From assembly GCF_003001695.1 (NCBI RefSeq), contig NZ_PVYX01000001.1, positions 1,922,001 through 1,986,000 of the forward strand: 64,000 nucleotides of DNA, written 5' to 3'. The position numbers and the translations under genes are program-made. Below the pieces are notes generated by a model. The model was given only the letters and a program-made list of their open reading frames with translations. It ran no database searches and was not told the DNA's origin. Below, one piece after another: positions 1 through 64,000 of the stretch (position 1 is the first letter of the stretch; each line of letters opens with the position of its first letter). The DNA comes from Flagellimonas meridianipacifica. GTDB lineage: Bacteria; Bacteroidota; Bacteroidia; Flavobacteriales; Flavobacteriaceae.

Positions 1-1264
1 CAATTGCTTCTATGGTCTGATTGTACGCCGCTAGTGCTGTGGCAATTGCTTCTTGTTCTTCTGGGGTAAGCACCCAACGGTCCTCCAAAGGAACAGCTAA
101 TCCATTAACAGAAGTTGGATCGTTAGGGTTGGCTAAAGTTCCTATGAAAGTTCTTGAGGTCAATATTAACAGATCGTCAGATGTTGTCTGTCTTAAATTG
201 ACCAATGCGGGATTTATACCCGTTAAATTAGTTAAATCCTCGTCCAGTATAACTACCGGATTGGATTCTCCGGCTGTAAAGGTAATTGTTCTCGCTGCCA
301 ACTCATCCGCATCTATGGCATTGCCCGCGAATGCTAATTGCAAGCCACCATTGTAAGCGGCATATGCACCATTGAGTGCGGCGGCCGTAGCCTCATCTAG
401 GGGCGCCGGATTAAATGGTACCGTAGTGAAAAAAGGAATATCCGTAACATCTGGTAAGTTGGCAATAACACCACCGGCTCCATTAGCCGTCATGGTTTGT
501 ACAATTGCTCCTAGTGCATTGGCCAAAAGACCTGGGTCTGTAATGTCATTTCTATCATATTCCAAAGGGTTCGGATTACCCGTTCTGTCCACTCCTGAAC
601 CTCCATTGGTAGCGTATAGCAATATGTCATTGGAACCTGCCCATAGAGAAAAGAATGTGGCGCCCTGTGCTGCGGCATCTCCAAGCACTGAGGCACTTTC
701 AGAAGAGGAAAAACGCACAAAGTATGGATTGGCGGTACCCATTAAAAGTCCAGCTACACTGCCATATCCCTCTGCCAATAATTCATAGCTCTTTGCCCCA
801 GGCAATCCCATATTATTAAAGGTTCCAGATAATTTTTCGGTGATTTCAGTTGTTCCTTGCCCAGGCACGGGAGTTGGTGCGGGACCATCCGCAGTAAAGG
901 CCAAGAAAAGACGATTTCCAATGTCTGGACTTCCATCCATATCTAAGTCAGTCAGGCCATTTATCGTAGCACCACCTAAATTGTCAGCCATAAAGGGGAT
1001 ATTAAAATCACCACCACCGGCTAAAGCGAAGTTTGAAGCTAACATGTTGGGAAAAGAAGCCTCTTGTCCGGCAATGAAAAGTGCGTTATCCGAAAATCCT
1101 GCGGTAAGGGAGTTTCCGATGGAAACATAATTTGAAAAATCTGCCGTACCGGATGTAAATACAATAGGGTCCGGATCTGGAGTAGTGGTTTGAGCATCAT
1201 CATCATCCGAGCATGCTATCAGCAATAACCCTAGTAAGGGAAATAGGGCATAGAATTTTTTCAT
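1..1264 (-). CDS. SGNH/GDSL-family lipoprotein hydrolase, C-terminus outside window
   Basis: The frame is open from the ATG at 1264 to the window edge, giving about 421 residues with no stop. The N-terminus is a lipoprotein signal with lipobox LLIAC (Cys18) followed by an Asp-rich linker. Block I of the SGNH fold reads IGNSLTAGF near residues 49-57, so the nucleophile Ser52 sits in GNSL rather than GDSL. A GSND motif near residue 190 fits block III. The block V Asp/His would lie beyond the edge. Related flavobacterial lipoproteins are often encoded beside a FadL-type outer-membrane protein, which may lie to the left (established context, not seen here). The likely role is a surface or periplasmic esterase/lipase. 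A palindromic operator candidate lies about 100 bp upstream. Confidence 0.85.
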   Translation of the reverse strand, partial: MKKFYALFPLLGLLLIACSDDDDAQTTTPDPDPIVFTSGTADFSNYVSIGNSLTAGFSDNALFIAGQEASFPNMLASNFALAGGGDFNIPFMADNLGGATINGLTDLDMDGSPDIGNRLFLAFTADGPAPTPVPGQGTTEITEKLSGTFNNMGLPGAKSYELLAEGYGSVAGLLMGTANPYFVRFSSSESASVLGDAAAQGATFFSLWAGSNDILLYATNGGSGVDRTGNPNPLEYDRNDITDPGLLANALGAIVQTMTANGAGGVIANLPDVTDIPFFTTVPFNPAPLDEATAAALNGAYAAYNGGLQLAFAGNAIDADELAARTITFTAGESNPVVILDEDLTNLTGINPALVNLRQTTSDDLLILTSRTFIGTLANPNDPTSVNGLAVPLEDRWVLTPEEQEAIATALAAYNQTIEAI

Positions 1265-1366
1265 AAGTAATTTAATTAGAGTTAGTTTAAGTTAACCTTA
1301 CAGTTAAATCAGTATTAACCAAATCTAGAGGAAATTTGTTATACAGACAATTAAATGGGTAAAAAA

Positions 1367-1382
1367 ATTATGCATGCATAAT
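1367..1382. promoter_or_regulatory. 16-bp perfect palindrome, candidate operator
   Basis: A perfect inverted repeat centred on TGCATGCA with ATTA/TAAT arms lies 103 bp upstream of the SGNH lipoprotein start. The same core forms a 28-bp palindrome at 33560-33587 upstream of etfB and pdhB. This shape is typical of MarR- or TetR-type operators; which regulator binds is not visible here. Confidence 0.5.
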
Positions 1383-1397
1383 AAAAAGGGGTGAATT

Positions 1398-2168
1398 TTA
1401 AGAATTCAGAAAGTTTGCCGCCTTTTCAAAAAACTGCTTTGGATTCTCAGCATGAAGCCAATGTCCTGCTTTGTCAATTGTTTTGATATCTGCTTGAGGA
1501 AAGTGTTTTTGTATTTCCGAGTAATCGTTGGGCAGGATATATTCAGATCGGTCGCCCCTTAAAAAAAGCGTTGGGCCTTCAAAAGTGGAAGTGGCTGGGA
1601 TACTCTCTCCTATTTCCTCCATTCTGTCTTTAAGTACATCAAGGTTAAATCGAAGACCGAGTTTTCCCTGTTCTACCCAATATAGATTTTTCAATAAAAA
1701 CTGCCGTATTCCAAAATCCGCCAGATGTTGGGATAATATCTCGTCAGCTTGTTTTCTACTGCCAATACTATTAAAATCCAGTTGGGTTAATGCGTTAACG
1801 ATATATTGGTGATGCGGGGGATAATATTTGGGCGAAATATCGGCAACAATCAATTTTGAAACATGGTTTGGATGGGAAATGGAGAATTTCATTGCAGTTT
1901 TTCCTCCCATGGAATGACCTATGATATTGGCCTCTGAAACTTGGTAATGTTCCATGTAATTCGATAGGTCTTGACTTAAGATTTCATAGTCGAACTCATC
2001 AGAATGAAAACTCTTTCCATGATTTCGTTGGTCTATTAGGTGAACCTGAAAACCATCATTGGCAAACTGATTTCCCAAAGTTTTCCAGTTATCGGACATG
2101 CCCAAGAAACCGTGCAGAATCAAAAGAGGCTTACCATCACCCAAAATTCTAGAGTGGAGTAGTTCCAT
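1398..2168 (-). CDS. alpha/beta-fold hydrolase (YbfF-like esterase)
   Basis: A 256-residue single-domain alpha/beta hydrolase. An HGFLG oxyanion-hole motif lies near residue 19, the nucleophile elbow is GHSMGG near residue 85, and the catalytic His is in AGHWLHAENP near the C-terminus. The RNHGKS segment after strand 4 resembles the YbfF esterase family. There is no signal peptide, so it is cytoplasmic. Its ATG overlaps the stop of pdxJ by one base (TAATG), so the two are probably translationally coupled, although no biochemical link to vitamin B6 is known. The substrate cannot be read from sequence; a short-chain acyl or thioester is plausible. Confidence 0.85.
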   Translation of the reverse strand: MELLHSRILGDGKPLLILHGFLGMSDNWKTLGNQFANDGFQVHLIDQRNHGKSFHSDEFDYEILSQDLSNYMEHYQVSEANIIGHSMGGKTAMKFSISHPNHVSKLIVADISPKYYPPHHQYIVNALTQLDFNSIGSRKQADEILSQHLADFGIRQFLLKNLYWVEQGKLGLRFNLDVLKDRMEEIGESIPATSTFEGPTLFLRGDRSEYILPNDYSEIQKHFPQADIKTIDKAGHWLHAENPKQFFEKAANFLNS

Positions 2169-2884
2169 TATCTTAATCGATTTAAATACATGTTCACTAC
2201 GTTTTCAAGCCCAAGATAAATAGATTCACAGATAAGAGCGTGTCCGATGGATACTTCGAGAAGATCTGGCACGTTTTCCTTGAAAAATTTGATATTATCC
2301 AAACTTAAGTCGTGCCCTGCATTTAATCCCAAACCGGATTTTTGTGCTGCAATCGCAGCATCCGTGAACGGTTTTACCGCCTCATCCGTTTGACCCATTG
2401 CAAACTTTTGAGCATAGCTTTCAGTGTATAATTCAATTCGGTCAGTTCCCGTTTTAGCTGCACCTTCTACCATTTCTATTACAGGGTCTACAAAAATAGA
2501 GGTTCGAATACCTTCGTTTTTGAAGATTTTGATTACATCGACCAGAAAATCCTTATGCTTCAAAGTGTCCCACCCTGCATTGGATGTAATGGCGTCTTCC
2601 GCATCTGGGACCAAGGTTACCTGTGTTGGTTTTACTTTAAGGACTAAATCGATAAACTTCGGAATTGGATTCCCCTCAATATTGTATTCGGTGGTAACCA
2701 CTTCCTTTAAATCGAGGGTATCTTGGTATTTTATATGACGCTCGTCGGGTCTTGGATGTACTGTAATTCCTTGTGCACCAAAGGATTCAATGTCTTTAGC
2801 GGCCTTTAATAAATCAGGGGCATTTCCTCCTCTTGAATTCCTTAAGGTGGCCAGTTTGTTAATATTGACGCTCAACTTTGTCAT
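2168..2884 (-). CDS. pdxJ: pyridoxine 5'-phosphate synthase
   Basis: PdxJ condenses 3-amino-2-oxopropyl phosphate (1-hydroxyacetone 3-phosphate amine form) with 1-deoxyxylulose 5-phosphate to make pyridoxine 5'-phosphate, the last ring-forming step of DXP-dependent B6 synthesis in the cytoplasm. The 238-residue length matches the family. The N-terminus SVNINKLATLRNSRGG, the HPRPDERHI segment near residue 43 and the NAGHDL loop near residue 188 are characteristic. It is divergent from the CBS gene and overlaps the downstream hydrolase by one base. The ATG at 2884 is the only sensible start. Confidence 0.97.
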   Translation of the reverse strand: MTKLSVNINKLATLRNSRGGNAPDLLKAAKDIESFGAQGITVHPRPDERHIKYQDTLDLKEVVTTEYNIEGNPIPKFIDLVLKVKPTQVTLVPDAEDAITSNAGWDTLKHKDFLVDVIKIFKNEGIRTSIFVDPVIEMVEGAAKTGTDRIELYTESYAQKFAMGQTDEAVKPFTDAAIAAQKSGLGLNAGHDLSLDNIKFFKENVPDLLEVSIGHALICESIYLGLENVVNMYLNRLR

Positions 2885-2969
2885 ATATTCATTTTTAAGG
2901 AGTCAAAATTAAACAATAGGCATGCCTTTTGCTATATAAAATTAGTATTTTGCACCTTAGAGTGTTGCT

Positions 2970-3626
2970 ATGCAAATTCAAGATAAAATCATATCGTCAA
3001 TTCCTGTTTTTGAGGTTTCAGAAACCTTGAAGGAGGTAATTCACTTTTTTGAGGAAACAACCTTTTCGCATGTTGCGATTACGGAGAACGGTGAATATTT
3101 AGGGGTTTTATCGGAAAATGATCTTCCTTGTTTTGAACCGGATAAGGGCATAGAGAAGTTTAGATTTGAAATGGAACGGTTTCATGTAAACAAAGAAACT
3201 ATGTGGATGGATGTTTTGGAAATGTTTTCCAGAAACGAAGCCAATGTTATACCTGTTGTTGACGATAACCAAATGGTTGCCGGATATTATAATCTGGAAG
3301 AAGTAGTTGATTACTTTATCGACACTCCCTTTTTTAAAGAACCGGGAAGTATCCTGGTTGTATCCATCGGAATTAAGGATTATTCCTTTAGTGAAATTGC
3401 GCAAATTGTAGAGGGCAATAACGCTAGATTGTTGGGGGCATTTATTTCTGAATCCCTCAACGACATTGTTCATGTTACCTTGAAGATTGGTTCGGAAAAC
3501 CTAAATGAAGTAGCACAGACTTTCAGGAGGTACAACTATACGATTGTATTCGGGAACAGTGATGATAAGTTCATTGAGGATTTGAAGGAACGTTCCGATT
3601 ACCTGGAAAAATATCTCAATATATAA
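2970..3626 (+). CDS. CBS-pair protein with C-terminal ACT-like region
   Basis: A 218-residue soluble protein. Residues about 1-125 form two CBS motifs: one around FSHVAITENGEYLGVLSENDL, split here as FSHVAITENG and YLGVLSENDL, and one around NVIPVVDDNQMVAGY. Residues about 135-215 look like an ACT-type regulatory fold (ILVVSIGIKDYSFSEIAQIV). CBS pairs usually bind adenosyl ligands such as AMP, ATP or SAM. The gene ends one base before nadK, so the two are probably co-transcribed and perhaps functionally linked. The intergenic region shared with pdxJ contains a 10-bp palindrome (AGGCATGCCT at 2918-2927). Its exact function is unknown. Confidence 0.85.
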   Translation: MQIQDKIISSIPVFEVSETLKEVIHFFEETTFSHVAITENGEYLGVLSENDLPCFEPDKGIEKFRFEMERFHVNKETMWMDVLEMFSRNEANVIPVVDDNQMVAGYYNLEEVVDYFIDTPFFKEPGSILVVSIGIKDYSFSEIAQIVEGNNARLLGAFISESLNDIVHVTLKIGSENLNEVAQTFRRYNYTIVFGNSDDKFIEDLKERSDYLEKYLNI

Positions 3627-3627
3627 T

Positions 3628-4509
3628 ATGAAGGTTGCCATCTATGGCCAGAGCATCGTGGAGCAGGACAGAATCTTTGTTCTGGAGCTCCTAGCTGAGC
3701 TTAAATCCGTTGGTGCAGAGACTTTTATTGAATCTGGTTTTCAGCAAATTCTTAATGGCTTGGGTGTTACCTCAGAGAATGAAGAGTTTACCCAGTCTTC
3801 AGGTCTTGATAGCTCTTTTGATTTATTTGTGAGTTTCGGGGGGGACGGCACCATGCTTAGAGCGGTAACCTACGTAAAAGATTCGGGCATACCCATTGTT
3901 GGGGTTAATACAGGTAGGTTAGGTTTTTTATCCACTTTTAAAAAAGAAGATGTTCGCAAAGTGGTTACTGAATTTATGTCAGGGGCGTACTCTGTAGAGG
4001 GTCGTTCACTGGTTGAAGTCTCACTGAGCTCGGGATTAAGAGAATTTGACGGATTAAATTTTGCCCTCAACGAGATTACCGTAAGCAGAAAGGATACCAC
4101 TTCTATGATTACGGTAGAGACCTATTTAAATGATGAATACTTGACCTCTTATTGGGCGGATGGCTTGATAGTTTCCACGCCTACGGGTTCTACGGGATAT
4201 TCGTTGAGCTGTGGAGGGCCGGTCATTGCACCGTCCACTAAGTCTCTTGTGCTTACGCCAATTGCTCCACACAATCTAAATGCAAGACCTTTCGTAATTT
4301 CAGATGATACGGAGATACGTCTAAAAGTCTCTGGTAGGGAGGAGAATCATTTAATATCGCTGGATTCCCGAATTGCCAGTATTCCCAACGGACAAGAAAT
4401 TAGAATAAAAAAATCAGACTTCACCATTAATATGATTGAGTACAAATCCGGAAGTTTTCTCAAAACACTTCGCAATAAACTCCTCTGGGGCGAGGACAAA
4501 CGCAATTGA
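3628..4509 (+). CDS. nadK: NAD kinase
   Basis: NadK phosphorylates NAD+ to NADP+ with ATP. The 293-residue protein carries the diagnostic GGDGTMLRA motif near residue 73 and the second conserved block STPTGSTGYSLSCGGPV near residue 185, which forms the NAD site. GVNTGRLGFL near residue 97 is also typical. It starts one base after the CBS gene stop, so it is likely in the same transcript. In flavobacteria nadK commonly precedes the porG-uppS-bamA operon, as it does here with a 111-bp gap. Confidence 0.97.
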   Translation: MKVAIYGQSIVEQDRIFVLELLAELKSVGAETFIESGFQQILNGLGVTSENEEFTQSSGLDSSFDLFVSFGGDGTMLRAVTYVKDSGIPIVGVNTGRLGFLSTFKKEDVRKVVTEFMSGAYSVEGRSLVEVSLSSGLREFDGLNFALNEITVSRKDTTSMITVETYLNDEYLTSYWADGLIVSTPTGSTGYSLSCGGPVIAPSTKSLVLTPIAPHNLNARPFVISDDTEIRLKVSGREENHLISLDSRIASIPNGQEIRIKKSDFTINMIEYKSGSFLKTLRNKLLWGEDKRN

Positions 4510-4620
4510 TTTATTTGGAAACAATAAAAACAGCTAAAAACTGTTTAACAAAGGAGAACATATAAACCCGGAATTATATAGACTTTCCTTTACTTCTTTT
4601 AGGTTAACATTTTTGATGGT

Positions 4621-5304
4621 ATGCGAATAGTTTTTGCTATTTTTTTGTGTGCAGCGTTTGGATTGAATGCCCAAACCTATGAGGTGGGGTTATTTGCAGG
4701 TGGTGCGAATGTTATTGGCGATGTGGGGAGGACCAATTATATTTTTCCTTCAGGACCTGCCGTGGGTGGTCTTTTTAAATGGAACAAAAGCAAAAGATAT
4801 GCATGGCGCGCCAGTGTAATCTATGGAAGTTTTACAGCGGATGATACAAAATCCTCCAAATCTTCAAGGGAACAAAGGGGTTTTGTAATCGATAATTCGG
4901 TTCTGGAAGCTTCTGTAGGACTAGAATTTAACTTTGTAGAATACAATCTTCACAAGCTTGGACCCGCCTTTACCCCCTATCTTTACACGGGTTTAACCTA
5001 TTTTAGGTACGATTTCAATTATTTTGATGCACAACAAGTGCAGGATATTAACCAAAAAGAAGGTAGTTTTGCAATTCCAATGACGGTAGGGGCCAAGTAT
5101 CGTTTGAATCAGTTTCTTATTCTTGGAGCTGAGATTGGGGCAAGATATACCTTTACGGATAATCTAGATGGGAGCAATCCCGAAGGTTCCAATTTTGAGC
5201 AGTTTAGATTTGGAAACATTCTAAGTGATGACTGGTACGTCTTCTCAGGTATAACCTTAACCTATACCTTTGGACGCAAACCTTGCCAGGATTGCTTTGA
5301 GTAA
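4621..5304 (+). CDS. porG: PorG-like outer-membrane beta-barrel protein (DUF6089)
   Basis: A 227-residue protein with a signal peptide ending near LNAQ, then an opening EVGLFAGGANVIGDVG typical of DUF6089. It is rich in alternating aromatic beta-strands and ends in a short Cys-containing tail (PCQDC). DUF6089 proteins in this position next to uppS and bamA are annotated as the type IX secretion component PorG, which works with the gliding/secretion ring at the outer membrane. Its stop codon directly abuts the uppS ATG, so it belongs to the envelope operon. I assign porG from family resemblance and gene context; a non-T9SS barrel remains possible. Confidence 0.75.
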   Translation: MRIVFAIFLCAAFGLNAQTYEVGLFAGGANVIGDVGRTNYIFPSGPAVGGLFKWNKSKRYAWRASVIYGSFTADDTKSSKSSREQRGFVIDNSVLEASVGLEFNFVEYNLHKLGPAFTPYLYTGLTYFRYDFNYFDAQQVQDINQKEGSFAIPMTVGAKYRLNQFLILGAEIGARYTFTDNLDGSNPEGSNFEQFRFGNILSDDWYVFSGITLTYTFGRKPCQDCFE

Positions 5305-6045
5305 ATGCTAACACTAGAGGACGTAAACAAGGATAGATTGCCTAAACATGTTGCCATTATTATGGATGGTAATGGACGTTGGGCAAAACAACGCGGAAAG
5401 CTTCGTGTTTTTGGACACGAGAATGGTGTTGATGCCGTTAGAAAAACGGTTGAGTCCTGCGCAAAACTTCAAATAGATTTTCTTACCCTTTATGCATTTT
5501 CAACAGAAAATTGGAACAGGCCCAAGCTGGAAGTTGAAACCTTAATGAAACTTTTGGTATCCTCACTTCGTAAAGAATTGGATACCCTTAACAAGAACAA
5601 CATCCGCTTGAGGGCTATTGGAAATATAAATACATTACCATCCAAAGCACAAAAAGAACTATCTGAAGTAATTGCAAAAACCGAAAAAAATTCGGGAATG
5701 ACTTTAACCTTGGCATTGAGCTACGGTTCTCGAGAGGAGCTGAAAACCGCAATAAAAGAGATAAGTTCCAAAGTTAAAAATAATATAATTTCACTTGAAA
5801 ATATTGACGAAGCCGTTATAAATACTCATCTTTACACGCACTTCATGCCAGATGTAGACTTGCTTATTCGCACCAGTGGAGAGTGTAGAATAAGCAATTT
5901 TTTACTTTGGCAGATAGCGTATGCCGAATTATATTTTATTGACGTATTTTGGCCTGATTTTAGTGAGCATCATTTGGTAGAAGCAATATTAAGTTACCAA
6001 AATAGAGAAAGACGATTTGGAAAGACTAGCGAACAACTCAATTAA
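5305..6045 (+). CDS. uppS: isoprenyl transferase (undecaprenyl diphosphate synthase)
   Basis: UppS is a cis-prenyltransferase that builds undecaprenyl diphosphate, the lipid carrier for peptidoglycan and O-glycan synthesis. The 246-residue protein contains the catalytic DGNGRWA motif near residue 21 (Asp essential), the STENW block near residue 69 and the C-terminal RTSGECRISNFLLWQ region. It begins on the base after porG and its last 29 bases overlap bamA, a tightly packed envelope operon. Length and motifs are entirely standard. Confidence 0.97.
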   Translation: MLTLEDVNKDRLPKHVAIIMDGNGRWAKQRGKLRVFGHENGVDAVRKTVESCAKLQIDFLTLYAFSTENWNRPKLEVETLMKLLVSSLRKELDTLNKNNIRLRAIGNINTLPSKAQKELSEVIAKTEKNSGMTLTLALSYGSREELKTAIKEISSKVKNNIISLENIDEAVINTHLYTHFMPDVDLLIRTSGECRISNFLLWQIAYAELYFIDVFWPDFSEHHLVEAILSYQNRERRFGKTSEQLN

Positions 6046-8686
6046 AAGGACCACCAAAACTTTACAACCTTACCTTACATTACTACTTCTTCTCCTTTAC
6101 TTTAACCCGAGCTTAGCCCAGGACACTTCTTTTGAAAATGGCAAGAGATACATTTTGGGAGGTTTGTCGGTAACGGGACTACAAAGTTACAATGAGCAGA
6201 CAGTAAAAACCTATACAGGACTTCGAGTTGGTCAACAAATAACGGTTCCTGGGGACGAAATCAGTGCTGTTATCAAAAAGTTATGGAGCTTGGAGCTCTT
6301 TAGTGATGTTAGTATGTATTATACCAGAATTGAGGGAGATAAAATATTCTTGGAGCTCAATATTTTGGAACGACCTACATTATCTAAAGTAACAATCTAT
6401 GGTGTTAAAAAGCGAAAAGTTGATGATATCATTAATGATACTGACCTAAAAAAAGGGAAGAAAATTACGGAAAGCTTAATAGCAAACACCAAGAATTATC
6501 TTCAAAACAAGTACAAGAAACAGGGCTTTTTAAATGCAAAAGTAAACATCGCTACAGCAAAAGATACCTCTGATACCAATACGCAAAGTATGGTCATTAA
6601 TGTGAACAAAGGTGACAAGGTTAAAATCAGAAGCATTGTTTTTGAGGGTAATGAAAAACTGTCCAACAAACGCCTGAAAAAAGCCTTAAAAAATACCAAG
6701 AAGAAGAAACTGTATCGTTTCTGGAAAAAATCAAAATATATAGAAGCCGATTTTGAAGAAGATCTTTCCAATCTTATCGATACTTACGCGGAAAGAGGAT
6801 ACCGTGATGCTCGAGTACTTTCTGATACTTTTATCAAGGTAAATGAAAACAATATTGATTTAAAAATAAAGGTAGAAGAAGGGAACAAGTACTATTTTGG
6901 CGACATCAATTTTGTGGGCAATTCGGTTTATACGGATAGACAATTGAATCAGGTATTGGGTATTCGAAAAGGAGAAACCTATAATGGGGTTTTACTTAAA
7001 AAAAGAATAGCTGATGATACCAAACCGGATGCTATCGATTTGACTAACCTATACCAAAACAATGGTTATCTCTTTTCAAGTATAAACCCGGTTGAGGTTT
7101 CTGCTGTGAACGATACAATTGATTTTGAAATTAGAATCATTGAAGGAAAAGAGACCTTTCTGAACCATGTTACTGTAGTAGGAAATGATAAGACCAATGA
7201 CCATGTTATTTTTAGAGAGCTCCGCACAAGACCAGGTCAAAAGTATAGTAAGGACAATATTGTGCGAAGTATCCGTGAACTTGGTCAGCTAGGTTTTTTC
7301 GATGCGGAACAGATTGCTCCTGACATACAGAATCCAGACCCAAATGCGGGGACAGTGGATATCAAGTATAGTCTCGTTGAATCCGGTTCCAGTCAAATAG
7401 AACTGCAAGGAGGATTTGGCGGTGGTGGATTTATTGGTACACTAGGGCTTTCCTTCAATAACTTCTCGTTGCAGAATATATTTAATGGTAAAGCGTATAA
7501 GCCAGTACCTATGGGTGATGGACAAACCTTTGCTTTGAGATTGCAGGCGAGTAGGTCATTTAGAGTGTACAGCTTAAACTTTTCCGAACCTTGGCTTGGG
7601 GGTAAAAAACCTGTACGTTTTAACTTATCGTTATCCAGAACACAACAGTTCGCTACAAACTTTGACAACAGGGGTAGAATAGATGTGGATAGAAGTAGAG
7701 GATTTGCAATTACCGGTGTTTCCTTAGGATTGGCCAAAAGAGTTCAATGGCCCGATGACTTTTTTACTGTTTCCCATGCATTGAGTTATCAGTTATATGA
7801 TTTTAACGATTTCAATAATGGACTTTTTAATTTCGGAAATGGTAGTTCTAATTCATTGAACTATACTTTTGGTATTTCAAGAAGTTCCCAAGGTCCAAGT
7901 AGAATATTCCCTTTGAGCGGTTCCAACTTTGAATTTACAGCAAAATTTACCCCGCCATATTCTCTGTTTTCAAACAAAGATTTTAGAGCAATACGAACAA
8001 GGATAGACGAAATAACCCAAGATCTTTTTGATATAGGACCAAACCCTGGAACAATTGAAGAGCAACTTGAGTTTGAAGACTTAAGTGACGAATTGGAACG
8101 CTTGGAAGAAGAACGTTTTAAGCTTTTGGAGTTTTATAAGATAAAATTTAGGGGAGATTGGTACACACAGCTTGTTGATAAACTAGTGCTTAGAACCAAT
8201 GCCGAGTTTGGTTTTTTGGGAAGTTATAACAATGATATTGGAGACGTTCCATTCGAACGATTCTTTGTAGGGGGAGATGGTTTAGGAAACTTTACATTGG
8301 ATGGTAGGGAGATTATTCAGCTTAGAGGATATGAGAATAGTTCCTTGACTCCTTTTATTATAAATCCAATTACTGGTCGTCAAGAACAAGATGGGGGCAC
8401 TATTTACAACAAATTTTCTTTGGAACTTAGATACCCGTTAACTCTAAAGCCAGCAGCTTCAATTTATGCACTATCATTTTTAGAAGCTGGTAATGCTTTC
8501 AACAATTTTAGTGATTTTAATCCGTTTGAATTAAAAAGATCTGCCGGAGTGGGGCTTCGTATTTTTATGCCGGCATTCGGTCTATTGGGAATTGACTTTG
8601 GTTATGGTTTCGACACAGATGCCAGACCAGGCTCCGTAGGACCCAGTGGCTGGCAAACACACTTCATTATCGGGCAGCAGTTTTAA
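6017..8686 (+). CDS. bamA: outer-membrane assembly factor BamA
   Basis: BamA inserts beta-barrel proteins into the outer membrane. The 889-residue protein has a signal peptide ending at SLAQ, five POTRA domains (about residues 45-450) and a C-terminal barrel ending in phenylalanine. The loop-6 signature appears as QLRGYENSS. An acidic, coiled-coil-like stretch near residues 655-710, rich in Glu and Leu, is inserted in the barrel region. No ATG exists upstream of the mature protein: the first usable codon is TTG at 6017, inside uppS. That start gives a good signal peptide with a Lys/Arg-rich n-region. The neighbours PorG and Skp support a role in T9SS barrel assembly. Confidence 0.95.
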   Translation: MERLANNSIKRTTKTLQPYLTLLLLLLYFNPSLAQDTSFENGKRYILGGLSVTGLQSYNEQTVKTYTGLRVGQQITVPGDEISAVIKKLWSLELFSDVSMYYTRIEGDKIFLELNILERPTLSKVTIYGVKKRKVDDIINDTDLKKGKKITESLIANTKNYLQNKYKKQGFLNAKVNIATAKDTSDTNTQSMVINVNKGDKVKIRSIVFEGNEKLSNKRLKKALKNTKKKKLYRFWKKSKYIEADFEEDLSNLIDTYAERGYRDARVLSDTFIKVNENNIDLKIKVEEGNKYYFGDINFVGNSVYTDRQLNQVLGIRKGETYNGVLLKKRIADDTKPDAIDLTNLYQNNGYLFSSINPVEVSAVNDTIDFEIRIIEGKETFLNHVTVVGNDKTNDHVIFRELRTRPGQKYSKDNIVRSIRELGQLGFFDAEQIAPDIQNPDPNAGTVDIKYSLVESGSSQIELQGGFGGGGFIGTLGLSFNNFSLQNIFNGKAYKPVPMGDGQTFALRLQASRSFRVYSLNFSEPWLGGKKPVRFNLSLSRTQQFATNFDNRGRIDVDRSRGFAITGVSLGLAKRVQWPDDFFTVSHALSYQLYDFNDFNNGLFNFGNGSSNSLNYTFGISRSSQGPSRIFPLSGSNFEFTAKFTPPYSLFSNKDFRAIRTRIDEITQDLFDIGPNPGTIEEQLEFEDLSDELERLEEERFKLLEFYKIKFRGDWYTQLVDKLVLRTNAEFGFLGSYNNDIGDVPFERFFVGGDGLGNFTLDGREIIQLRGYENSSLTPFIINPITGRQEQDGGTIYNKFSLELRYPLTLKPAASIYALSFLEAGNAFNNFSDFNPFELKRSAGVGLRIFMPAFGLLGIDFGYGFDTDARPGSVGPSGWQTHFIIGQQF

Positions 8687-8784
8687 CCATGTGGAAATAC
8701 AGCCAACACTCTGTTCGTAAACACCTGAATTTCAGTAATGTTACTATTTTGGCACGATATTTTCTTTTAAAAAGCGGAACAAGG

Positions 8785-9621
8785 ATGAACAGAAAAGTTC
8801 TTTTGGCATTATTGGTTTTGTTGGTTTCGGCTCAAACGTTTTCTCAGAGGGGTGTGAGGATAGGATATGTTGATATGGAATATATTCTTGAAAATGTAGA
8901 GGAATACCGAGATGCAAGCACTCAATTGGAGGCAAAGGCACAGAAATGGAAACAAGAGATAGAGCTGAAGCGAAGCGTCGTAGAGCAAATGAAAAAGGAT
9001 TTGATGGCAGAGAAAGTGCTATTGACAGATGAGTTAATTGCTGAGCGAGAAGAGGAAATCCAAGTGTTGGAAACGGAAATGATTGAATATCAACAAGACC
9101 GTTTTGGCCCTCAAGGGGATTTGGTTTTGCAGAAAAAGCTATTGATTCAGCCTATCCAAGACCAAGTTTTCAGCGAAGTACAAAAAATTGGAGGAAATAA
9201 AAGATACGATTTTATTTTCGATAAATCAGCAGATGTCGTAATGTTGTACTCCGAAAAAAGACATGACATTAGTGACTTGGTCCTTAGGGAAATAGCTCGT
9301 ACTAGAAAAGTGAGCAAATCCAATAAGAAACAGCAAGAAAAAAACAGGCTGGACAAGTTTAAAGCGGAAGAAGCTGAGGCTGATAAGGAAATAAGCGAGG
9401 CTCTTAGACAAAGGCAAGAAAATGCTGAGAAGTCTAGGGACGAGAAGGCAAAGGCAGCAGAGGATAGAAGAGCAGAGCAGTTACGATTAAGAGAAGAACG
9501 TAAAAAAGCATACGAAGCAAGAAGAAAGAAATTGTTGGAAGAACGCGAGGCTAGAAGGCAAGCGAAATTGGAGGAGCGTAAAAAAGCCCAAGAACAACCG
9601 AAAGATTCTATTCAGCAATAA
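8785..9621 (+). CDS. OmpH/Skp-family periplasmic chaperone with charged C-terminal tail
   Basis: Skp-type chaperones hold unfolded outer-membrane proteins in the periplasm for BamA. I start it at the ATG at 8785, which gives a clean signal peptide (MNRKVLLALLVLLVSAQTFSQ, 21 residues split as MNRKVLLALL and VLLVSAQTFSQ). A longer frame opens at 8689 but lacks a signal. Residues about 25-175 form the helical-hairpin Skp core with GYVDMEYILENV at the start. Residues about 180-278 are an extended Lys/Glu/Arg coiled coil absent from E. coli Skp. It is followed 42 bp later by a second, shorter paralogue. Confidence 0.9.
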   Translation: MNRKVLLALLVLLVSAQTFSQRGVRIGYVDMEYILENVEEYRDASTQLEAKAQKWKQEIELKRSVVEQMKKDLMAEKVLLTDELIAEREEEIQVLETEMIEYQQDRFGPQGDLVLQKKLLIQPIQDQVFSEVQKIGGNKRYDFIFDKSADVVMLYSEKRHDISDLVLREIARTRKVSKSNKKQQEKNRLDKFKAEEAEADKEISEALRQRQENAEKSRDEKAKAAEDRRAEQLRLREERKKAYEARRKKLLEEREARRQAKLEERKKAQEQPKDSIQQ

Positions 9622-9663
9622 AATAAAAACACTAAAATTAACATTCAAATAGTAACTCAGATT

Positions 9664-10173
9664 ATGAAAAATGTAAAGAAGATGGCTGTAGCCCTGGTTT
9701 TGTTTGTAGCGGCTACAGGATTTATTAACGCTCAAAACAATACTGCCCACATCAATGTGCAGCAATTGTTGTCTGAAATGCCGGAAATGAAAGCGGCCCA
9801 AGCTGAGCTTAAGAAATTACAGGAAACTTATAGAGCTGACATAGAGAGTTCTATGACTGAGCTCAAGAATAAATACACGCAGTATTCAAACGAGGCGACA
9901 TCTAAGTCGAAAGAGGAAAATGAGAAAAGAGCTCAAGAGCTTCAAGGTTTTGAAAAGAACATACAAGAGGCAGAACAGGCTGCAGTCCAAGAAATGCAGA
10001 AAAAGCAACAAGAATTGTTTGCTCCCATTTCGGAAAAGGCTAAAGCGGCCATTGAAAAAGTGGCTGCCGCAGAAGGTATCAATTACGTAATGGATGCCAG
10101 CCCAGGTCTTGGGCTTATCGTGGCCAATGGAAAGGATTTGTTACCAGCCGTTAAAAGAGAGTTGGGCTTCTAA
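9664..10173 (+). CDS. OmpH/Skp-family periplasmic chaperone, short paralogue
   Basis: A 169-residue protein of classic Skp size. It has a signal peptide ending at INAQ, an AHINVQQLLSEMPEM opening strand, a long Gln/Glu/Lys helical hairpin and a C-terminal strand segment with GINYVMDASPGLGLI. It is the last gene of the porG-uppS-bamA-skp-skp operon; a strong terminator follows at 10200. Tandem Skp pairs behind bamA are usual in Flavobacteriia, where one copy is thought to serve large T9SS barrels (established for relatives; division of labour here is inference). Confidence 0.93.
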   Translation: MKNVKKMAVALVLFVAATGFINAQNNTAHINVQQLLSEMPEMKAAQAELKKLQETYRADIESSMTELKNKYTQYSNEATSKSKEENEKRAQELQGFEKNIQEAEQAAVQEMQKKQQELFAPISEKAKAAIEKVAAAEGINYVMDASPGLGLIVANGKDLLPAVKRELGF

Positions 10174-10199
10174 AAATCTTTACTTCTAATAAAATAAAA

Positions 10200-10230
10200 G
10201 CCGTACTTCACTTGAACGTACGGTTTTTTG
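10200..10230 (+). terminator. Rho-independent terminator of the bamA operon
   Basis: CCGTAC at 10202-area pairs with GTACGG at 10218-10223, with additional TTCA/TGAA pairing inside, followed directly by six T. It lies between the last skp gene and murI. Confidence 0.85.
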
Positions 10231-10257
10231 TTTTCTGCAATCTAGTTATTTTTAAAC

Positions 10258-11037
10258 ATGCATAGACCTATAGGGATTTTTGATTCAGGTATAGGAGGTA
10301 CGTCCATTTGGAAGGAAATCCGAAAAAAACTCCCATTTGAGGATACCATATATCTAGCTGACAGCAAAAATGCGCCTTACGGTACTAGATCAGAAGTTGA
10401 AATTCTAGAGCTTAGTAAGAAAAATACTGAGTTATTGCTTGCCAAAGATTGCAAACTTATCGTTGTTGCCTGCAATACGGCTACCACTAATGCAATAAGT
10501 TACTTAAGGAAAAACTATTCAGTTCCCTTTATCGGAATAGAACCGGCCATTAAGCCGGCAGCTTTGCAAACCAAAACCAAGAAAGTAGGGGTGCTGGCCA
10601 CAAAAGGCACATTGTCCAGCTCACTTTTTCATAGTACTTCAAGGCTCCATGCCGAAGGAATTGAAGTCATTGAACAAGAGGGAAAGGGTTTGGTAGAATT
10701 GATTGAGGAGGGGAAGGAAAATACCGGGGAAACAGAAGCGCTATTGCAATCCTATTTGGAACCTATGATACTGGCCCAAGTGGATTGCTTGGTCTTGGGT
10801 TGCACCCATTATCCCTATCTTATGCCCTTATTGAAGAAGATACTCCCAGAACACGTTCAAATCATAGACTCTGGTGAAGCAGTGGCCAGACAAACCAAAG
10901 CAATACTTGAGCAGGAAAATCTCTTGACTACATCAACCAAAAAAGGGGAATTCAAGTTTTACTCCAATGCTGAAGTAAAAGTGCTCCAAAGTTTTGTTCA
11001 AGAGTATTGGACATCGGTAGACTATTTGGACTTTTAG
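10258..11037 (+). CDS. murI: glutamate racemase
   Basis: MurI interconverts L- and D-glutamate for peptidoglycan. The 259-residue protein has the substrate loop GIFDSGIGG at the N-terminus, the first catalytic Cys in VACNTATT near residue 73 and the second in LGCTHYPYL near residue 180, with the conserved His next to it. It has its own upstream region after the bamA-operon terminator and converges with folA, whose stop lies two bases away. Confidence 0.97.
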   Translation: MHRPIGIFDSGIGGTSIWKEIRKKLPFEDTIYLADSKNAPYGTRSEVEILELSKKNTELLLAKDCKLIVVACNTATTNAISYLRKNYSVPFIGIEPAIKPAALQTKTKKVGVLATKGTLSSSLFHSTSRLHAEGIEVIEQEGKGLVELIEEGKENTGETEALLQSYLEPMILAQVDCLVLGCTHYPYLMPLLKKILPEHVQIIDSGEAVARQTKAILEQENLLTTSTKKGEFKFYSNAEVKVLQSFVQEYWTSVDYLDF

Positions 11038-11038
11038 T

Positions 11039-11530
11039 CTATTTTCTTTTGAAGGTCTGATAGGTAAAATCAAACTTATGACGATCATCCTTGGGATGAT
11101 ATTCCTCGTCTACTAGTTCCCATTTTAAGGTGTCTATATCTGGAAAGAAAGTATCCGCTTCAAAGGAGCTATGGATTCGAGTGAGCTCGATAGAGGTTGC
11201 AATTTCCATGGATTGCTTATAAATCTCTCCACCTCCGATAATAAAGGCACGTTCATTTGGTCCAACTACAGAAACTGCTTCTTCAATGGAATGTGTTATA
11301 ACACAAGGGAATTTGGGTTTATAGGAAGTGTCACGGGTAACTACAATATGCTCCCGATTGGGCAATGCCTTTGGAAAGCTCTCCAGTGTTTTTCTCCCCA
11401 TAATTATTTTATGGCCAGAGGTAAGCGCCTTAAAACGTTTAAAATCATCTGGGAGGTGCCAAGGTAAATCATTGTTTATGCCAAGGGCGTTGTTTTCCCC
11501 AGAAGCTGCGATGATGATAAGTTCCTGCAC
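11039..11530 (-). CDS. folA: dihydrofolate reductase
   Basis: DHFR reduces dihydrofolate to tetrahydrofolate with NADPH. The 163-residue protein has the typical GINNDLPWHLPDD segment with the substrate-binding acidic residue, GRKTLESFPKALPNR near residue 45, and the IIGGGEIY NADPH loop near residue 95. The start is GTG, overlapping the TAG stop of the upstream 2TM gene (TAGTG); no in-frame ATG fits. This suggests translational coupling. thyA, its partner in thymidylate synthesis, lies elsewhere in this window at 28.7 kb. Confidence 0.95.
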   Translation of the reverse strand: MQELIIIAASGENNALGINNDLPWHLPDDFKRFKALTSGHKIIMGRKTLESFPKALPNREHIVVTRDTSYKPKFPCVITHSIEEAVSVVGPNERAFIIGGGEIYKQSMEIATSIELTRIHSSFEADTFFPDIDTLKWELVDEEYHPKDDRHKFDFTYQTFKRK

Positions 11531-11916
11531 TATTCTTTTTTTTTATTGATGGAAGATAGCGGAAAGTCGGTCTCGATTTCCTTTTGAATCTCGGAAATGC
11601 GTTTTTTCTGCTTGGCTACAAGGATTTCCCGTTGCCTGCGCTCCCAATCCTGTCCCATAAACTTATGGGTTACAAAAACATTGAAGGCATGGAGCACAAA
11701 TAGAAAAGCCCATGCCAGTATCGCCCAAACAAACCAATCATATTGTTCCCCATACTTTAATATTTTGTTTATCAATACAAGGAATACGCTCCCAATCAGA
11801 AAAATTACAAAATGGGAGAAAAGACGCTTTTTTTGAGACACACGCTTTTGCGCATATTCCAAAAGTTCGTGCTGTTCATGGTCCACTGGATTGGATTTCT
11901 TTTTTCGAAAGGAGAG
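11530..11916 (-). CDS. 2TM domain-containing membrane protein
   Basis: A small integral membrane protein with two predicted helices around FSHFVIFLIGSVFLVLI and WFVWAILAWAFLFVLHAF, flanked by basic residues, and the YAQKRVSQKKRLFSHF lead-in of the flavobacterial 2TM domain. I prefer the ATG at 11916 (MLSFRKKKS, 128 residues) because the longer frame opening at 11964 would overlap the divergent aminotransferase. The C-terminus is a Lys/Glu helix. 2TM domains in relatives are often linked to LytTR histidine kinases or stand alone; no function is known. Confidence 0.8.
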   Translation of the reverse strand, partial: LSFRKKKSNPVDHEQHELLEYAQKRVSQKKRLFSHFVIFLIGSVFLVLINKILKYGEQYDWFVWAILAWAFLFVLHAFNVFVTHKFMGQDWERRQREILVAKQKKRISEIQKEIETDFPLSSINKKKE

Positions 11917-11956
11917 CATGGGAATGGCTATCTTTAGCAACAAAGATAATTGAATT

Positions 11957-13057
11957 GTGAGCAATACTTCTGAATTGGAAAAGGTGCGCGAAAAATTCCC
12001 AGCCCTTCAGGAATGCATTTATGCCAACACCGCTGCTACAGGACTTCTTAGTACAGATTTGTTCGAATGGCGAAGAGAGCATGACCAACAGTATTTGCTG
12101 GGAGGGAGCCATATGAAACAAAAAAGTTTTGAAAACACGCATTTAATTAATCAAACTGTTGGGGATTTTTTTGGATGCAAAAAAGAAAATGTCGCATTGG
12201 TTCCCAACTTTTCAATTGCGTTGAACTTGCTTCTTGAGGGAATGCCAAGAAAACAGCATGTGTTGCTTTTAAAGGATGACTACCCATCTCTAAATTGGGT
12301 TTTTGAAACAAGAAACTACGAAAGAATATATCTGGACGTTGATGAAAGACTAGAGGATAAGATATATAAGGTCGTAAAAGAAAATGATATTAATGTGTTG
12401 GCGCTGAGCGTGATTCAATGGATAAACGGCATAAAAGTAGATTTAGATTTTCTTAAAAGACTTAAAAATGAGTTTCCTGAACTTATGATAATTGCTGATG
12501 GAACCCAATTCTGCGGTACACAGGTATTTGATTTCGAAGATTCAGGAATTGATATTCTTGGAGCTAGCACATACAAATGGTTACTATCCGGATATGGCAA
12601 TGCCTTTGTTTTAGTAAAAGACCAAATCAAACAAAGGTTTGATCTCAAAGCCATCGGCAATGGTTCTGTGGACAGGGATATTACCAAAAGAAATTCCATT
12701 CCATTTTGCAAGCATCTTGAGCCCGGCCATTTAGACTCGCTTAATTTTGGAAGCCTACAGTTTTCTTTGAAATTTCTTCAAGATGTTGGATTGGATAAAA
12801 TAGAAGAACGTCTAAAAAAACTATCCCAAAAGGCCCATACCGAGTTTTCTAGATTGGGGCTCTTGGAAGAATCCGTTCAGCAAAGAAAAGAACACAGCAC
12901 CATTTTTAACATCAAAGGAGATCAAAAACTTTTTGACACTTTGCAATCAAAAGGTGTAGTCTGTGCGCAGCGAGGAGCGGGTATACGGCTAAGTTTTCAT
13001 TTTTATAACACCGAAGATGAGGTAGATACCATTGTGGATATTCTCAGGTCCAACTGA
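11957..13057 (+). CDS. class V aminotransferase / C-S lyase-like PLP enzyme
   Basis: A 366-residue fold-type I PLP enzyme. The Schiff-base lysine is in GASTYKWLLSGYG near residue 205, preceded by the PLP-phosphate/pyridine Asp in IIADGTQFCG near residue 175. The start is GTG at 11957, since the next ATG would remove the conserved ANTAATGLL N-terminal block. It resembles the kynureninase/cysteine desulfurase/isopenicillin-N-epimerase group, but the substrate is not determined. EgtE, the C-S lyase of ergothioneine synthesis, belongs to the same superfamily, and egtB/egtD lie 1-3 kb away on the other strand. That role is only an inference. Confidence 0.8.
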   Translation: MSNTSELEKVREKFPALQECIYANTAATGLLSTDLFEWRREHDQQYLLGGSHMKQKSFENTHLINQTVGDFFGCKKENVALVPNFSIALNLLLEGMPRKQHVLLLKDDYPSLNWVFETRNYERIYLDVDERLEDKIYKVVKENDINVLALSVIQWINGIKVDLDFLKRLKNEFPELMIIADGTQFCGTQVFDFEDSGIDILGASTYKWLLSGYGNAFVLVKDQIKQRFDLKAIGNGSVDRDITKRNSIPFCKHLEPGHLDSLNFGSLQFSLKFLQDVGLDKIEERLKKLSQKAHTEFSRLGLLEESVQQRKEHSTIFNIKGDQKLFDTLQSKGVVCAQRGAGIRLSFHFYNTEDEVDTIVDILRSN

Positions 13058-13123
13058 CGAGAATCATATTTTCCAAAAAATAAATCGGCTATTTTGCCAA
13101 AATAAGGCAATTGTAAAGTTCAT

Positions 13124-13140
13124 TTTATCAATATGATAAA
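13124..13140. repeat. small inverted repeat upstream of the CBM48 gene
   Basis: TTTATCA and TGATAAA flank a 3-base spacer. A second small hairpin (TTGCC/GGCAA, 13094-13110) lies just upstream. Either could be an operator or the end of the aminotransferase transcript; no T-run follows. Confidence 0.3.
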
Positions 13141-13215
13141 TCGACCTTAACTTATTGTAAATAAGAGGTTTTATATTTTGCTTTGCTCAGTATTTAAAAA
13201 ACAAAATTTAGTACC

Positions 13216-13512
13216 ATGGCAATAAAGAAACAATATCTAAAAAGTAAGCCGATTTGTAAAGTAACTTTTACTGTACCAGCTGAAGAAGCTAAGAAAGTAG
13301 CTGTAGTAGGAGATTTCAATGAGTGGAATCCAAAAGGCAGTTTGTTGAAAAAACTTAAGAATGGAACCTTTAAAGGAACCTTCGACCTACCTAAAGAGAA
13401 TTCCTTTGAGTTCCGTTATATCGTTGATGGAAACTATGTGAACGATGAGGCGGCGGATCGTTACCAATGGAACGATTTCGCAGGTACGGAAAATGCAGTG
13501 ATAGAACTGTAA
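13216..13512 (+). CDS. small isoamylase early-set (CBM48-like) protein
   Basis: A 98-residue protein that is essentially one immunoglobulin-like CBM48/AMPK-glycogen-binding domain. VAVVGDFNEWNP near residue 35, FEFRYIVDGNYVNDE near residue 70 and a terminal NAVIEL strand are the family landmarks. There is no signal peptide and no catalytic domain. Such stand-alone domains are common in Bacteroidota; glycogen or another alpha-glucan is the expected ligand, but no glucan enzyme is adjacent. The start is unambiguous. Confidence 0.88.
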   Translation: MAIKKQYLKSKPICKVTFTVPAEEAKKVAVVGDFNEWNPKGSLLKKLKNGTFKGTFDLPKENSFEFRYIVDGNYVNDEAADRYQWNDFAGTENAVIEL

Positions 13513-13537
13513 CCAAAAATTTGGTCACCATTGGGGA

Positions 13538-13819
13538 CTATTCCTCGATGGTGACTCCCTTCCAAAAAGCTACTCTTCCTTTAATTCCCTTAGCCAACTC
13601 ACTGGTCTCTGGATAGTACCAAGCGGCATCTGCATTTTGCTTGCCATCAACATCTAAAGTGTAATAGGAAGCCACACCTTTCCAAGGACAGGTGGAATGT
13701 GTTTCACTGGACTTAAAGTATTCTTTTTTTAAACTTTCAGGAGGAAAATAGTGGTTGTTCTCTACCACTAGGGTATCATTGCTCTCTGCAATAACGGTGT
13801 TGTTCCAAATAGCTTTCAT
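13538..13819 (-). CDS. DUF427 domain protein
   Basis: A 93-residue cytoplasmic protein of the DUF427 family, with STCPWKGVASYYTL near residue 42 and AAWYYPETSELAKGIKGRVAFW at the C-terminus, split here as AAWYYPETSELAKG and IKGRVAFW. It starts three bases after egtD ends and is the last gene of the egtB-egtD-DUF427 run. DUF427 proteins are widespread with no established reaction; the operon suggests a role related to thiol or histidine-betaine metabolism, which is inference. Confidence 0.88.
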   Translation of the reverse strand: MKAIWNNTVIAESNDTLVVENNHYFPPESLKKEYFKSSETHSTCPWKGVASYYTLDVDGKQNADAAWYYPETSELAKGIKGRVAFWKGVTIEE

Positions 13820-13822
13820 AGC

Positions 13823-14791
13823 TTATTTTTTAAATACATAGTTTTTATAATTGTCCTCAGCATCAGAAAAGGAGGTGACCACAGTTAGACCTGCCTTTTC
13901 GGCCAACCACTCTACAACTTCATCATCATATTTTTGGGAAATTTCGGTATGTATCGTTTCCCATCGCTTCAGTCGGATATTGAGCTCTAAACTTTCAATA
14001 TTGACTTCTTGGGCTTCTTTGGATACTAAATAGCTTTTGGCCGTTCCACTTTCGGGGTCGTATACTTCCCAATGCAGAAAATTGTCTGTATTGAAGTTGC
14101 CACCCATCTCTTTGTTGATTCGGGTGAGAACGTTTTTATTGAATGCCTCGGTAATTCCAGTCTTATCGTTGTAGGCGTCCAAAATGACCTGAGGGTGTTT
14201 TTTTTGGTCAAAGCCCATGAAAATAAGGTCTCCTTCATTTATGGAATCTCGCATATTTTGAAGAAATTCAATGGCCATTGGATGTAATAGATTCCCAATA
14301 TTGGAACCCAAAAACAGAATTACCTTTCTCTTTCCATTGGCACTTCCAATGTCCCGCAATGTTTCAAAATAAGTGCCTTGGAGCGTATTGATGGTAACTT
14401 CAGGAATTTCTTTTTTGATAGCATCCTCCAATTGCTTCAATACATTATGACTTATGTCTATGGGGCGATAGTCAAAATCTGCTTTTGAATCAACCAACTG
14501 TTTTAATAAAACCTTGGTCTTTTTTCCATCGCCAGCCCCCAATTCGAATAAACTGAAGGGAGATCCGTCATTTATAAAATGTTGAACAATCTTTTTTTTG
14601 TGTTCTTCAAAAATGTCGAACTCACAATTGGTGAGATAATATTCCGGCATGGCCATGATATCTTGAAAGAGTTTATCTCCAATTTCATCATAAAAGTACT
14701 TTGAAGATAAATACTTGGGATAGGCGGTTAAGCCTTCATAAACCTCTTGCTCAAAAACTGAGGCAAAAGTTGGGATTTCCTTGTTATGCAT
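13823..14791 (-). CDS. egtD: L-histidine N(alpha)-methyltransferase
   Basis: EgtD transfers three methyl groups from SAM to the alpha-amine of histidine, giving hercynine, the first step of ergothioneine synthesis. The 322-residue protein has the SAM motif FELGAGDGKKT near residue 80, YRPIDIS near residue 108 and FLGSNIGNL near residue 158. The YYLTNCEFDIFE region near residue 53 matches the family histidine pocket. It lies 15 bp after egtB and 3 bp before DUF427. Its need for SAM connects it conceptually with the large methionine cluster in the same window. Confidence 0.95.
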   Translation of the reverse strand: MHNKEIPTFASVFEQEVYEGLTAYPKYLSSKYFYDEIGDKLFQDIMAMPEYYLTNCEFDIFEEHKKKIVQHFINDGSPFSLFELGAGDGKKTKVLLKQLVDSKADFDYRPIDISHNVLKQLEDAIKKEIPEVTINTLQGTYFETLRDIGSANGKRKVILFLGSNIGNLLHPMAIEFLQNMRDSINEGDLIFMGFDQKKHPQVILDAYNDKTGITEAFNKNVLTRINKEMGGNFNTDNFLHWEVYDPESGTAKSYLVSKEAQEVNIESLELNIRLKRWETIHTEISQKYDDEVVEWLAEKAGLTVVTSFSDAEDNYKNYVFKK

Positions 14792-14806
14792 GTTTGTGTT
14801 TAGGAT

Positions 14807-15967
14807 TTATCGAGCCAACCGGATTCCGGTAAACTGCCATCTCAAATTGGGGTGGAAAAAGTTTCGATACGTAAATCTAGTATGTTTCTCGGGTGTAGCA
14901 ACAGAACCGCCACGGAGTACTTTTTGGCTAACCATGAATTTGCCGTTGTATTCGCCTAGCGCACCATCGGCCTTTTGATAATTGGGGTAGGGCAAGTAGG
15001 CACTTTCTGTCCACTCCCATCGCTTGCCCCAGGGATAAAAAGACTGTGCCGCCTCCCATTCAAACTCTGTTGGCAATCGAAATCCTTTCCATTGGGCGTA
15101 GGCAAAGGCTTCAAAATAAGAGACATGGGTTAAGGGAGCATGTGTATTCACTTTTTCAAGACCTTTAGCCGTATAATGATGCCATTCACCATCAACTTTG
15201 TGCCAATATAAGGGAGCTTGTATTTGATTTTGTTGAACCCAATCCCAACCTTCAGCATGCCATAAATCAAAACGTCCATACCCACCTGCCTCTATAAATT
15301 GGATGTATTCTTCGTTGGTTACCAACTTATTCGATATTTCATAATCTTGAAGGTATACCTTATGTCTTCCCAACTCATTGTCATAACAAAACTCCTCAGA
15401 ATCATGTCCTATTTCATAAATTCCAGCCTGCATCCCAAGCCAATCCTGTTGATGGGTTTCCACCGGATGGTCTTGAAAAGTATTTGAATAAGCGGGTAAT
15501 AATGGATTGTTACCCAAAATATATTTGATATCCGTAAGTAACAACTCTTGGTGCTGTTTTTCGTGATGTATCCCAATTTCAAGCAGGGTATTTAGATTTT
15601 TTTCCTGATTCTGGGAAAAAAGCTTTTTGATTCCCGCCGTAACATAGGCCCGATACTCGTATACTTTCTTTACAGAGGGCCTGGAAAGATTTCCTCTGTC
15701 CGAACGAATCACCCTTTTTCCCACGGTCTCATAATAACTATTGAAGACAAAGGAAAAATCCTCATCAAATTGGACATAATCTGGACTATGGGGTTTAAGG
15801 ATAAACTCCTCAAAAAACCAAGTTGTATGTCCCAAATGCCATTTAGGTGGACTTACGTCGACCACAGGTTGGACTACGTAATCTTCTATTTCCAGGGGTT
15901 CACAAATGATTTCTGAATGTTTGCGGGTTTCCAAAAAGAAATCCAGCAAGGAATCGGTCAGGATCAT
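14807..15967 (-). CDS. egtB: EgtB-type ergothioneine sulfoxide synthase
   Basis: EgtB is a non-haem iron enzyme that joins hercynine to a thiol donor (cysteine or gamma-glutamylcysteine) to form the sulfoxide intermediate. The 386-residue protein has an N-terminal DinB-like domain with the iron ligands in PPKWHLGHTTWFFE near residue 40 and HHEKQHQE near residue 133. A C-terminal FGE-sulfatase-like domain ends in RLAR. It is somewhat shorter than actinobacterial EgtB (about 430 residues). No egtA or egtC is nearby, which would fit a variant using cysteine directly (inference). It lies 38 bp downstream of a histidine kinase gene on the same strand. Confidence 0.92.
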   Translation of the reverse strand: MILTDSLLDFFLETRKHSEIICEPLEIEDYVVQPVVDVSPPKWHLGHTTWFFEEFILKPHSPDYVQFDEDFSFVFNSYYETVGKRVIRSDRGNLSRPSVKKVYEYRAYVTAGIKKLFSQNQEKNLNTLLEIGIHHEKQHQELLLTDIKYILGNNPLLPAYSNTFQDHPVETHQQDWLGMQAGIYEIGHDSEEFCYDNELGRHKVYLQDYEISNKLVTNEEYIQFIEAGGYGRFDLWHAEGWDWVQQNQIQAPLYWHKVDGEWHHYTAKGLEKVNTHAPLTHVSYFEAFAYAQWKGFRLPTEFEWEAAQSFYPWGKRWEWTESAYLPYPNYQKADGALGEYNGKFMVSQKVLRGGSVATPEKHTRFTYRNFFHPNLRWQFTGIRLAR

Positions 15968-15979
15968 AAAAAGATTTTG

Positions 15980-15997
15980 TTCCTTAAAGATAAGGAA
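15980..15997. repeat. hairpin between histidine kinase and egtB
   Basis: A 7-bp perfect stem TTCCTTA/TAAGGAA with a 4-base loop sits in the 38-bp gap between the histidine kinase stop and the egtB start. On the minus strand it is followed by CAAAATCTTTTT and then the egtB ATG, so it could be a weak terminator, an attenuator or an RNA-processing site. Confidence 0.45.
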
Positions 15998-16005
15998 TTC
16001 TCGCC

Positions 16006-17499
16006 TTAGCCTATTGTGTAAACGGGAAGACTAAAACTAAAAGCTGTGCCCTCATTGGGTTCACTGAACACTTTAATCCGCGAATCGTGAATTTCCATGA
16101 TTTTGCGTACAATGGCCAACCCAAGTCCAACTCCTTCTTTTTGTTCCCCTGTTTTGGTTTGACGGTATCGTTCAAAAATCAAGCTTTGGTTTTCTTTTTT
16201 GATACCTGGGCCTGAATCTTGGATAATCACTTCCACATTCTGCCCCTCTGCTTCAATTCTAACTGTGACTTCTCCGCCTTCTGGGGTGAATTTCAAAGCG
16301 TTGTCCATCAGGTTTTGGATAGCACGCTCCACCAGGGAAATATCGGCAAAGACCAAAGGAATGTTCTCTTTCATGGAGAGTTTAAGGTCTATATTCTTTT
16401 GCTCTGCCAGAATCATGTAATTCCTGTGAATATCATTGGCCAGTTCACTGATTAAAAAGGGCTCCTTTTCAGGTTCTATTTGGTTGGCCTCTAGTTTTGA
16501 ATACTCAAAAAGCTGTGCAACCAACTTGGAAAGGCGTTCACTACTTTTGGTTACGCGTTGCAAATATTCATTTCGTTCCTCCTTTGATAGCTCCGAATCC
16601 TTCATATGCAGGGTTTCAATATACCCTTGGATTATGGCAAGTGGGGTACGTAGGTCATGGGAAATATTGGCAATCAACTCACGCCGCAATTGCTCAACGG
16701 ATTTTAGTTTTTCAATGTCTGAGAGTATGGTGTCTGCCATATGATTATACGTGGTTGCCACGTTGGCCAAATCCGTTCGCTCCGCATTTTCAATCCGATA
16801 TTGCAAATCTCCCTGTTGGAATCTCTTTGCAGCATAGATAATCTTTCGCAAGCTTCGGGTTAGGTACCAAATGGCCAAAACACCCAATAAAGTGGCAAAA
16901 ACAAGGGTCAACAAAGAACCTCCAAGGCCCAAACGCATAAAATAACTATTAAACAAGTCGCTTCGGGTAGCTAAAAAATCTTCACCGGCCAAAACGATAT
17001 AGACGTAGCCTTCACGACCTTCGGAGTTGAACTTGGCCGCGGAAAAAATGGTTTGCTGGCTGAGGTCCTTGGGATCATCTCCCAAGGTGTATGAAGCACC
17101 ATCTTCGGCAATAAACTTTTGTATAGGTTCCAGATTTACCTTTTTCTGTTGCGTTTCCGGCGCATCATGGTCCAAGACCACTGAATATTGCACATTTCCC
17201 TCTATATCCAACAGATAGACCTCAATGGCCCTGTTCACTGCCATCATATCGTGCATAATATCCCCAAAAAGCGCTTTGTTCACCTCACCAGATTCCGTAA
17301 AAGGGCGATTGTTTTTAAATTTCTCTTCAATGAGATCTTTAGCTAGATTGGCATGGAGGCGTTGAGTGGTTTCGTAAAAGTATTTGTTGGATAAATAAAT
17401 GGAAGTAATGGTATAACCGATTCCTGCCAGCAGTAGAATGGCTAGGAAAGAAAGCGATAATTTAATGACAAACCTTGTGGTCAAAATACTGTTTTTCAT
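16006..17499 (-). CDS. sensor histidine kinase
   Basis: A 497-residue membrane kinase. One transmembrane helix lies near residues 10-32, a periplasmic sensor domain spans about 35-185, a second helix about 190-215, and a HAMP domain follows. The phospho-acceptor is in ISHDLRTPL near residue 285. The ATP-binding N box is NLMDNALKF, the G1 box DSGPGI and the G2 box GVGLGLAIV. It is nine bases downstream of its response regulator and 38 bp upstream of egtB. The signal is unknown; the sensor domain resembles a PAS/Cache-like fold only loosely. Confidence 0.95.
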   Translation of the reverse strand: MKNSILTTRFVIKLSLSFLAILLLAGIGYTITSIYLSNKYFYETTQRLHANLAKDLIEEKFKNNRPFTESGEVNKALFGDIMHDMMAVNRAIEVYLLDIEGNVQYSVVLDHDAPETQQKKVNLEPIQKFIAEDGASYTLGDDPKDLSQQTIFSAAKFNSEGREGYVYIVLAGEDFLATRSDLFNSYFMRLGLGGSLLTLVFATLLGVLAIWYLTRSLRKIIYAAKRFQQGDLQYRIENAERTDLANVATTYNHMADTILSDIEKLKSVEQLRRELIANISHDLRTPLAIIQGYIETLHMKDSELSKEERNEYLQRVTKSSERLSKLVAQLFEYSKLEANQIEPEKEPFLISELANDIHRNYMILAEQKNIDLKLSMKENIPLVFADISLVERAIQNLMDNALKFTPEGGEVTVRIEAEGQNVEVIIQDSGPGIKKENQSLIFERYRQTKTGEQKEGVGLGLAIVRKIMEIHDSRIKVFSEPNEGTAFSFSLPVYTIG

Positions 17500-17508
17500 A
17501 TGCTGTTT

Positions 17509-18222
17509 TTAGCTTTCGGCAAGATCTTCGTTGAACTTATATCCAACGCCCCACGTAGTGAGTATAAATTTAGGGTTGCTCATATCTGGCTCAATTTTGG
17601 ACCTAAGCCTATTTATATGTGAATTGACCGTATGTTCGTATCCCTTAAAATCATATCCCCAAATCATATTTAACAATTGGGTACGATCATAACTTTTACC
17701 TGGGTTGGAGGACAGGAGTACCAACAATTCGAATTCCTTGGGGGAGAGATCTATTTTTTTACCATCCAAAAGTACTTTTCGCATTTCAATGTTTATGGAT
17801 AAAATGTCAAACTCAATCAATTTTGCATTTTGTTCAGATTTCGGCGCCCCATCATCCATTTTTTGCCTTCTGAAAATAGCCTTCACCCTAGCAATGAATT
17901 CACGAACGCTAAAAGGTTTGGTCAAGTAGTCATCCGCGCCAACCTCTAATCCCAGAACTTTATCGATCTCCTCAGAACGGGCTGTAAGCATCATGATAGG
18001 AGAGGTAATGTGATTGGCCCTAATTTTTTGACACACCTCAATACCGTCCATTTCTGGCAACATTACATCCAAAATGACTAAATCTGGATTTTCATTTATG
18101 GCTTTCCTCAACCCTTCGGCTCCATTGGAACTGGTCAGGACCTTGCAGCCCAAATCCCTGAGGTGAATTTCCAAAAGATGTATGATTTCGGTATCGTCTT
18201 CAACAATCAGTACTTTTTTCAT
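17509..18222 (-). CDS. OmpR/PhoB-family response regulator
   Basis: An N-terminal receiver domain has the acidic pair in VEDD, the phospho-acceptor Asp in DLVILDVMLPEMDG near residue 54 and the Lys in LTKPF near residue 105. A C-terminal winged helix includes ELLVLLSSNPGK and ends YEHTVNSHINRLRSKIE followed by GVGYKF. I use the ATG at 18222 (MKKVLIVEDD); a frame opening at a TTG six bases earlier is less likely. It forms a two-component pair with the kinase immediately downstream, and both may be transcribed into the egtB-egtD operon. Confidence 0.95.
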   Translation of the reverse strand: MKKVLIVEDDTEIIHLLEIHLRDLGCKVLTSSNGAEGLRKAINENPDLVILDVMLPEMDGIEVCQKIRANHITSPIMMLTARSEEIDKVLGLEVGADDYLTKPFSVREFIARVKAIFRRQKMDDGAPKSEQNAKLIEFDILSINIEMRKVLLDGKKIDLSPKEFELLVLLSSNPGKSYDRTQLLNMIWGYDFKGYEHTVNSHINRLRSKIEPDMSNPKFILTTWGVGYKFNEDLAES

Positions 18223-18405
18223 GCGCAACGAATTAAGTGGTAAAGTATCACGAAATGTTCACCGATATCTTGGGATTTTGAACAGGATACCCTTATTAAA
18301 GTCCATTTTTATTGAAATTCTTTACAGATTTACAATCTTTTTATTGTAATATTTTGAAAATGAGGGAATAATGAATGTTGACTTTTGTGTGATACTTCTG
18401 CAATG

Positions 18406-18427
18406 AATCACATATTTCTTTGTGATT
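18406..18427. repeat. inverted repeat upstream of the repeat lipoprotein
   Basis: AATCACA and TGTGATT are separated by 8 bases and end 21 bp before the lipoprotein ATG. This could be an operator or a 5' UTR hairpin. Confidence 0.4.
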
Positions 18428-18448
18428 GAAACTAAAAGAACACATACA

Positions 18449-19873
18449 ATGAGCAACTTAAAATCTTTCTTGTCTTTGCTGGGTCTGGGAATTATCCTAG
18501 TCTCATGCAATAAAGGGGAAACGGACGACACCCCGGTCGAACTGAATGCTGGTACACTATCTGGTGGGCCTTACACCTTTGTCGTGGATGGAATTCCTGA
18601 TATGGTAAGTACTATCACTTTAGATGCCAGTTCATTACTAGGTAGTAATCGAACTTATGTCATTACGGATGACTCAAATAACATTTTGGGGATACCTCCC
18701 ACTTTGGAGGCGGTGATGGGTGTTGATTTTGATGAAGCAGGGGTAGGTACCTGCTACATTTATCACTTGGTATACGAAGATGGGTTGGCGGGTCTTGAAG
18801 CCGGAGCCAATCTGGATAATTTGGAAGGGCGGTTTGACTTGTCCAACTTTGTGGTTGTTGTACGAAATGGTCTAAATGCTGGTACGCTTTCTGGCGGACC
18901 TTACACATTTATAGTAGATGGGACACCAGATATGGTAAGTACAATTGCTCTTGATGATACGGAACTTACGGGAGATATGCAGACCTATGTAATCACCGAC
19001 GATTCGAACAACATTTTGGGCGTTCCGCCAACATTGGAAGCCGTCAAGGGGGTTGATTTTGATCAGGCAGGCGTTGGAACATGTTACATTTATCACCTTA
19101 CCTATTCGGGTGAAATCTCTGGATTGGAAGGAGGCCAAAATGTAAACGACCTGTCCGGAAACTTTGCGCTATCCAATTTTGTGGTAGTAAATCGTATAGG
19201 GTTAAATGCTGGAACCCTTTCTGGAGGACCCTATAATTTTGTTGTGGATGGTATTCCGGATATGGTAAGTACCATTGCTTTGGATAATAGTGAACTAACT
19301 GGAGACGTCCAAACTTATGTAATTACGGATGATGCCAAAAACATTTTAGGCATTCCACCAACCTTGGATGCAGTAATGGGCGTTGATTTTGATGAGGCAG
19401 GTGTAGGCTCTTGCTATATTTTCCATTTAACTTATTCTGGCGAGGTAAATGGCTTGGAAGGAGGTCAAAATTTGGCGGACCTTTCTGGAAACTTTGCCCT
19501 ATCTAATTTTGTGGTGGTAAACCGAAATCCTTTGCATGCTGGAAAAATAAGCGGAGGACCCTTCACCTTTAAGGTAGATGGCACACCCGATATGGTAAGC
19601 GGTATTGCTTTAGACGATTCTAAGTTGAACGGAAGCATCCAAAGATGGGTAATTACAGATGACAAAAACAATATATTAGGCCTACCGCCAACGCTGGAGG
19701 CCGTGGAAGGGGTAGATTTTGATGAGGCTGGCGTTGGGGTTTGCCTTATTTGGCACATTACCTATGAAGAAGGATTGCAGGGTCTTGAGCAAGGCAATAA
19801 CCTGTTGTCTGGATTGGAGGGCTACTACGCTGTTTCCAATTCCATTCGGGTAACACGTAATGCAGTACATTGA
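18449..19873 (+). CDS. lipoprotein made of four tandem 110-residue repeats
   Basis: The preferred start is the ATG at 18449 (MSNLKSFLSLLG), giving a lipoprotein signal with lipobox ILVSC; a frame opening at a GTG 27 bases upstream adds only charged residues. After a short acidic linker come four repeats of exactly 110 residues. Each begins with N/H-AG-T/K-SGGP, contains DG.PDMVS, ITDD..NILG.PPTLEAV and GVDFDEAGVG.C, and ends LSNFVVV or similar. Such repeats occur in secreted proteins of marine flavobacteria, with no known function; a beta-sandwich adhesin or matrix role is inference. The protein is probably surface-exposed. Confidence 0.85.
   Translation: MSNLKSFLSLLGLGIILVSCNKGETDDTPVELNAGTLSGGPYTFVVDGIPDMVSTITLDASSLLGSNRTYVITDDSNNILGIPPTLEAVMGVDFDEAGVGTCYIYHLVYEDGLAGLEAGANLDNLEGRFDLSNFVVVVRNGLNAGTLSGGPYTFIVDGTPDMVSTIALDDTELTGDMQTYVITDDSNNILGVPPTLEAVKGVDFDQAGVGTCYIYHLTYSGEISGLEGGQNVNDLSGNFALSNFVVVNRIGLNAGTLSGGPYNFVVDGIPDMVSTIALDNSELTGDVQTYVITDDAKNILGIPPTLDAVMGVDFDEAGVGSCYIFHLTYSGEVNGLEGGQNLADLSGNFALSNFVVVNRNPLHAGKISGGPFTFKVDGTPDMVSGIALDDSKLNGSIQRWVITDDKNNILGLPPTLEAVEGVDFDEAGVGVCLIWHITYEEGLQGLEQGNNLLSGLEGYYAVSNSIRVTRNAVH
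18542..19861 (+). repeat. four 330-bp tandem repeats inside the lipoprotein gene
   Basis: Repeat units begin at 18542, 18872, 19202 and 19532, each exactly 330 bp with no indels between units. Units 2 and 3 look the most alike by eye, and units 1 and 4 are more diverged. The reading frame is preserved throughout. Confidence 0.9.
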
Positions 19874-19897
19874 TCAATATGAAAAAGAGGATTAGTA

Positions 19898-19921
19898 TTT
19901 GATTTAGCCGGCTAAATCAAA
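19898..19921. repeat. 24-bp perfect palindrome after the repeat lipoprotein
   Basis: A perfect palindrome of 24 bp centred on AGCCGGCT, with flanking TTTGATTT/AAATCAAA arms, lies 25 bp after the stop codon and two bases before the terminator stem. Confidence 0.75.
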
Positions 19922-19923
19922 AA

Positions 19924-19950
19924 GCACCCAAGCGAAATCTTGGGTGTTTT
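19924..19950 (+). terminator. Rho-independent terminator of the repeat lipoprotein gene
   Basis: CACCCAAG (19925-19932) pairs perfectly with CTTGGGTG (19939-19946) across a 6-base loop and is followed by TTTT. Confidence 0.8.
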
Positions 19951-20056
19951 ATTAACTATTCTTTTGGTTTATTACCCTTTAAAAATCAATCCTTTAGGAT
20001 TTTTTTAAGAGAAGAATTTTTATCTTCAAAAAGTTAAACTTCTCGTTGCCAAATCT

Positions 20057-22609
20057 ATGAAAAAGTCACTTTTACTTTCCCTATTGATCATCCCATTTTT
20101 TGTCCAGACCTTGAGTTCCCAAAGCGGAAAATCATATGCCCGGAATATTTCAAAAGGACTCAGCGCGTATAAGACTACATGGTCTCCAGAGAAGATTTTT
20201 ATCAATACCGATAAAGTTCACTATTCCCAAGATGAGACCATTTGGGCAAGTGTATATTTAGTAGATGGAATTACCCATACGAAAAGTTCGAACAGCAATG
20301 TGGTCTATGTAGAGGTGGTAGACAGCGATGGAAACGTAATGTCCAAGAAAAAGGGTTTTGCGGAAGAGTTAATATGCTCTATGAGCTTCCACATCCATAG
20401 AAATATACCAGATGGGGTGTATACAATGCGTGCCTTTACTAAGTATATGCAAAACGATTTGAAATCCTTCGATTATGAGCGTGAGATATATATCGGCGAT
20501 GTGGATTTGCCCATGGAATTAGGTTTAAATGAGCAGAAAGAAGCTTATCAGGATGAAAGCAGCAATGTGGAGTTGTCCTTTTATCCAGAGGGAGGTCAAT
20601 TAGTGTATGGAATCATGGGTGAACTTGTAATCAAAGCACTGGATTCCTCAGGAAAACCGGTTGAGATTAAGGGCGAGGTGGTTAATAATCTTGGGAATGT
20701 CGTTACCACTTTTGATACTGGAAAATATGGATTGGCCAAATGTGCTTTTACTCCCATAGCTGGAAATACTTATTTCGCAAGATTCAATGAGGGACTCGTT
20801 ACATGGGAGCAACGTATTCCTGATATCCTGAAAAACGGGTATACACTCAGTTTGGAGAATATGGGCGAATATTTAGTGGTTAAGGCCGAGACCACGGTAT
20901 CCGAGGGTCTGGATGGTACCACCATGGTAGGTCATGTAAGGGGTGATAGGTTTCTCTGGTTTCAAGGCGATGAGACCCACGGTTCCAAATATATTGTTCG
21001 GGTCCCCACTGACGAAATGCAGGACGGCATTGCCCATATTACCCTGTTCACTAATAAGGGTAAGCCCGTTTGTGAACGTTTGGCGTACGTTCAGAACCAA
21101 GTAAACGCAACTAAACTTTCGTTAGCTGGCACAAGACAAGTTTCGGATGGAGAATGGTCTTTGGATTTTGAACTTACAGATAAAAAGGGCATACCTGCCA
21201 AAGGTAATTTTTCCATAAGTGTTTTAGAGACCGATGCTAAAGACGATAAAAGTGCTCATCTCAGCAATATTGAAAATTGGCTAGAGTTATATTCAGATTA
21301 TGATAAATCTCATCAGGCCAATGAGGTGTTGAAAGAAGAAGATGCTATTCGACGTAGAAATATCTTAGACGCCTTGATGGTAACCAATAGCTGGAAAAGG
21401 TTTTCTTGGGATGATATTTCTAAAGAAAGACCAATTGACCAATATATGGAACCGGAGAAGGGAATCTTCATAAAAGGGAGGACTGAATCTTTGGATAAGA
21501 ACAGAAAAGGAGTTCCCTCTATGGTATCTTTGGAACTTTTAGGGGGAGAATTATACCAGGCCAAAAAGCAGACCGACAAAGATGGTAGGTTCGTTTTTGG
21601 ACCGTTCAACTTCAACGATAATCTTTCCATGGTGCTCAAGGCTTCAAGTCTTAGTGGTCGCAATGAGCTGGCAAAACAGAAGGTAGTTATAGTTTTGGAA
21701 GAGGAGGCGGATTTCTATTTTTCAAAAGAAAGCGAAGATTTGGATGAGGAAAGGTATGTGGCAAAACGAAAAAAAGTAAAAAGGGAGAATACAATCCGTG
21801 TTGCGCGATATGATTCACCTTCTAGGGAGACCTATGATTTTGAGACCGGGAAGAAGATAACCCAATTAAACGAGGTTGTTGTCACTGAGAATAAAAAGAC
21901 CCAAAAAGAACTGATAGAGGAGCAGTTGGAAACTATAACACCTTATTACAACAGGCCGACAAGTAGGGTGTTTGCAGACTCTCTCTCACAAAATGGGATA
22001 AATACAGCAATGAATATTTTGAGATTCATGCCAGGTGTTCAGGTTAATCAGCCGGCGGAAGGACCTCCAGTTATACGAATACGATGGGGGGCTACTAGCA
22101 TTCTCTCATCTACCGAACCACTTTTTTTGATTGATGGTGTAACCGTTGATTTGGGAGCAGTGGCGAATTTACCCATTGCAGAAATCCTAATGGTGGATGT
22201 GCTCTCGGGAACAGATGCCGGAGTCTATGGGTCAAGAGGTACTAATGGGGTAATTGCTGTGTATACCAATCGTGGGTCCGGATTTAATTACAATGGAAAA
22301 GGTAAATCAGTAGGGGCCGACGGACGTAGGTCCCCCCATATTCTTACCATGACCAAAAAAGGGTTTGATACCTCTGAACCTTTCAAATTAGAGGAATGTG
22401 ACTCTCCGGTTATGGGCAAAATACCTGCTCCTGTGGCAAAAACAGTTCTGTGGGAACCTGATATTGAAATCTTTGGAAAAAGACATAAGACATTGACTTT
22501 TTGTCCAGATGATTTGGCCCAGGGGAATTACCTTATTCGTGTTGTGGGTCTTTCCGAGGATGGAAATCCCATTAGTGAAGAGTTTGTTTTGCCCCAACCT
22601 GAATTTTAA
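20057..22609 (+). CDS. secreted MG2-like protein with isolated TonB-receptor plug domain (copy 1)
   Basis: An 850-residue protein with a signal peptide ending near LSSQ. Residues about 40-140 form an alpha-2-macroglobulin MG2-like domain (PEKIFINTDKVHYSQDETIW). A second beta domain around FYPEGGQLVYG spans about 175-250. Residues about 590-620 contain a LNEVVVTE motif like the one preceding SusC plugs. Residues about 640-760 are a plug domain (ADSLSQNGINTAMNILRF, LIDGVTVDLG, YGSRGTNGVIAVYT). No beta-barrel follows; only about 80 residues remain. It probably acts in the periplasm or at the outer membrane. Function is unknown. A close paralogue follows 180 bp downstream. Confidence 0.8.
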   Translation: MKKSLLLSLLIIPFFVQTLSSQSGKSYARNISKGLSAYKTTWSPEKIFINTDKVHYSQDETIWASVYLVDGITHTKSSNSNVVYVEVVDSDGNVMSKKKGFAEELICSMSFHIHRNIPDGVYTMRAFTKYMQNDLKSFDYEREIYIGDVDLPMELGLNEQKEAYQDESSNVELSFYPEGGQLVYGIMGELVIKALDSSGKPVEIKGEVVNNLGNVVTTFDTGKYGLAKCAFTPIAGNTYFARFNEGLVTWEQRIPDILKNGYTLSLENMGEYLVVKAETTVSEGLDGTTMVGHVRGDRFLWFQGDETHGSKYIVRVPTDEMQDGIAHITLFTNKGKPVCERLAYVQNQVNATKLSLAGTRQVSDGEWSLDFELTDKKGIPAKGNFSISVLETDAKDDKSAHLSNIENWLELYSDYDKSHQANEVLKEEDAIRRRNILDALMVTNSWKRFSWDDISKERPIDQYMEPEKGIFIKGRTESLDKNRKGVPSMVSLELLGGELYQAKKQTDKDGRFVFGPFNFNDNLSMVLKASSLSGRNELAKQKVVIVLEEEADFYFSKESEDLDEERYVAKRKKVKRENTIRVARYDSPSRETYDFETGKKITQLNEVVVTENKKTQKELIEEQLETITPYYNRPTSRVFADSLSQNGINTAMNILRFMPGVQVNQPAEGPPVIRIRWGATSILSSTEPLFLIDGVTVDLGAVANLPIAEILMVDVLSGTDAGVYGSRGTNGVIAVYTNRGSGFNYNGKGKSVGADGRRSPHILTMTKKGFDTSEPFKLEECDSPVMGKIPAPVAKTVLWEPDIEIFGKRHKTLTFCPDDLAQGNYLIRVVGLSEDGNPISEEFVLPQPEF

Positions 22610-22641
22610 TCAATACTTCTATGTTGGGGTAACGAATGGAA

Positions 22642-22666
22642 GGGGAAGTTTAATGGCTTCCCTTTA
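22642..22666 (+). terminator. weak terminator-like hairpin after MG2-plug copy 1
   Basis: GGGAAG and CTTCCC pair across an 8-base loop, followed by TTTATAATT. The T-run is short, so read-through into copy 2 is possible. Confidence 0.4.
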
Positions 22667-22760
22667 TAATTGAAGAATCTCCTTTTAAAACAGAAAACGG
22701 TACGCAATAACAGGATAGATCTTATCGGTGTTTCCAAATAAAAAATGCCGTATAGTTAAT

Positions 22761-22789
22761 TTAGGAAGGATACCTATGGCCTTCCCTAA
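22761..22789 (+). promoter_or_regulatory. hairpin abutting the start codon of MG2-plug copy 2
   Basis: TTAGGAAGG (22761-22769) pairs with CCTTCCCTAA (22780-22789) with one bulged C; the next base is the A of the ATG at 22790. The purine-rich arm AGGAAGG could be a ribosome site held in the stem. Confidence 0.45.
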
Positions 22790-25321
22790 ATGCTAGAAAA
22801 GAACACATCCTTTTTTTTGTCTCTGCTCTGTTTGCTTATGTTTTTTATATCGACTGCCCAAGAAAGCAATCAGGGAATGGCAAATGTTTACAAGTCATTG
22901 GGCGCTTATGGGAGAATATGGACCCCAGAAAAGATATATGTTCACACAGATAAAAAAATATACAGACCCGGCGAGACCATTTGGGCCAAAGCCTACATTC
23001 TGGATGGAATAACCCATAAAAATGGCACAAACAGCAATATTTTCTACTTTGAGATATTGGGCCCGAATGGAAATACCATATCAAAGAAGAGGGTTTTTAG
23101 GGATAAACCTGGAGCAGAGATAAGTTTTGAAATTCCCAATAATGTTGCCAGTGGGACCTATACAATCCGTGCATGCTCAAAATTCATGTTGAACGATTTG
23201 GAACCATTTTATTTTGAACAGGAGCTGTTTATTGGAAATTCCCGGGTGGGCTATGTTGAGAAACTTGAAAATCGAACTTCACCAGATACTGATGCGAAAA
23301 CCCAACTAAGTGATATCCAATTGTCCGTACATGCCGAAGGAGGACATCTGATATATGGCATAAAAGGGGCAATTGGGGTAAAAGCGAATGACAGCTTTGG
23401 CAGACCGGTTTCCGTAAGGGGAGAGATTATTAATGACTATAATGAGGTGATAACCAGTTTTGATACCGGAGACTATGGCTTGGCCAAATGTGTTTTCAAA
23501 CCCATCAAAGGCAATATTTATTTTATAAGAACTACATCAGATTCAGAAGATGGAAAATACCCACTTCCAACAATTCTTGACTCAGGATATACCCTTCAGA
23601 TTGAAAACTTGGGACCACAAATGATTATTTCTGCCAAGACCAATCAACCCAATGGCTTGAAAGGGACCGTGCTAGTGGGTCATACGCGCGGGGAACGGTT
23701 TCTATGGTTCCAGGGAACCCAGATACACAATTCAGAATACAATATCAGAATTCCATCAGACCCATTAAATGATGGCATAGCCCATTTTACACTTTTCACC
23801 GAAAAAGGAGAACCCGTATGTGAACGTTTGGTGTATGTTGAAAATACTGGAAACCCTCCAAAACTTAAATTTACGAATCAAAAGCTCTCTGAAAACGGGG
23901 AGGTTAGCCTTCAATTCACGCTTTCCGATTCTGATGGAGCGTACACCTCGGGTGATTTTTCAATTAGCGTTTTGGAAAACCAAACGGAAAGCAACAAGAA
24001 CGACTTGGACCTAAGCATGAAGGACTGGCTCAACTTGCTTTCAGATTTGGGACATGAACCCTTGGCTTTCGCGATTCTTGCAGAACCCCATCCAATTAAG
24101 AGAAGAAAAACTTTGGACGTGCTTTTACTCTGTAGTAGTTGGAAAAGATTCTCCTGGAAAAATTGGGTCCATGAAAGGCCCATCGATACCTATATTGCCC
24201 CAGAAAAAGGGATAGTCATAAACGGGAAAGTAACCTCAATATCGAATCCTTTACAGATTGTTCCTGCCATAATCTCTTTGGATATCCTTGGTGCGGATTT
24301 TTATCAGACACAAAAAAGAACAGATTCCGAGGGAAGATTCAAGTTTGGCCCCTTTGATTTTACCGATAGCATAACTATGGTATTGAAAGCCTCCAAACTG
24401 AGCGGAAGGAGTAAATCAGAAAGGCGGAAAGTAGTGATTGACCTGGATGAGGATGGTCCATTTGAGTTTCCTGTAAAAGTGACGAAATCCAGAGATTTTG
24501 GGAAACAAAGTGAGAGTGCCGATAAGGTAGCGCCTGCCACTACACAAAAAAGATACGCTCCTGGGGATTATGATTTTGAAACTGGGAAGGACATTACGAA
24601 ATTGGAAGAGGTTGTGGTCACCGAAAAAAAATTAACGAAAAAAGAGTTGATTGCGGAACAAATCAAAAAAATCACCCTGTACAATCGACCGAGTTTTCGT
24701 GTTTTTGCAGACTCTTTGCCCTATACCGGTATCCGAAACGTGCTCGACTTGTTTCGAACCTTACCCGGGGTGCAAGTTAAAGGTCCAATAGGAGGTGAAA
24801 CGGTACGAATTCGCTATGGTGTAAATAGTATTCTTTTGCCCACGGAACCCATTTATTTGGTTGATGGTGTTCAGGTTCCTCTTGATGCGATAAAAATCAT
24901 GAATAGCCTAGATGTGATGTTCATAGATGTCTTGAAAGGCGCGGAGGCATCTATTTATGGGATAAGAGGCGCCAACGGCGCTATTGCGGTGTATACTCGA
25001 AGGGGAACTGGACTGGATTATGCCGGTGGCCAAGGGGATATTGGCAATGGAAATCGAGCATCACCTCATATGTTGACCTTTACACAACCTGGTTTTGATA
25101 GCGCTAAGGTATTTTTAAATCTTCCGTGTCCAACTTCCCAAACCATAAGCACCCATAGCACCGTGTTTTGGGAACCTAATGTGCGCATTATAGGAGCTAA
25201 GCATAAGACCTTGCGTTTTTGCGCTGGAACCTCCGATGCAAAAAGTTACCATGTTCGGGTGGAAGGCATTACCGAAGACGGGAAGGCTATCAGCGAAATT
25301 TTTACACTCAATTTAGATTGA
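22790..25321 (+). CDS. secreted MG2-like protein with isolated TonB-receptor plug domain (copy 2)
   Basis: An 843-residue paralogue of the preceding gene with the same domain order: signal peptide (ending STAQ), MG2-like domain (PEKIYVHTDKKIYRPGETIW), beta domain (AEGGHLIYGIKG), KLEEVVVTEKK linker and plug domain (ADSLPYTGIRNVLDLFRT, LVDGVQVP, YGIRGANGAIAVYT), then about 85 C-terminal residues. Identity with copy 1 looks like roughly half by eye. Tandem duplication without remaining DNA identity implies an old event and diverged partners. It converges with the cyclase gene, leaving one base between stops. As in copy 1, there is no barrel, so it cannot be a transporter by itself. Confidence 0.8.
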   Translation: MLEKNTSFFLSLLCLLMFFISTAQESNQGMANVYKSLGAYGRIWTPEKIYVHTDKKIYRPGETIWAKAYILDGITHKNGTNSNIFYFEILGPNGNTISKKRVFRDKPGAEISFEIPNNVASGTYTIRACSKFMLNDLEPFYFEQELFIGNSRVGYVEKLENRTSPDTDAKTQLSDIQLSVHAEGGHLIYGIKGAIGVKANDSFGRPVSVRGEIINDYNEVITSFDTGDYGLAKCVFKPIKGNIYFIRTTSDSEDGKYPLPTILDSGYTLQIENLGPQMIISAKTNQPNGLKGTVLVGHTRGERFLWFQGTQIHNSEYNIRIPSDPLNDGIAHFTLFTEKGEPVCERLVYVENTGNPPKLKFTNQKLSENGEVSLQFTLSDSDGAYTSGDFSISVLENQTESNKNDLDLSMKDWLNLLSDLGHEPLAFAILAEPHPIKRRKTLDVLLLCSSWKRFSWKNWVHERPIDTYIAPEKGIVINGKVTSISNPLQIVPAIISLDILGADFYQTQKRTDSEGRFKFGPFDFTDSITMVLKASKLSGRSKSERRKVVIDLDEDGPFEFPVKVTKSRDFGKQSESADKVAPATTQKRYAPGDYDFETGKDITKLEEVVVTEKKLTKKELIAEQIKKITLYNRPSFRVFADSLPYTGIRNVLDLFRTLPGVQVKGPIGGETVRIRYGVNSILLPTEPIYLVDGVQVPLDAIKIMNSLDVMFIDVLKGAEASIYGIRGANGAIAVYTRRGTGLDYAGGQGDIGNGNRASPHMLTFTQPGFDSAKVFLNLPCPTSQTISTHSTVFWEPNVRIIGAKHKTLRFCAGTSDAKSYHVRVEGITEDGKAISEIFTLNLD

Positions 25322-25322
25322 G

Positions 25323-26129
25323 CTATTCGCTCACCAAGGCGATAATCCTAAGAGGCGCACCACTGCCACCTTTAATTTTCATGGGAAGCGCTACAACTTC
25401 AAAACCTGTTTTGGGCAGTTGGTCCAAGTTGGTCAAGTTTTCAAAGGCGGGAATATTGTGCGAAAGCAAAATCACATGACTTTTAAAAAATTGGGATTGG
25501 CCATAATCTATACTTGGGGTATCCAATCCAATAGCATTGATGTTTCGGTTGTTGACCAGCCATTCTGCCGCTTCTGGGGATAAACCTGGGAAATGCATCA
25601 ATTTTATAGCAGCGTTACCCCTTAGGGCAGTACCCATATATCTCACCTTGTCCGGGTAGTACGTTGAAAAACCGGTTTGGAGTAGCACAATAGAACTATC
25701 CGGTACTTCAAGTTTTTGTTCCACTTCCCAGTCCAAAAAATCCTGTACGCTGATTAAATAATCGGGGTTGTCCATTGCTTTGTCTGAAACATCAATTTTT
25801 ATGGCATGACCGACCAAACGTTCCAGTGGGATTTGATCCACCGTTTGTTTGCCTGCCGCAAAATGAATAGGTGCATCAATGTGCGTACCCCCGTGTTCGG
25901 CCGTAGCAATATTGTATGCAGAATAATAGTACCCTTTTTCGGTCTGTCCCTCAAAAACTGTGTCCAGCTCAAATTCCTTTGCAGTGACCCAATAGATGGT
26001 CTCTTTGGAATAATCGTGGGAGAGGTCCACTATTTTTTGAATGGGTGCGCTCTCTTCTTTATTTTCTTCGGGTTTTGGGGAACAACTGCAAACAAGAAGA
26101 ATACAAAGGATGGAATAGAGCTGTTTCAT
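25323..26129 (-). CDS. cyclase/kynurenine-formamidase-family lipoprotein
   Basis: A 268-residue protein of the metal-dependent cyclase family. It has a lipoprotein signal with lipobox LVCSC and then an acidic linker. The conserved metal-binding motif HGGTHIDAPIHF is near residue 77, preceded by VDLSHDYSKETIYW. IVLLQTGFSTYYPDK near residue 145 and HVILLSHNIPAFENL near residue 218 complete the fold. Relatives include arylformamidase and isatin hydrolase. The lipid anchor suggests a periplasmic or surface hydrolase acting on an imported amide or lactam; the actual substrate is unknown. Confidence 0.88.
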   Translation of the reverse strand: MKQLYSILCILLVCSCSPKPEENKEESAPIQKIVDLSHDYSKETIYWVTAKEFELDTVFEGQTEKGYYYSAYNIATAEHGGTHIDAPIHFAAGKQTVDQIPLERLVGHAIKIDVSDKAMDNPDYLISVQDFLDWEVEQKLEVPDSSIVLLQTGFSTYYPDKVRYMGTALRGNAAIKLMHFPGLSPEAAEWLVNNRNINAIGLDTPSIDYGQSQFFKSHVILLSHNIPAFENLTNLDQLPKTGFEVVALPMKIKGGSGAPLRIIALVSE

Positions 26130-26218
26130 ATTTGAAAAGTACCAAAAAAATCAAAAAAGTGGGTTATGGTCCGATAGATAGGGCTACAAAATCCAAAAAT
26201 TAGAATGAAATTTGGGGT

Positions 26219-26413
26219 ATGGTCTCAAAGCAACAATTGGAGCGTTTAAATCATCTAGTTAAAGACACCTACGGAACTCCTGAAGCTCTAGCCCAACAAT
26301 TGAATTTGACCGTAGAAATGTTGTTTTATCTAGAGGATAATGCCTTTACCAAAAGAGAAGTGCAAAACGTAGTGGCTGCGCTACGGGATGTAGTTGGGGT
26401 GTTGAGGGGGTGA
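26219..26413 (+). CDS. small helical protein of unknown function
   Basis: A 64-residue frame with an ATG, good flavobacterial codon use and a predicted four-helix content (QQLERLNHLVKDTYG, PEALAQQLNLTVEMLFYL, REVQNVVAALRDVVGVL). The middle, with the LAQQLNLTVEML spacing, looks like a truncated helix-turn-helix. No signal or membrane segment is present. It stands alone between a divergent cyclase gene and a convergent hypothetical gene, so its own promoter would lie in 26130-26218. I do not recognise the family. Confidence 0.6.
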   Translation: MVSKQQLERLNHLVKDTYGTPEALAQQLNLTVEMLFYLEDNAFTKREVQNVVAALRDVVGVLRG

Positions 26414-26469
26414 ATCCTTTTTAGATTCTAATATCAATAATAAACTTTAGATGCTTTTTTGTATGTACT

Positions 26470-26922
26470 CTAAATAATCTTGAATATTTCAGGCCAATCA
26501 TACTCCTCTTCATTTTTCCATGGAGCACCAATTTCAACGCTGTTTACCCTTCCAAATTCTACATTAAGTGTTAGCCAATTTTCATCATTGCCATGAGTAT
26601 ACCAAAAATCATATTCGTCTATTTCCCAATTTTTAGTTAGTTCTCCGAAAACTTTATTTTTTACAAAGTTGGCATCCTGATTTATTATCTTGAGTCCATT
26701 GAATGTTAATTGTGGATTTGCAGAAAAAATATATCCTAAACGATTTTGTTCATTCTTATAGATAGTTAATCTTAGTTTTTGTTTGTTATACTCGAGATAT
26801 ATATTATCTGAATCCTCTTCATCCTCACGAACTCTATCGGGTATTCCAATCGCCTCATATATCATCTTTTGAAACATTCCAAACTCTAATTCTCCGATTC
26901 CAATGTTAGGTTTAAGCTCCAT
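26470..26922 (-). CDS. hypothetical soluble protein
   Basis: I start it at the ATG at 26922 (MELKPNIGIGELEFG), giving 150 residues; a frame opening at GTG 26970 would add 16 residues that read like untranslated leader and overlap a repeated leader sequence. It is acidic, with alternating beta-strand segments (KLRLTIYKNEQNRLGYIFSA) and an opening GIGELEFGM.Q seen in several uncharacterised immunity-like or SMI1-type bacterial proteins. No motif is decisive. It lies downstream of the CPBP protease gene on the same strand. An immunity protein is one idea, but no toxin is adjacent. Confidence 0.7.
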   Translation of the reverse strand: MELKPNIGIGELEFGMFQKMIYEAIGIPDRVREDEEDSDNIYLEYNKQKLRLTIYKNEQNRLGYIFSANPQLTFNGLKIINQDANFVKNKVFGELTKNWEIDEYDFWYTHGNDENWLTLNVEFGRVNSVEIGAPWKNEEEYDWPEIFKII

Positions 26923-26962
26923 TTTAAAAGTTGTCCACAGCTTCTTGATATAGATGCAAAAC

Positions 26963-27010
26963 ACATCCACATACCCTCTAAGATATCACAAAAACACCAA
27001 CTTCTACACT
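26963..27010. repeat. 48-bp intergenic repeat, copy A
   Basis: This copy matches 28643-28690 at about 40 of 48 positions with one compensating gap each way. It overlaps the stop of the CPBP gene and the leader of the 26470-26922 gene on the minus strand. Confidence 0.6.
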
Positions 27011-27662
27011 ACTGAATCCCATAATACATAAACACCAAGGCAATCGTATCAAAAAAACCGTGTATGGCAATACAGAACCAAAGGTCGTACTTACGGAAGT
27101 GGAAAATAGTGGCCATGGTGGTCCCAATAATACCTGTGATTATCTGGCCGGTTATACCCTGGTAGGCGTGTATCCATCCAAAAACAGCTGACAAGAGGAT
27201 AATGTTCAGTATTAGGGCTATTCTGCTATCCCCAAAGAACTTGATAAACTGACGCATCAGATAACCACGGAACAGGATTTCTTCCCCAAAGGCAGCGGAG
27301 GCCCAGATATAGACAAAAAGACCTAAAATAGCAGGTAGTTTGCCTTCATAGACTTTGAACGCGGAAAAATCTATGGGTTGCCCGGTAAGATAGGTGATGC
27401 CGGGTATCAGTACGTACAGATATAAGGCAAACATAACGCCAGCTACCAAGGGAGCAACTACCAAAAGGTTTAGGGCTTTTAATCTATGGCGTTGAAAACC
27501 TAAGGAGGTAAATAACCCCCTGCCATATTCTATGCCACTGGCTGCAATTACGATTAGGGCCGCAAACAGTACTTGAAAATACCCCAAAAAATAGAGGGCA
27601 ACGCATAAAAGTAGGGCCACTATGGGCGTGAGTGTGGATTTTAAAACGTTTGTTTTCATCAT
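27009..27662 (-). CDS. CPBP-family intramembrane metalloprotease
   Basis: A 217-residue multi-pass membrane protein (about six hydrophobic segments). The CAAX-protease/bacteriocin-processing (Abi/CPBP) signature is visible: FGEEILFRGYLMR near residue 127 carries the EExxxR motif, and FGWIHAYQG and AIHGFFD supply the two metal-binding His motifs. These enzymes cleave within or near membranes; bacterial roles include bacteriocin self-immunity and signalling. It lies 114 bp downstream of a membrane LytTR regulator on the same strand, a pairing that suggests regulated expression. The start has two consecutive ATGs. Confidence 0.92.
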   Translation of the reverse strand: MMKTNVLKSTLTPIVALLLCVALYFLGYFQVLFAALIVIAASGIEYGRGLFTSLGFQRHRLKALNLLVVAPLVAGVMFALYLYVLIPGITYLTGQPIDFSAFKVYEGKLPAILGLFVYIWASAAFGEEILFRGYLMRQFIKFFGDSRIALILNIILLSAVFGWIHAYQGITGQIITGIIGTTMATIFHFRKYDLWFCIAIHGFFDTIALVFMYYGIQ

Positions 27663-27776
27663 TTTTTGATTTTAAAGTTTGAAACAAAGAAATGATGGAG
27701 AAGCTGATGTAACCCCAAGAAATGCTGGGTTTTTACCTGAATGGTATCAAAGAAATTGCTGAATGGTCGGTGGATA

Positions 27777-28604
27777 TTACAACTTGTTTTCGAACCAATT
27801 CAGGAATTCCTGCCTTTTATACCTGCTTATGTTGATTTCTTGAGCTCTTTCTTGTGATAGGTCAGATTTGAGCCGCACGGATAGCTTACCGTTTTCTATG
27901 GCTTGTACTTGCTCAATGGCCGAGGCGTGGAGAATGGTTTGTCGGTTGGCCCTATAAAAGCTATGGACGTTGATTTTGTCTTCAATTTCATTTAATGTAA
28001 AATCTGTGTATACTGAACTGCCATCGGTTTTTACGATGTAGGCGATTTTGTTTTCGGTATAAACAAACGCAATTTCATTATAGTTCACCAGGGTAATTTT
28101 GCCTCCATGTTCCACCTTAAGTTTGCCCTCTATGGATGAGAACCGATACAGTTGGTACAACTCTTTTGCAAATAAAAGCGCAATGGAGATAACACTAATC
28201 AGCAGCGTTACGAAAAACCCAGTAAGGAAATAATAAATGCTATACCCTTCAACGCCGTTGACAATTGCAACAACTACCAAGTAAAAAAGGCTATAAAAAA
28301 GGGATAAATACCCTAATGTGGACAGCAAAAAACGCAAAAGTAGTCGCACATTGATTTCTTCAACAAAATACTTTTTTTTGAAGTAGTCAAAATTCAATTT
28401 GGCAATGCCAATGATTACACTACCCAACACGATTGAAATAAGAATGGATAACCAGGGAAATTTATAGGATTCGTTGAGAGGGAAGCTTTCCGGTAGGGCC
28501 AGATGGTTTACCACAACGGCGATAATGACCACGGCAAGGCCATTACGGACCCAAAAACTTGATAAGCTGAATTTTTTGGTGAAAAAGTCAATCAATGAAC
28601 GCAT
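27777..28604 (-). CDS. membrane-anchored LytTR transcription regulator
   Basis: A 275-residue protein with four predicted transmembrane helices in residues about 15-160, a linker, and a C-terminal LytTR DNA-binding domain (GGKITLVNYNEIAFVYTENK, split as GGKITLVNYNEI and AFVYTENK; then NEIEDKI, FYRANRQTILHASAI). There is no receiver domain, so the membrane part is probably the sensor. LytTR domains bind tandem short repeats upstream of target genes. The leader of this gene contains a sequence repeated in the leader of the 26470-26922 gene, which makes autoregulation and a shared regulon plausible. Confidence 0.92.
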   Translation of the reverse strand: MRSLIDFFTKKFSLSSFWVRNGLAVVIIAVVVNHLALPESFPLNESYKFPWLSILISIVLGSVIIGIAKLNFDYFKKKYFVEEINVRLLLRFLLSTLGYLSLFYSLFYLVVVAIVNGVEGYSIYYFLTGFFVTLLISVISIALLFAKELYQLYRFSSIEGKLKVEHGGKITLVNYNEIAFVYTENKIAYIVKTDGSSVYTDFTLNEIEDKINVHSFYRANRQTILHASAIEQVQAIENGKLSVRLKSDLSQERAQEINISRYKRQEFLNWFENKL

Positions 28605-28642
28605 TTACGTTGTGAATCTGTTTTTGTATAGGAATGTAAATT

Positions 28643-28690
28643 ACATCCATATACCCCTAAAATAGTACAAAAACAGAAAACTTCTATACT
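28643..28690. repeat. 48-bp intergenic repeat, copy B
   Basis: The partner of 26963-27010. On the minus strand it begins around the thyA stop and runs into the leader of the LytTR gene; conserved blocks read TGTTTTTGT and GGGTAT.TGGATGT. Confidence 0.6.
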
Positions 28691-29508
28691 GCCACAACTC
28701 CTTTTATATGAGGATGCGGGTCATAGTTGAGCAATTGAAAATCGTCAAAAGAAAAGTCAAAAATGTTCTTTACTGCTGGGTTGAGTTTCATGGTGGGCAA
28801 GGGACGGATTTCACGGCTCAGTTGCAGTTCTACTTGCTCTCTATGGTTGTTGTAAATATGCGCATCACCAAAGGTGTGTACAAACTCACCAGGTTCATAA
28901 CCGCATACCTGGGCCATCATAAGGGTGAACAACGCATAGGAGGCAATGTTAAAGGGAACACCCAAAAATATATCTGCACTACGTTGATACAATTGACAAG
29001 AAAGCTTGCCATCCGCTACATAAAATTGAAAGAATGCATGACAGGGTGGGAGCGCGGCCTTTCCATTGGCCACATTCTCCGAAAACGATACCGAAGTATC
29101 CGGCAACACACTGGGATTCCAGGCAGAGACCAACATGCGTCTACTATTTGGGTTTTGTTTTAGAGTACGAATTACCTCTTTTATCTGGTCGATTTCCTCA
29201 GAATTCCAATTGCGCCATTGATGACCATAGACTGGACCCAAATCACCATTTTCATCGGCCCACTCATTCCAGATGCGCACCCCGTTCTCTTGAAGGTATT
29301 TTACATTGGTATCTCCATTCAAAAACCACAGCAATTCGTGGATGATGGATTTAAGGTGTAACTTTTTGGTGGTCACCATGGGAAACCCCTCTGCAAGATT
29401 AAATCGCATTTGATATCCAAAAACACTTAAAGTGCCCGTACCCGTTCGGTCCCCCTTTTGGTTACCTTGTTCCAATACATGTTCGAGTAAATCGTGATAT
29501 TGTTTCAT
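28684..29508 (-). CDS. thyA: thymidylate synthase
   Basis: ThyA methylates dUMP to dTMP with methylene-tetrahydrofolate, producing dihydrofolate for FolA. The preferred start is the ATG at 29508 ([12 protein letters not shown]), 274 residues. Landmarks are [12 protein letters not shown] near residue 20, the catalytic Cys in [12 protein letters not shown] near residue 155, [19 protein letters not shown] (split as [10 protein letters not shown] and PFNIASYAL) and the final [10 protein letters not shown]. It follows the nucleoside transporter gene on the same strand, consistent with pyrimidine supply. Confidence 0.97.
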
Positions 29509-29595
29509 TGGATGTAACAAAAAATAAATCCATCTAAAATAGTTTAAACCTAAAGGAAAAATGAAAAGAAAGTGGATGTACTTATAAAGAATTTA

Positions 29596-31059
29596 TCAAC
29601 CGAGAATCATCCCTGCAATAGTAGCTGAAAGTAGGGAGGCCAGGGAACCACCGAGAACGGCCTTCATACCAAATTCAGAAAGGGTTTTACGTTGACCTGG
29701 AGCCAAAGAACCTATTCCCCCAATCTGAATTCCAATAGAGGCAAAATTGGCAAAGCCACAAAGCATGTAAGTAGCCATAATTACAGATTTGTTATAGGTG
29801 AAATGTAGAGTATTGGTCATGGTTTTAAGTTCCGCAAGTTGGATGTACCCTATAAATTCACTAGCGGCCAATTTAATCCCGAGTAACTGCCCCATAAGCA
29901 TAACATCTTCACCATTTACACCAATTAACCACATGAGTGGAGCAAAAACAGTTCCCAAAACAGCCTCTAAAGAAAAACTATCATAAGGAGAGTTGGCTGC
30001 AATCCAATTGTTAAAAGTGGTTAGATCTCCAATCCAACCCAAAATACCATTTATCATGGCTATAAAAGCTACGAATACCAACAGCATAGCTCCTACATTT
30101 AAGGCCAACTTTAAGCCTTCAGTGGTACCATTCGCGATGGCATCCAGAATATTGGCCCCAATTTTCTCCGAAGAGACTTTTACGTCCGTATTTACGTTTT
30201 CGGTCTGTGGATATAATATCTTCGAAACTACGATTGCCCCTGGCGCCGCCATTACGGAAGCAGCTAATAAATGTTTGGCAAAGACCAATCGTAAAGCAGG
30301 ATCATCCCCACCCAAAAATCCGATGTAGGCGGCAAGTACGGCACCAGCAACAGTGGCCATACCTCCAATCATCACCAAAAGGATTTCTGAACGATTCATT
30401 TTTTCTAGATAAGCCTTTATAAGTAAAGGAGCTTCGGTTTGTCCCAAAAAAATATTGCCAGCAATGGAAAGGCTTTCTGCACCCGAAATACCTAGGGATT
30501 TGGTAAGCAACCATGCCAACGCGCGCACCACTTTTTGGATAATGCCCAAGTAAAATAGAACAGAGGTCAATGCCGAGAAAAAGATGATTGTAGGGAGTAC
30601 TTGAAAGGCGAAAATGAACCCAAAGGTATCCATATCAACAACAAGGCCTTCAAAAAGGAATTTGCTGCCTGCTCGGGTAAAGTCTAGAATACTTACGAAG
30701 ACCTCCCCAATTTTTTCAAAAATCAATTTTACAAAAGGTACTTTCAATACCCCTATTGCGATTAAAAGCTGCAGGGCCAATCCAATACCCACGGTTTTCC
30801 AGCTGATAGCTCTTTTATTGGAACTGAACAAAAAAGAAATTAACACCAGAACCGCCATTCCCAAAGCACCACGCCACAGACTGTTCATGGAAAACCCTTG
30901 GTTGGGAACCAGTTCCGGGGTTTCGTTCACTGTTAGGTCATCAATAATGGTAGTGTCCACTGACAGGTTCAGCGAATCTATGGGAAGGGAATTTTGTCCA
31001 AAAGCATGAGAACATATCAAAAGGAAGAGTAAAAGAAAACCTCTGTGGTATTTACCCAT
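29596..31059 (-). CDS. NupC/CNT-family nucleoside transporter
   Basis: A 487-residue concentrative nucleoside transporter driven by Na+ or H+. It has an unusual N-terminus: a cleavable-looking signal (ending AFGQ near residue 22) and about 40 acidic residues before the first true membrane helix near residue 62. CNT core motifs include SIAGNIFLGQTEAPLLIKAY (split as SIAGNIFLGQ and TEAPLLIKAY) and the C-terminal GFANFASIGIQIGGIG. It is encoded between bfn-like and thyA genes, so nucleoside uptake and thymidylate synthesis may be co-expressed. Confidence 0.92.
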   Translation of the reverse strand: MGKYHRGFLLLFLLICSHAFGQNSLPIDSLNLSVDTTIIDDLTVNETPELVPNQGFSMNSLWRGALGMAVLVLISFLFSSNKRAISWKTVGIGLALQLLIAIGVLKVPFVKLIFEKIGEVFVSILDFTRAGSKFLFEGLVVDMDTFGFIFAFQVLPTIIFFSALTSVLFYLGIIQKVVRALAWLLTKSLGISGAESLSIAGNIFLGQTEAPLLIKAYLEKMNRSEILLVMIGGMATVAGAVLAAYIGFLGGDDPALRLVFAKHLLAASVMAAPGAIVVSKILYPQTENVNTDVKVSSEKIGANILDAIANGTTEGLKLALNVGAMLLVFVAFIAMINGILGWIGDLTTFNNWIAANSPYDSFSLEAVLGTVFAPLMWLIGVNGEDVMLMGQLLGIKLAASEFIGYIQLAELKTMTNTLHFTYNKSVIMATYMLCGFANFASIGIQIGGIGSLAPGQRKTLSEFGMKAVLGGSLASLLSATIAGMILG

Positions 31060-31068
31060 ATATGTTGG

Positions 31069-31698
31069 CTATTTTCGCTTGGAGATTTCGTCTCGAATTT
31101 TTGCCGCCTTTTCGTAGTCTTCATTGGCTACGGCCTTGTCCAATTCTTTATGAAGTTCTTCCAAGGTAAGTTCTCGATATCCTTGGGAGGAAGCACCGGA
31201 TTCTATCTCTACGGTTTCTCCTTCTTGAAGAATCTCATCCACAACGATACTGTCGTCGTCATTTTCCTCTTCGTCCTTGTTGGAAAATTTCAGGAAGATT
31301 CCAGCTTTGTCCAAAATGTTTTTATATGTGAATATAGGAGCATCAAAACGTAGTGCCAAGGCAATGGCATCACTAGTTCTTGCATCTATAATCTCTTCAA
31401 CTTTATCCCTTTCACAAATAATACTGGAATAGAAAACTCCATCTACCAGTTTATGGATAATTACCTGCTTGATAAAAATCTGAAACCTGTCCGCAAAATT
31501 TTTAAAAAGGTCGTGTGTAAGTGGTCTAGGGGGTTTGATTTCTTTCTCCAAGGCAATGGCAATGGATTGGGCTTCGAAAGCCCCTATCACAATGGGTAGC
31601 TTTCTGTCTCCATCCACCTCATTCAAAATAAGGGCATAAGCACCATTTTGGGTTTGGCTGTATGATATCCCCTTTATCTTTAAACGTACTAAACTCAT
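31069..31698 (-). CDS. bifunctional nuclease (BFN/DUF151) protein with UVR motif
   Basis: A 209-residue protein. Residues about 1-145 form the BFN/DUF151 domain (LPIVIGAFEAQSIAIALEK, ARTSDAIALALRFDAPIF). A short acidic linker leads to a C-terminal UvrB/UvrC (UVR) motif near residues 175-209 (LEELHKELDKAVANEDYEKA). The plant and bacterial homologues have DNase/RNase activity; in this lineage the function is not firmly established. A near-perfect Shine-Dalgarno site precedes the ATG, unusual for this phylum, and a terminator separates it from etfA. Confidence 0.9.
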   Translation of the reverse strand: MSLVRLKIKGISYSQTQNGAYALILNEVDGDRKLPIVIGAFEAQSIAIALEKEIKPPRPLTHDLFKNFADRFQIFIKQVIIHKLVDGVFYSSIICERDKVEEIIDARTSDAIALALRFDAPIFTYKNILDKAGIFLKFSNKDEEENDDDSIVVDEILQEGETVEIESGASSQGYRELTLEELHKELDKAVANEDYEKAAKIRDEISKRK

Positions 31699-31701
31699 AA
31701 T

Positions 31702-31709
31702 CTCCTCCT
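31702..31709 (-). promoter_or_regulatory. strong Shine-Dalgarno sequence before the BFN gene
   Basis: On the minus strand AGGAGGAG precedes ATT-ATG, which puts AGGAGG five bases from the start codon. Most other starts in this window have no such site. Confidence 0.7.
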
Positions 31710-31713
31710 AAAA

Positions 31714-31762
31714 CCAAAAAAGGCCGTTCAAATAAGTGGCGGAACCAGTTATCTGAACAGCC
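31714..31762 (-). terminator. terminator after etfA
   Basis: On the minus strand GGCTGTTCA pairs with TGAACGGCC (one G-U pair) around a 23-base loop, followed by a run of T. It separates etfBA from the BFN-transporter-thyA run. Confidence 0.65.
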
Positions 31763-31788
31763 CCTTAAAGTGGGCAAATTAACAAAAT

Positions 31789-32757
31789 TTAAGCGTTCTG
31801 GGCTTTAAATTCCTTTAATTTTTCGATGAGTTTGGGTACTACTTCAAAAGCATCGCCCACAATACCATAATCAGCTGCCTTAAAGAAAGGAGCTTCAGGG
31901 TCAATATTGATGACCACTTTGGTTTTTGAGGCACTTACCCCAGCCAAATGCTGAATGGCGCCTGAGATGCCTATGGCAATATATAAATTGCTGGCGACGG
32001 GCTTTCCTGTTTGGCCTACGTGCTCTCCATGGGAACGCCATCCCAAATCAGAAACAGGCTTGGAACAAGCGGTCGCTGCTCCTAAAACATCAGCCAATTC
32101 TTCAATCATGCCCCAGTTTTCAGGTCCTTTTAATCCTCTACCTCCAGATACAACCACATCGGCATCAGCAATGGTTGCTTTTCCAACTACTTTGTCCACC
32201 TCAACGGATTTGGTTGTGAAGTCAGAATCACCCAAAGTAGGACTAAATTCTTCCACAGAAGCGGATGTACTATTTTCTATCGTTCCAAACGCATTGTTGG
32301 ATACCCCTATGATTTTCGTTTCTGATTCAATTGCGGTGAATGCAAAGCCTTTGTTACTAAATGCGGTTCTTTTTACAACAAACGGTGACGTGCTCTCTGG
32401 AGCCGCAACTACATTGGGTACATAGCCTGCATTCAGTTTGGCAGTCACAATAGGCGCCAAAAACTTGGTATCGGCGCTCGAACTAAAGATAACAACTTTG
32501 GCACCTTCGGCTTCAGCGGTTTGGGCTATTACGTTTGCATAGGCTTTGGCATTAAAGGTTTCCAAATCTGAATTGGATACGTTCAAGACCTTTGAAACTC
32601 CATAGTTCCCCAAGGAACCAGCATCCTCTGCGTTTATCGAGACCGCTGTAACGGTCTCACCCATTTGTTGGGCAACAGCATGTGCGTATGAAGCTACTTC
32701 AAATGCATTTTTTTTGAATTTTCCTTTATCGGATTCTGTATATACGAGTACTGACAT
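31789..32757 (-). CDS. etfA: electron transfer flavoprotein subunit alpha
   Basis: EtfA binds FAD and, with EtfB, carries electrons from acyl-CoA dehydrogenases to the respiratory quinone pool. The 322-residue protein has an N-terminal nucleotide-binding-like domain and the C-terminal FAD domain with [14 protein letters not shown] near residue 207, [19 protein letters not shown] near residue 243, [14 protein letters not shown] and [18 protein letters not shown]. It lies 12 bp after etfB. Absence of an ETF:quinone oxidoreductase gene here implies it is elsewhere. Confidence 0.97.
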
Positions 32758-32769
32758 AATTCTTTTGGA

Positions 32770-33516
32770 TTAGATAACTTTTGCTTCGTTATGTAATAAG
32801 TTGACCAATTCTTCCACATTTTCGGCATCTACCAACTTAACAGGTCCTTTTGGCGCAGGTTTTTCAAATTTTTGGTCTTGGGTAGGAATAGGACCATCTA
32901 CGGGGTCTACTACATTGAGTGCTTTCTTTCTAGCCATCATAATACCTCTCATATTGGGAATACGCAGATCACTTTCTTCGACCAACCCTTTCTGCCCTCC
33001 AATTACCAAGGGAAGCGAGGTGCTTATTTTTTCTTTTCCTCCATCAATTTCACGCATGGCCGTGGCATTGTTTCCATCAATTTCCAAACCGATGCAGGTG
33101 TTTACAAAGTTCATGTCCAAAAGGGTGGCCAAAATACCGGGAACCATCCCTCCGTTATAATCAATGGATTCCCTTCCAGCGATTACCAAGTCATATCCTC
33201 CGTTTTTTACCACTTCGGCCAATTGTCTAGCTACATAAAAACCATCTGTAGGCTCAGCATTGATTCGTATGGCTTCGTCTGCACCTATGGCCAGAGCCTT
33301 GCGTATTGTGGGCTCGGTTTGAGGTCCTCCAACCGTAGCGACGTGAACAGCCGCGCCCTGCTTTTCCTTGAACCACATAGCTCGTGTTAAGCCGAACTCA
33401 TCATTGGGGTTAATAACAAACTGGACCCCGTTGGTATCAAATTTGGTATCCCCATCCGTGAAGTTGATTTTGGATGTGGTGTCGGGTACGTTGCTAATGC
33501 AAACTAAAATCTTCAT
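32770..33516 (-). CDS. etfB: electron transfer flavoprotein subunit beta
   Basis: A 248-residue EtfB. Landmarks are VCISNVPDTTSKI at the start, FVINPNDEFGLTRA near residue 34, the AMP-binding region IAGRESIDYNGGMVPGILA near residue 115 and LPLVIGGQKGLVEESDLRIP (20 residues) near residue 170. It is the first gene of the etfBA operon and is transcribed divergently from pyruvate dehydrogenase E1 beta. The shared 176-bp intergenic region carries a 28-bp palindrome, so both directions may answer to one regulator. Confidence 0.97.
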   Translation of the reverse strand: MKILVCISNVPDTTSKINFTDGDTKFDTNGVQFVINPNDEFGLTRAMWFKEKQGAAVHVATVGGPQTEPTIRKALAIGADEAIRINAEPTDGFYVARQLAEVVKNGGYDLVIAGRESIDYNGGMVPGILATLLDMNFVNTCIGLEIDGNNATAMREIDGGKEKISTSLPLVIGGQKGLVEESDLRIPNMRGIMMARKKALNVVDPVDGPIPTQDQKFEKPAPKGPVKLVDAENVEELVNLLHNEAKVI

Positions 33517-33559
33517 ATACTTTTACATTTTGACCTTTCAAAGATAGCTATAAAATCCG

Positions 33560-33587
33560 AAATTTATTATGCATGCATAATAAATTT
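33560..33587. promoter_or_regulatory. 28-bp perfect palindrome between etfB and pdhB, candidate operator
   Basis: Every base from 33560 to 33573 pairs with 33587 to 33574. The centre is TGCATGCA with ATTA/TAAT shoulders, as at 1367-1382. It lies 44 bp from the etfB start and 106 bp from the pdhB start. It is probably an operator for a MarR/TetR-like dimer. Confidence 0.65.
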
Positions 33588-33636
33588 TGTTCTTTTTTTT
33601 GCTTTTTACAAAGGTGGTTCTTCTTTTATTATTTCC

Positions 33637-33644
33637 TATTTTTG
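33637..33644 (+). promoter_or_regulatory. candidate -7 promoter element of pdhB
   Basis: TATTTTTG fits the Bacteroidota -7 consensus TAnnTTTG, 48 bp upstream of the start codon. No convincing -33 element is visible. Confidence 0.4.
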
Positions 33645-33692
33645 CTTGCCTTTTTAAGTAGAATCGAATAATTAAACCTTTCAAACTACTCA

Positions 33693-34670
33693 ATGAAAAC
33701 ATTACAATTCAGAGAGGCCATAGCTGAGGCCATGTCCGAGGAAATGCGAAGAGATGATTCCATTTATTTGATGGGAGAGGAAGTTGCTGAATATAACGGA
33801 GCTTACAAAGCTTCAAAAGGAATGCTGGATGAATTTGGTCCAGACAGGGTAGTAGATACCCCTATATCTGAATTGGGCTTTGCCGGTATTGGTGTAGGTT
33901 CGGCGATGATAGGAAATCGACCTATCATTGAATTCATGACGTTTAATTTTTCGTTGGTTGGTATAGACCAAATTATCAATAATGCGGCCAAAATAAGACA
34001 AATGTCTGCTGGCCAGTTTCCTTGTCCAATAGTATTTAGAGGTCCAACGGCCTCTGCGGGTCAATTGGCAGCTACACACTCACAAGCCTTTGAGAGCTGG
34101 TATGCCAACTGTCCAGGTTTGAAGGTGGTAGTTCCCTCAAATCCTGCAGACGCAAAAGGGCTTTTGAAATCCGCCATTCGTGATGATGATCCAGTTATCT
34201 TTATGGAATCCGAACAGATGTATGGCGATAAAGGTGAAGTGCCAGAAGGGGAATATACCATTCCTTTAGGGGTTGCCGATATCAAAAGAGAAGGAACTGA
34301 TGTGACCATCATTTCCTTTGGAAAAATTATCAAGGAAGCCTATAAAGCTGCTGACGAATTGGAGAAGGAGGGTATCAGTTGCGAAATAATAGATTTGCGT
34401 ACCGTACGGCCTATGGATCATGAGGCCATTCTAAACTCTGTAAAAAAGACAAACCGCATGGTTATCTTGGAAGAGGCATGGCCTTTTGGCAATGTGGCCA
34501 CCGAAATTATTTATCATGTACAGGATAAAGCTTTCGATTATTTGGATGCCCCCATTGTAAAATTGAATACTGCGGATACTCCCGCACCTTATTCGCCTGT
34601 ATTGTTAGCAGAATGGTTGCCAAATGCCCAAGATGTGATAAAGGCTGTTAAGAAAGTGTTATATAAGTAA
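33693..34670 (+). CDS. pdhB: pyruvate dehydrogenase E1 component, beta subunit
   Basis: E1 beta works with E1 alpha in thiamine-diphosphate-dependent decarboxylation of pyruvate within the PDH complex. The 325-residue protein has REAIAEAMSEEMRRD at the N-terminus, the catalytic-region VDTPISELGFAGIGVGSAM near residue 55, FRGPTASAGQLAATHSQAFE (20 residues) near residue 112 and the C-terminal RTVRPMD and EEAWPFGN blocks. E1 alpha and E2 are not adjacent; they are often encoded separately in flavobacteria. It is followed by a strong terminator. Confidence 0.95.
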   Translation: MKTLQFREAIAEAMSEEMRRDDSIYLMGEEVAEYNGAYKASKGMLDEFGPDRVVDTPISELGFAGIGVGSAMIGNRPIIEFMTFNFSLVGIDQIINNAAKIRQMSAGQFPCPIVFRGPTASAGQLAATHSQAFESWYANCPGLKVVVPSNPADAKGLLKSAIRDDDPVIFMESEQMYGDKGEVPEGEYTIPLGVADIKREGTDVTIISFGKIIKEAYKAADELEKEGISCEIIDLRTVRPMDHEAILNSVKKTNRMVILEEAWPFGNVATEIIYHVQDKAFDYLDAPIVKLNTADTPAPYSPVLLAEWLPNAQDVIKAVKKVLYK

Positions 34671-34707
34671 TCCAGACAAAAACTAACGTATATTTGTATG
34701 GTACATT

Positions 34708-34743
34708 AGCCTCATCGACCTTTAGGTTGATGAGGCTTTTTTA
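34708..34743 (+). terminator. Rho-independent terminator of pdhB
   Basis: A 12-bp stem (GCCTCATCGACC with GGTTGATGAGGC, one G-U pair) and TTTA loop, followed by TTTTTT. Confidence 0.9.
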
Positions 34744-34842
34744 AAGGAACGGTATTTGATAAGAAATTACCTTAATTCTAAAATGACCAAGAAAAGACTG
34801 AAAATGCAATGCAGTGTTTTTAGTTGACATAGCCATTAATAC

Positions 34843-37338
34843 ATGAAAAAGTTCCTTTTCTTCTTTTTCCTGATTTTTTCAAGTACCATTTTTTCACAAA
34901 CCAAGGTTGGTGGAATCGTTGTTGATGATTCAGGCTCACCTATTGCATTCGCTAATCTTGTTTTCAAAAATTCTTCTGAAGGGACGATAACCAATGATAA
35001 TGGTAGGTTCTATATGGAATCGGATGATACCTACAATACTTTGGTAGTGTCATTTATAGGATACGAAACCTTGGAGATAGATTTATCGCAAAAGGTAAAT
35101 TATAATATGAGGATTGAACTTGTCGAATCCACAGAACAACTGAAAGAAGTAGTGGTTTATACGGGAAAACAATCTAAAAAGAACAATCCAGCAATTGATA
35201 TCTTGAAAAAGATATGGGCTAAAAAAAGGGAAAATGGTGTTCGCAAGTTCAAGCAGTACAAATATGACAAATACGAAAAAATAGAATTTGACCTGAATAC
35301 CATTGATAGCAACGTGATTAAAAGCAAACTCTTCAAAGGATTGGAATTTGTTTTTGATGATTTGGATACTTCCCGAATCACAGGAAAGACCTATCTGCCC
35401 TTATTTTTAAACGAGAATTTCTCCAAGGTCTACGGGGACAATGTTCTGAAAAAAGAAAAAGAGGATGTTTTAGGAAACAAAAATTCAGGATTTCAAGGAA
35501 ATCAGGCAATCACAGCATTTGTTGAAGATCTTTATTCGGATTACGATATATATAACAACTACCTCAAGTTTTTCGATAAGAGTTTTACCAGTCCACTGTC
35601 CAAAACCGGAGTTGACACCTATAATTATGTGCTTTCGGATAGCACTTTTATTGATGACAAATGGTGCTACAACATTATATACTATCCAAGACGTAAGAAC
35701 GAACTCACGTTTAAAGGGGATTTTTGGGTGAATGATACCACTTTCGCTATTAAAAAGATAAATCTTCAGGTAACAAAAAGTGCCAATATCAACTGGGTCA
35801 AGGAGATTTATATTGAGCAGGATTTTGATGTGGTAAACGATTCGATTTTTTTACTGAAGAGGGATTACATGCTGAGTGATTTCAGTTTTTCCAAAAAGGA
35901 AAAATCTAGAGGAGTGTATGGAAAGCGTACAACGGTTTATGATAATTACGAATTTAATTTACCCCGAGGAGAAGCTTTCTACAAACAGGTAGCCGACCCG
36001 TACGACCCAAGGGTCTTTAACAGGGACAGTGTTTTTTGGAAAAACGCTCGTTTAGAAAGACTTAGTGAAGACGAATCTGGGATATTTAAGTTATTGGATA
36101 CGCTCAAAACTGTTCCTAAATTCAAAACCTATTACAACATTGTCAGCGTCTTAGGTTCTGGATATATCGAAATAGACAAATGGAACCTGGATATCGGGGA
36201 TATCTACAGCACTTTTGGCTTCAACGATGCTGAAGGCTATAGGTTGAGGGCAGGGGCACGTACGTATTTTGGACAAAACGATACTTGGCGTTTGGAAGGC
36301 TATATGGCCTATGGTTTTAGGGATAGAAAATTCAAACATGGTCTTTCAGGGAAGTTTTTATTGGACCGAAAAACCCGACTCATTCTTTCCGGAGGGAATA
36401 GACGGGATATAGAACAATTGGGATTGAGTCTTACCAGCACCAATGATGTTCTAGGGCGAAGTATAGCATCGTCATCCTTGGTAACCGTAGGTGCCAATGA
36501 CAGACTGACCAATATCAACCTATCTACACTCAATTTTGAAATTGAACCCGTTACCAATCTCAGGTTTCGCTTGGGAGGGTCTTTTAGGACTTTGAGCTCA
36601 GCTTTGCCAGAAGCGTTCAATTTGGATTATTTGGACCCTACTTCTCCAACAGGGATTTCATCCGAAGTAAAGCAGTTCGATATCAATTCCACATTAATAT
36701 ATACTCCAGGTAAACGAACCATTGGATATGGCGTGGAACGGGTAAATATTAATGATAACCACAGTATCCTACTCTTAAACTATACCAAAGGTGTGGAGGG
36801 CTTTCTTGAAAGTGATTTTGATTATGAACGCCTGCAGTTTTCATATACACAACCTTGGCAAGTGGGAGGTTTTGGTAGATTGACCAGTACCATTGAACTG
36901 GGAAAGACCTTCGGAGAGGTTCCCTTGAGCTTGTTGAGCGTGGTTCCAGGAAACCAGACATTATTTTCCATCTATAACACCTTCCCAAACTTGGATTTCT
37001 ATGAGTTTGTTACGGATACGTACGCCACAGTGCATTTAGAGCATAATTTCAATGGAAGATTATTTTCCAGAATCCCCTTGCTTAGAAAACTAAATCTTAG
37101 GGAAATTTTTGGTCTCCGCGGAGCATGGGGACAACTGTCTGATGAGAATATCGCTCTTAACTCACCTTCCAACATCCCACTCATAGCACCAGACGAGCAG
37201 ATTTATTGGGAATATTCGTTTGGTATTGGAAATATATTTAAAATCCTAAGGATAGACTTCAACTTCAGAGGTAATTACTTGGATAATCCAGATGCAAGGC
37301 GGTTTGGTGTGACCGGTTCTTTCGGATTTAAATTTTAG
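34843..37338 (+). CDS. DUF5686 outer-membrane protein with carboxypeptidase-like regulatory domain
   Basis: An 831-residue exported protein: signal peptide ending near IFSQ, a carboxypeptidase-D-like regulatory domain at residues about 22-100 (GGIVVDDSGSPIAFANLVFK, 20 residues), then the DUF5686 region and a C-terminal barrel-like half ending FGFKF. The VKEVVVYTGKQ-like linker appears as LKEVVVYTGKQ. DUF5686 proteins are widespread in Bacteroidota and probably sit in the outer membrane; no transport substrate is known. Its position between pdhB and ppa is common in flavobacteria and does not imply shared function. Confidence 0.88.
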   Translation: MKKFLFFFFLIFSSTIFSQTKVGGIVVDDSGSPIAFANLVFKNSSEGTITNDNGRFYMESDDTYNTLVVSFIGYETLEIDLSQKVNYNMRIELVESTEQLKEVVVYTGKQSKKNNPAIDILKKIWAKKRENGVRKFKQYKYDKYEKIEFDLNTIDSNVIKSKLFKGLEFVFDDLDTSRITGKTYLPLFLNENFSKVYGDNVLKKEKEDVLGNKNSGFQGNQAITAFVEDLYSDYDIYNNYLKFFDKSFTSPLSKTGVDTYNYVLSDSTFIDDKWCYNIIYYPRRKNELTFKGDFWVNDTTFAIKKINLQVTKSANINWVKEIYIEQDFDVVNDSIFLLKRDYMLSDFSFSKKEKSRGVYGKRTTVYDNYEFNLPRGEAFYKQVADPYDPRVFNRDSVFWKNARLERLSEDESGIFKLLDTLKTVPKFKTYYNIVSVLGSGYIEIDKWNLDIGDIYSTFGFNDAEGYRLRAGARTYFGQNDTWRLEGYMAYGFRDRKFKHGLSGKFLLDRKTRLILSGGNRRDIEQLGLSLTSTNDVLGRSIASSSLVTVGANDRLTNINLSTLNFEIEPVTNLRFRLGGSFRTLSSALPEAFNLDYLDPTSPTGISSEVKQFDINSTLIYTPGKRTIGYGVERVNINDNHSILLLNYTKGVEGFLESDFDYERLQFSYTQPWQVGGFGRLTSTIELGKTFGEVPLSLLSVVPGNQTLFSIYNTFPNLDFYEFVTDTYATVHLEHNFNGRLFSRIPLLRKLNLREIFGLRGAWGQLSDENIALNSPSNIPLIAPDEQIYWEYSFGIGNIFKILRIDFNFRGNYLDNPDARRFGVTGSFGFKF

Positions 37339-37384
37339 TTAACAATCATCCGGGAAAATTAGGCTGAAATCTCAACAAACTGGC

Positions 37385-37392
37385 TACTTTTG
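37385..37392 (+). promoter_or_regulatory. candidate -7 promoter element of ppa
   Basis: TACTTTTG matches TAnnTTTG and lies 14 bp before the start codon, implying a very short leader. Confidence 0.4.
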
Positions 37393-37406
37393 CAAAAAAT
37401 AAAAGT

Positions 37407-37931
37407 ATGGCCAAGAAGCAAGTAACTTTTGATGTGCTCATTGAAATCCCTAAGGGAAGTCGTAACAAATATGAATATGATTTTGTCCTAAATAAAATCC
37501 GTTTTGATAGGACGCTTTTTTCATCCATGATGTACCCTGGAGATTACGGTTTTGTTCCTGAGACACTCGCATTGGATAAAGATCCATTGGATGTCCTCGT
37601 TATGGGTACTGAGCCCACCTATCCTATGGTGGTCATGGAAGTCAAACCCATTGGCGTTTTCCATATGACAGATGAAAAGGGGCCTGATGAGAAGATTATT
37701 TGTGTACCGGTAAACGACCCCATCTGGAGCAAGAGAAATGATATAAGTGACCTGAATCCCCATCGATTGAAGGAAATTGAACATTTCTTTCAGGTATACA
37801 AAGATTTGGAGGAAAAGAAGGTTGACACTGGCGGCTGGGGTAATGTGGATGAAGCCGTTGAAATATATCACCAATGTGTGAAACGATACGAGGAAAGCGA
37901 CCACAAAAAGAACAGGACATTTACGATTTAG
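37407..37931 (+). CDS. ppa: inorganic pyrophosphatase (soluble, family I)
   Basis: Ppa hydrolyses diphosphate to two phosphates, pulling biosynthetic reactions forward in the cytoplasm. The 174-residue protein has the metal-binding DKDPLDVLVMG motif near residue 53 (the family signature D-x-D-P-x-D), an EIPKGSRNKYEYD block near residue 13 and WSKRNDISDL near residue 108. A terminator follows, and then a membrane pyrophosphatase gene. Having both enzymes side by side means diphosphate can be either dissipated or used to pump ions. Confidence 0.96.
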   Translation: MAKKQVTFDVLIEIPKGSRNKYEYDFVLNKIRFDRTLFSSMMYPGDYGFVPETLALDKDPLDVLVMGTEPTYPMVVMEVKPIGVFHMTDEKGPDEKIICVPVNDPIWSKRNDISDLNPHRLKEIEHFFQVYKDLEEKKVDTGGWGNVDEAVEIYHQCVKRYEESDHKKNRTFTI

Positions 37932-37950
37932 ATAAAAATAAATAGGCCAA

Positions 37951-37987
37951 AAATGCGCTTTTGAAACCCAAAAGCGCATTTTTTTTA
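37951..37987 (+). terminator. Rho-independent terminator of ppa
   Basis: A perfect 12-bp stem (AATGCGCTTTTG with CAAAAGCGCATT) and 5-base loop, then a T-run of seven or more. Confidence 0.92.
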
Positions 37988-38003
37988 TTAGTGGGTATTT
38001 TAC

Positions 38004-38011
38004 TACTTTTG
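38004..38011 (+). promoter_or_regulatory. candidate -7 promoter element of hppA
   Basis: TACTTTTG, identical to the element before ppa, lies 35 bp before the hppA start codon and just after the ppa terminator. Confidence 0.4.
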
Positions 38012-38046
38012 CCTCCATTAAAAAATTCTTAAATAACTAAATAACT

Positions 38047-40443
38047 ATGGATTTATTGATACAGTTTCTGCCCGTATTCGGTGTTTTGGCACTACTGTAT
38101 GTTTTTATTAAAAACGTATGGGTTTCAAAACAAGAGGTTGGCGATGATAAAATGGCAAGAATTGCCAAAAACATTGCCGATGGAGCCATGTCTTTCCTTA
38201 AGGCAGAATACAAAATACTGAGCATCTTTGTTGTGGCTGTGGCCGTTTTGCTCTTCTTTAAAGGAACCAATGAAGAAGGGTCCAACGGAATGGTTGCCGT
38301 TTCCTTTATTGTTGGTGCCATCTGTTCTGCTTTGGCTGGATTTATTGGAATGAAAGTAGCCACCAAAGCCAATGTGAGAACCACAAATGCTGCAAGAACT
38401 TCTTTGGGGAAGGCTTTAGAGGTAGCATTTGCTGGTGGAGCTGTTATGGGTCTTGGTGTTGTAGGACTTGGAGTATTGGGTCTTAGTGGACTTTTCATGA
38501 TTTATAGTGGTCAAGGATGGGCTTTAGGAGAAGTATTGAACGTACTTTCTGGTTTCTCCCTTGGAGCTTCTTCCATAGCACTTTTTGCCCGTGTAGGAGG
38601 TGGTATTTATACCAAAGCGGCCGATGTTGGTGCTGACTTGGTTGGTAAGGTTGAAGCTGGTATTCCTGAAGATCACCCTTTGAACCCTGCTACAATTGCT
38701 GATAACGTAGGGGACAATGTTGGGGACGTTGCCGGTATGGGTGCTGACCTTTTTGAATCTTATGTAGGTTCTATTATCGGTACTATGGTTTTGGGAGCAG
38801 TGTTTGCTACCTTACCCGAGTTTCAAGCTTCATTTGATGGTCTTGGGGCAGTATATTTGCCTTTGGCATTGGCTGCCGTTGGAATCGTAATGTCTATAAT
38901 CGGTACTTTCTTCGTTCGTGTAAAAGATGGAGGAAATCCGCAAACCGCATTGAATATTGGAGAGTTTGGTTCTGCAGGTCTAATGTTGGTAGCTTCTTAC
39001 TTTTTGATAACTGGAATGTTACCTGAATCTTGGGTAGAAGGTGGAAAAGAATTTACCTCAATGGGTGTTTTTTGGGCAACTATTGCTGGTCTAGTGGCAG
39101 GTCTTGCCGTTGGTAAGGTAACAGAGTACTACACAGGAACAGGTACCAAACCAGTGAATTCCATTGTACGTCAGTCAGACACCGGAGCCGCTACAAATAT
39201 TATTGCAGGATTGGGCGTAGGAATGATGTCGACTGCAATTCCAATCATCCTAATTGCAGCTGCAATTTTGGTTTCACATTATTTTGCTGGACTTTATGGT
39301 ATAGCAATCGCTGCGGTTGGTATGCTTGCCAATACAGGTATTCAGTTGGCTGTTGATGCCTACGGACCTATTTCTGATAACGCTGGAGGTATTGCCGAAA
39401 TGGCTGAGCTCCCAAGTGAAGTACGTGAGCGTACGGATAAATTGGATGCTGTTGGAAATACCACGGCGGCAATTGGAAAAGGATTTGCGATTGCATCAGC
39501 GGCGCTAACAGCTTTAGCGTTGTTTGCTGCCTTCATGAAAACTGCCGGGGTTACTTCAATTGATGTATCTCAACCGGATATTATGGCCGGACTTTTAATA
39601 GGAGGGATGCTGCCTTTCGTTTTTTCAGCTCTTTCAATGAATGCGGTAGGTAGAGCGGCTATGGCCATGATTGAAGAAGTACGTCGTCAGTTTAGGGATA
39701 TTCCTCAATTGAAAGCAGCTTTAGAAGTAATGCGAGCTGTAGATTCAGATATGTCAAAAGCAACTGACGCTCAAAGAGCAACTTTCGATGCAGCGGATGG
39801 CGTTGCTGAATATGACAAGTGTGTTGCAATTTCAACCACAGCTTCCATTAAGGAAATGGTATTTCCAGGTCTTTTGGCCATTGCTGTGCCGGTTGCCGTT
39901 GGATTCATTGGTGGTGCTGAAATGTTGGGTGGCTTATTAGCTGGTGTTACCACTGCTGGTGTATTGATGGCCATTTTCCAATCCAATGCGGGAGGTGCAT
40001 GGGATAACGCAAAGAAGACCATTGAAAGTGAAGGAAGAAAAGGTTCTGATGCGCACAAGGCAGCTGTTGTTGGTGATACCGTAGGTGATCCATTTAAGGA
40101 TACTTCAGGACCATCTTTGAACATCTTATTGAAATTGATGTCTGTGGTTGCTTTGGTTATTGCACCAAGTTTGGTGAGTCTTTCTCCGGCTGATGAGGTT
40201 AGCATGATAAAAGCTGACGGAACCACCATTTCGATAACTACAGATGGTATGAAAGAATCAAAGCAGATTGAAAAACAATTGAAAGTTGAAATCAGCAATA
40301 CAGTTGACGGTTCTTTTAAGGCTGTGGTAACTTCTACTACTGAAGTTGGAGAAGAGGTTGAAAAAGAGGTAAAAGAGTTTACCGCTGCAACCAAAGAAGA
40401 ATTGGAAGAACTGGTTGATGAGTATAAAAGTTCGAAGAACTAA
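38047..40443 (+). CDS. hppA: membrane-bound, K+-dependent ion-pumping pyrophosphatase
   Basis: A 798-residue polytopic protein that couples diphosphate hydrolysis to cation export. It has the substrate signature [11 protein letters not shown] near residue 200, [20 protein letters not shown] (20 residues) near residue 220, and [10 protein letters not shown] near residue 475, whose Ala marks the K+-dependent class. The Glu in DLFESYV sits where Na+-transporting members have it, so I favour Na+ (or Na+/H+) pumping over H+ alone. An extra hydrophilic tail of about 84 residues (about 715-798), Lys/Glu-rich with [10 protein letters not shown] and [10 protein letters not shown], follows the last helix. 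Confidence 0.95.
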
Positions 40444-40468
40444 GGGTATACCTTTTTTAGATAAAATT

Positions 40469-40497
40469 AAAACCACGCTTTAAGCGTGGTTTTTTTA
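40469..40497 (+). terminator. Rho-independent terminator of hppA
   Basis: ACCACGCTT and AAGCGTGGT form a nearly loopless stem followed by seven T. A-rich bases before the stem could let it work for the convergent tonB gene as well. Confidence 0.9.
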
Positions 40498-40511
40498 TGG
40501 ATTGTGTTGTC

Positions 40512-40533
40512 ATATCGAGCGAAGTCGAGATAT
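40512..40533. repeat. REP-like palindromic element
   Basis: ATATCGA and TCGAGATAT surround GCGAAG, a hairpin whose TCGAGCGAAGTCGA core is a frequent intergenic sequence in flavobacterial genomes (my recollection, not checked). It lies between the convergent hppA and tonB genes. Confidence 0.5.
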
Positions 40534-41238
40534 CTATTGCAACTTAAAAGTAATAGGAATAGCAAAAGGAACCTTAACGGGTGTTCCTCGCTGTTTCCCT
40601 GGTGTCATTTGGGGTAGTTTTGAGATTATCCGTTCCGCTTCCCTTTCCAAAAGTTGATGGGGTCCGCGCATGCGTACATTTCCAATACTACCGTCTTTTT
40701 GAATGGTGAATATCACATTCACCCTGCCATGCAATTCCATTTCTTGGGCCAGTTTAGGGTATCTAAAGTTCTTGCGAACATGTTTTTGCACCATTTCCTG
40801 AAAGCAGACACGTTTGTCATCGGCGTTTTCACAACCTGGAAATACAGGAACATCTTCGATGCTAACCCAGGGCACTTCATCTGGAATATCATCATCAATT
40901 ACCTCGATATCACTCACATCTGCTATTTCGGTGTCTTGGTCCGGTTCATTAGATTCTATGACCGTTTCGACAATATCTTCCTCATCAGGGACGATTTCAA
41001 TTACCGGAGGAGTCTGAATTTTTGGTGGGGGTGGAGGGGGTAGTTTTTGAATGGTAATGGGTACTTCCTCAATCAATTCATCGGTAATCTCTAACTGAGC
41101 AAATTCATCATAAGAAGGATAGTACGTTTTCCATTCCAACGCCAAATAAATCAAAGCAAGAATAGCTGCTAGACCAATGGCGAAATAAAGATTGGAGTTT
41201 CGCTCCAACTGAAGTTCACGACTTTTTTTAGTTTCCAT
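40534..41238 (-). CDS. tonB: energy-transducing TonB-family protein
   Basis: A 234-residue protein with an N-terminal cytoplasmic stub, one transmembrane helix near residues 16-33 (LYFAIGLAAILALIYLAL), a Pro-rich and acidic periplasmic linker (LPPPPPPKIQTPP) and a C-terminal TonB domain beginning near VPWVSIEDVPVFPGCE. YPKLAQEMELHGRVNVIFTI (20 residues) and PFAIPITFKLQ are typical. It transfers energy from the inner membrane to TonB-dependent receptors. The CENADDKRVC pair of Cys before the domain is common in Bacteroidota TonB and could form a disulfide. No exbBD is nearby. Confidence 0.93.
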   Translation of the reverse strand: METKKSRELQLERNSNLYFAIGLAAILALIYLALEWKTYYPSYDEFAQLEITDELIEEVPITIQKLPPPPPPKIQTPPVIEIVPDEEDIVETVIESNEPDQDTEIADVSDIEVIDDDIPDEVPWVSIEDVPVFPGCENADDKRVCFQEMVQKHVRKNFRYPKLAQEMELHGRVNVIFTIQKDGSIGNVRMRGPHQLLEREAERIISKLPQMTPGKQRGTPVKVPFAIPITFKLQ

Positions 41239-41267
41239 AATACATTATTTTGTTGTTAACGTATTAT
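41237..41267. repeat. inverted repeat at the tonB start
   Basis: ATAATAC and GTATTAT, with TTA/TAA pairing inside, span the first upstream bases of tonB. It may influence transcription or translation of tonB. Confidence 0.35.
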
Positions 41268-41355
41268 GAACTTATAAGTAATTCAGTGTAACAAAAACCC
41301 TAATTGAGTGAAAGCTACTTTCTATTGAGTAAATGGAATTGAATTAGGAAATAAC

Positions 41356-41970
41356 TCAAAACAAGCCGTGCAGTTCAGCATCAATCCTGTTGATGACTTC
41401 TCCCAAATGTTCTGGATCATCAACGAAATTTAGGTTGTCGACGTTGAAAACAAGAAGTTTGCCTTTTTCATAGGTATCCACCCAAGCTTCATAACGTTCA
41501 TTCAATCGGCTTAGGTAGTCTATGGAGATGGTATTTTCGTACTCTCTGCCCCGTTTGTGAATCTGGTTGACCAAATTTGGAATTGAACTTCGCAAGTAAA
41601 TAAGAAGGTCTGGTGGTTGAACCAAAGTTTCCATCAACTCAAAAAGACTTTTGTAGTTTTCAAAGTCCCTATTGGTCATTAAACCCATTGCATGTAGGTT
41701 CGGAGCAAAAATATGGGCATCTTCATAAATGGTACGATCTTGAATCACATTTTTACCACTTTCCCTAATCTTTAAAATTTGACGGTACCGACTATTTAGA
41801 AAATAAATCTGCAGGTTGAAGCTCCATCGCTCCATCTGGGTATAAAAATCATCCAAATAGGGATTGTCCACTACATCTTCAAAATGGGCGTCCCATTTAT
41901 AATGCTTTGACAATAAATTGGTTAAAGTGGTTTTTCCTGCTCCAATATTTCCGGCGACGGCAATGTGCAT
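41356..41970 (-). CDS. deoxynucleoside kinase
   Basis: A 204-residue P-loop kinase of the dNK/dGK family. The Walker A motif GNIGAGKTT begins at residue 7, followed by EDVVDNPYLDDFY near residue 34, the QDRTIYEDAHIF (ERS-like DR motif) near residue 78, and the lid RGREYE near residue 140. It phosphorylates deoxynucleosides for salvage; base preference cannot be stated from sequence alone. It stands apart from neighbours, between tonB and a two-component system, on the minus strand. Confidence 0.92.
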   Translation of the reverse strand: MHIAVAGNIGAGKTTLTNLLSKHYKWDAHFEDVVDNPYLDDFYTQMERWSFNLQIYFLNSRYRQILKIRESGKNVIQDRTIYEDAHIFAPNLHAMGLMTNRDFENYKSLFELMETLVQPPDLLIYLRSSIPNLVNQIHKRGREYENTISIDYLSRLNERYEAWVDTYEKGKLLVFNVDNLNFVDDPEHLGEVINRIDAELHGLF

Positions 41971-42067
41971 CCTAGGTCGGGTTTAAAAGTTTTTTAAAAA
42001 GTCGGAGGTCGCAATATACAAAGTATATTGAGTTGGAGGAAAGATTTCAGTTGAAATGAAGCTTAGC

Positions 42068-42745
42068 TTAACAAATCAATTTATAGCCCAATCCACGGAT
42101 GTTGATTATCTGTATGTTTTCGTCCTTTTTCAACTTTTTTCTGAGCTTTGTGATAAAAACATCCATGCTTCTTGCATTGAAAAAATCATCATCACCCCAT
42201 AGTTTTTTGAGAATTTCCGAACGGTCCAAAACATCATTTTGTTTTTGGATGAGATGGTACAACAATTCTGCTTCTTTATGTGTCAAACTTTGCTCTTCTT
42301 CTCCAAGAATCAAAAGTTGTTTCGTATAATTAAAGGTAAACTTGCCCAGAAGTATATTGTCCTTTTGTTGTTTTCTGGATCTATGTAGAAGCGCATGAAT
42401 CCGGACAATGAGTTCTTCCATGCTAAAAGGTTTTTTTAAGTAATCATTTCCACCTATTTCAAAGCCATTGACCACATCCTTGGTTTGTGATTTGGCCGTT
42501 AGAAAAATAATGGGTATTTCCATATCATTTTTTCGAATTTCCTCGGCCAAGGTAAAACCATCTTTTTTTGGCATCATGATATCCAATACCAAAAGTTCGG
42601 GTTTGTATTCTAGATAACTGTGGTATGCTTTGGTTCCATCTTCACACAGAATAACTTCAAAGTTTCGGGTCTCCAAGCTTTCTTTCACAATTTGTCCCAG
42701 GGCCGGCTCATCTTCGGCCAACAATATTTTGATTGGACCACTCAT
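42068..42745 (-). CDS. OmpR/RprY-type response regulator
   Basis: A 225-residue regulator with a receiver domain (LAEDEP, phospho-acceptor in LVLDIMMPKKDG near residue 53, LKKPF near residue 104) and a winged-helix output domain (LTHKEAELLYHLIQ and MDVFITKLRKKLKKDENIQI, 20 residues, ending RGLGYKL). Its ATG overlaps the TGA of the kinase gene by four bases, so the two are translationally coupled. The organisation resembles RprXY of Bacteroides. The three-fold GTTAAC repeat upstream of the kinase is a good candidate for its binding site. Confidence 0.94.
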   Translation of the reverse strand: MSGPIKILLAEDEPALGQIVKESLETRNFEVILCEDGTKAYHSYLEYKPELLVLDIMMPKKDGFTLAEEIRKNDMEIPIIFLTAKSQTKDVVNGFEIGGNDYLKKPFSMEELIVRIHALLHRSRKQQKDNILLGKFTFNYTKQLLILGEEEQSLTHKEAELLYHLIQKQNDVLDRSEILKKLWGDDDFFNARSMDVFITKLRKKLKKDENIQIINIRGLGYKLIC

Positions 42746-44199
42746 AGTATAATTTTGAAAATGGTATGGGTTGGGTCTGGAACCAAGAATAGACTTCCAG
42801 CATGCTTTTCAATTATCTTTTTGGAGTAATAAAGACCTATTCCAAATCCTTTTACATCATGACGATTTCCCATAGGGATACGATAGAACTTATCGAATAT
42901 CTTGTCCCTTTGTTGTTTCGGAATTCCCTTGCCATCATCAGAAACAGTGATCTCAATTTGGTCTATTGTTGAGTTCAGAGCCAATTCAATACGATTTCCT
43001 CCATACTTAACTGCATTGTCCAATAAGTTGGTGATGACATTTTCAAAATGGAAAGCATCAATTTCTTTGATGAGTTTGTTGGAATTGCTCTTGAAAGCAA
43101 GCTCTTTGTCCGTGATTAGTTTGAGTCTATCCAAAACGTTATCCAATAAAGCAACTAAATCATGAGGTTCCTTTTCAAGTTCAATACGGTCGTTGTCCAA
43201 AGTGGCAGTTTCCAGTAGCTTTTCAACCATTGAATTGAGTTTTTTTAACTGCTGTTGAGAAATCTCGAGATACTTTTCTGTTTTTTGTGTATCCCGTAAG
43301 GCATTGAAATTTTTTATCCCTTCAATAGCGGTTGAGACTGTAGCTATGGGGGTTTTAAACTCGTGGGTAATGTTACTGATTAAATCATTCTTTATTTCGG
43401 ATAGCTGCTTTTGTTTTTTGATGGTCCTTAAAAGATAGAAAAGACTGTAAACAATACATCCTGAAAGGAGGAAAGACAGTACAATACCCATTAGACTCTT
43501 TTTCAATACCGAAAGAACGGGATTGTTATGTTTTAATTCAAGTTTTTGATAATCAAGTAGATAATTAGATTTTGAAACAGTGGTAATGGCATATTTCTTG
43601 GCATTTCCTCTTGAAAAACTGTTCAATAAAGAGTCATCCTCAAAATGGTTCAATTGATAAGCCAAATCAATTTCCTTTTGTTTCAAATCTTGGTTCAGCA
43701 GGCTGTCCAGTTTTCCAAGATCTAGGGTTTGAATTGAAGCAGATGTAATTAATCGATTGAACAACTTTCTAAAAGAACCAGAGCTGTCCCTCATCTTCTG
43801 TCTAAAAAAATGCATTCTGGGAAATCTTCGAGGTGGTCTACGCCGGCGTATTCTAATTTTTGCGCTATCTATTCTCTCCAACATTTTTCCAATGGCAACT
43901 TTACCATCATTTGGCGGAACATCAATGTTGATGATGCTATCACTTTGAATAATACTTACAAAATCACCTTTTTTTTGGATGTTTAGGGTGTCGGTATCCA
44001 AAAAGGTGAAAAAATCAGCTTTGGCCAAATTGGCATAATAGGCCTCAACACTTGAATCAAAACTATTTTGCACCTCATTTTTGAGAGCCAACTTATTCGT
44101 TTTGTAATTACCGATATTCCAATACACCTGTATGGCAATTGTCGCCAAAATGGTAAACGAAATTAGGTACAGGATATAACCAAATTTTTTGTTTTCCAT
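42742..44199 (-). CDS. sensor histidine kinase (RprX-like)
   Basis: A 485-residue kinase with transmembrane helices near residues 8-27 and 238-260, and a large, mostly helical periplasmic domain between them, including a very basic IRIRRRRPPRRFPRM patch near residue 116. The H box is NITHEFKTPIATV near residue 280, the N box NVITNLLDNAVKYGG, the G1 box DDGKGIP and the G2 box VKGFGIGLYYSKKII. It is first in the kinase-regulator operon and divergent from the GLPGLI gene, suggesting that it senses an envelope state and controls the neighbouring outer-membrane genes. Confidence 0.94.
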   Translation of the reverse strand: MENKKFGYILYLISFTILATIAIQVYWNIGNYKTNKLALKNEVQNSFDSSVEAYYANLAKADFFTFLDTDTLNIQKKGDFVSIIQSDSIINIDVPPNDGKVAIGKMLERIDSAKIRIRRRRPPRRFPRMHFFRQKMRDSSGSFRKLFNRLITSASIQTLDLGKLDSLLNQDLKQKEIDLAYQLNHFEDDSLLNSFSRGNAKKYAITTVSKSNYLLDYQKLELKHNNPVLSVLKKSLMGIVLSFLLSGCIVYSLFYLLRTIKKQKQLSEIKNDLISNITHEFKTPIATVSTAIEGIKNFNALRDTQKTEKYLEISQQQLKKLNSMVEKLLETATLDNDRIELEKEPHDLVALLDNVLDRLKLITDKELAFKSNSNKLIKEIDAFHFENVITNLLDNAVKYGGNRIELALNSTIDQIEITVSDDGKGIPKQQRDKIFDKFYRIPMGNRHDVKGFGIGLYYSKKIIEKHAGSLFLVPDPTHTIFKIIL

Positions 44200-44237
44200 A
44201 TTCCAAATCTATTAATATGAATTGAGGTTTTGGGCCG

Positions 44238-44263
44238 GTTAACACACGTTAACACTAGTTAAC
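44238..44263. promoter_or_regulatory. three GTTAAC direct repeats at exact 10-bp spacing
   Basis: GTTAAC occurs at 44238, 44248 and 44258, and the first two are extended as GTTAACAC. One helical turn separates each. It sits between the divergent kinase (start 44199) and GLPGLI (start 44323) genes, as expected for an OmpR-family binding array. Confidence 0.6.
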
Positions 44264-44322
44264 CAAGCATCTTGCGATTACATTTCATATTTGTGACAAG
44301 TTCAATCAAGAAAAACAAAAAG

Positions 44323-45219
44323 ATGAAAACTAAAAGACTTGTTATAAGCTTAATCCTGTTGAATTGTCTGATGTGCGCCGCACTGGCTCAGGATTTTCAG
44401 GGCAAGGCATTTTACCAAACAAAAACCAATGTTGAAGTAAATCTTGACGATCGTGAAATTCCCGAAGCGATGAAACAACGTATACGAGAACGTATTAAAA
44501 ACAGAACGGAACAGAGTTTTGAACTCGAGTTTGATAGGACAACCTCTGTATATACCCAAGAAAAGAAACTTGAAGCTCCAGGAACACAATCCGGTGTTAG
44601 AATGGCTTTTGCCGGTATGGGTGGTGGAGAATACTATAAAAATATCCAAAATCAAACCTATGCCAACCAGACCGAAATGTTTGGAAAAATGTTCTTAATA
44701 AAGGATAGTTTGAATACTTGGGAATGGAAATTGGGTGCTGAAACAAAGCAAATAGGCAATTACACATGTTATAAAGCTACGGCCATTAGGCAAATGGACG
44801 AAGAAATGGTGACTCGCATGCGTCGTGTCTTTGATGGAAACACTGATTCAAGCAAGGAAAAAACCAAAGATTCTACTTCTCAGGGCAACGGCAATTCCAT
44901 TTTAGCTAGAATTGAAGAACCTGAAAACGTGGAAATAATCGCGTGGTACGCTCCAGAAATACCTGTTAGTCAAGGCCCTGGGCCATATTGGGGTCTGCCA
45001 GGCCTTATTTTAGAGGTCAATGACGGTAGAACTGCGATTCTGTGTTCTAAATTGGTTCTTAATTCCCAAGAGAAACTAAAAATCGAAGCGCCTAGTAAGG
45101 GTAAGGAGGTAACCCAAGAAGAGTATGACCGTATTCTGGCTGAGAAAATGGAGGAAATGTCAGAACGGTTTCGTTCAGGGGGGCGTGGAAACGGGGCAAG
45201 AATCATGATTCGGGGATAA
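44323..45219 (+). CDS. GLPGLI-family secreted protein
   Basis: I use the ATG at 44323 (MKTKRLVISLILLNCL), giving 298 residues with a signal peptide ending at ALAQ; the frame opens earlier at a TTG with no signal. The name-giving motif appears as GPYWGLPGLILEV near residue 233. The C-terminus is basic and Gly-rich. GLPGLI proteins are Bacteroidota-specific, exported, and almost always encoded next to an outer-membrane barrel protein, as here with a 9-bp gap. Function is not known; a role in the envelope stress response controlled by the adjacent kinase pair is inference. Confidence 0.9.
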   Translation: MKTKRLVISLILLNCLMCAALAQDFQGKAFYQTKTNVEVNLDDREIPEAMKQRIRERIKNRTEQSFELEFDRTTSVYTQEKKLEAPGTQSGVRMAFAGMGGGEYYKNIQNQTYANQTEMFGKMFLIKDSLNTWEWKLGAETKQIGNYTCYKATAIRQMDEEMVTRMRRVFDGNTDSSKEKTKDSTSQGNGNSILARIEEPENVEIIAWYAPEIPVSQGPGPYWGLPGLILEVNDGRTAILCSKLVLNSQEKLKIEAPSKGKEVTQEEYDRILAEKMEEMSERFRSGGRGNGARIMIRG

Positions 45220-45228
45220 GTATTTCAA

Positions 45229-47913
45229 ATGAATTTGAAACATATTTTGCTGCCAATTTGTTTGGCCTGGTCGTGTATTGCTTTCAGTCAAGGATTGACT
45301 GTTTCTGGAAAAGTAACCGATAGCCTGCAAAACCCCTTGGATGTAGCCAACGTAGTGGCCATTAATAAGAAAACGAACACTCTTGATGGTTTCGGAATAA
45401 CAACACCGGAAGGAAAATTCAAAATCAACGTAAAAAAGAATACCGAATACACCCTAAAAATTAGCTTTTTGGGTTTTGAAACCAAGGAAATCCCAATTCA
45501 AACCCAAGAGGAGGACATTTATCTGGATGTAGCCTTGTCTTCTAAACCTGAAAACTTGGATGAGGTCGAATTGATCTACGAAATACCAATTACCATACAA
45601 GGGGATACTATAGTGTACAACACGGATTCTTTCGTATCCGGTACGGAAAAAAAACTAGCCGATGTCCTCAAGAAGCTTCCAGGAATAGAGGTCAATGACG
45701 ATGGTGAAATTGAAGTGGAGGGAAAGGCAGTGACTAAAGTCATGGTAGAGGGTGATGATTTTTTTGATGGAGATTCAAAACTGGCTTCAAAAAATATTCC
45801 AGCCAATGCTCTGGATAAAGTAGAAGTTCTTCGTAATTACAACGAAGTTTCACAATTAAGCGGTCTTATGAACAATCAGGATAATATTGCCCTAAACATT
45901 AAGCTGAAAGAGGGCAAGAAAAAATTCTGGTTTGGCGAAATCACGGGTGGTCTTGGCCCGGATGAGCGATATGTGGCCCATCCTAAATTGTTCTATTACA
46001 GTCCCGAATTCAGTCTAAACGTTCTAACTGATTTGAATAATGTCGGAGAGGTTCCTTTTTCCCTTAGAGACTACTGGAATTTTACTGGGGGTGCTAGAGG
46101 TAATATCCGACCAAATACAGGTACTTTATTTAATACAAGTACATCGGGGCTTGGTTTGAGCATTACCCAAAACAATAGGGCAAGTTCCATAGACAGTAGG
46201 TTTGGTGCGGTCAATTTTAGTTATAAGCCATCAAATTCTTGGCGAGTGTCGGGGTATGGGATATTCTCCAATACGAATACCTTGTTGGAAACCATGGCTA
46301 GGCGAACCTTCATATCAACCAATGAAATTGAAAATACACAAACCGTTGCTGATCAAAGTACCAGTTTGGGTTTGGCAAAATTTACTTCCAATTATAAGCC
46401 CTCCAATAAATTACAGTGGGATTATGAGGTTCTGGTACGGACTGTTGATGATGAAGAAGATGTCTCCACACTTTCCGTAGCTGATATCAGTGATACAATT
46501 TTTGAGAATCAAGAACAAAATCCATTGACAGTAACTCAAAACTCAAATTTGTACTATACGCTGAACGATAAGAACATTTTTGCCCTAGAAACTCAATATG
46601 AATATTCTGATGAGGATCCATTCTATAATGCGATTCGTGATGTGCAGCCTTTTGTGGGAATTGTTCCCGTGGATATGCAGCAGAATAGTTTCAATATTGG
46701 GCAAAGACAATACACCCAAACCAATCGAATAGATGCAAAGCTGGATTATTTTTGGGTGTTGGGACCAAAAAGTAATCTTAACTTTACTTTTGGAACCATC
46801 CAAAGTAGTCAACGATTCAACTCTTCCATTTTTCAGGTTTTGGATTCTGGGGACCAAAACACCTTTGGGAACGAAGAGCTGGGAAATACCGTAAAATTTA
46901 GCTTTTCAGATTATTATCTGGGAGTTCATTACAAGTTGATTTCAGGTAAGTTCACCTTTAACCCGGGCTTTCATATACACGATTATACGGCAAGAAATGA
47001 GCAATTGGGTACAGAAGTGGTGGACACTATGTTCAATATTGTGCCTGATGTGTTCATAAACCTTCAACTTAAACAATCGGAAAGCCTTAGATTCACCTAT
47101 ACCATTCAACGTGAGTTTTCGGATATCAATCAATTTGCAAGAGGGTATGTGTTTACTAATTATAATGCTTTATACCAAGGTAATAGGGATTTGGAAAGTG
47201 CCCTGTTTCATACAGCGCAGCTAAACTTTTTTAGCTTCAGCATGTTCAATCAGCAGAATATTTTTGCCAATCTCGTTTATTCCAAACGAATTGATGCATT
47301 TAAAACTAATACCGGAATTGTCGGAATCAATCAGGTGAATACAACAATTAATTCAAATTTGGATGATGAAACTTTAAGCGGAACAGGAAATTATCAAAGG
47401 ACATTTGGTAGAATAAAAGTTAGTGGTCGAAGTACTTTGGCATATACCAATACCTTTAATATTGTGAATGATATGCCACAAAATTCAAGGTCATTCACTC
47501 AGGATTATGAGGCATCTTTGGGTAGTAGTTTTCGGAAAGCCCCTAATTTGGAGTTAGGATATCGATATACAGTGAATCGCTATAATACTTGTGGAATTGA
47601 GACCACATTTTTCACCGATAGACCATTTGCAAGATTGGATATAGCGTTCCTCAATGGTTTTGTTTTATTGGCGGATTACGATTATTATTTCTACAGAGAT
47701 AGAAATCAAACCATTGAAAACGAGTATGGCTTTTTAAATGCCTCCCTATCGTATCAAAAACCAGAAAGTAAATGGGAGTTTAGTATTCAGGGGACGAATT
47801 TGACCAACAATCAGGATTTGAATCAAGATACATTCAACGATTTATTTTTTAGAACTACAGAATACTCCGTTCAACCTAGATATATCCTGCTTAAGGTAAA
47901 ATATGATTTATAG
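45229..47913 (+). CDS. outer-membrane beta-barrel protein with carboxypeptidase-like and plug domains
   Basis: An 894-residue protein: signal peptide ending near AFSQ, a carboxypeptidase-regulatory-like domain at about 20-105 (GKVTDSLQNPLDVANVVAIN, 20 residues), a plug-like segment at about 120-230 (DVLKKLPGIEVNDDGEIEVE, 20 residues, and VMVEGDDFF), then a long barrel. It belongs to the outer-membrane beta-barrel family related to TonB receptors but without an obvious ligand. It is the partner of the preceding GLPGLI gene, 9 bp away. Likely regulated by the divergent two-component system. Confidence 0.9.
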   Translation: MNLKHILLPICLAWSCIAFSQGLTVSGKVTDSLQNPLDVANVVAINKKTNTLDGFGITTPEGKFKINVKKNTEYTLKISFLGFETKEIPIQTQEEDIYLDVALSSKPENLDEVELIYEIPITIQGDTIVYNTDSFVSGTEKKLADVLKKLPGIEVNDDGEIEVEGKAVTKVMVEGDDFFDGDSKLASKNIPANALDKVEVLRNYNEVSQLSGLMNNQDNIALNIKLKEGKKKFWFGEITGGLGPDERYVAHPKLFYYSPEFSLNVLTDLNNVGEVPFSLRDYWNFTGGARGNIRPNTGTLFNTSTSGLGLSITQNNRASSIDSRFGAVNFSYKPSNSWRVSGYGIFSNTNTLLETMARRTFISTNEIENTQTVADQSTSLGLAKFTSNYKPSNKLQWDYEVLVRTVDDEEDVSTLSVADISDTIFENQEQNPLTVTQNSNLYYTLNDKNIFALETQYEYSDEDPFYNAIRDVQPFVGIVPVDMQQNSFNIGQRQYTQTNRIDAKLDYFWVLGPKSNLNFTFGTIQSSQRFNSSIFQVLDSGDQNTFGNEELGNTVKFSFSDYYLGVHYKLISGKFTFNPGFHIHDYTARNEQLGTEVVDTMFNIVPDVFINLQLKQSESLRFTYTIQREFSDINQFARGYVFTNYNALYQGNRDLESALFHTAQLNFFSFSMFNQQNIFANLVYSKRIDAFKTNTGIVGINQVNTTINSNLDDETLSGTGNYQRTFGRIKVSGRSTLAYTNTFNIVNDMPQNSRSFTQDYEASLGSSFRKAPNLELGYRYTVNRYNTCGIETTFFTDRPFARLDIAFLNGFVLLADYDYYFYRDRNQTIENEYGFLNASLSYQKPESKWEFSIQGTNLTNNQDLNQDTFNDLFFRTTEYSVQPRYILLKVKYDL

Positions 47914-47938
47914 TGTACTTAGAATTTGGAATAGTTTT

Positions 47939-47969
47939 TTTGCAGGTTTTGGCTTTTACCATATTTTTG
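47939..47969 (+). promoter_or_regulatory. candidate metK promoter
   Basis: TTTG at 47939-47942 and TATTTTTG at 47962-47969 are 19 bp apart, matching the Bacteroidota -33/-7 arrangement. The predicted start (about 47975) falls just before the SAM-II-like aptamer. Confidence 0.6.
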
Positions 47970-47980
47970 CCACGCAAAAT

Positions 47981-48064
47981 GAGGAAAGATTTGACTGATT
48001 GCAACCTCGAAAAAAAATGCTAAAAAGTGAAGTGTACTTCTTCAGGGCATTCGTCAAATCTTTC
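47981..48064 (+). promoter_or_regulatory. SAM-II-like riboswitch and competing helix in the metK leader
   Basis: Stem P1 is GAGG (47981-47984) with CCTC (48005-48008). The loop between carries GATTTGAC and ATTGCAA, and the 3' tail carries TGCTAAAAAGTG (48018-48029), all matching conserved parts of the SAM-II (metA-motif) aptamer as I remember it. An ACT/AGT pairing could form the pseudoknot. In addition GAAAGATTTGAC (47984-47995), inside the aptamer, is perfectly complementary to GTCAAATCTTTC (48053-48064), 18 bases before the ATG. The two folds exclude each other, suggesting a switch that senses SAM. Assignment to SAM-II is by eye. Confidence 0.75.
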
Positions 48065-48082
48065 AAATAAAACAAATTCTGA

Positions 48083-49339
48083 ATGCCATATTTATTTACA
48101 TCCGAATCCGTAAGCGAAGGACACCCAGACAAAATCGCAGACCAAATCAGCGACTCCCTTTTAGATAATTTTTTAGCCTTTGACCCTGAAAGCAAAGTAG
48201 CCTGCGAAACACTGGTGACCACCGGACAGGTAGTACTTGCAGGGGAGGTGAAAAGCAACACCTATTTGGATGTTCAGCATATTGCCCGTGATGTAATCAA
48301 TAAGATAGGATATACAAAAGGTGAGTATCAGTTTAGCGGGGATTCATGTGGTGTAATCTCTTTGATTCATGAACAATCACAGGATATCAACCAAGGAGTT
48401 GATAGAGGCAACAAAGAAGAACAAGGTGCTGGGGACCAAGGAATGATGTTTGGTTATGCCACAAAGGAAACTGAGAACTATATGCCTTTGGCCCTAGATA
48501 TCTCACATAAGATTTTACAAGTTTTGGCGGATATGCGTAAGGATGGAAAGGAAATTTCATATTTGCGTCCGGATGCCAAGGCCCAGGTTACTATTGAGTA
48601 CTCAGACGATAACGTTCCACAAAGAATCGATACCATTGTAGTTTCTACCCAACATGACGAATTTGATTCCGATGAAAAAATGTTGGAGCAAATCAAAAAA
48701 GATATCATCGAGGTGGTTATTCCCAAGGTAAAAGCGCTTCTTCCTTCAGAAATTCAAGATTTGTTTACTGATGGCATTACCTATCACATCAATCCAACAG
48801 GAAAGTTTGTTATTGGTGGCCCTCACGGCGATGCAGGACTAACTGGGCGTAAAATTATTGTGGATACCTATGGAGGAAAGGGTGCCCATGGAGGTGGGGC
48901 TTTTAGCGGAAAAGACCCAAGTAAAGTAGACCGAAGTGCCGCCTATGCAGCGCGACACGTTGCCAAAAACTTGGTTGCCGCTGGGGTAGCCAATGAAATT
49001 TTGGTTCAAGTAAGCTATGCCATCGGAGTAGTAGAACCAACATCCCTTTTTGTGGACACCTATGGTACAGCCAATGTGGATATGAATGATGGGGAAATTG
49101 CAAAAAAGGCTTCGGAATTGTTTGATATGCGGCCATTCGCGATAGAGGAGAGGTTAAAGCTTAGAAACCCAATGTACCTGGAGACGGCTGCTTATGGTCA
49201 TATGGGAAAAACCCCGAGGACAGTTACCAAGGTTTTTGAATCCCCTTACAATGGGAAGGTAGAAAAAGAAATAGAACTTTTTACTTGGGAAAAATTGGAT
49301 ATGATTCAAGAAGTAAAAGCTGCTTTTGATTTATCCTAG
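48083..49339 (+). CDS. metK: S-adenosylmethionine synthetase
   Basis: MetK makes SAM from methionine and ATP. The 418-residue protein has [17 protein letters not shown] near residue 12, the ATP-binding [12 protein letters not shown] near residue 115, and the P-loop-like [18 protein letters not shown] near residue 270. It opens a sulfur-amino-acid cluster that extends to metH at the right edge. A structured leader with a SAM-II-like aptamer precedes it, giving product feedback. The enzyme's product is also the methyl donor for EgtD and CobA in this window. Confidence 0.97.
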
Positions 49340-49412
49340 ATACGCTTTTTCTCAGCCTAATAGGAATTAGATTTCTTTGTAGTTTTAGGCAACTCAAAAA
49401 TTCAATTTGAAC

Positions 49413-51347
49413 ATGAAGTTTACTTTGCGCTTTTTTCTTACACTACTTTTAGTTTCAGCTGTTATCTCTTCTTGTAAGAAAACCATCCAAAAAGGGGTTG
49501 TAGAAGAAAATTATGTTGCCCAAAATTATACGAAAAAAGAAGTCGATATAGAAATGCGGGATGGTGTGAAATTGCACACTACCATCTATTCTCCCAAGGA
49601 TACCTCCAAAGAGTATCCCATCTTGATGCAGCGAACTCCATATAGCTCAAGACCCTACGGCGAGGATCAGTTCAGGAAACAAATCGGTCCCAATATTCAT
49701 TTAATGCAAGAGGGAAATATCATCGTGTATCAAGATGTGCGGGGTCGGTGGATGAGCGAGGGGCATTACGATAATATGAGAGCCTATATTCCCAATAAGC
49801 AATCGAATGAAGACGTGGATGAAAGCTCGGACACGTATGATACCATTGAATGGCTCGTGAACAATGTGGAAAACAACAATGGAAAAGTTGGGGTTTGGGG
49901 CATTTCTTATCCTGGTTTTTACGCCACATATGCCACTGTGGATGCCCATCCTGCCTTAAAAGCTGCTTCACCCCAGGCATGTATTGGAGACTTCTTTTTT
50001 GATGATTTTCATCATAACGGGGCTTATTTGTTGAGTTATTTTAGGGCAACATCCCTCTTTGGGACTCCTAGGCCAAACAACGATAGTCCCATTGACACGG
50101 CTTGGTATACCCTACCAGATATCGGGACTGAAGACCAGTATCAGTTCTTCTTGGATTCAGGGTCTTTGGAGAACCTGAATTCCTTTTTTGAATATGAAAC
50201 TGCCGACACACCAAAAATAAGACCGGAAGGTTTGACAGATGATTTTTTCTGGAATGAATTGAAAGAGCACCCCAATTATGATGAGGTGTGGCAAAGTAAA
50301 GGACTCATTCAGCACTTAAAGAATGTGAAGAGTCATGTAGCAACCATGATAGTTGGAGGATGGTTTGATGCAGAGGATTTATATGGCCCCTTGGAAACCT
50401 ACAAGAACATCGAAAAATATAACGAAGGAAATTACAATACCATGGTTTTTGGACCTTGGGACCATGGCGCTTGGGCGAGGAGAAAGGGTAGAAACGCTGT
50501 TGGGAACTATTATTTTGGGGATTCAATTTCCGAGTTTTTCCAAGAAAAAATTGAAACCAAGTTTTTCAACCACTTTCTAAAGGGTGAAGGTGATGGCAAC
50601 ACGGGTTTGCCCGAAGCCTATGTTTTTGATTCAGGTAGCAAAGAATGGGCTACTTTGGAAACATGGCCACCCAAGCAAAGTGTAAAAAAGACATTCTTCC
50701 TTTCAGAAGATCAAAAATTGACCGAAGGGCATGATGGTACTTCGGGGATAAAATTCATTAGTGATGTGAAAAAACCGGTGCCTTATTCTGAGGATATAAA
50801 AACTGTTTTCACTCCAAGAAAATACATGACGGATGACCAAAGGTTTGCTGCACGTCGTTCTGATGTGCTGGTTTTTGAGACCAAGGTAATGGAAGAGGAC
50901 TTCACTCTGGCGGGAGATATTTTGGCCAAATTAAATGTGGCCACTACAGGTACAGCGGCAGATTGGATAGTTAAAGTGATAGATGTACATCCTGAAGATG
51001 TTGAAACCAACGAAGAAATGCAGGACCATTTGAAACTATCTAATTACCACCTAATGGTGCGCAGCGAAGTGATGCGAGGTCGTTTTCGCAACAGCTTTTC
51101 AGAACCTGAGCCTTTTCAGCCAAATAAAAAGACCGAAGTAAACATCAAACTACAAGATGTTTTCCATACCATAAAAAAAGGTCATAAACTCCAAATTCAA
51201 ATACAGAGTACTTGGTTCCCATTGATAGATTTAAATCCGCAGACCTATGTGGATAACATTTTTAAGGCCAAGGAAGAAGATTTCAAGACACAAACACATA
51301 CTGTCTTTACAGATTCCAGTATTGAATTTTCGGTTTTAGAACCTTAA
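49413..51347 (+). CDS. CocE/NonD-family hydrolase (X-Pro dipeptidyl-peptidase type), lipoprotein
   Basis: I start at the ATG at 49413 (MKFTLRFFLTLLL), 644 residues; the open frame also has a TTG two codons earlier. Lipobox VISSC places it on the membrane. The alpha/beta-hydrolase nucleophile is in VWGISYPGFYATY near residue 160, YQDVRGRWMSEG lies near residue 107 and a His in the GPWDHGAWARR region near residue 350. A C-terminal jelly-roll domain follows. Family members cleave acyl esters (cocaine esterase), beta-lactam side chains or N-terminal X-Pro dipeptides. It is placed between metK and metY without an evident biochemical link. Confidence 0.9.
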   Translation: MKFTLRFFLTLLLVSAVISSCKKTIQKGVVEENYVAQNYTKKEVDIEMRDGVKLHTTIYSPKDTSKEYPILMQRTPYSSRPYGEDQFRKQIGPNIHLMQEGNIIVYQDVRGRWMSEGHYDNMRAYIPNKQSNEDVDESSDTYDTIEWLVNNVENNNGKVGVWGISYPGFYATYATVDAHPALKAASPQACIGDFFFDDFHHNGAYLLSYFRATSLFGTPRPNNDSPIDTAWYTLPDIGTEDQYQFFLDSGSLENLNSFFEYETADTPKIRPEGLTDDFFWNELKEHPNYDEVWQSKGLIQHLKNVKSHVATMIVGGWFDAEDLYGPLETYKNIEKYNEGNYNTMVFGPWDHGAWARRKGRNAVGNYYFGDSISEFFQEKIETKFFNHFLKGEGDGNTGLPEAYVFDSGSKEWATLETWPPKQSVKKTFFLSEDQKLTEGHDGTSGIKFISDVKKPVPYSEDIKTVFTPRKYMTDDQRFAARRSDVLVFETKVMEEDFTLAGDILAKLNVATTGTAADWIVKVIDVHPEDVETNEEMQDHLKLSNYHLMVRSEVMRGRFRNSFSEPEPFQPNKKTEVNIKLQDVFHTIKKGHKLQIQIQSTWFPLIDLNPQTYVDNIFKAKEEDFKTQTHTVFTDSSIEFSVLEP

Positions 51348-51439
51348 AAAGGTCGATTTGTTATTTTTTCGATAAAGATTAGGATTTTAGAAAAATCTAA
51401 CTTAATCTTTGTATCACAAGTTCAAACACGTATTGAATA

Positions 51440-51587
51440 GTTATCAAGAAAGGTGGAGGGAATAGACCCTATGAAGCCTTAGCAACCCTTGTTACTTTAC
51501 AAGAAGGTGCTAAATTCTATCCTTGTCCTGAACTTGTTTCAGGATCTCAGGACGGCAACGACCGAAACTGGAATAGGAATAGATAAC
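51440..51587 (+). promoter_or_regulatory. SAM-I (S-box) riboswitch upstream of metY
   Basis: P1 is GTTATC (51440-51445) with GATAAC (51582-51587). The core shows ATCAAGAAAGGTGGAGGGA, GACCCT, GCCTTAGCAACCC and AAGGTGCTAA in S-box order. A 30-base block is identical to the metH leader at 62899. A small hairpin AATCGA/TCGATT (51591-51607) follows without a T-run, so translational control or another platform is possible. The 355-bp gap 51348-51702 consists of this leader plus an AT-rich tail; I see nothing else in it. Confidence 0.93.
51526..51544. repeat. REP-like palindrome in a peripheral loop of the SAM-I riboswitch
   Basis: TCCTGAA and TTCAGGA flank a short loop. The motif TCCTGAACTTGTTTCAGGA is, to my recollection, a very common intergenic palindrome in many bacteria. 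It lengthens a variable arm of the aptamer, compared with the metH copy, without disturbing the core. Confidence 0.6.
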
Positions 51588-51702
51588 ATCAATCGATTTT
51601 TTCGATTCACTTTCTTATAACTTTTTGATTTTGCTTTTCTACTTCGTTTGTAGGGAAGGTTTGGCTTTTTTAATCGATGGAATTAATTAAAAAACTAAAA
51701 TC

Positions 51703-52977
51703 ATGAGTGAACACAAATTAGCGACCAATGCATTGCATGCAGGTCATGACACAAACCATACACAGGGTACTAGGGCTGTACCTATTTACCAATCTACCTC
51801 CTACGTATTCAATGACACGGACCATGCTGCAAACTTGTTTTCGTTGGCGGAATTAGGTTTCATTTACACCCGTCTAAATAACCCTACAAATCAAGTTTTA
51901 CAAGAAAGACTTGCCGCCATTGAAGGAGGTATAGGCGCTGTGGTTTTCGCTTCTGGAACAGCAGCTATTTCCACAGGATTAATGACGCTTTTAAAAGCGG
52001 GAGACCATATTGTAGCGTCAAGCAGTTTGTATGGGGGAACATTCAACTTATTGAATGTGACATTGCCTAGATTGGGGATTACCACAACTTTTGTGGATGC
52101 TTCGGACCCGTCTAATTTTGGAAAGGCGGTGCAGGATAACACAAGGGCCTTTTTTGTGGAATCCTTGGGTAACCCAAAATTAGACGTTCTGGATTTAAAA
52201 GGAATTTCCAAGGAAGCAAAAGCGGCCCAAGTCCCTTTTATTGTGGACAATACGGTTGCGACTCCTGGCTTGTTGAATCCAATTGAACATGGAGCAAACT
52301 TGGTGATTCATTCACTGACGAAGTACATCAACGGTAATGGTACGGCCTTGGGAGGTGCTATAATAGATGCAGGTACCTTTGATTGGACCAATGGTAAATT
52401 TCCCGAGTTTACTGAGCCTTCAGCAGGATACCACGGTCTAGTATATAGTGAGGCATTGGGAGCTGCGGCATTTACATTTAAACTAATTTTAGAAGGTCTA
52501 CGTGATTTTGGAGGGGCTCTAAGCCCTACTAACGCATTTCAGATTATCCAAGGATTGGAAACTTTACCCGTCCGAATCAAACAACATAGTGAAAGTGCTT
52601 TGGCATTGGCGCAATGGTTGCAGGATAGGGAAGAAGTAGCTTGGGTAAATTATCCTGGGCTTAAAGGAAACAAGTATTACGAATTGGCCCAAGAATATTT
52701 GCCCGACGGACAAAGTGGTTTGGTGACCTTTGGCGTGAAAGGAGGCTTTGAAGCAGCCAAAAAATTGACGGATGCTACGCGAATATTCTCTTTGTTGGCC
52801 AATATTGGAGATACCAAATCCTTGATTATCCATCCAGCGAGTACAACACACCAACAGTTGACGGAAGAGGAACAAGCAAGTGCTGGAGTCACACAGGACT
52901 TGATTCGTTTGTCTGTGGGGTTGGAAAACTTAAATGACCTTAAAGCCGATTTGGAACAAGCTTTTCAGGCTATATAA
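51703..52977 (+). CDS. metY: O-acetylhomoserine aminocarboxypropyltransferase
   Basis: MetY is a PLP enzyme that replaces the acyl group of O-acetylhomoserine with sulfide, giving homocysteine directly. The 424-residue protein has YQSTSYVFND near residue 28, YTRLNNPTNQVLQERLAAIE (20 residues) near residue 55, the PLP lysine in VIHSLTKYINGNGTALGG near residue 205, and HPASTTHQQLTEEE near residue 382. It is downstream of a SAM-I riboswitch and 21 bp before the MetX-AK-HSDH fusion, so SAM levels probably set the expression of both. Confidence 0.95.
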   Translation: MSEHKLATNALHAGHDTNHTQGTRAVPIYQSTSYVFNDTDHAANLFSLAELGFIYTRLNNPTNQVLQERLAAIEGGIGAVVFASGTAAISTGLMTLLKAGDHIVASSSLYGGTFNLLNVTLPRLGITTTFVDASDPSNFGKAVQDNTRAFFVESLGNPKLDVLDLKGISKEAKAAQVPFIVDNTVATPGLLNPIEHGANLVIHSLTKYINGNGTALGGAIIDAGTFDWTNGKFPEFTEPSAGYHGLVYSEALGAAAFTFKLILEGLRDFGGALSPTNAFQIIQGLETLPVRIKQHSESALALAQWLQDREEVAWVNYPGLKGNKYYELAQEYLPDGQSGLVTFGVKGGFEAAKKLTDATRIFSLLANIGDTKSLIIHPASTTHQQLTEEEQASAGVTQDLIRLSVGLENLNDLKADLEQAFQAI

Positions 52978-52998
52978 CAATTAAATAAACAACGCTGC

Positions 52999-55900
52999 AT
53001 GCTTCATCATTTGGATATAAAGAACTTTGTTACCCATTCGGGAAGTGAACAGGACATAAAGCTGTCTTATGAGGTCTTTGGCTTGCCACTGCACTCTGCT
53101 CCCATAGTACTGGTAAATCATGCGCTGACAGGAAACTCCAATGTTACTGGGGATACTGGTTGGTGGTCAGATTTGATTGGGGACGGCAAGTGTATTGATA
53201 CCCTAAAATATACGGTTCTTGCTTTCAACATTCCTGGAAATGGCTATGATGGTTTTGTGATTGAAAACTACAAGGATTTTGTTGCTGGGGATGTTGCGAA
53301 AATCTTTCTATTCGGGTTGGAACAGCTAAAAGTTGAACGCCTTTTTGCAATTATTGGGGGTTCTTTAGGAGGAGGTCTGGCTTGGGAAATGGCTACATTG
53401 AACCCCGGAATTACCGAGCATTTGATACCGGTCGCTTCAGATTGGAAGTCTACGGATTGGTTGATAGCCAATTGTCAAATCCAAGAGCAAATTCTAACAA
53501 ATTCCAAAGAGCCTGTCCATGATGCTAGAATGCATGCCATGCTTTGTTACAGAACTCCCGAATCTTTTAAAGAACGCTTCAAAAGAACGACGAACGAGGA
53601 ACTTCAGGTATTCAACGTTGAAAGCTGGTTAATGCATCACGGCAAGAAGTTGCAAGAAAGATTTCAACTATCTGCCTATAAGCTGATGAACCAATTGCTC
53701 AAAACCATTGACATCACCCGAAACGGGGAAGCTGCTTTTGAAAAACTGGAGAACAGCGATACGCAGATTCATATCATAGGGGTAAATTCAGATTTGTTTT
53801 TTACCGCGGAGGAGAACAAGGAGACTTATAGGAAATTAGCATTGGCAAACACCAATGTCACCTATGGAGAGGTTCAGTCCTTGCATGGTCACGATGCTTT
53901 TTTGATGGAGTTTCAACAATTGGAAAAACTTTTAGAGCCCGTTTTCAATCAAAACAAGAAAACAGAGCGTCCTAAAATTTTGAAATTCGGTGGCAAATCA
54001 TTGGCAAATGGAAAGGGATTGGAGCATGTTCTGGACATTGTGAAAAATAGGGCAAATGACGAGGAGAACATAGTAGTTGTGCTTTCTGCAAGAGGAAAGG
54101 CAACAGACGAACTGGAGAAAATGTTGAGGAACGCTTCAAAAGGTAAGGACTATGAAGAAGATTTCTCTGATTTTTCTAGTTATCAGCAAAATGGTTTAGG
54201 TAATATTGATATTACTGCAGAGTTTAAGGCAATCAAAAGGATTTTGGATGGTGTTTCGCTCACAGCGGATTACAGCCCCAAAACTAAAGATGAGCTTTTG
54301 TCATATGGTGAGTTGATTTCTGGAAAAGTAGTGACGGGCTTGCTTGTTTCAAAAGGGATTAATGCACAATTGTTGGATTCACGGGAACTGATAAAAACAG
54401 ATGACGCCTTTACCAATGCAAAAGTAGATCAACATCAATCTAAAGAAAATACGATTCGGGTTTTCCAAAATCTGGACCAAGATGTGTTACCGATTGTTAC
54501 GGGCTTTATCGCTTCCAATCACAATGGAGTGACCACTACCTTAGGTAGAAATGGCACCAATTATACTGCAGCTCTGTTAGCCAACTTTTTGGACGCTCAG
54601 GAACTCATAAATTATACCCATGTCGATGGAATATTTACAGCTAATCCCGATTTGGTATCAGAAGCCAAGCTTATCGATTCCATTTCATATGAAGAGGCCA
54701 ATGAGCTTGCAAATTTTGGAGCTACTATTCTCCATGCAAAGACTATCGTACCTCTAATTGAGAAAAACATTCCGCTGACTATTAAGAATACATTCAACTT
54801 GGATAGTCCAGGTACTCGGATTGAAGCGAACCCCAGTGATGAAGGTATCAAATCGCTTTCCATACAGGAGGACATGTCGTTGGTCTATTTGGAGGGTAGG
54901 GGACTACTTGGTAAAGTAGGTGTTGATGCGCGAATTTTTAAAACCTTGGGACGGAACAATATCAATGTCGGGATAATTTCGCAAGGTTCTTCCGAACGGG
55001 GAATCGGTTTGGTGGTGGATGCCTCGAAGGCTCAAAAGGCAAAAAAAGTGCTTGATGAGGAATTTGAAACAGATTATAGTTTTCAGGATATCAGCCAAAT
55101 TTCTGTAAATAAGGATGTTTCAGTCATTTCCATAATAGGAATGGATTTGGGGAACTTTCATAAACCCTTTAATGCTTTAATAAAAAATCAAATAACTCCA
55201 CTGCTTTTCAATAATACGGTTACAGGACGGAATGTGAGTTTGGTGGTGGAAAAATCCGACTTGCATAAGGCATTGAATGTAATCCATGGACAAATTTTTG
55301 GGGTATCCAAACGAATCAATTTAGCTGTTTTTGGTCATGGTAATGTGGGAGGTACATTGATAGACCAAATTTTAAACTCAGAGGAAAAAATAGAATCAAG
55401 GAAGGGAATTGATCTAAAGATTTTTGCGGTTGCCAACTCCAAAAAGGTCATATTGGATTCCAAGGGAATAGACAAGCAATGGAAAGAAAAACTAAAGCAA
55501 CACGGTGAAGCATATACCATAGAAGATATAATTGAATATGCTGAAAACAATCATTTGGAGAATTTAATTGCTGTGGACAATACGGCCAGTGAGGCTTTTG
55601 TATCCCAATACGAAAAGCTTATCGAGCATGGCTTTGATTTGGTTTCTTCCAACAAAATCGCCAACACTTTGGATTTTGATTTTTACAAATCCATCCGAAA
55701 CAACCTTGGGGAGAACAAAAAACAGTATTTGTACGAAACCAATGTAGGTGCCGGTTTACCTTTGATAGATACCATTAAATTATTGCACCTTTCTGGTGAG
55801 AATATCACCCGTATTAAAGGAGTTTTTTCAGGGTCTTTGAGTTATATTTTTAACACATTTTCCGAAGTGGATGTTCCCTTTTCTCAAGTGGTGCTTGAAG

Positions 55901-56385
55901 CAAAGGAAAAAGGGTATACCGAACCTGATCCGCGTGAAGATTTATCCGGGAACGATGTGGGTAGAAAATTATTGATACTGGCTAGGGAATTAGATCTGCA
56001 AAATGAGTTTGGAGATATAGACATCAATAACTTGATACCAAATGAATTACAAAATCTAGCCCCAGATGCATTTTTAAGTAAAGTGTCGACGATGGATGAA
56101 ACCTTTTCGAAAATAAAGGACCAACAATTGGATGGGCATGTGTTACGGTATATAGGTGACTTACATGGAGATTTACAAAAGGAGAAGGGAATTTTGGAAG
56201 CAAAATTGGTTTCGGTTCCCAAAGAAAGCGCACTAGGTCAAGTTAATGGCTCCGATTCCATAATAGAGATTTATACAGAATCGTATGGTGAGAACCCATT
56301 GGTCATTCAGGGAGCGGGAGCAGGTGCAGCAGTGACAGCAAGAGGGGTTTTTGGTGACATTTTAAGAATAGCTGAAAAAGCATAG
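52999..56385 (+). CDS. three-domain fusion: homoserine O-acyltransferase-like, aspartate kinase, homoserine dehydrogenase
   Basis: One uninterrupted 1128-residue frame. Residues 1 to about 318 are a compact MetX-type alpha/beta hydrolase: VNHALTGNSN near 39, nucleophile Ser122 in GGSLGGG, Asp265 in VNSDLFF and His298 in HGHDAFLMEF. Residues about 325-790 are an aspartate kinase (ILKFGGKSLANG near 327, with Lys where most kinases have Thr; GRNGTNYTAAL; FGATILHAKT; ACT-like regulatory region). Residues about 795-1128 are homoserine dehydrogenase (VFGHGNVGG, SNKIANT, GAGLPLIDTIK). It would catalyse the first step, the third and the homoserine acylation of methionine synthesis. The missing step, Asd, is not in the window. 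Confidence 0.9.
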   Translation: MLHHLDIKNFVTHSGSEQDIKLSYEVFGLPLHSAPIVLVNHALTGNSNVTGDTGWWSDLIGDGKCIDTLKYTVLAFNIPGNGYDGFVIENYKDFVAGDVAKIFLFGLEQLKVERLFAIIGGSLGGGLAWEMATLNPGITEHLIPVASDWKSTDWLIANCQIQEQILTNSKEPVHDARMHAMLCYRTPESFKERFKRTTNEELQVFNVESWLMHHGKKLQERFQLSAYKLMNQLLKTIDITRNGEAAFEKLENSDTQIHIIGVNSDLFFTAEENKETYRKLALANTNVTYGEVQSLHGHDAFLMEFQQLEKLLEPVFNQNKKTERPKILKFGGKSLANGKGLEHVLDIVKNRANDEENIVVVLSARGKATDELEKMLRNASKGKDYEEDFSDFSSYQQNGLGNIDITAEFKAIKRILDGVSLTADYSPKTKDELLSYGELISGKVVTGLLVSKGINAQLLDSRELIKTDDAFTNAKVDQHQSKENTIRVFQNLDQDVLPIVTGFIASNHNGVTTTLGRNGTNYTAALLANFLDAQELINYTHVDGIFTANPDLVSEAKLIDSISYEEANELANFGATILHAKTIVPLIEKNIPLTIKNTFNLDSPGTRIEANPSDEGIKSLSIQEDMSLVYLEGRGLLGKVGVDARIFKTLGRNNINVGIISQGSSERGIGLVVDASKAQKAKKVLDEEFETDYSFQDISQISVNKDVSVISIIGMDLGNFHKPFNALIKNQITPLLFNNTVTGRNVSLVVEKSDLHKALNVIHGQIFGVSKRINLAVFGHGNVGGTLIDQILNSEEKIESRKGIDLKIFAVANSKKVILDSKGIDKQWKEKLKQHGEAYTIEDIIEYAENNHLENLIAVDNTASEAFVSQYEKLIEHGFDLVSSNKIANTLDFDFYKSIRNNLGENKKQYLYETNVGAGLPLIDTIKLLHLSGENITRIKGVFSGSLSYIFNTFSEVDVPFSQVVLEAKEKGYTEPDPREDLSGNDVGRKLLILARELDLQNEFGDIDINNLIPNELQNLAPDAFLSKVSTMDETFSKIKDQQLDGHVLRYIGDLHGDLQKEKGILEAKLVSVPKESALGQVNGSDSIIEIYTESYGENPLVIQGAGAGAAVTARGVFGDILRIAEKA

Positions 56386-56387
56386 TG

Positions 56388-57554
56388 ATGAAGAACAATA
56401 AATTCGAAACAGAAGCGGTAAGAACGCAGTTGGAACGAACCCAGTATTTGGAGCATTCATCTCCACTATATCTTACCTCCAGTTTTGTGTTTGAAGATGC
56501 CGAAGATATGCGTGCCTCATTTGCTGAGGAAAAGGACCGGAATATTTACTCCAGATATTCTAACCCAAATTCTTCAGAATTCATCGAAAAGGTTTGTAAA
56601 ATGGAAGGCGCGGAGAGCGGTTTTGCCTTTGCTTCAGGGATGGCGGCAGTTTTCTCAACTTTTGCAGCATTACTGGATAGCGGTGACCATATCATTTCTG
56701 CAAAGAGCATATTTGGTTCTACACATAGTTTATTCACCCAATTTTTTCCAAAATGGAATATATCCACAAGTTATTTTGATATAGACAATTTGGAAAGGGT
56801 TGAAGAATTAGTACAATCCAATACCAAGGTAATTTATGCCGAATCGCCCACCAATCCTGGAGTGGATATCCTGGATTTGGAAGCTTTAGGAATCATTGCT
56901 AAAAAGCATGGTCTGATTTTAATAATAGATAATTGCTTTGCGTCTCCGTACTTGCAGCAACCCATAAAATTTGGTGCGGATTTGGTGATTCATTCTGGAA
57001 CAAAGTTGATGGATGGGCAAGGACGCGTTTTGGCGGGTATTACTGTTGGAAGCTTCGAACTCATTGACAAGATTTATCGATTTTCCAGAATCACAGGCCC
57101 AGCCCTTTCTCCATTCAATGCATGGGTCTTGTCCAAAAGTCTAGAGACCTTGGCACTTCGTGTTGATAGACATTGTTCCAATGCTTTGCAATTGGCTACT
57201 TTTTTGGAAGACCATTCCAAGGTTAACTGGGTTAAATATCCGTTCCTTAAATCTCATCCCAAATATGAACTGGCCAAAAAGCAAATGAAAGCAGGTGGGT
57301 GTGTGGTTGCTTTTGAAGTTAAGGGAGGACTGGAGGCTGGGAAAAAGTTTTTTGATGGAATACAGCTCTTGTCCTTATCGGCAAACTTAGGAGATTCCAG
57401 AAGCATAGTGACCCATCCAGCATCCACAACACACAGTAAATTGAGTGCGGAAGAAAGGGAATCTGTGGGCATTTCAGATGGGATGGTACGTGTTTCGGTT
57501 GGATTGGAACATGTTGATGACATTATACGGGACATAGAACAAGCTCTGGGATAG
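56388..57554 (+). CDS. metZ: O-acylhomoserine sulfhydrylase / trans-sulfuration enzyme (MetZ-like)
   Basis: A 388-residue Cys/Met-metabolism PLP enzyme. I use the ATG at 56388; a GTG overlapping the fusion gene stop (TAGTG, 56383-56387) is possible. Landmarks are YLTSSFVFEDAEDMR near residue 28, YSRYSNPNSSEF near residue 52, the PLP lysine in VIHSGTKLMDGQGRVLAG near residue 203 (the DGQGR form favours MetZ over CGS or CBL), and THPASTTHSKLSAEERE near the end. With metY present, two sulfhydrylases could serve different acyl donors or sulfur sources, or one may act in reverse trans-sulfuration. Confidence 0.85.
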   Translation: MKNNKFETEAVRTQLERTQYLEHSSPLYLTSSFVFEDAEDMRASFAEEKDRNIYSRYSNPNSSEFIEKVCKMEGAESGFAFASGMAAVFSTFAALLDSGDHIISAKSIFGSTHSLFTQFFPKWNISTSYFDIDNLERVEELVQSNTKVIYAESPTNPGVDILDLEALGIIAKKHGLILIIDNCFASPYLQQPIKFGADLVIHSGTKLMDGQGRVLAGITVGSFELIDKIYRFSRITGPALSPFNAWVLSKSLETLALRVDRHCSNALQLATFLEDHSKVNWVKYPFLKSHPKYELAKKQMKAGGCVVAFEVKGGLEAGKKFFDGIQLLSLSANLGDSRSIVTHPASTTHSKLSAEERESVGISDGMVRVSVGLEHVDDIIRDIEQALG

Positions 57555-57562
57555 TTTCAGAA

Positions 57563-57588
57563 ATAGGGTACTAGCTAATTTTCCCTAT
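57563..57588. promoter_or_regulatory. inverted repeat before the Rrf2 gene, candidate autoregulatory site
   Basis: ATAGGG and CCCTAT flank a 14-base spacer. The left half continues as ATAGGGTA and, after four to five bases, TAATTTT, which recurs before cysH at 58086. Confidence 0.45.
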
Positions 57589-57597
57589 ATTCGTGAG

Positions 57598-58008
57598 ATG
57601 CTCTCCAAGAAGACAAAATACGGTCTTAAAGCCTTAACATATCTAGCTTCAATAGATAGTAAGACCCCTGTTCAAATCGCCGAGATTGCAAAACACGAAA
57701 ACATTTCACAAAAGTTCTTGGAAAGCATATTGCTTACACTTCGCAGAAATGGGTTTCTTGGCTCAAAAAAAGGGAAGGGTGGAGGATATTACTTAATTAA
57801 AGACCCGAAGGATATTCAGATGACCTCCGTAATGCGCGTCCTTGAGGGACCTATAGCAATGATTCCCTGCGTAAGCCTTAACTTCTATGAAAAGTGTGAT
57901 GATTGTCCGGATGAAAACAAATGTTCCGTTCATAAATTAATGCTTCAGGTTAGGGATAGCGCTTTGGAAGTTTACAGAAACAATACCCTGGCAGATCTTA
58001 TTTCTTAA
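57598..58008 (+). CDS. Rrf2/IscR/CymR-family transcription regulator
   Basis: A 136-residue winged-helix protein: LSKKTKYGLKALTYLAS at the N-terminus, the recognition region ENISQKFLESILLTLRRNGF (20 residues) near residue 34, the wing GSKKGKGGGYYL near residue 55, and a C-terminal dimerisation helix. Four Cys (91, 100, 103, 109) lie in the region where IscR and RsrR hold an Fe-S cluster, though the spacing differs from IscR (91-x8-100-x2-103-x5-109). Placement before cysH and the sulfite reductase makes control of sulfur assimilation likely, as for CymR; the ligand is unknown. Confidence 0.92.
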   Translation: MLSKKTKYGLKALTYLASIDSKTPVQIAEIAKHENISQKFLESILLTLRRNGFLGSKKGKGGGYYLIKDPKDIQMTSVMRVLEGPIAMIPCVSLNFYEKCDDCPDENKCSVHKLMLQVRDSALEVYRNNTLADLIS

Positions 58009-58085
58009 TAGAATTTCCTAAGATTACAAGTTTCACTGAGAATTTAATAAACGCATCGTCATTTATTTAATAATCTATTAAAACT

Positions 58086-58104
58086 ATAGGGTAAAAGTAA
58101 TTTT
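58086..58104 (+). promoter_or_regulatory. ATAGGGTA motif upstream of cysH, candidate Rrf2 site
   Basis: ATAGGGTA followed by AAAG and TAATTTT resembles the element before the Rrf2 gene at 57563, with one base less in the spacer. It lies about 60 bp before the cysH start and upstream of its promoter element. Confidence 0.4.
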
Positions 58105-58140
58105 ATCGATGTTTTAACGATTTACTCTTAGAATTACCTC

Positions 58141-58148
58141 TATTTTTG
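58141..58148 (+). promoter_or_regulatory. candidate -7 promoter element of cysH
   Basis: TATTTTTG fits TAnnTTTG, 18 bp upstream of the start codon. Confidence 0.4.
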
Positions 58149-58165
58149 ATTATCCTAGTAAATCC

Positions 58166-58798
58166 ATGGGAAAAATGAAATTAGACATAGATATCGAATA
58201 TTACAATCGCCAATTTCGTGGCATACCGCCAGAGGAGATTATTCAATGGGCTACTGGATTGTCCGAAAAAAGAATTGTAACAACCAGTTTTGGTAAGTAT
58301 TCAGCAGTATTACTAAGTACTTTTCAACGTGTTGATTCGAAGATTAATGTGATTTGGTGCGATACAGGATACAATCTGCCAGAAACCTACCAACATGCTC
58401 AGCAATTAACCAAAAGATTTAGTCTTAACTTAAACACCTATGTGCCTCTTGAGACAAGAGCTTCTACTGAGTATCGACTTGGTTTTCCAACTTCGGACCT
58501 GCCGGAACATGCCGAGTTTTCTGAAATAGTAAAGTTAGAACCGTTCAATAGAGCCCTCACGGAACACCAGCCAGATGTGTGGTTCACAAACATACGTATT
58601 CGTCAAACCGCTTTACGCAGCTCAAAAGATATTCTAAGTTTTAGTAAAGATGGTATTCTTAAGGTAAGCCCATTTTATTATTGGACCGATGAGGATTTAG
58701 ACGATTATTTAATGGCTTACGATTTACCTAAGAACAGTACTTATTTCGACCCTGTTAAAGCACTGGAATCAAGAGAATGTGGTATTCATTTACAATAA
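58166..58798 (+). CDS. cysH: phosphoadenylylsulfate (PAPS) reductase-family protein
   Basis: CysH reduces PAPS or APS to sulfite. The 210-residue protein has the PP-loop-like TTSFGKYSAVLL near residue 38, INVIWCDTGYNLPETY near residue 60 and the C-terminal redox motif ESRECGIHLQ, equivalent to ECGLH. It lacks the CC...CxxC cysteines of the Fe-S APS-reductase class. The substrate loop, usually GLRREQS, reads NIRIRQTALR, an unusual form. cysD/cysN, usually adjacent, are absent from the window, so adenylylation must be encoded elsewhere. It leads the cysH-sir-cobA-fnr operon, seven bases before the reductase gene. Confidence 0.8.
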   Translation: MGKMKLDIDIEYYNRQFRGIPPEEIIQWATGLSEKRIVTTSFGKYSAVLLSTFQRVDSKINVIWCDTGYNLPETYQHAQQLTKRFSLNLNTYVPLETRASTEYRLGFPTSDLPEHAEFSEIVKLEPFNRALTEHQPDVWFTNIRIRQTALRSSKDILSFSKDGILKVSPFYYWTDEDLDDYLMAYDLPKNSTYFDPVKALESRECGIHLQ

Positions 58799-58804
58799 AA
58801 AATT

Positions 58805-60895
58805 ATGCAAAGCTTTAGAACAGAAATTGAAAACCCGATAGTAGAGAAGGATATTATTGAGTTGGAGAAAAAAATACGTCAATTCAAAGAAGGTCAAGTT
58901 GACGAGGAGAAGTTCCGAAGTCTTCGTTTGGCTCGAGGAGTATACGGACAGAGACAACCGGGTGTTCAGATGGTTCGTATTAAGCTACCTTATGGTAAAG
59001 TAACATCCAATCAGTTGGAACGAATCTCTGATGTGGCTGATGAATATTCCACAGGTAGGCTGCATATTACCACAAGACAGGACATTCAAATTCATTATGT
59101 GGATTTGGAACGGACTCCAGAGCTGTGGGCGCAATTGGAAAAAGATGAAGTGACGCTTCGTGAAGCCTGTGGAAACACCGTGCGTAATGTTACCGCAAGT
59201 GAAACAGCCGGTATTGACGTGGATGAACCTTTTGACGTATCTCCCTATGCACAAGCTGTTTTTGAATACTTTTTAAGAAATCCCATAGGTCAAGAGATGG
59301 GAAGAAAATTCAAGGTATCCTTCTCAGCAACAGATGCCGATACAGGTCTTTCTTATATGCATGATTTGGGATTCATAGCCAAAATCAAAGATGGGGTAAG
59401 AGGCTTTAAGGTGATGTTAGGAGGCGGATTGGGATCACAGCCCCGGCATGCGGATGTATTGTATGATTTTCTTCCTTCGGATAAAATTGTTCCTTTGATG
59501 GAAGGCGTTATTCGCGTTTTTGATAGATACGGGGAACGTAAGAGCCGAGCCAAAGCCAGAATGAAGTTCTTGCTCAAGGATATTGGTTTGGAAGGGTTTA
59601 AAGTGCTGTTGGAGGAAGAAAGACTGGCCGTACCAGTGCAGTCATATCCCATAGATTCTGAAAACTATCCAAAACCGCAATTGGCAAATCTTACCTCGGC
59701 TTTTATGGAACCTGTTGAAGGGGAAGAATTTGAATCTTGGAAATCTACCAACATTATACCCCAAAAACAAGAAGGTTATGTAGCTATTGGAATAAAGGTA
59801 CTACTCGGAGATTTCTATACGGATAAAGCAAGGGAACTGGCCAAGTTGGTTCGTGATTATGCTGCTGGAGAAATCCGTCTTTCTTTGCGACAAGACATTC
59901 TTATCCCATACGTAAAAGAAGAACTTATCCCGTTCTTTTATCAAGAATTGAAAAAACTAGATTTTACAGAAGCTGGGTACAACAAGGCGTTGGACATTAC
60001 CGCATGTCCCGGAACAGATACCTGTAATTTGGGTATTGCCAGTAGCACTGGAATCGCTGCCGAACTTGAAAGGGTTATTAAGGCAGAGTATCCCCAGTAT
60101 ATCAGCAATCCAGATGTGGTCATAAAAATTAGTGGGTGTATGAATGCATGCGGCCAGCATAATATGGCTAATATCGGTTTCCAAGGAATGTCCATTAGAA
60201 CCAAGGACAAACTAGTAGCACCTGCTTTGCAAGTGTTGTTGGGTGGGGGCAATTTTGGAGATGGAAACGGGAGGTTCGCGGACAAAGTAGTTAAAATTCC
60301 AAGTAAACGAGGTCCTCAGGCACTTCGGTTAATTTTGGACGACTTCAATACAAATGGAAATGGGCTATCCTTTGCTGACTATTATGCTAAAAAAGGAGAA
60401 ACCTATTTCTATGATTTTCTCAAACACCTGTCTAGTGTCGATAATTTGACTGCTGAAGATTTTATCGACTGGGGCAACGCTGAGAAGTATAAAAAAGAGA
60501 TAGGTATTGGGGAATGTGCCGGTGTTATTGTTGATTTAGTGGCTACCCTCTTTTTTGAAAGTGAAGAGAAGATTGCAAACGCCGAAGAAGCTTTGCAAGC
60601 CGGGAAATGGGCGGCCAGTATCTATTACTCTTATCAATCTATGGTGAATTCTGCAAAAGCCTTGCTTACCGCAGAGAAGACTAAGACCAATACCCATTCA
60701 AGTATTATTAGGGACTTTGATAGGCTTTTTGTGGATACAGATAAGGTCATCCTTGAAGGTAGTTTTGAAGACTTGGTTTTGGAAATGAATAAAACCGCGC
60801 CTTCCAAGAATTTTGCAGAATCTTACTTAAATACTTCAAAGGAAGTTCTACGAAAATTTGAGGCTTATAGACAACTGGAACTTCAAGAAGCATAA
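58805..60895 (+). CDS. ferredoxin-type sulfite (or nitrite) reductase with C-terminal HEPN domain
   Basis: A 696-residue siroheme/[4Fe-4S] reductase. The two NIR_SIR repeats include GVQMVRIKLPYGKVTSNQLE (20 residues) near residue 58, TTRQDIQIHYVDLE near residue 92 and SLRQDILIPYV near residue 360. Cluster cysteines are CPGTDTC near residue 401 and CMNAC near residue 445. Residues about 570-696 form a helical HEPN domain (EEALQAGKWAASIYYSYQSM, 20 residues, and VNSAKALLTAEKT); no RxxxxH nuclease motif is visible there. Genomic context (cysH, siroheme methyltransferase, FNR, Met genes) favours sulfite as substrate. Confidence 0.9.
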   Translation: MQSFRTEIENPIVEKDIIELEKKIRQFKEGQVDEEKFRSLRLARGVYGQRQPGVQMVRIKLPYGKVTSNQLERISDVADEYSTGRLHITTRQDIQIHYVDLERTPELWAQLEKDEVTLREACGNTVRNVTASETAGIDVDEPFDVSPYAQAVFEYFLRNPIGQEMGRKFKVSFSATDADTGLSYMHDLGFIAKIKDGVRGFKVMLGGGLGSQPRHADVLYDFLPSDKIVPLMEGVIRVFDRYGERKSRAKARMKFLLKDIGLEGFKVLLEEERLAVPVQSYPIDSENYPKPQLANLTSAFMEPVEGEEFESWKSTNIIPQKQEGYVAIGIKVLLGDFYTDKARELAKLVRDYAAGEIRLSLRQDILIPYVKEELIPFFYQELKKLDFTEAGYNKALDITACPGTDTCNLGIASSTGIAAELERVIKAEYPQYISNPDVVIKISGCMNACGQHNMANIGFQGMSIRTKDKLVAPALQVLLGGGNFGDGNGRFADKVVKIPSKRGPQALRLILDDFNTNGNGLSFADYYAKKGETYFYDFLKHLSSVDNLTAEDFIDWGNAEKYKKEIGIGECAGVIVDLVATLFFESEEKIANAEEALQAGKWAASIYYSYQSMVNSAKALLTAEKTKTNTHSSIIRDFDRLFVDTDKVILEGSFEDLVLEMNKTAPSKNFAESYLNTSKEVLRKFEAYRQLELQEA

Positions 60896-60896
60896 G

Positions 60897-61697
60897 ATGG
60901 AATTAAAAGAAAAGAAGGATTCGTTTTTGAAAAATCAAACAGGAAAGCTTTCGGTAGTTGGAGCCGGACCTGGTGATGTGGATTTAATCACCCTCAAAGG
61001 CGTAAAAACGCTTCAAGGTGCCGATGTTGTATTATATGATGCCTTAATTGATACTGAATTACTGAAATATGCTCCCAATGCTGAGAAGATTTTTGTTGGG
61101 AAAAGAAAAGGTTGCTATCGATATCAACAGGAACAAATCAATGAATTGATTGTACAGAGAGCTTCTCAAGGACTGCATGTGGTTCGCCTAAAAGGTGGAG
61201 ATCCTTTCGTCTTTGGAAGAGGTGCGGAAGAAATGGAATATGCAATAGCTTTTGGTTTGGACGTAGCAGTGGTTCCTGGGCTTTCCTCATCAGTTTCCGT
61301 TCCGGCCATGCAGAATATTCCCGTTACCAAACGTGGAGCATCAGAAAGTTTCTGGGTTATTACAGGTACCACAAAAGAACACAAACTTAGCGGTGACATA
61401 GCTTTGGCAGCAAAATCCAGTGCAACTGTGGTCATCCTAATGGGCATGTCCAAATTGGGAGAGATAATGGATTTGTTTCGAAAAGAGAATAAACAAGACG
61501 TTCCCGTGGCCATAATTCAAAATGGGACCACTGAAAAAGAAAAAATAGGAATTGGAACTGTTGCTTCCATTGAGTACAAGGCAAAGGAGCAGCAGTTATC
61601 CAATCCTGCAATTATTGTTATAGGTGAAGTAGTTGCGCACCGAGAAAAAATAATGGAAATCCAAAAAGAGCAAAACGAATTAGTCTTTTCAGAATAA
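60897..61697 (+). CDS. cobA: uroporphyrinogen-III C-methyltransferase
   Basis: This SUMT makes precorrin-2 by two SAM-dependent methylations, the entry to siroheme needed by the adjacent sulfite reductase. I start at the ATG at 60897 (MELKEKKDS), one base after the reductase stop, giving 266 residues. Signature segments are VVGAGPGDVDLITLKGVKTL (20 residues) near residue 21, YDALID near residue 48, RLKGGDPFVFGRGAEE near residue 102 and VPGLSSSVSVPAM. It has no CysG N-terminal dehydrogenase/chelatase; those steps must be elsewhere. Confidence 0.96.
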   Translation: MELKEKKDSFLKNQTGKLSVVGAGPGDVDLITLKGVKTLQGADVVLYDALIDTELLKYAPNAEKIFVGKRKGCYRYQQEQINELIVQRASQGLHVVRLKGGDPFVFGRGAEEMEYAIAFGLDVAVVPGLSSSVSVPAMQNIPVTKRGASESFWVITGTTKEHKLSGDIALAAKSSATVVILMGMSKLGEIMDLFRKENKQDVPVAIIQNGTTEKEKIGIGTVASIEYKAKEQQLSNPAIIVIGEVVAHREKIMEIQKEQNELVFSE

Positions 61698-61706
61698 AGT
61701 AATAAA

Positions 61707-62768
61707 ATGATAAAAACTGATATACTTATAATTGGAGCGGGACCAACAGGATTGTTTACTGTTTTTGAGGCCGGGCTTCTTAAATTAAAGTGCCACTTGA
61801 TTGATGCATTGCCACAACCAGGAGGACAATGTTCCGAAATCTACCCAAAGAAACCAATTTATGATATTCCTGCATATCCGGAAATTTTGGCTGGAGATTT
61901 AGTGGATAGGCTTATGGAACAAATTAAGCCTTTTGAGCCAGGTTTCACTTTGGGAGAACGTGCTCAAATATTAGACAAGCAAGAAGATGGCTCCTTTGTT
62001 GTGACAACGAACAAAGGAACACGGCACCATGCCCCTGTCGTAGTGATAGCAGGAGGCTTGGGTTCATTTGAACCTAGAAAACCACAAATTGAAAATATTG
62101 CCGATTACGAAGACAATGGGGTGGCTTATATGATTAAGGACCCCGAAGTGTACCGCGACAAGAAAGTTGTGATTGCCGGCGGAGGGGATTCTGCGTTGGA
62201 TTGGGCCATTTACTTGGCAGATGTAGCCGCAGAAGTGTCTTTGGTACACCGAAGAAACGAGTTTCGAGGTGCCTTGGATTCTGTTGAAAAGGCGTCGGAA
62301 TTGGCCAAATTGGGTAAAATCCAATTGTTTACCGAAGCTGAAGTGAAAGCTTTGCATGGTGAAAACGAACTAAAATCAGTAGTGATTAAACACAAAGATG
62401 ATTCCAAGGGGGAAACTTATGTTGAAACCGATTTTTTTATACCCCTATTTGGTCTTTCCCCAAAATTGGGTCCTATCGGTGATTGGGGATTGGAAATTGA
62501 AAAAAATGCGATTAAAGTCAATAATGCCAAGGACTACCAAACCAACGTACCGGGAGTTTTTGCCATTGGAGATGTAAATACGTATGAGGGAAAGTTAAAG
62601 TTGATACTTTCTGGTTTCCATGAAGCCGCAGTAATGTGTCAATATGCCTATCAACTCATTAATCCAGGGAAGAGATTTGTTATGAAGTATACCACCGTTG
62701 GCGGTGTTGAAGGATTTGACGGAACCAAAAAAGAAGCAAAAAAAGAAGTTGTGCAAAGTATTTTGTAA
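61707..62768 (+). CDS. ferredoxin-NADP+ reductase (thioredoxin-reductase-like, type 2)
   Basis: A 353-residue FAD/NAD(P) oxidoreductase. The FAD motif IIGAGPTGLFTVFEAG is at residue 6, GGQCSEIYPKKPIYDIPAYP (20 residues) near residue 41, the NADPH site VIAGGGDSALDWAIYL near residue 154 with VHRRNEFRG, and FAIGDVNTYEGKLKLI near residue 286. The CxxC pair of true thioredoxin reductases is absent, so it matches YumC/CtFNR-type FNR. It would feed electrons from NADPH, via ferredoxin, to the sulfite reductase two genes upstream. A terminator ends this operon. Confidence 0.93.
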   Translation: MIKTDILIIGAGPTGLFTVFEAGLLKLKCHLIDALPQPGGQCSEIYPKKPIYDIPAYPEILAGDLVDRLMEQIKPFEPGFTLGERAQILDKQEDGSFVVTTNKGTRHHAPVVVIAGGLGSFEPRKPQIENIADYEDNGVAYMIKDPEVYRDKKVVIAGGGDSALDWAIYLADVAAEVSLVHRRNEFRGALDSVEKASELAKLGKIQLFTEAEVKALHGENELKSVVIKHKDDSKGETYVETDFFIPLFGLSPKLGPIGDWGLEIEKNAIKVNNAKDYQTNVPGVFAIGDVNTYEGKLKLILSGFHEAAVMCQYAYQLINPGKRFVMKYTTVGGVEGFDGTKKEAKKEVVQSIL

Positions 62769-62795
62769 CGATGAAAATTATTTGTTTTAGCTATG

Positions 62796-62820
62796 AGCCT
62801 CCCAAAATTTGGGAGGCTTT
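62796..62820 (+). terminator. Rho-independent terminator of the cysH operon
   Basis: A perfect stem AGCCTCCCAAA with TTTGGGAGGCT separated by a single A, followed by a TTTCGATTTT stretch. Confidence 0.85.
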
Positions 62821-62898
62821 CGATTTTGGGGGTAATTCATTTGCTTTTGAAAACTCTGTACCTTTACTTTGCAGCTTAGTTCATGTATAAATTGAAAT

Positions 62899-63027
62899 GT
62901 TATCAAGAAAGGTGGAGGGAATAGACCCTTAGAAACCTTAGCAACCCTCGTCTTCGAGAAGGTGCTACGTTCTATTTCGCTTATGCGGAAAAAGATGACC
63001 ATAAGAAAGCACTCTTTCCATTTTTTT
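62899..63027 (+). promoter_or_regulatory. SAM-I (S-box) riboswitch with terminator upstream of metH
   Basis: P1 is GTTATC (62899-62904) with GATGAC (62994-62999, one G-U). The core repeats the motifs of the metY leader (GGTGGAGGGA, GACCCTTAGAAACC, AGCAACCC, AAGGTGCTA). After P1 a hairpin GAAAG-CACT-CTTTC (63005-63018) is followed by seven T (63021-63027), a terminator. GGAAAAAG (62987-62994) can instead pair with CTCTTTCC (63012-63019), which would break P1 and the terminator: an antiterminator. So high SAM should stop metH transcription. Gap 62769-63068 contains only the cysH-operon terminator and this leader. Confidence 0.92.
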
Positions 63028-63068
63028 GATAGCATCTAAACACGTCATAGTAATGACAAAAAGATTTT

Positions 63069-64000
63069 ATGTCTAGAATTGAAGAAATATTAAAAGAACG
63101 AATATTGGTTTTGGATGGTGCCATGGGTACCATGTTGCAACGATATAAGTTTGAAGAAGAAGATTTTCGTGGAGAACGATTTAAGGATTGGGAACACCCA
63201 TTAAAAGGGAATAACGATTTACTGTCTTTGACTCAACCGGAAGCAATCGCAGAAGTACACCGCAAGTACTTTGCCGCTGGAGCGGACATTGTAGAAACCA
63301 ATACTTTTTCTGGCACTACTGTGGCCATGGCGGATTACCATATGGAGGATTTGGTGTATGAACTGAATTACGAGTCGGCGCGTATTGCCAAAGAGGTTGC
63401 AAATGAATTTACGGAGCAGGAACCGCATAAGCCCCGTTTTGTAGCAGGAAGTATGGGGCCAACGAACAAAACGGCAAGTATGTCTCCAGATGTCAATGAC
63501 CCAGGTTTTCGAGCAATTTCATTTGATGAACTCCGAATTGCGTATAAGCAACAAGCTGAAGCATTAATGGATGGAGGTGCCGATATTCTTCTAGTAGAAA
63601 CCATTTTTGATACCTTAAATGCCAAGGCTGCGCTTTTTGCCATAGAAGAAGTTAAAGACGAACGTGGGATAGAAATTCCTGTTATGGTAAGTGGTACCAT
63701 TACCGATGCTTCAGGGAGAACGCTTTCTGGACAAACAGCTCAAGCTTTCTTAATATCCATTTCCCATATTCCCATTCTTTCTGTGGGATTCAATTGTGCT
63801 TTGGGAGCAAAACAGTTGGTACCCCATTTAGAGGTAATTTCTGCTAAATCGGACTTTGCCGTTTCGGCACATCCAAATGCTGGACTTCCCAACGCTTTTG
63901 GAGAATATGACGAGACTCCAGAACAAATGCGCAATCAAATTGAAGAGTATTTGGAAAAAGGATTGGTCAACATTGTTGGAGGATGTTGCGGCACAACTCC
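63069..64000 (+). CDS. metH: methionine synthase, N-terminal homocysteine S-methyltransferase part (cut by window)
   Basis: The frame runs from the ATG at 63069 to the window end without a stop, 310 residues. It is the homocysteine methyltransferase domain: [19 protein letters not shown] near residue 12, [15 protein letters not shown] near residue 78, [19 protein letters not shown] near residue 131, and zinc ligands in VGFNCALGA near residue 240 and GGCCGTT at the last residues. Many flavobacteria split MetH into this module and a second gene for the folate/B12/activation modules; whether that is so here cannot be seen. SAM-I control precedes it. Confidence 0.93.

Follow-up and report, generated by a model that had tools for sequence, protein, structure and literature searches.

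The 64,000-nt stretch of the Flagellimonas meridianipacifica genome analyzed here (contig NZ_PVYX01000001.1; hereafter the window, whose own numbering is used throughout) carries a SAM-II aptamer in the leader of metK, the gene for methionine adenosyltransferase. Between the end of the aptamer match and the metK ATG (48083) lie 49 nt. The features of the leader are listed below.

47962-47969, + strand: promoter box TAnnTTTG (TATTTTTG), from the sequence and the consensus in PMC9723704
47975-48033, + strand: SAM-II aptamer (RF01726, 67.8 bits against a gathering cut-off of 44)
47981-48008, + strand: P1 stem and its loop, GAGG (47981-47984) with CCTC (48005-48008), from the Rfam alignment
47984-48007, + strand: aptamer strand facing the arm, from duplex and energy calculations
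48019-48027, + strand: aptamer tail GCTAAAAAG, the 3' strand of the P2 pseudoknot, from the sequence and the Rfam alignment
48044-48064, + strand: putative anti-aptamer arm, 20 possible pairs with 47984-48007 (-19.8 kcal/mol), from recurrence and covariation
48046-48052, + strand: putative anti-start strand GGCATTC, pairing with 48081-48087, from bound-state folds and a swap test
48081-48087, + strand: GAATGCC, holding the metK ATG (48083-48085), from bound-state folds and a swap test
48083-49339, + strand: metK, methionine adenosyltransferase, 418 aa (TIGR01034, 507 bits)

The SAM-II aptamer and the strand that faces it

The original prediction, made from the letters alone, had recognized a SAM-II-like aptamer, and the Rfam covariance model agrees: RF01726 matches 47975-48033 over the full model (E 2.8e-12). 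P1 (GAGG/CCTC), the ATTGCAA loop segment and the GCTAAAAAG tail were all found as described; P1 is seen directly, and the conserved P2 segments align to RF01726, a model without a pseudoknot. The aptamer stands upstream of a SAM/methionine gene, metK, and is predicted to bind SAM. The promoter proposed in front of it was also borne out, as TATTTTTG matches the flavobacterial sigma-A box, given as TAnnTTTG at -12 to -5 in the available text of PMC9723704, which would place the transcript start near 47974, at the first base of the aptamer. The same box occurs within 60 nt 5' of P1 in 171 of 178 leaders (a count without a chance control). A sigma-70 scan returned one site, inside the aptamer, with 0.7 expected, and the sub-threshold Rfam matches ceN110, PsrR1, eiav_FSE and SAM_alpha were set aside. 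SAM-II is present in 283 of 299 Flavobacteriaceae genomes, in 58 of 60 genomes of the window's genus, and in 44 of 295 genomes of the wider class.

The window also holds two SAM-I (S-box, RF00162) riboswitches on the + strand, at 51438-51550 and 62897-63001. The first lies 3.4 kb downstream of SAM-II, before an O-acetylhomoserine sulfhydrylase gene (51703-52977), and is followed by an ORF (52999-56385; 1128 aa) that by eye resembles a fusion of a homoserine acetyltransferase-type domain with aspartokinase and homoserine dehydrogenase. According to the available text of PMC2258182 (2007), no species had both SAM-I and SAM-II; SAM-I was detected in 234 of the 299 family genomes, and the two together in 228. 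Five family genomes (G230, G101, G097, G196 and G233) carry SAM-I and SAM-II in back-to-back orientation, one on each strand and 125-138 nt from each other, which suggests divergent promoters under two SAM riboswitch classes.

As had been predicted, GAAAGATTTGAC (47984-47995) is perfectly complementary to GTCAAATCTTTC (48053-48064) over 12 bp, and the 3' end of the latter lies 18 nt before the metK ATG. The figure of about 50 nt before the start, also given for this arm, is not right for it; 49 nt separate the end of the aptamer match from the ATG. The original prediction missed that the arm may extend to 48044, and that its 5' half may form a hairpin with the start codon. In the extended duplex the 12-bp run (47984-47995) continues with the aptamer bases 47997-47998, 48000-48002 and 48005-48007, its only interruptions being a one-base bulge, a U-U mismatch and a two-base bulge, and at 37 C the 20 pairs are worth -19.8 kcal/mol, compared with -12.7 for the 12-bp run. 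Runs of at least 12 pairs (G-U allowed) arose in 211 of 10,000 dinucleotide shuffles of the window leader, so the match is only fairly unusual and the evidence from this single leader is modest. The evidence from comparison is strong and makes the case for the arm compelling.

Recurrence and covariation of the arm in relatives

A total of 180 loci was collected; 59 belong to the genus, and the other 121 are the highest-scoring aptamers of a ranked family list, so that the sample covers the stronger matches. Of these, 177 could be parsed (L089, below the cut-off, L132 and L160 could not) and 171 precede metK; L184 was added later, making 172. The six parsed leaders that precede other genes are included in the 177-leader counts and excluded from the metK counts. 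SAM-II stands before the gene of an OAH-sulfhydrylase-like protein in L027 and L110, also with the GTCAAATC arm, and, less clearly and as read by eye, before non-metK genes in L005, L091, L105 and L106. In several long-leader genus members (e.g., L049, L054 and L058), P1 and the GCTAAA strand are separated by an additional hairpin of ~20 nt, and the spacer to the ATG is longer. For L042, L059 and L060, slightly long aptamer segments were used in the own-leader, shuffle, accessibility, 95-combination covariation and tail-codon tests.

Across the 177 leaders, the aptamer strand paired with its own leader at a mean of -18.1 kcal/mol, compared with -12.1 for shuffles. No more than 5 of 100 shuffles matched this pairing in 117 leaders, and the own aptamer beat the mean of 30 swapped aptamers in 142. 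Runs of at least nine pairs were found in 105 leaders, with 39.8 expected. The arm core CGTCAAATC was matched at 8-9 of its 9 positions in 75 of the 172 metK leaders and in none of them (0/172) when read backwards, and it ends a median of 21 nt before the ATG. On this comparison the distal arm is not peculiar to the window leader: it is common in the family and occurs in other Bacteroidota.

Both strands of the helix hardly vary at the core GTCAAATC, which by itself tells little about covariation. The variable flanks track the aptamer, with GGATAG facing TATCC, GGAAGG facing CCTTCC, and GGACAG facing GTCC. Beside the core, covariation was strong over 95 unique combinations (z -7.8, 0/2,000 permutations), a test in which 63 of 171 leaders lacked an anchor. 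With one metK leader per genus (n = 90), it reached z -8.5 (0/5,000 permutations), and the own aptamer ranked in the best tenth for 46 of the 90; within the window's genus alone it was z -2.9 (9/3,000). The related sequences are not independent of each other. In a fixed-register alignment of 45 leaders, the arm helix held in 86.1% of cells; among 500 shuffles, this percentage was reached by 26, the covariation score by 6, and the number of both-side changes by 1. RNAalifold gave partial or inconsistent folds on clade alignments, the probable cause being shifts of the arm by one or two bases, and swap and permutation tests took its place.

The class analysis used 22 of 29 loci (four family members were left out and three were unparsed). 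In several other lineages of the class, the arm has its partner in the 3' part of the loop instead, through GCAATC with GATTGC. The single-leader tests are weaker there, with no more than 10 of 200 shuffles as good in 11 of the 22 loci. The 42 leaders of the class with a GTGG-type P1 were complementary to their own aptamers (z -7.0, 0/5,000), as were the 38 left after removal of near-duplicates (z -7.4).

We consider it very improbable that the arm is kept for some other reason, such as a protein or small-RNA site, with the complementarity secondary. A nearly invariant core is what such a site would lead one to expect, and the 12-pair run taken alone is within reach of the shuffles given above; however, the variable flanks follow the aptamer in the permutation tests, and several other lineages pair through a different segment. 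The original prediction had proposed aligning the metK leaders of related flavobacteria, and in Flavobacteriaceae the arm both recurs and covaries, which argues for a real helix. Its further claim that the aptamer fold and the arm helix are mutually exclusive stands as well.

Pairing at the start codon and a proposed strand-exchange model

With the aptamer set aside, GGCATTC (48046-48052) and GAATGCC (48081-48087) pair perfectly. Of the seven anti-start bases, six also take part in the 20-pair anti-aptamer fold, so that fold and the start hairpin would exclude each other. The start context GAATGC resembles the aptamer's GATTGC, and thus one strand can serve both partners.

This pairing was examined in the leaders most like that of the window, a group picked by eye from its GCTAAAAAG tail. 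Thirteen of 71 genus genomes match the exact pattern; L050 was included as well, and L060 was taken out as identical to L059. In swap tests of the pre-arm segment against the leader's own start region, the 13 window-type leaders gave z -3.94 (0/3,000). The signal was z -3.17 genus-wide (n = 44; 4/3,000), and none was detected outside the genus (z -0.83). The arm itself gave z -3.81 against the start region outside the genus, and was worse than permuted inside it (z +2.40). Beyond the 13 window-type leaders, these tests took only leaders with at least 7 of 9 core positions, i.e., 44 unique leaders from the genus and 54 from the rest for the pre-arm segment, and 42 and 53 for the arm.

Individual leaders vary. 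L043 has a compensatory change from C-G to U-A in the start hairpin, the pairing has a bulge in L042 and another register in L184, and four of the 13 (L044, L045, L069 and L073) have only 3-5 pairs. A fixed-register alignment of 12 window-type leaders kept the start pairing in 57% of cells, and the arm and hairpin taken jointly were weak, the covariation score being reached by 37 of 500 shuffles and the both-side changes by 49. For 12 of the 13 leaders, the start region was costlier to open in the bound fold than in the apo fold, and bound-state closure exceeded the shuffled mean in 9; for the window leader, closure was unremarkable, as 11 of 40 shuffles reached it. Family-wide, 131 of 172 leaders had a start more closed in the bound fold than in the apo one, and closure was above the shuffled mean in just 84. 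We dropped a family-wide masking of the start, for which positions -12 to +6 were less accessible in 125 of 171 leaders, the AUG itself in just 88, and shuffles were not exceeded. Comparison thus points to a general arm whose probable effect on the start is supported only for the window's own group, where the start-codon pairing joins the aptamer and the recurrent, covarying arm among the elements seen across leaders.

Pairing of the aptamer tail (from about 48028) with metK codons 4-8 was rejected on weak swap tests, with z -1.03 for the window group, -1.42 for the genus, -0.51 for the remaining family members and -2.31 for the 164 unique leaders together; it reaches up to 10 bp in L044, L045, L069 and L073, and about 9 in L040. 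Other local hairpins were seen by eye in relatives, namely an inner hairpin of GCTAAA with TTTAGC in L020, and one of GACG with CGTC around the arm in L150 and L152.

Direct occlusion does not fit the window leader, given the distance between aptamer and ATG and a Shine-Dalgarno (SD) site that is not apparent by eye; SD-like sites (AGGA, GGAG or GAGG at -18 to -4) were found in 7 of 172 leaders. Nor does a terminator-type switch, as no intrinsic terminator was detected in 47900-48200, and terminator-like sites were detected in 4 of 172 leaders. Strand exchange does fit, the arm having an aptamer partner family-wide and, with the reservations above, a start-codon partner in the window's group.

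We therefore lean, with some confidence, towards a SAM-II OFF switch that controls metK translation through strand exchange; we infer its direction, its action on translation and its timing, as well as the binding of SAM. Without SAM, the arm (48044-48064) would invade the aptamer over 20 pairs with the 12-bp run at their centre, breaking P1 and the binding loop and holding the anti-start strand in the same duplex. This would leave the A-rich stretch 5' of the AUG open, and metK would be ON. SAM would trap the aptamer, probably during transcription, and the arm would thereby lose its partner; its freed 5' part, GGCAUUC, could then fold onto GAAUGCC and cover the AUG, turning metK OFF. P1 plus the start hairpin falls short of the apo fold by about 8 kcal/mol, so either SAM and P2 must pay the difference, or SAM acts before the arm is made. 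We tentatively favor the second option.

A rather unlikely alternative is that the same anti-aptamer switch acts on transcription or RNA decay, for example through Rho on the freed leader, with the start pairing incidental. It would be in keeping with proteobacterial SAM-II, mostly terminator-linked in the available texts of PMC2258182 and PMC1273637, and with a family-wide masking of the start that does not exceed shuffles. The scarcity of terminator-like sites, with none in the window's leader, and the covariation of the start-codon pairing in the window's group argue against it. Less probable still is that the arm helix and the start hairpin coexist as a pseudoknot, with the low-SAM state repressed or the hairpin constitutive. 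Taken on its own, the 12-bp helix has no base in common with the start hairpin, and the candidate geometry (12 bp and 7 bp with no base between them, and a 16-nt crossing loop) has loop lengths that look permissive on a rough estimate. However, the 20-pair fold takes six of the seven anti-start bases and is better by 7.1 kcal/mol than the 12 bp alone, and low-SAM repression of the enzyme that makes SAM would be backwards. Strand exchange onto the start codon remains our preferred reading.

Relation to known riboswitches

The aptamer itself is already known. The SAM-II long-loop group (RF01726; PMC2864571) has the same aptamer sequence and fold, occurs with metK, and has Bacteroidetes as its listed hosts; the RF01726 model ends at the aptamer, and the available account in PMC2864571 contains neither a downstream arm nor a start-codon strand. 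In the literature that is open to search, subscription papers and supplements being outside its scope, we found neither an anti-aptamer arm nor a start-codon platform described for the SAM-II of Bacteroidota. The original prediction expected a distal arm to be an unusual expression platform; the arm is common in the family and present in other Bacteroidota. Evenly balanced, in our judgment, is the wider proposal that metK SAM-II riboswitches of Bacteroidota share a so far unrecognized platform, in which a covarying, register-shifting anti-aptamer strand released by SAM would block SD-less initiation; in the window's group it would do so through pairs with the AUG itself.

SAM-II serves as a model of direct-occlusion and terminator riboswitches. 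The statement that it normally overlaps the ribosome site, also part of the original prediction, agrees with metX and with the grouping of SAM-II under "direct occlusion" in the available text of PMC10907184. It agrees less with the proteobacterial examples, which are most often linked to intrinsic terminators (PMC2258182, PMC1273637 and PMC6061858, as far as their available texts go), metX being described as a rare translational SAM-II (PMC6061858). Bacteroidetes mRNAs largely lack Shine-Dalgarno sequences, and structure near the start tunes initiation, according to the available text of PMC6847099, so the mechanics of a translational riboswitch in these bacteria are an open question. An arm able to trade the aptamer for the start codon would be a concrete, testable answer for an SD-poor phylum.

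As described in the accessible parts of the respective papers, the closest systems share parts of this scheme. Sinorhizobium meliloti metA and metZ (PMC9373788) are also SAM-II OFF switches, and metA acts on translation that starts away from the aptamer; there, the SD of metA lies in the P2 pseudoknot and SAM makes a terminator in metZ, whereas in the window leader neither SD nor terminator is evident and a separate arm would swap partners. The metX switch (PMC10907184) is likewise a SAM-II pseudoknot and a translational OFF switch, but its ribosome site is hidden inside the aptamer, while the metK start lies about 50 nt past the aptamer, where a released strand would mask it. Sequester/anti-sequester translational riboswitches (PMC10907184) likewise alternate between two folds that exclude each other, with the start site hidden in one of them. 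In that scheme the ligand frees the site, whereas in the window leader it would hide it, and the strand would cover the AUG itself, with no SD evident.
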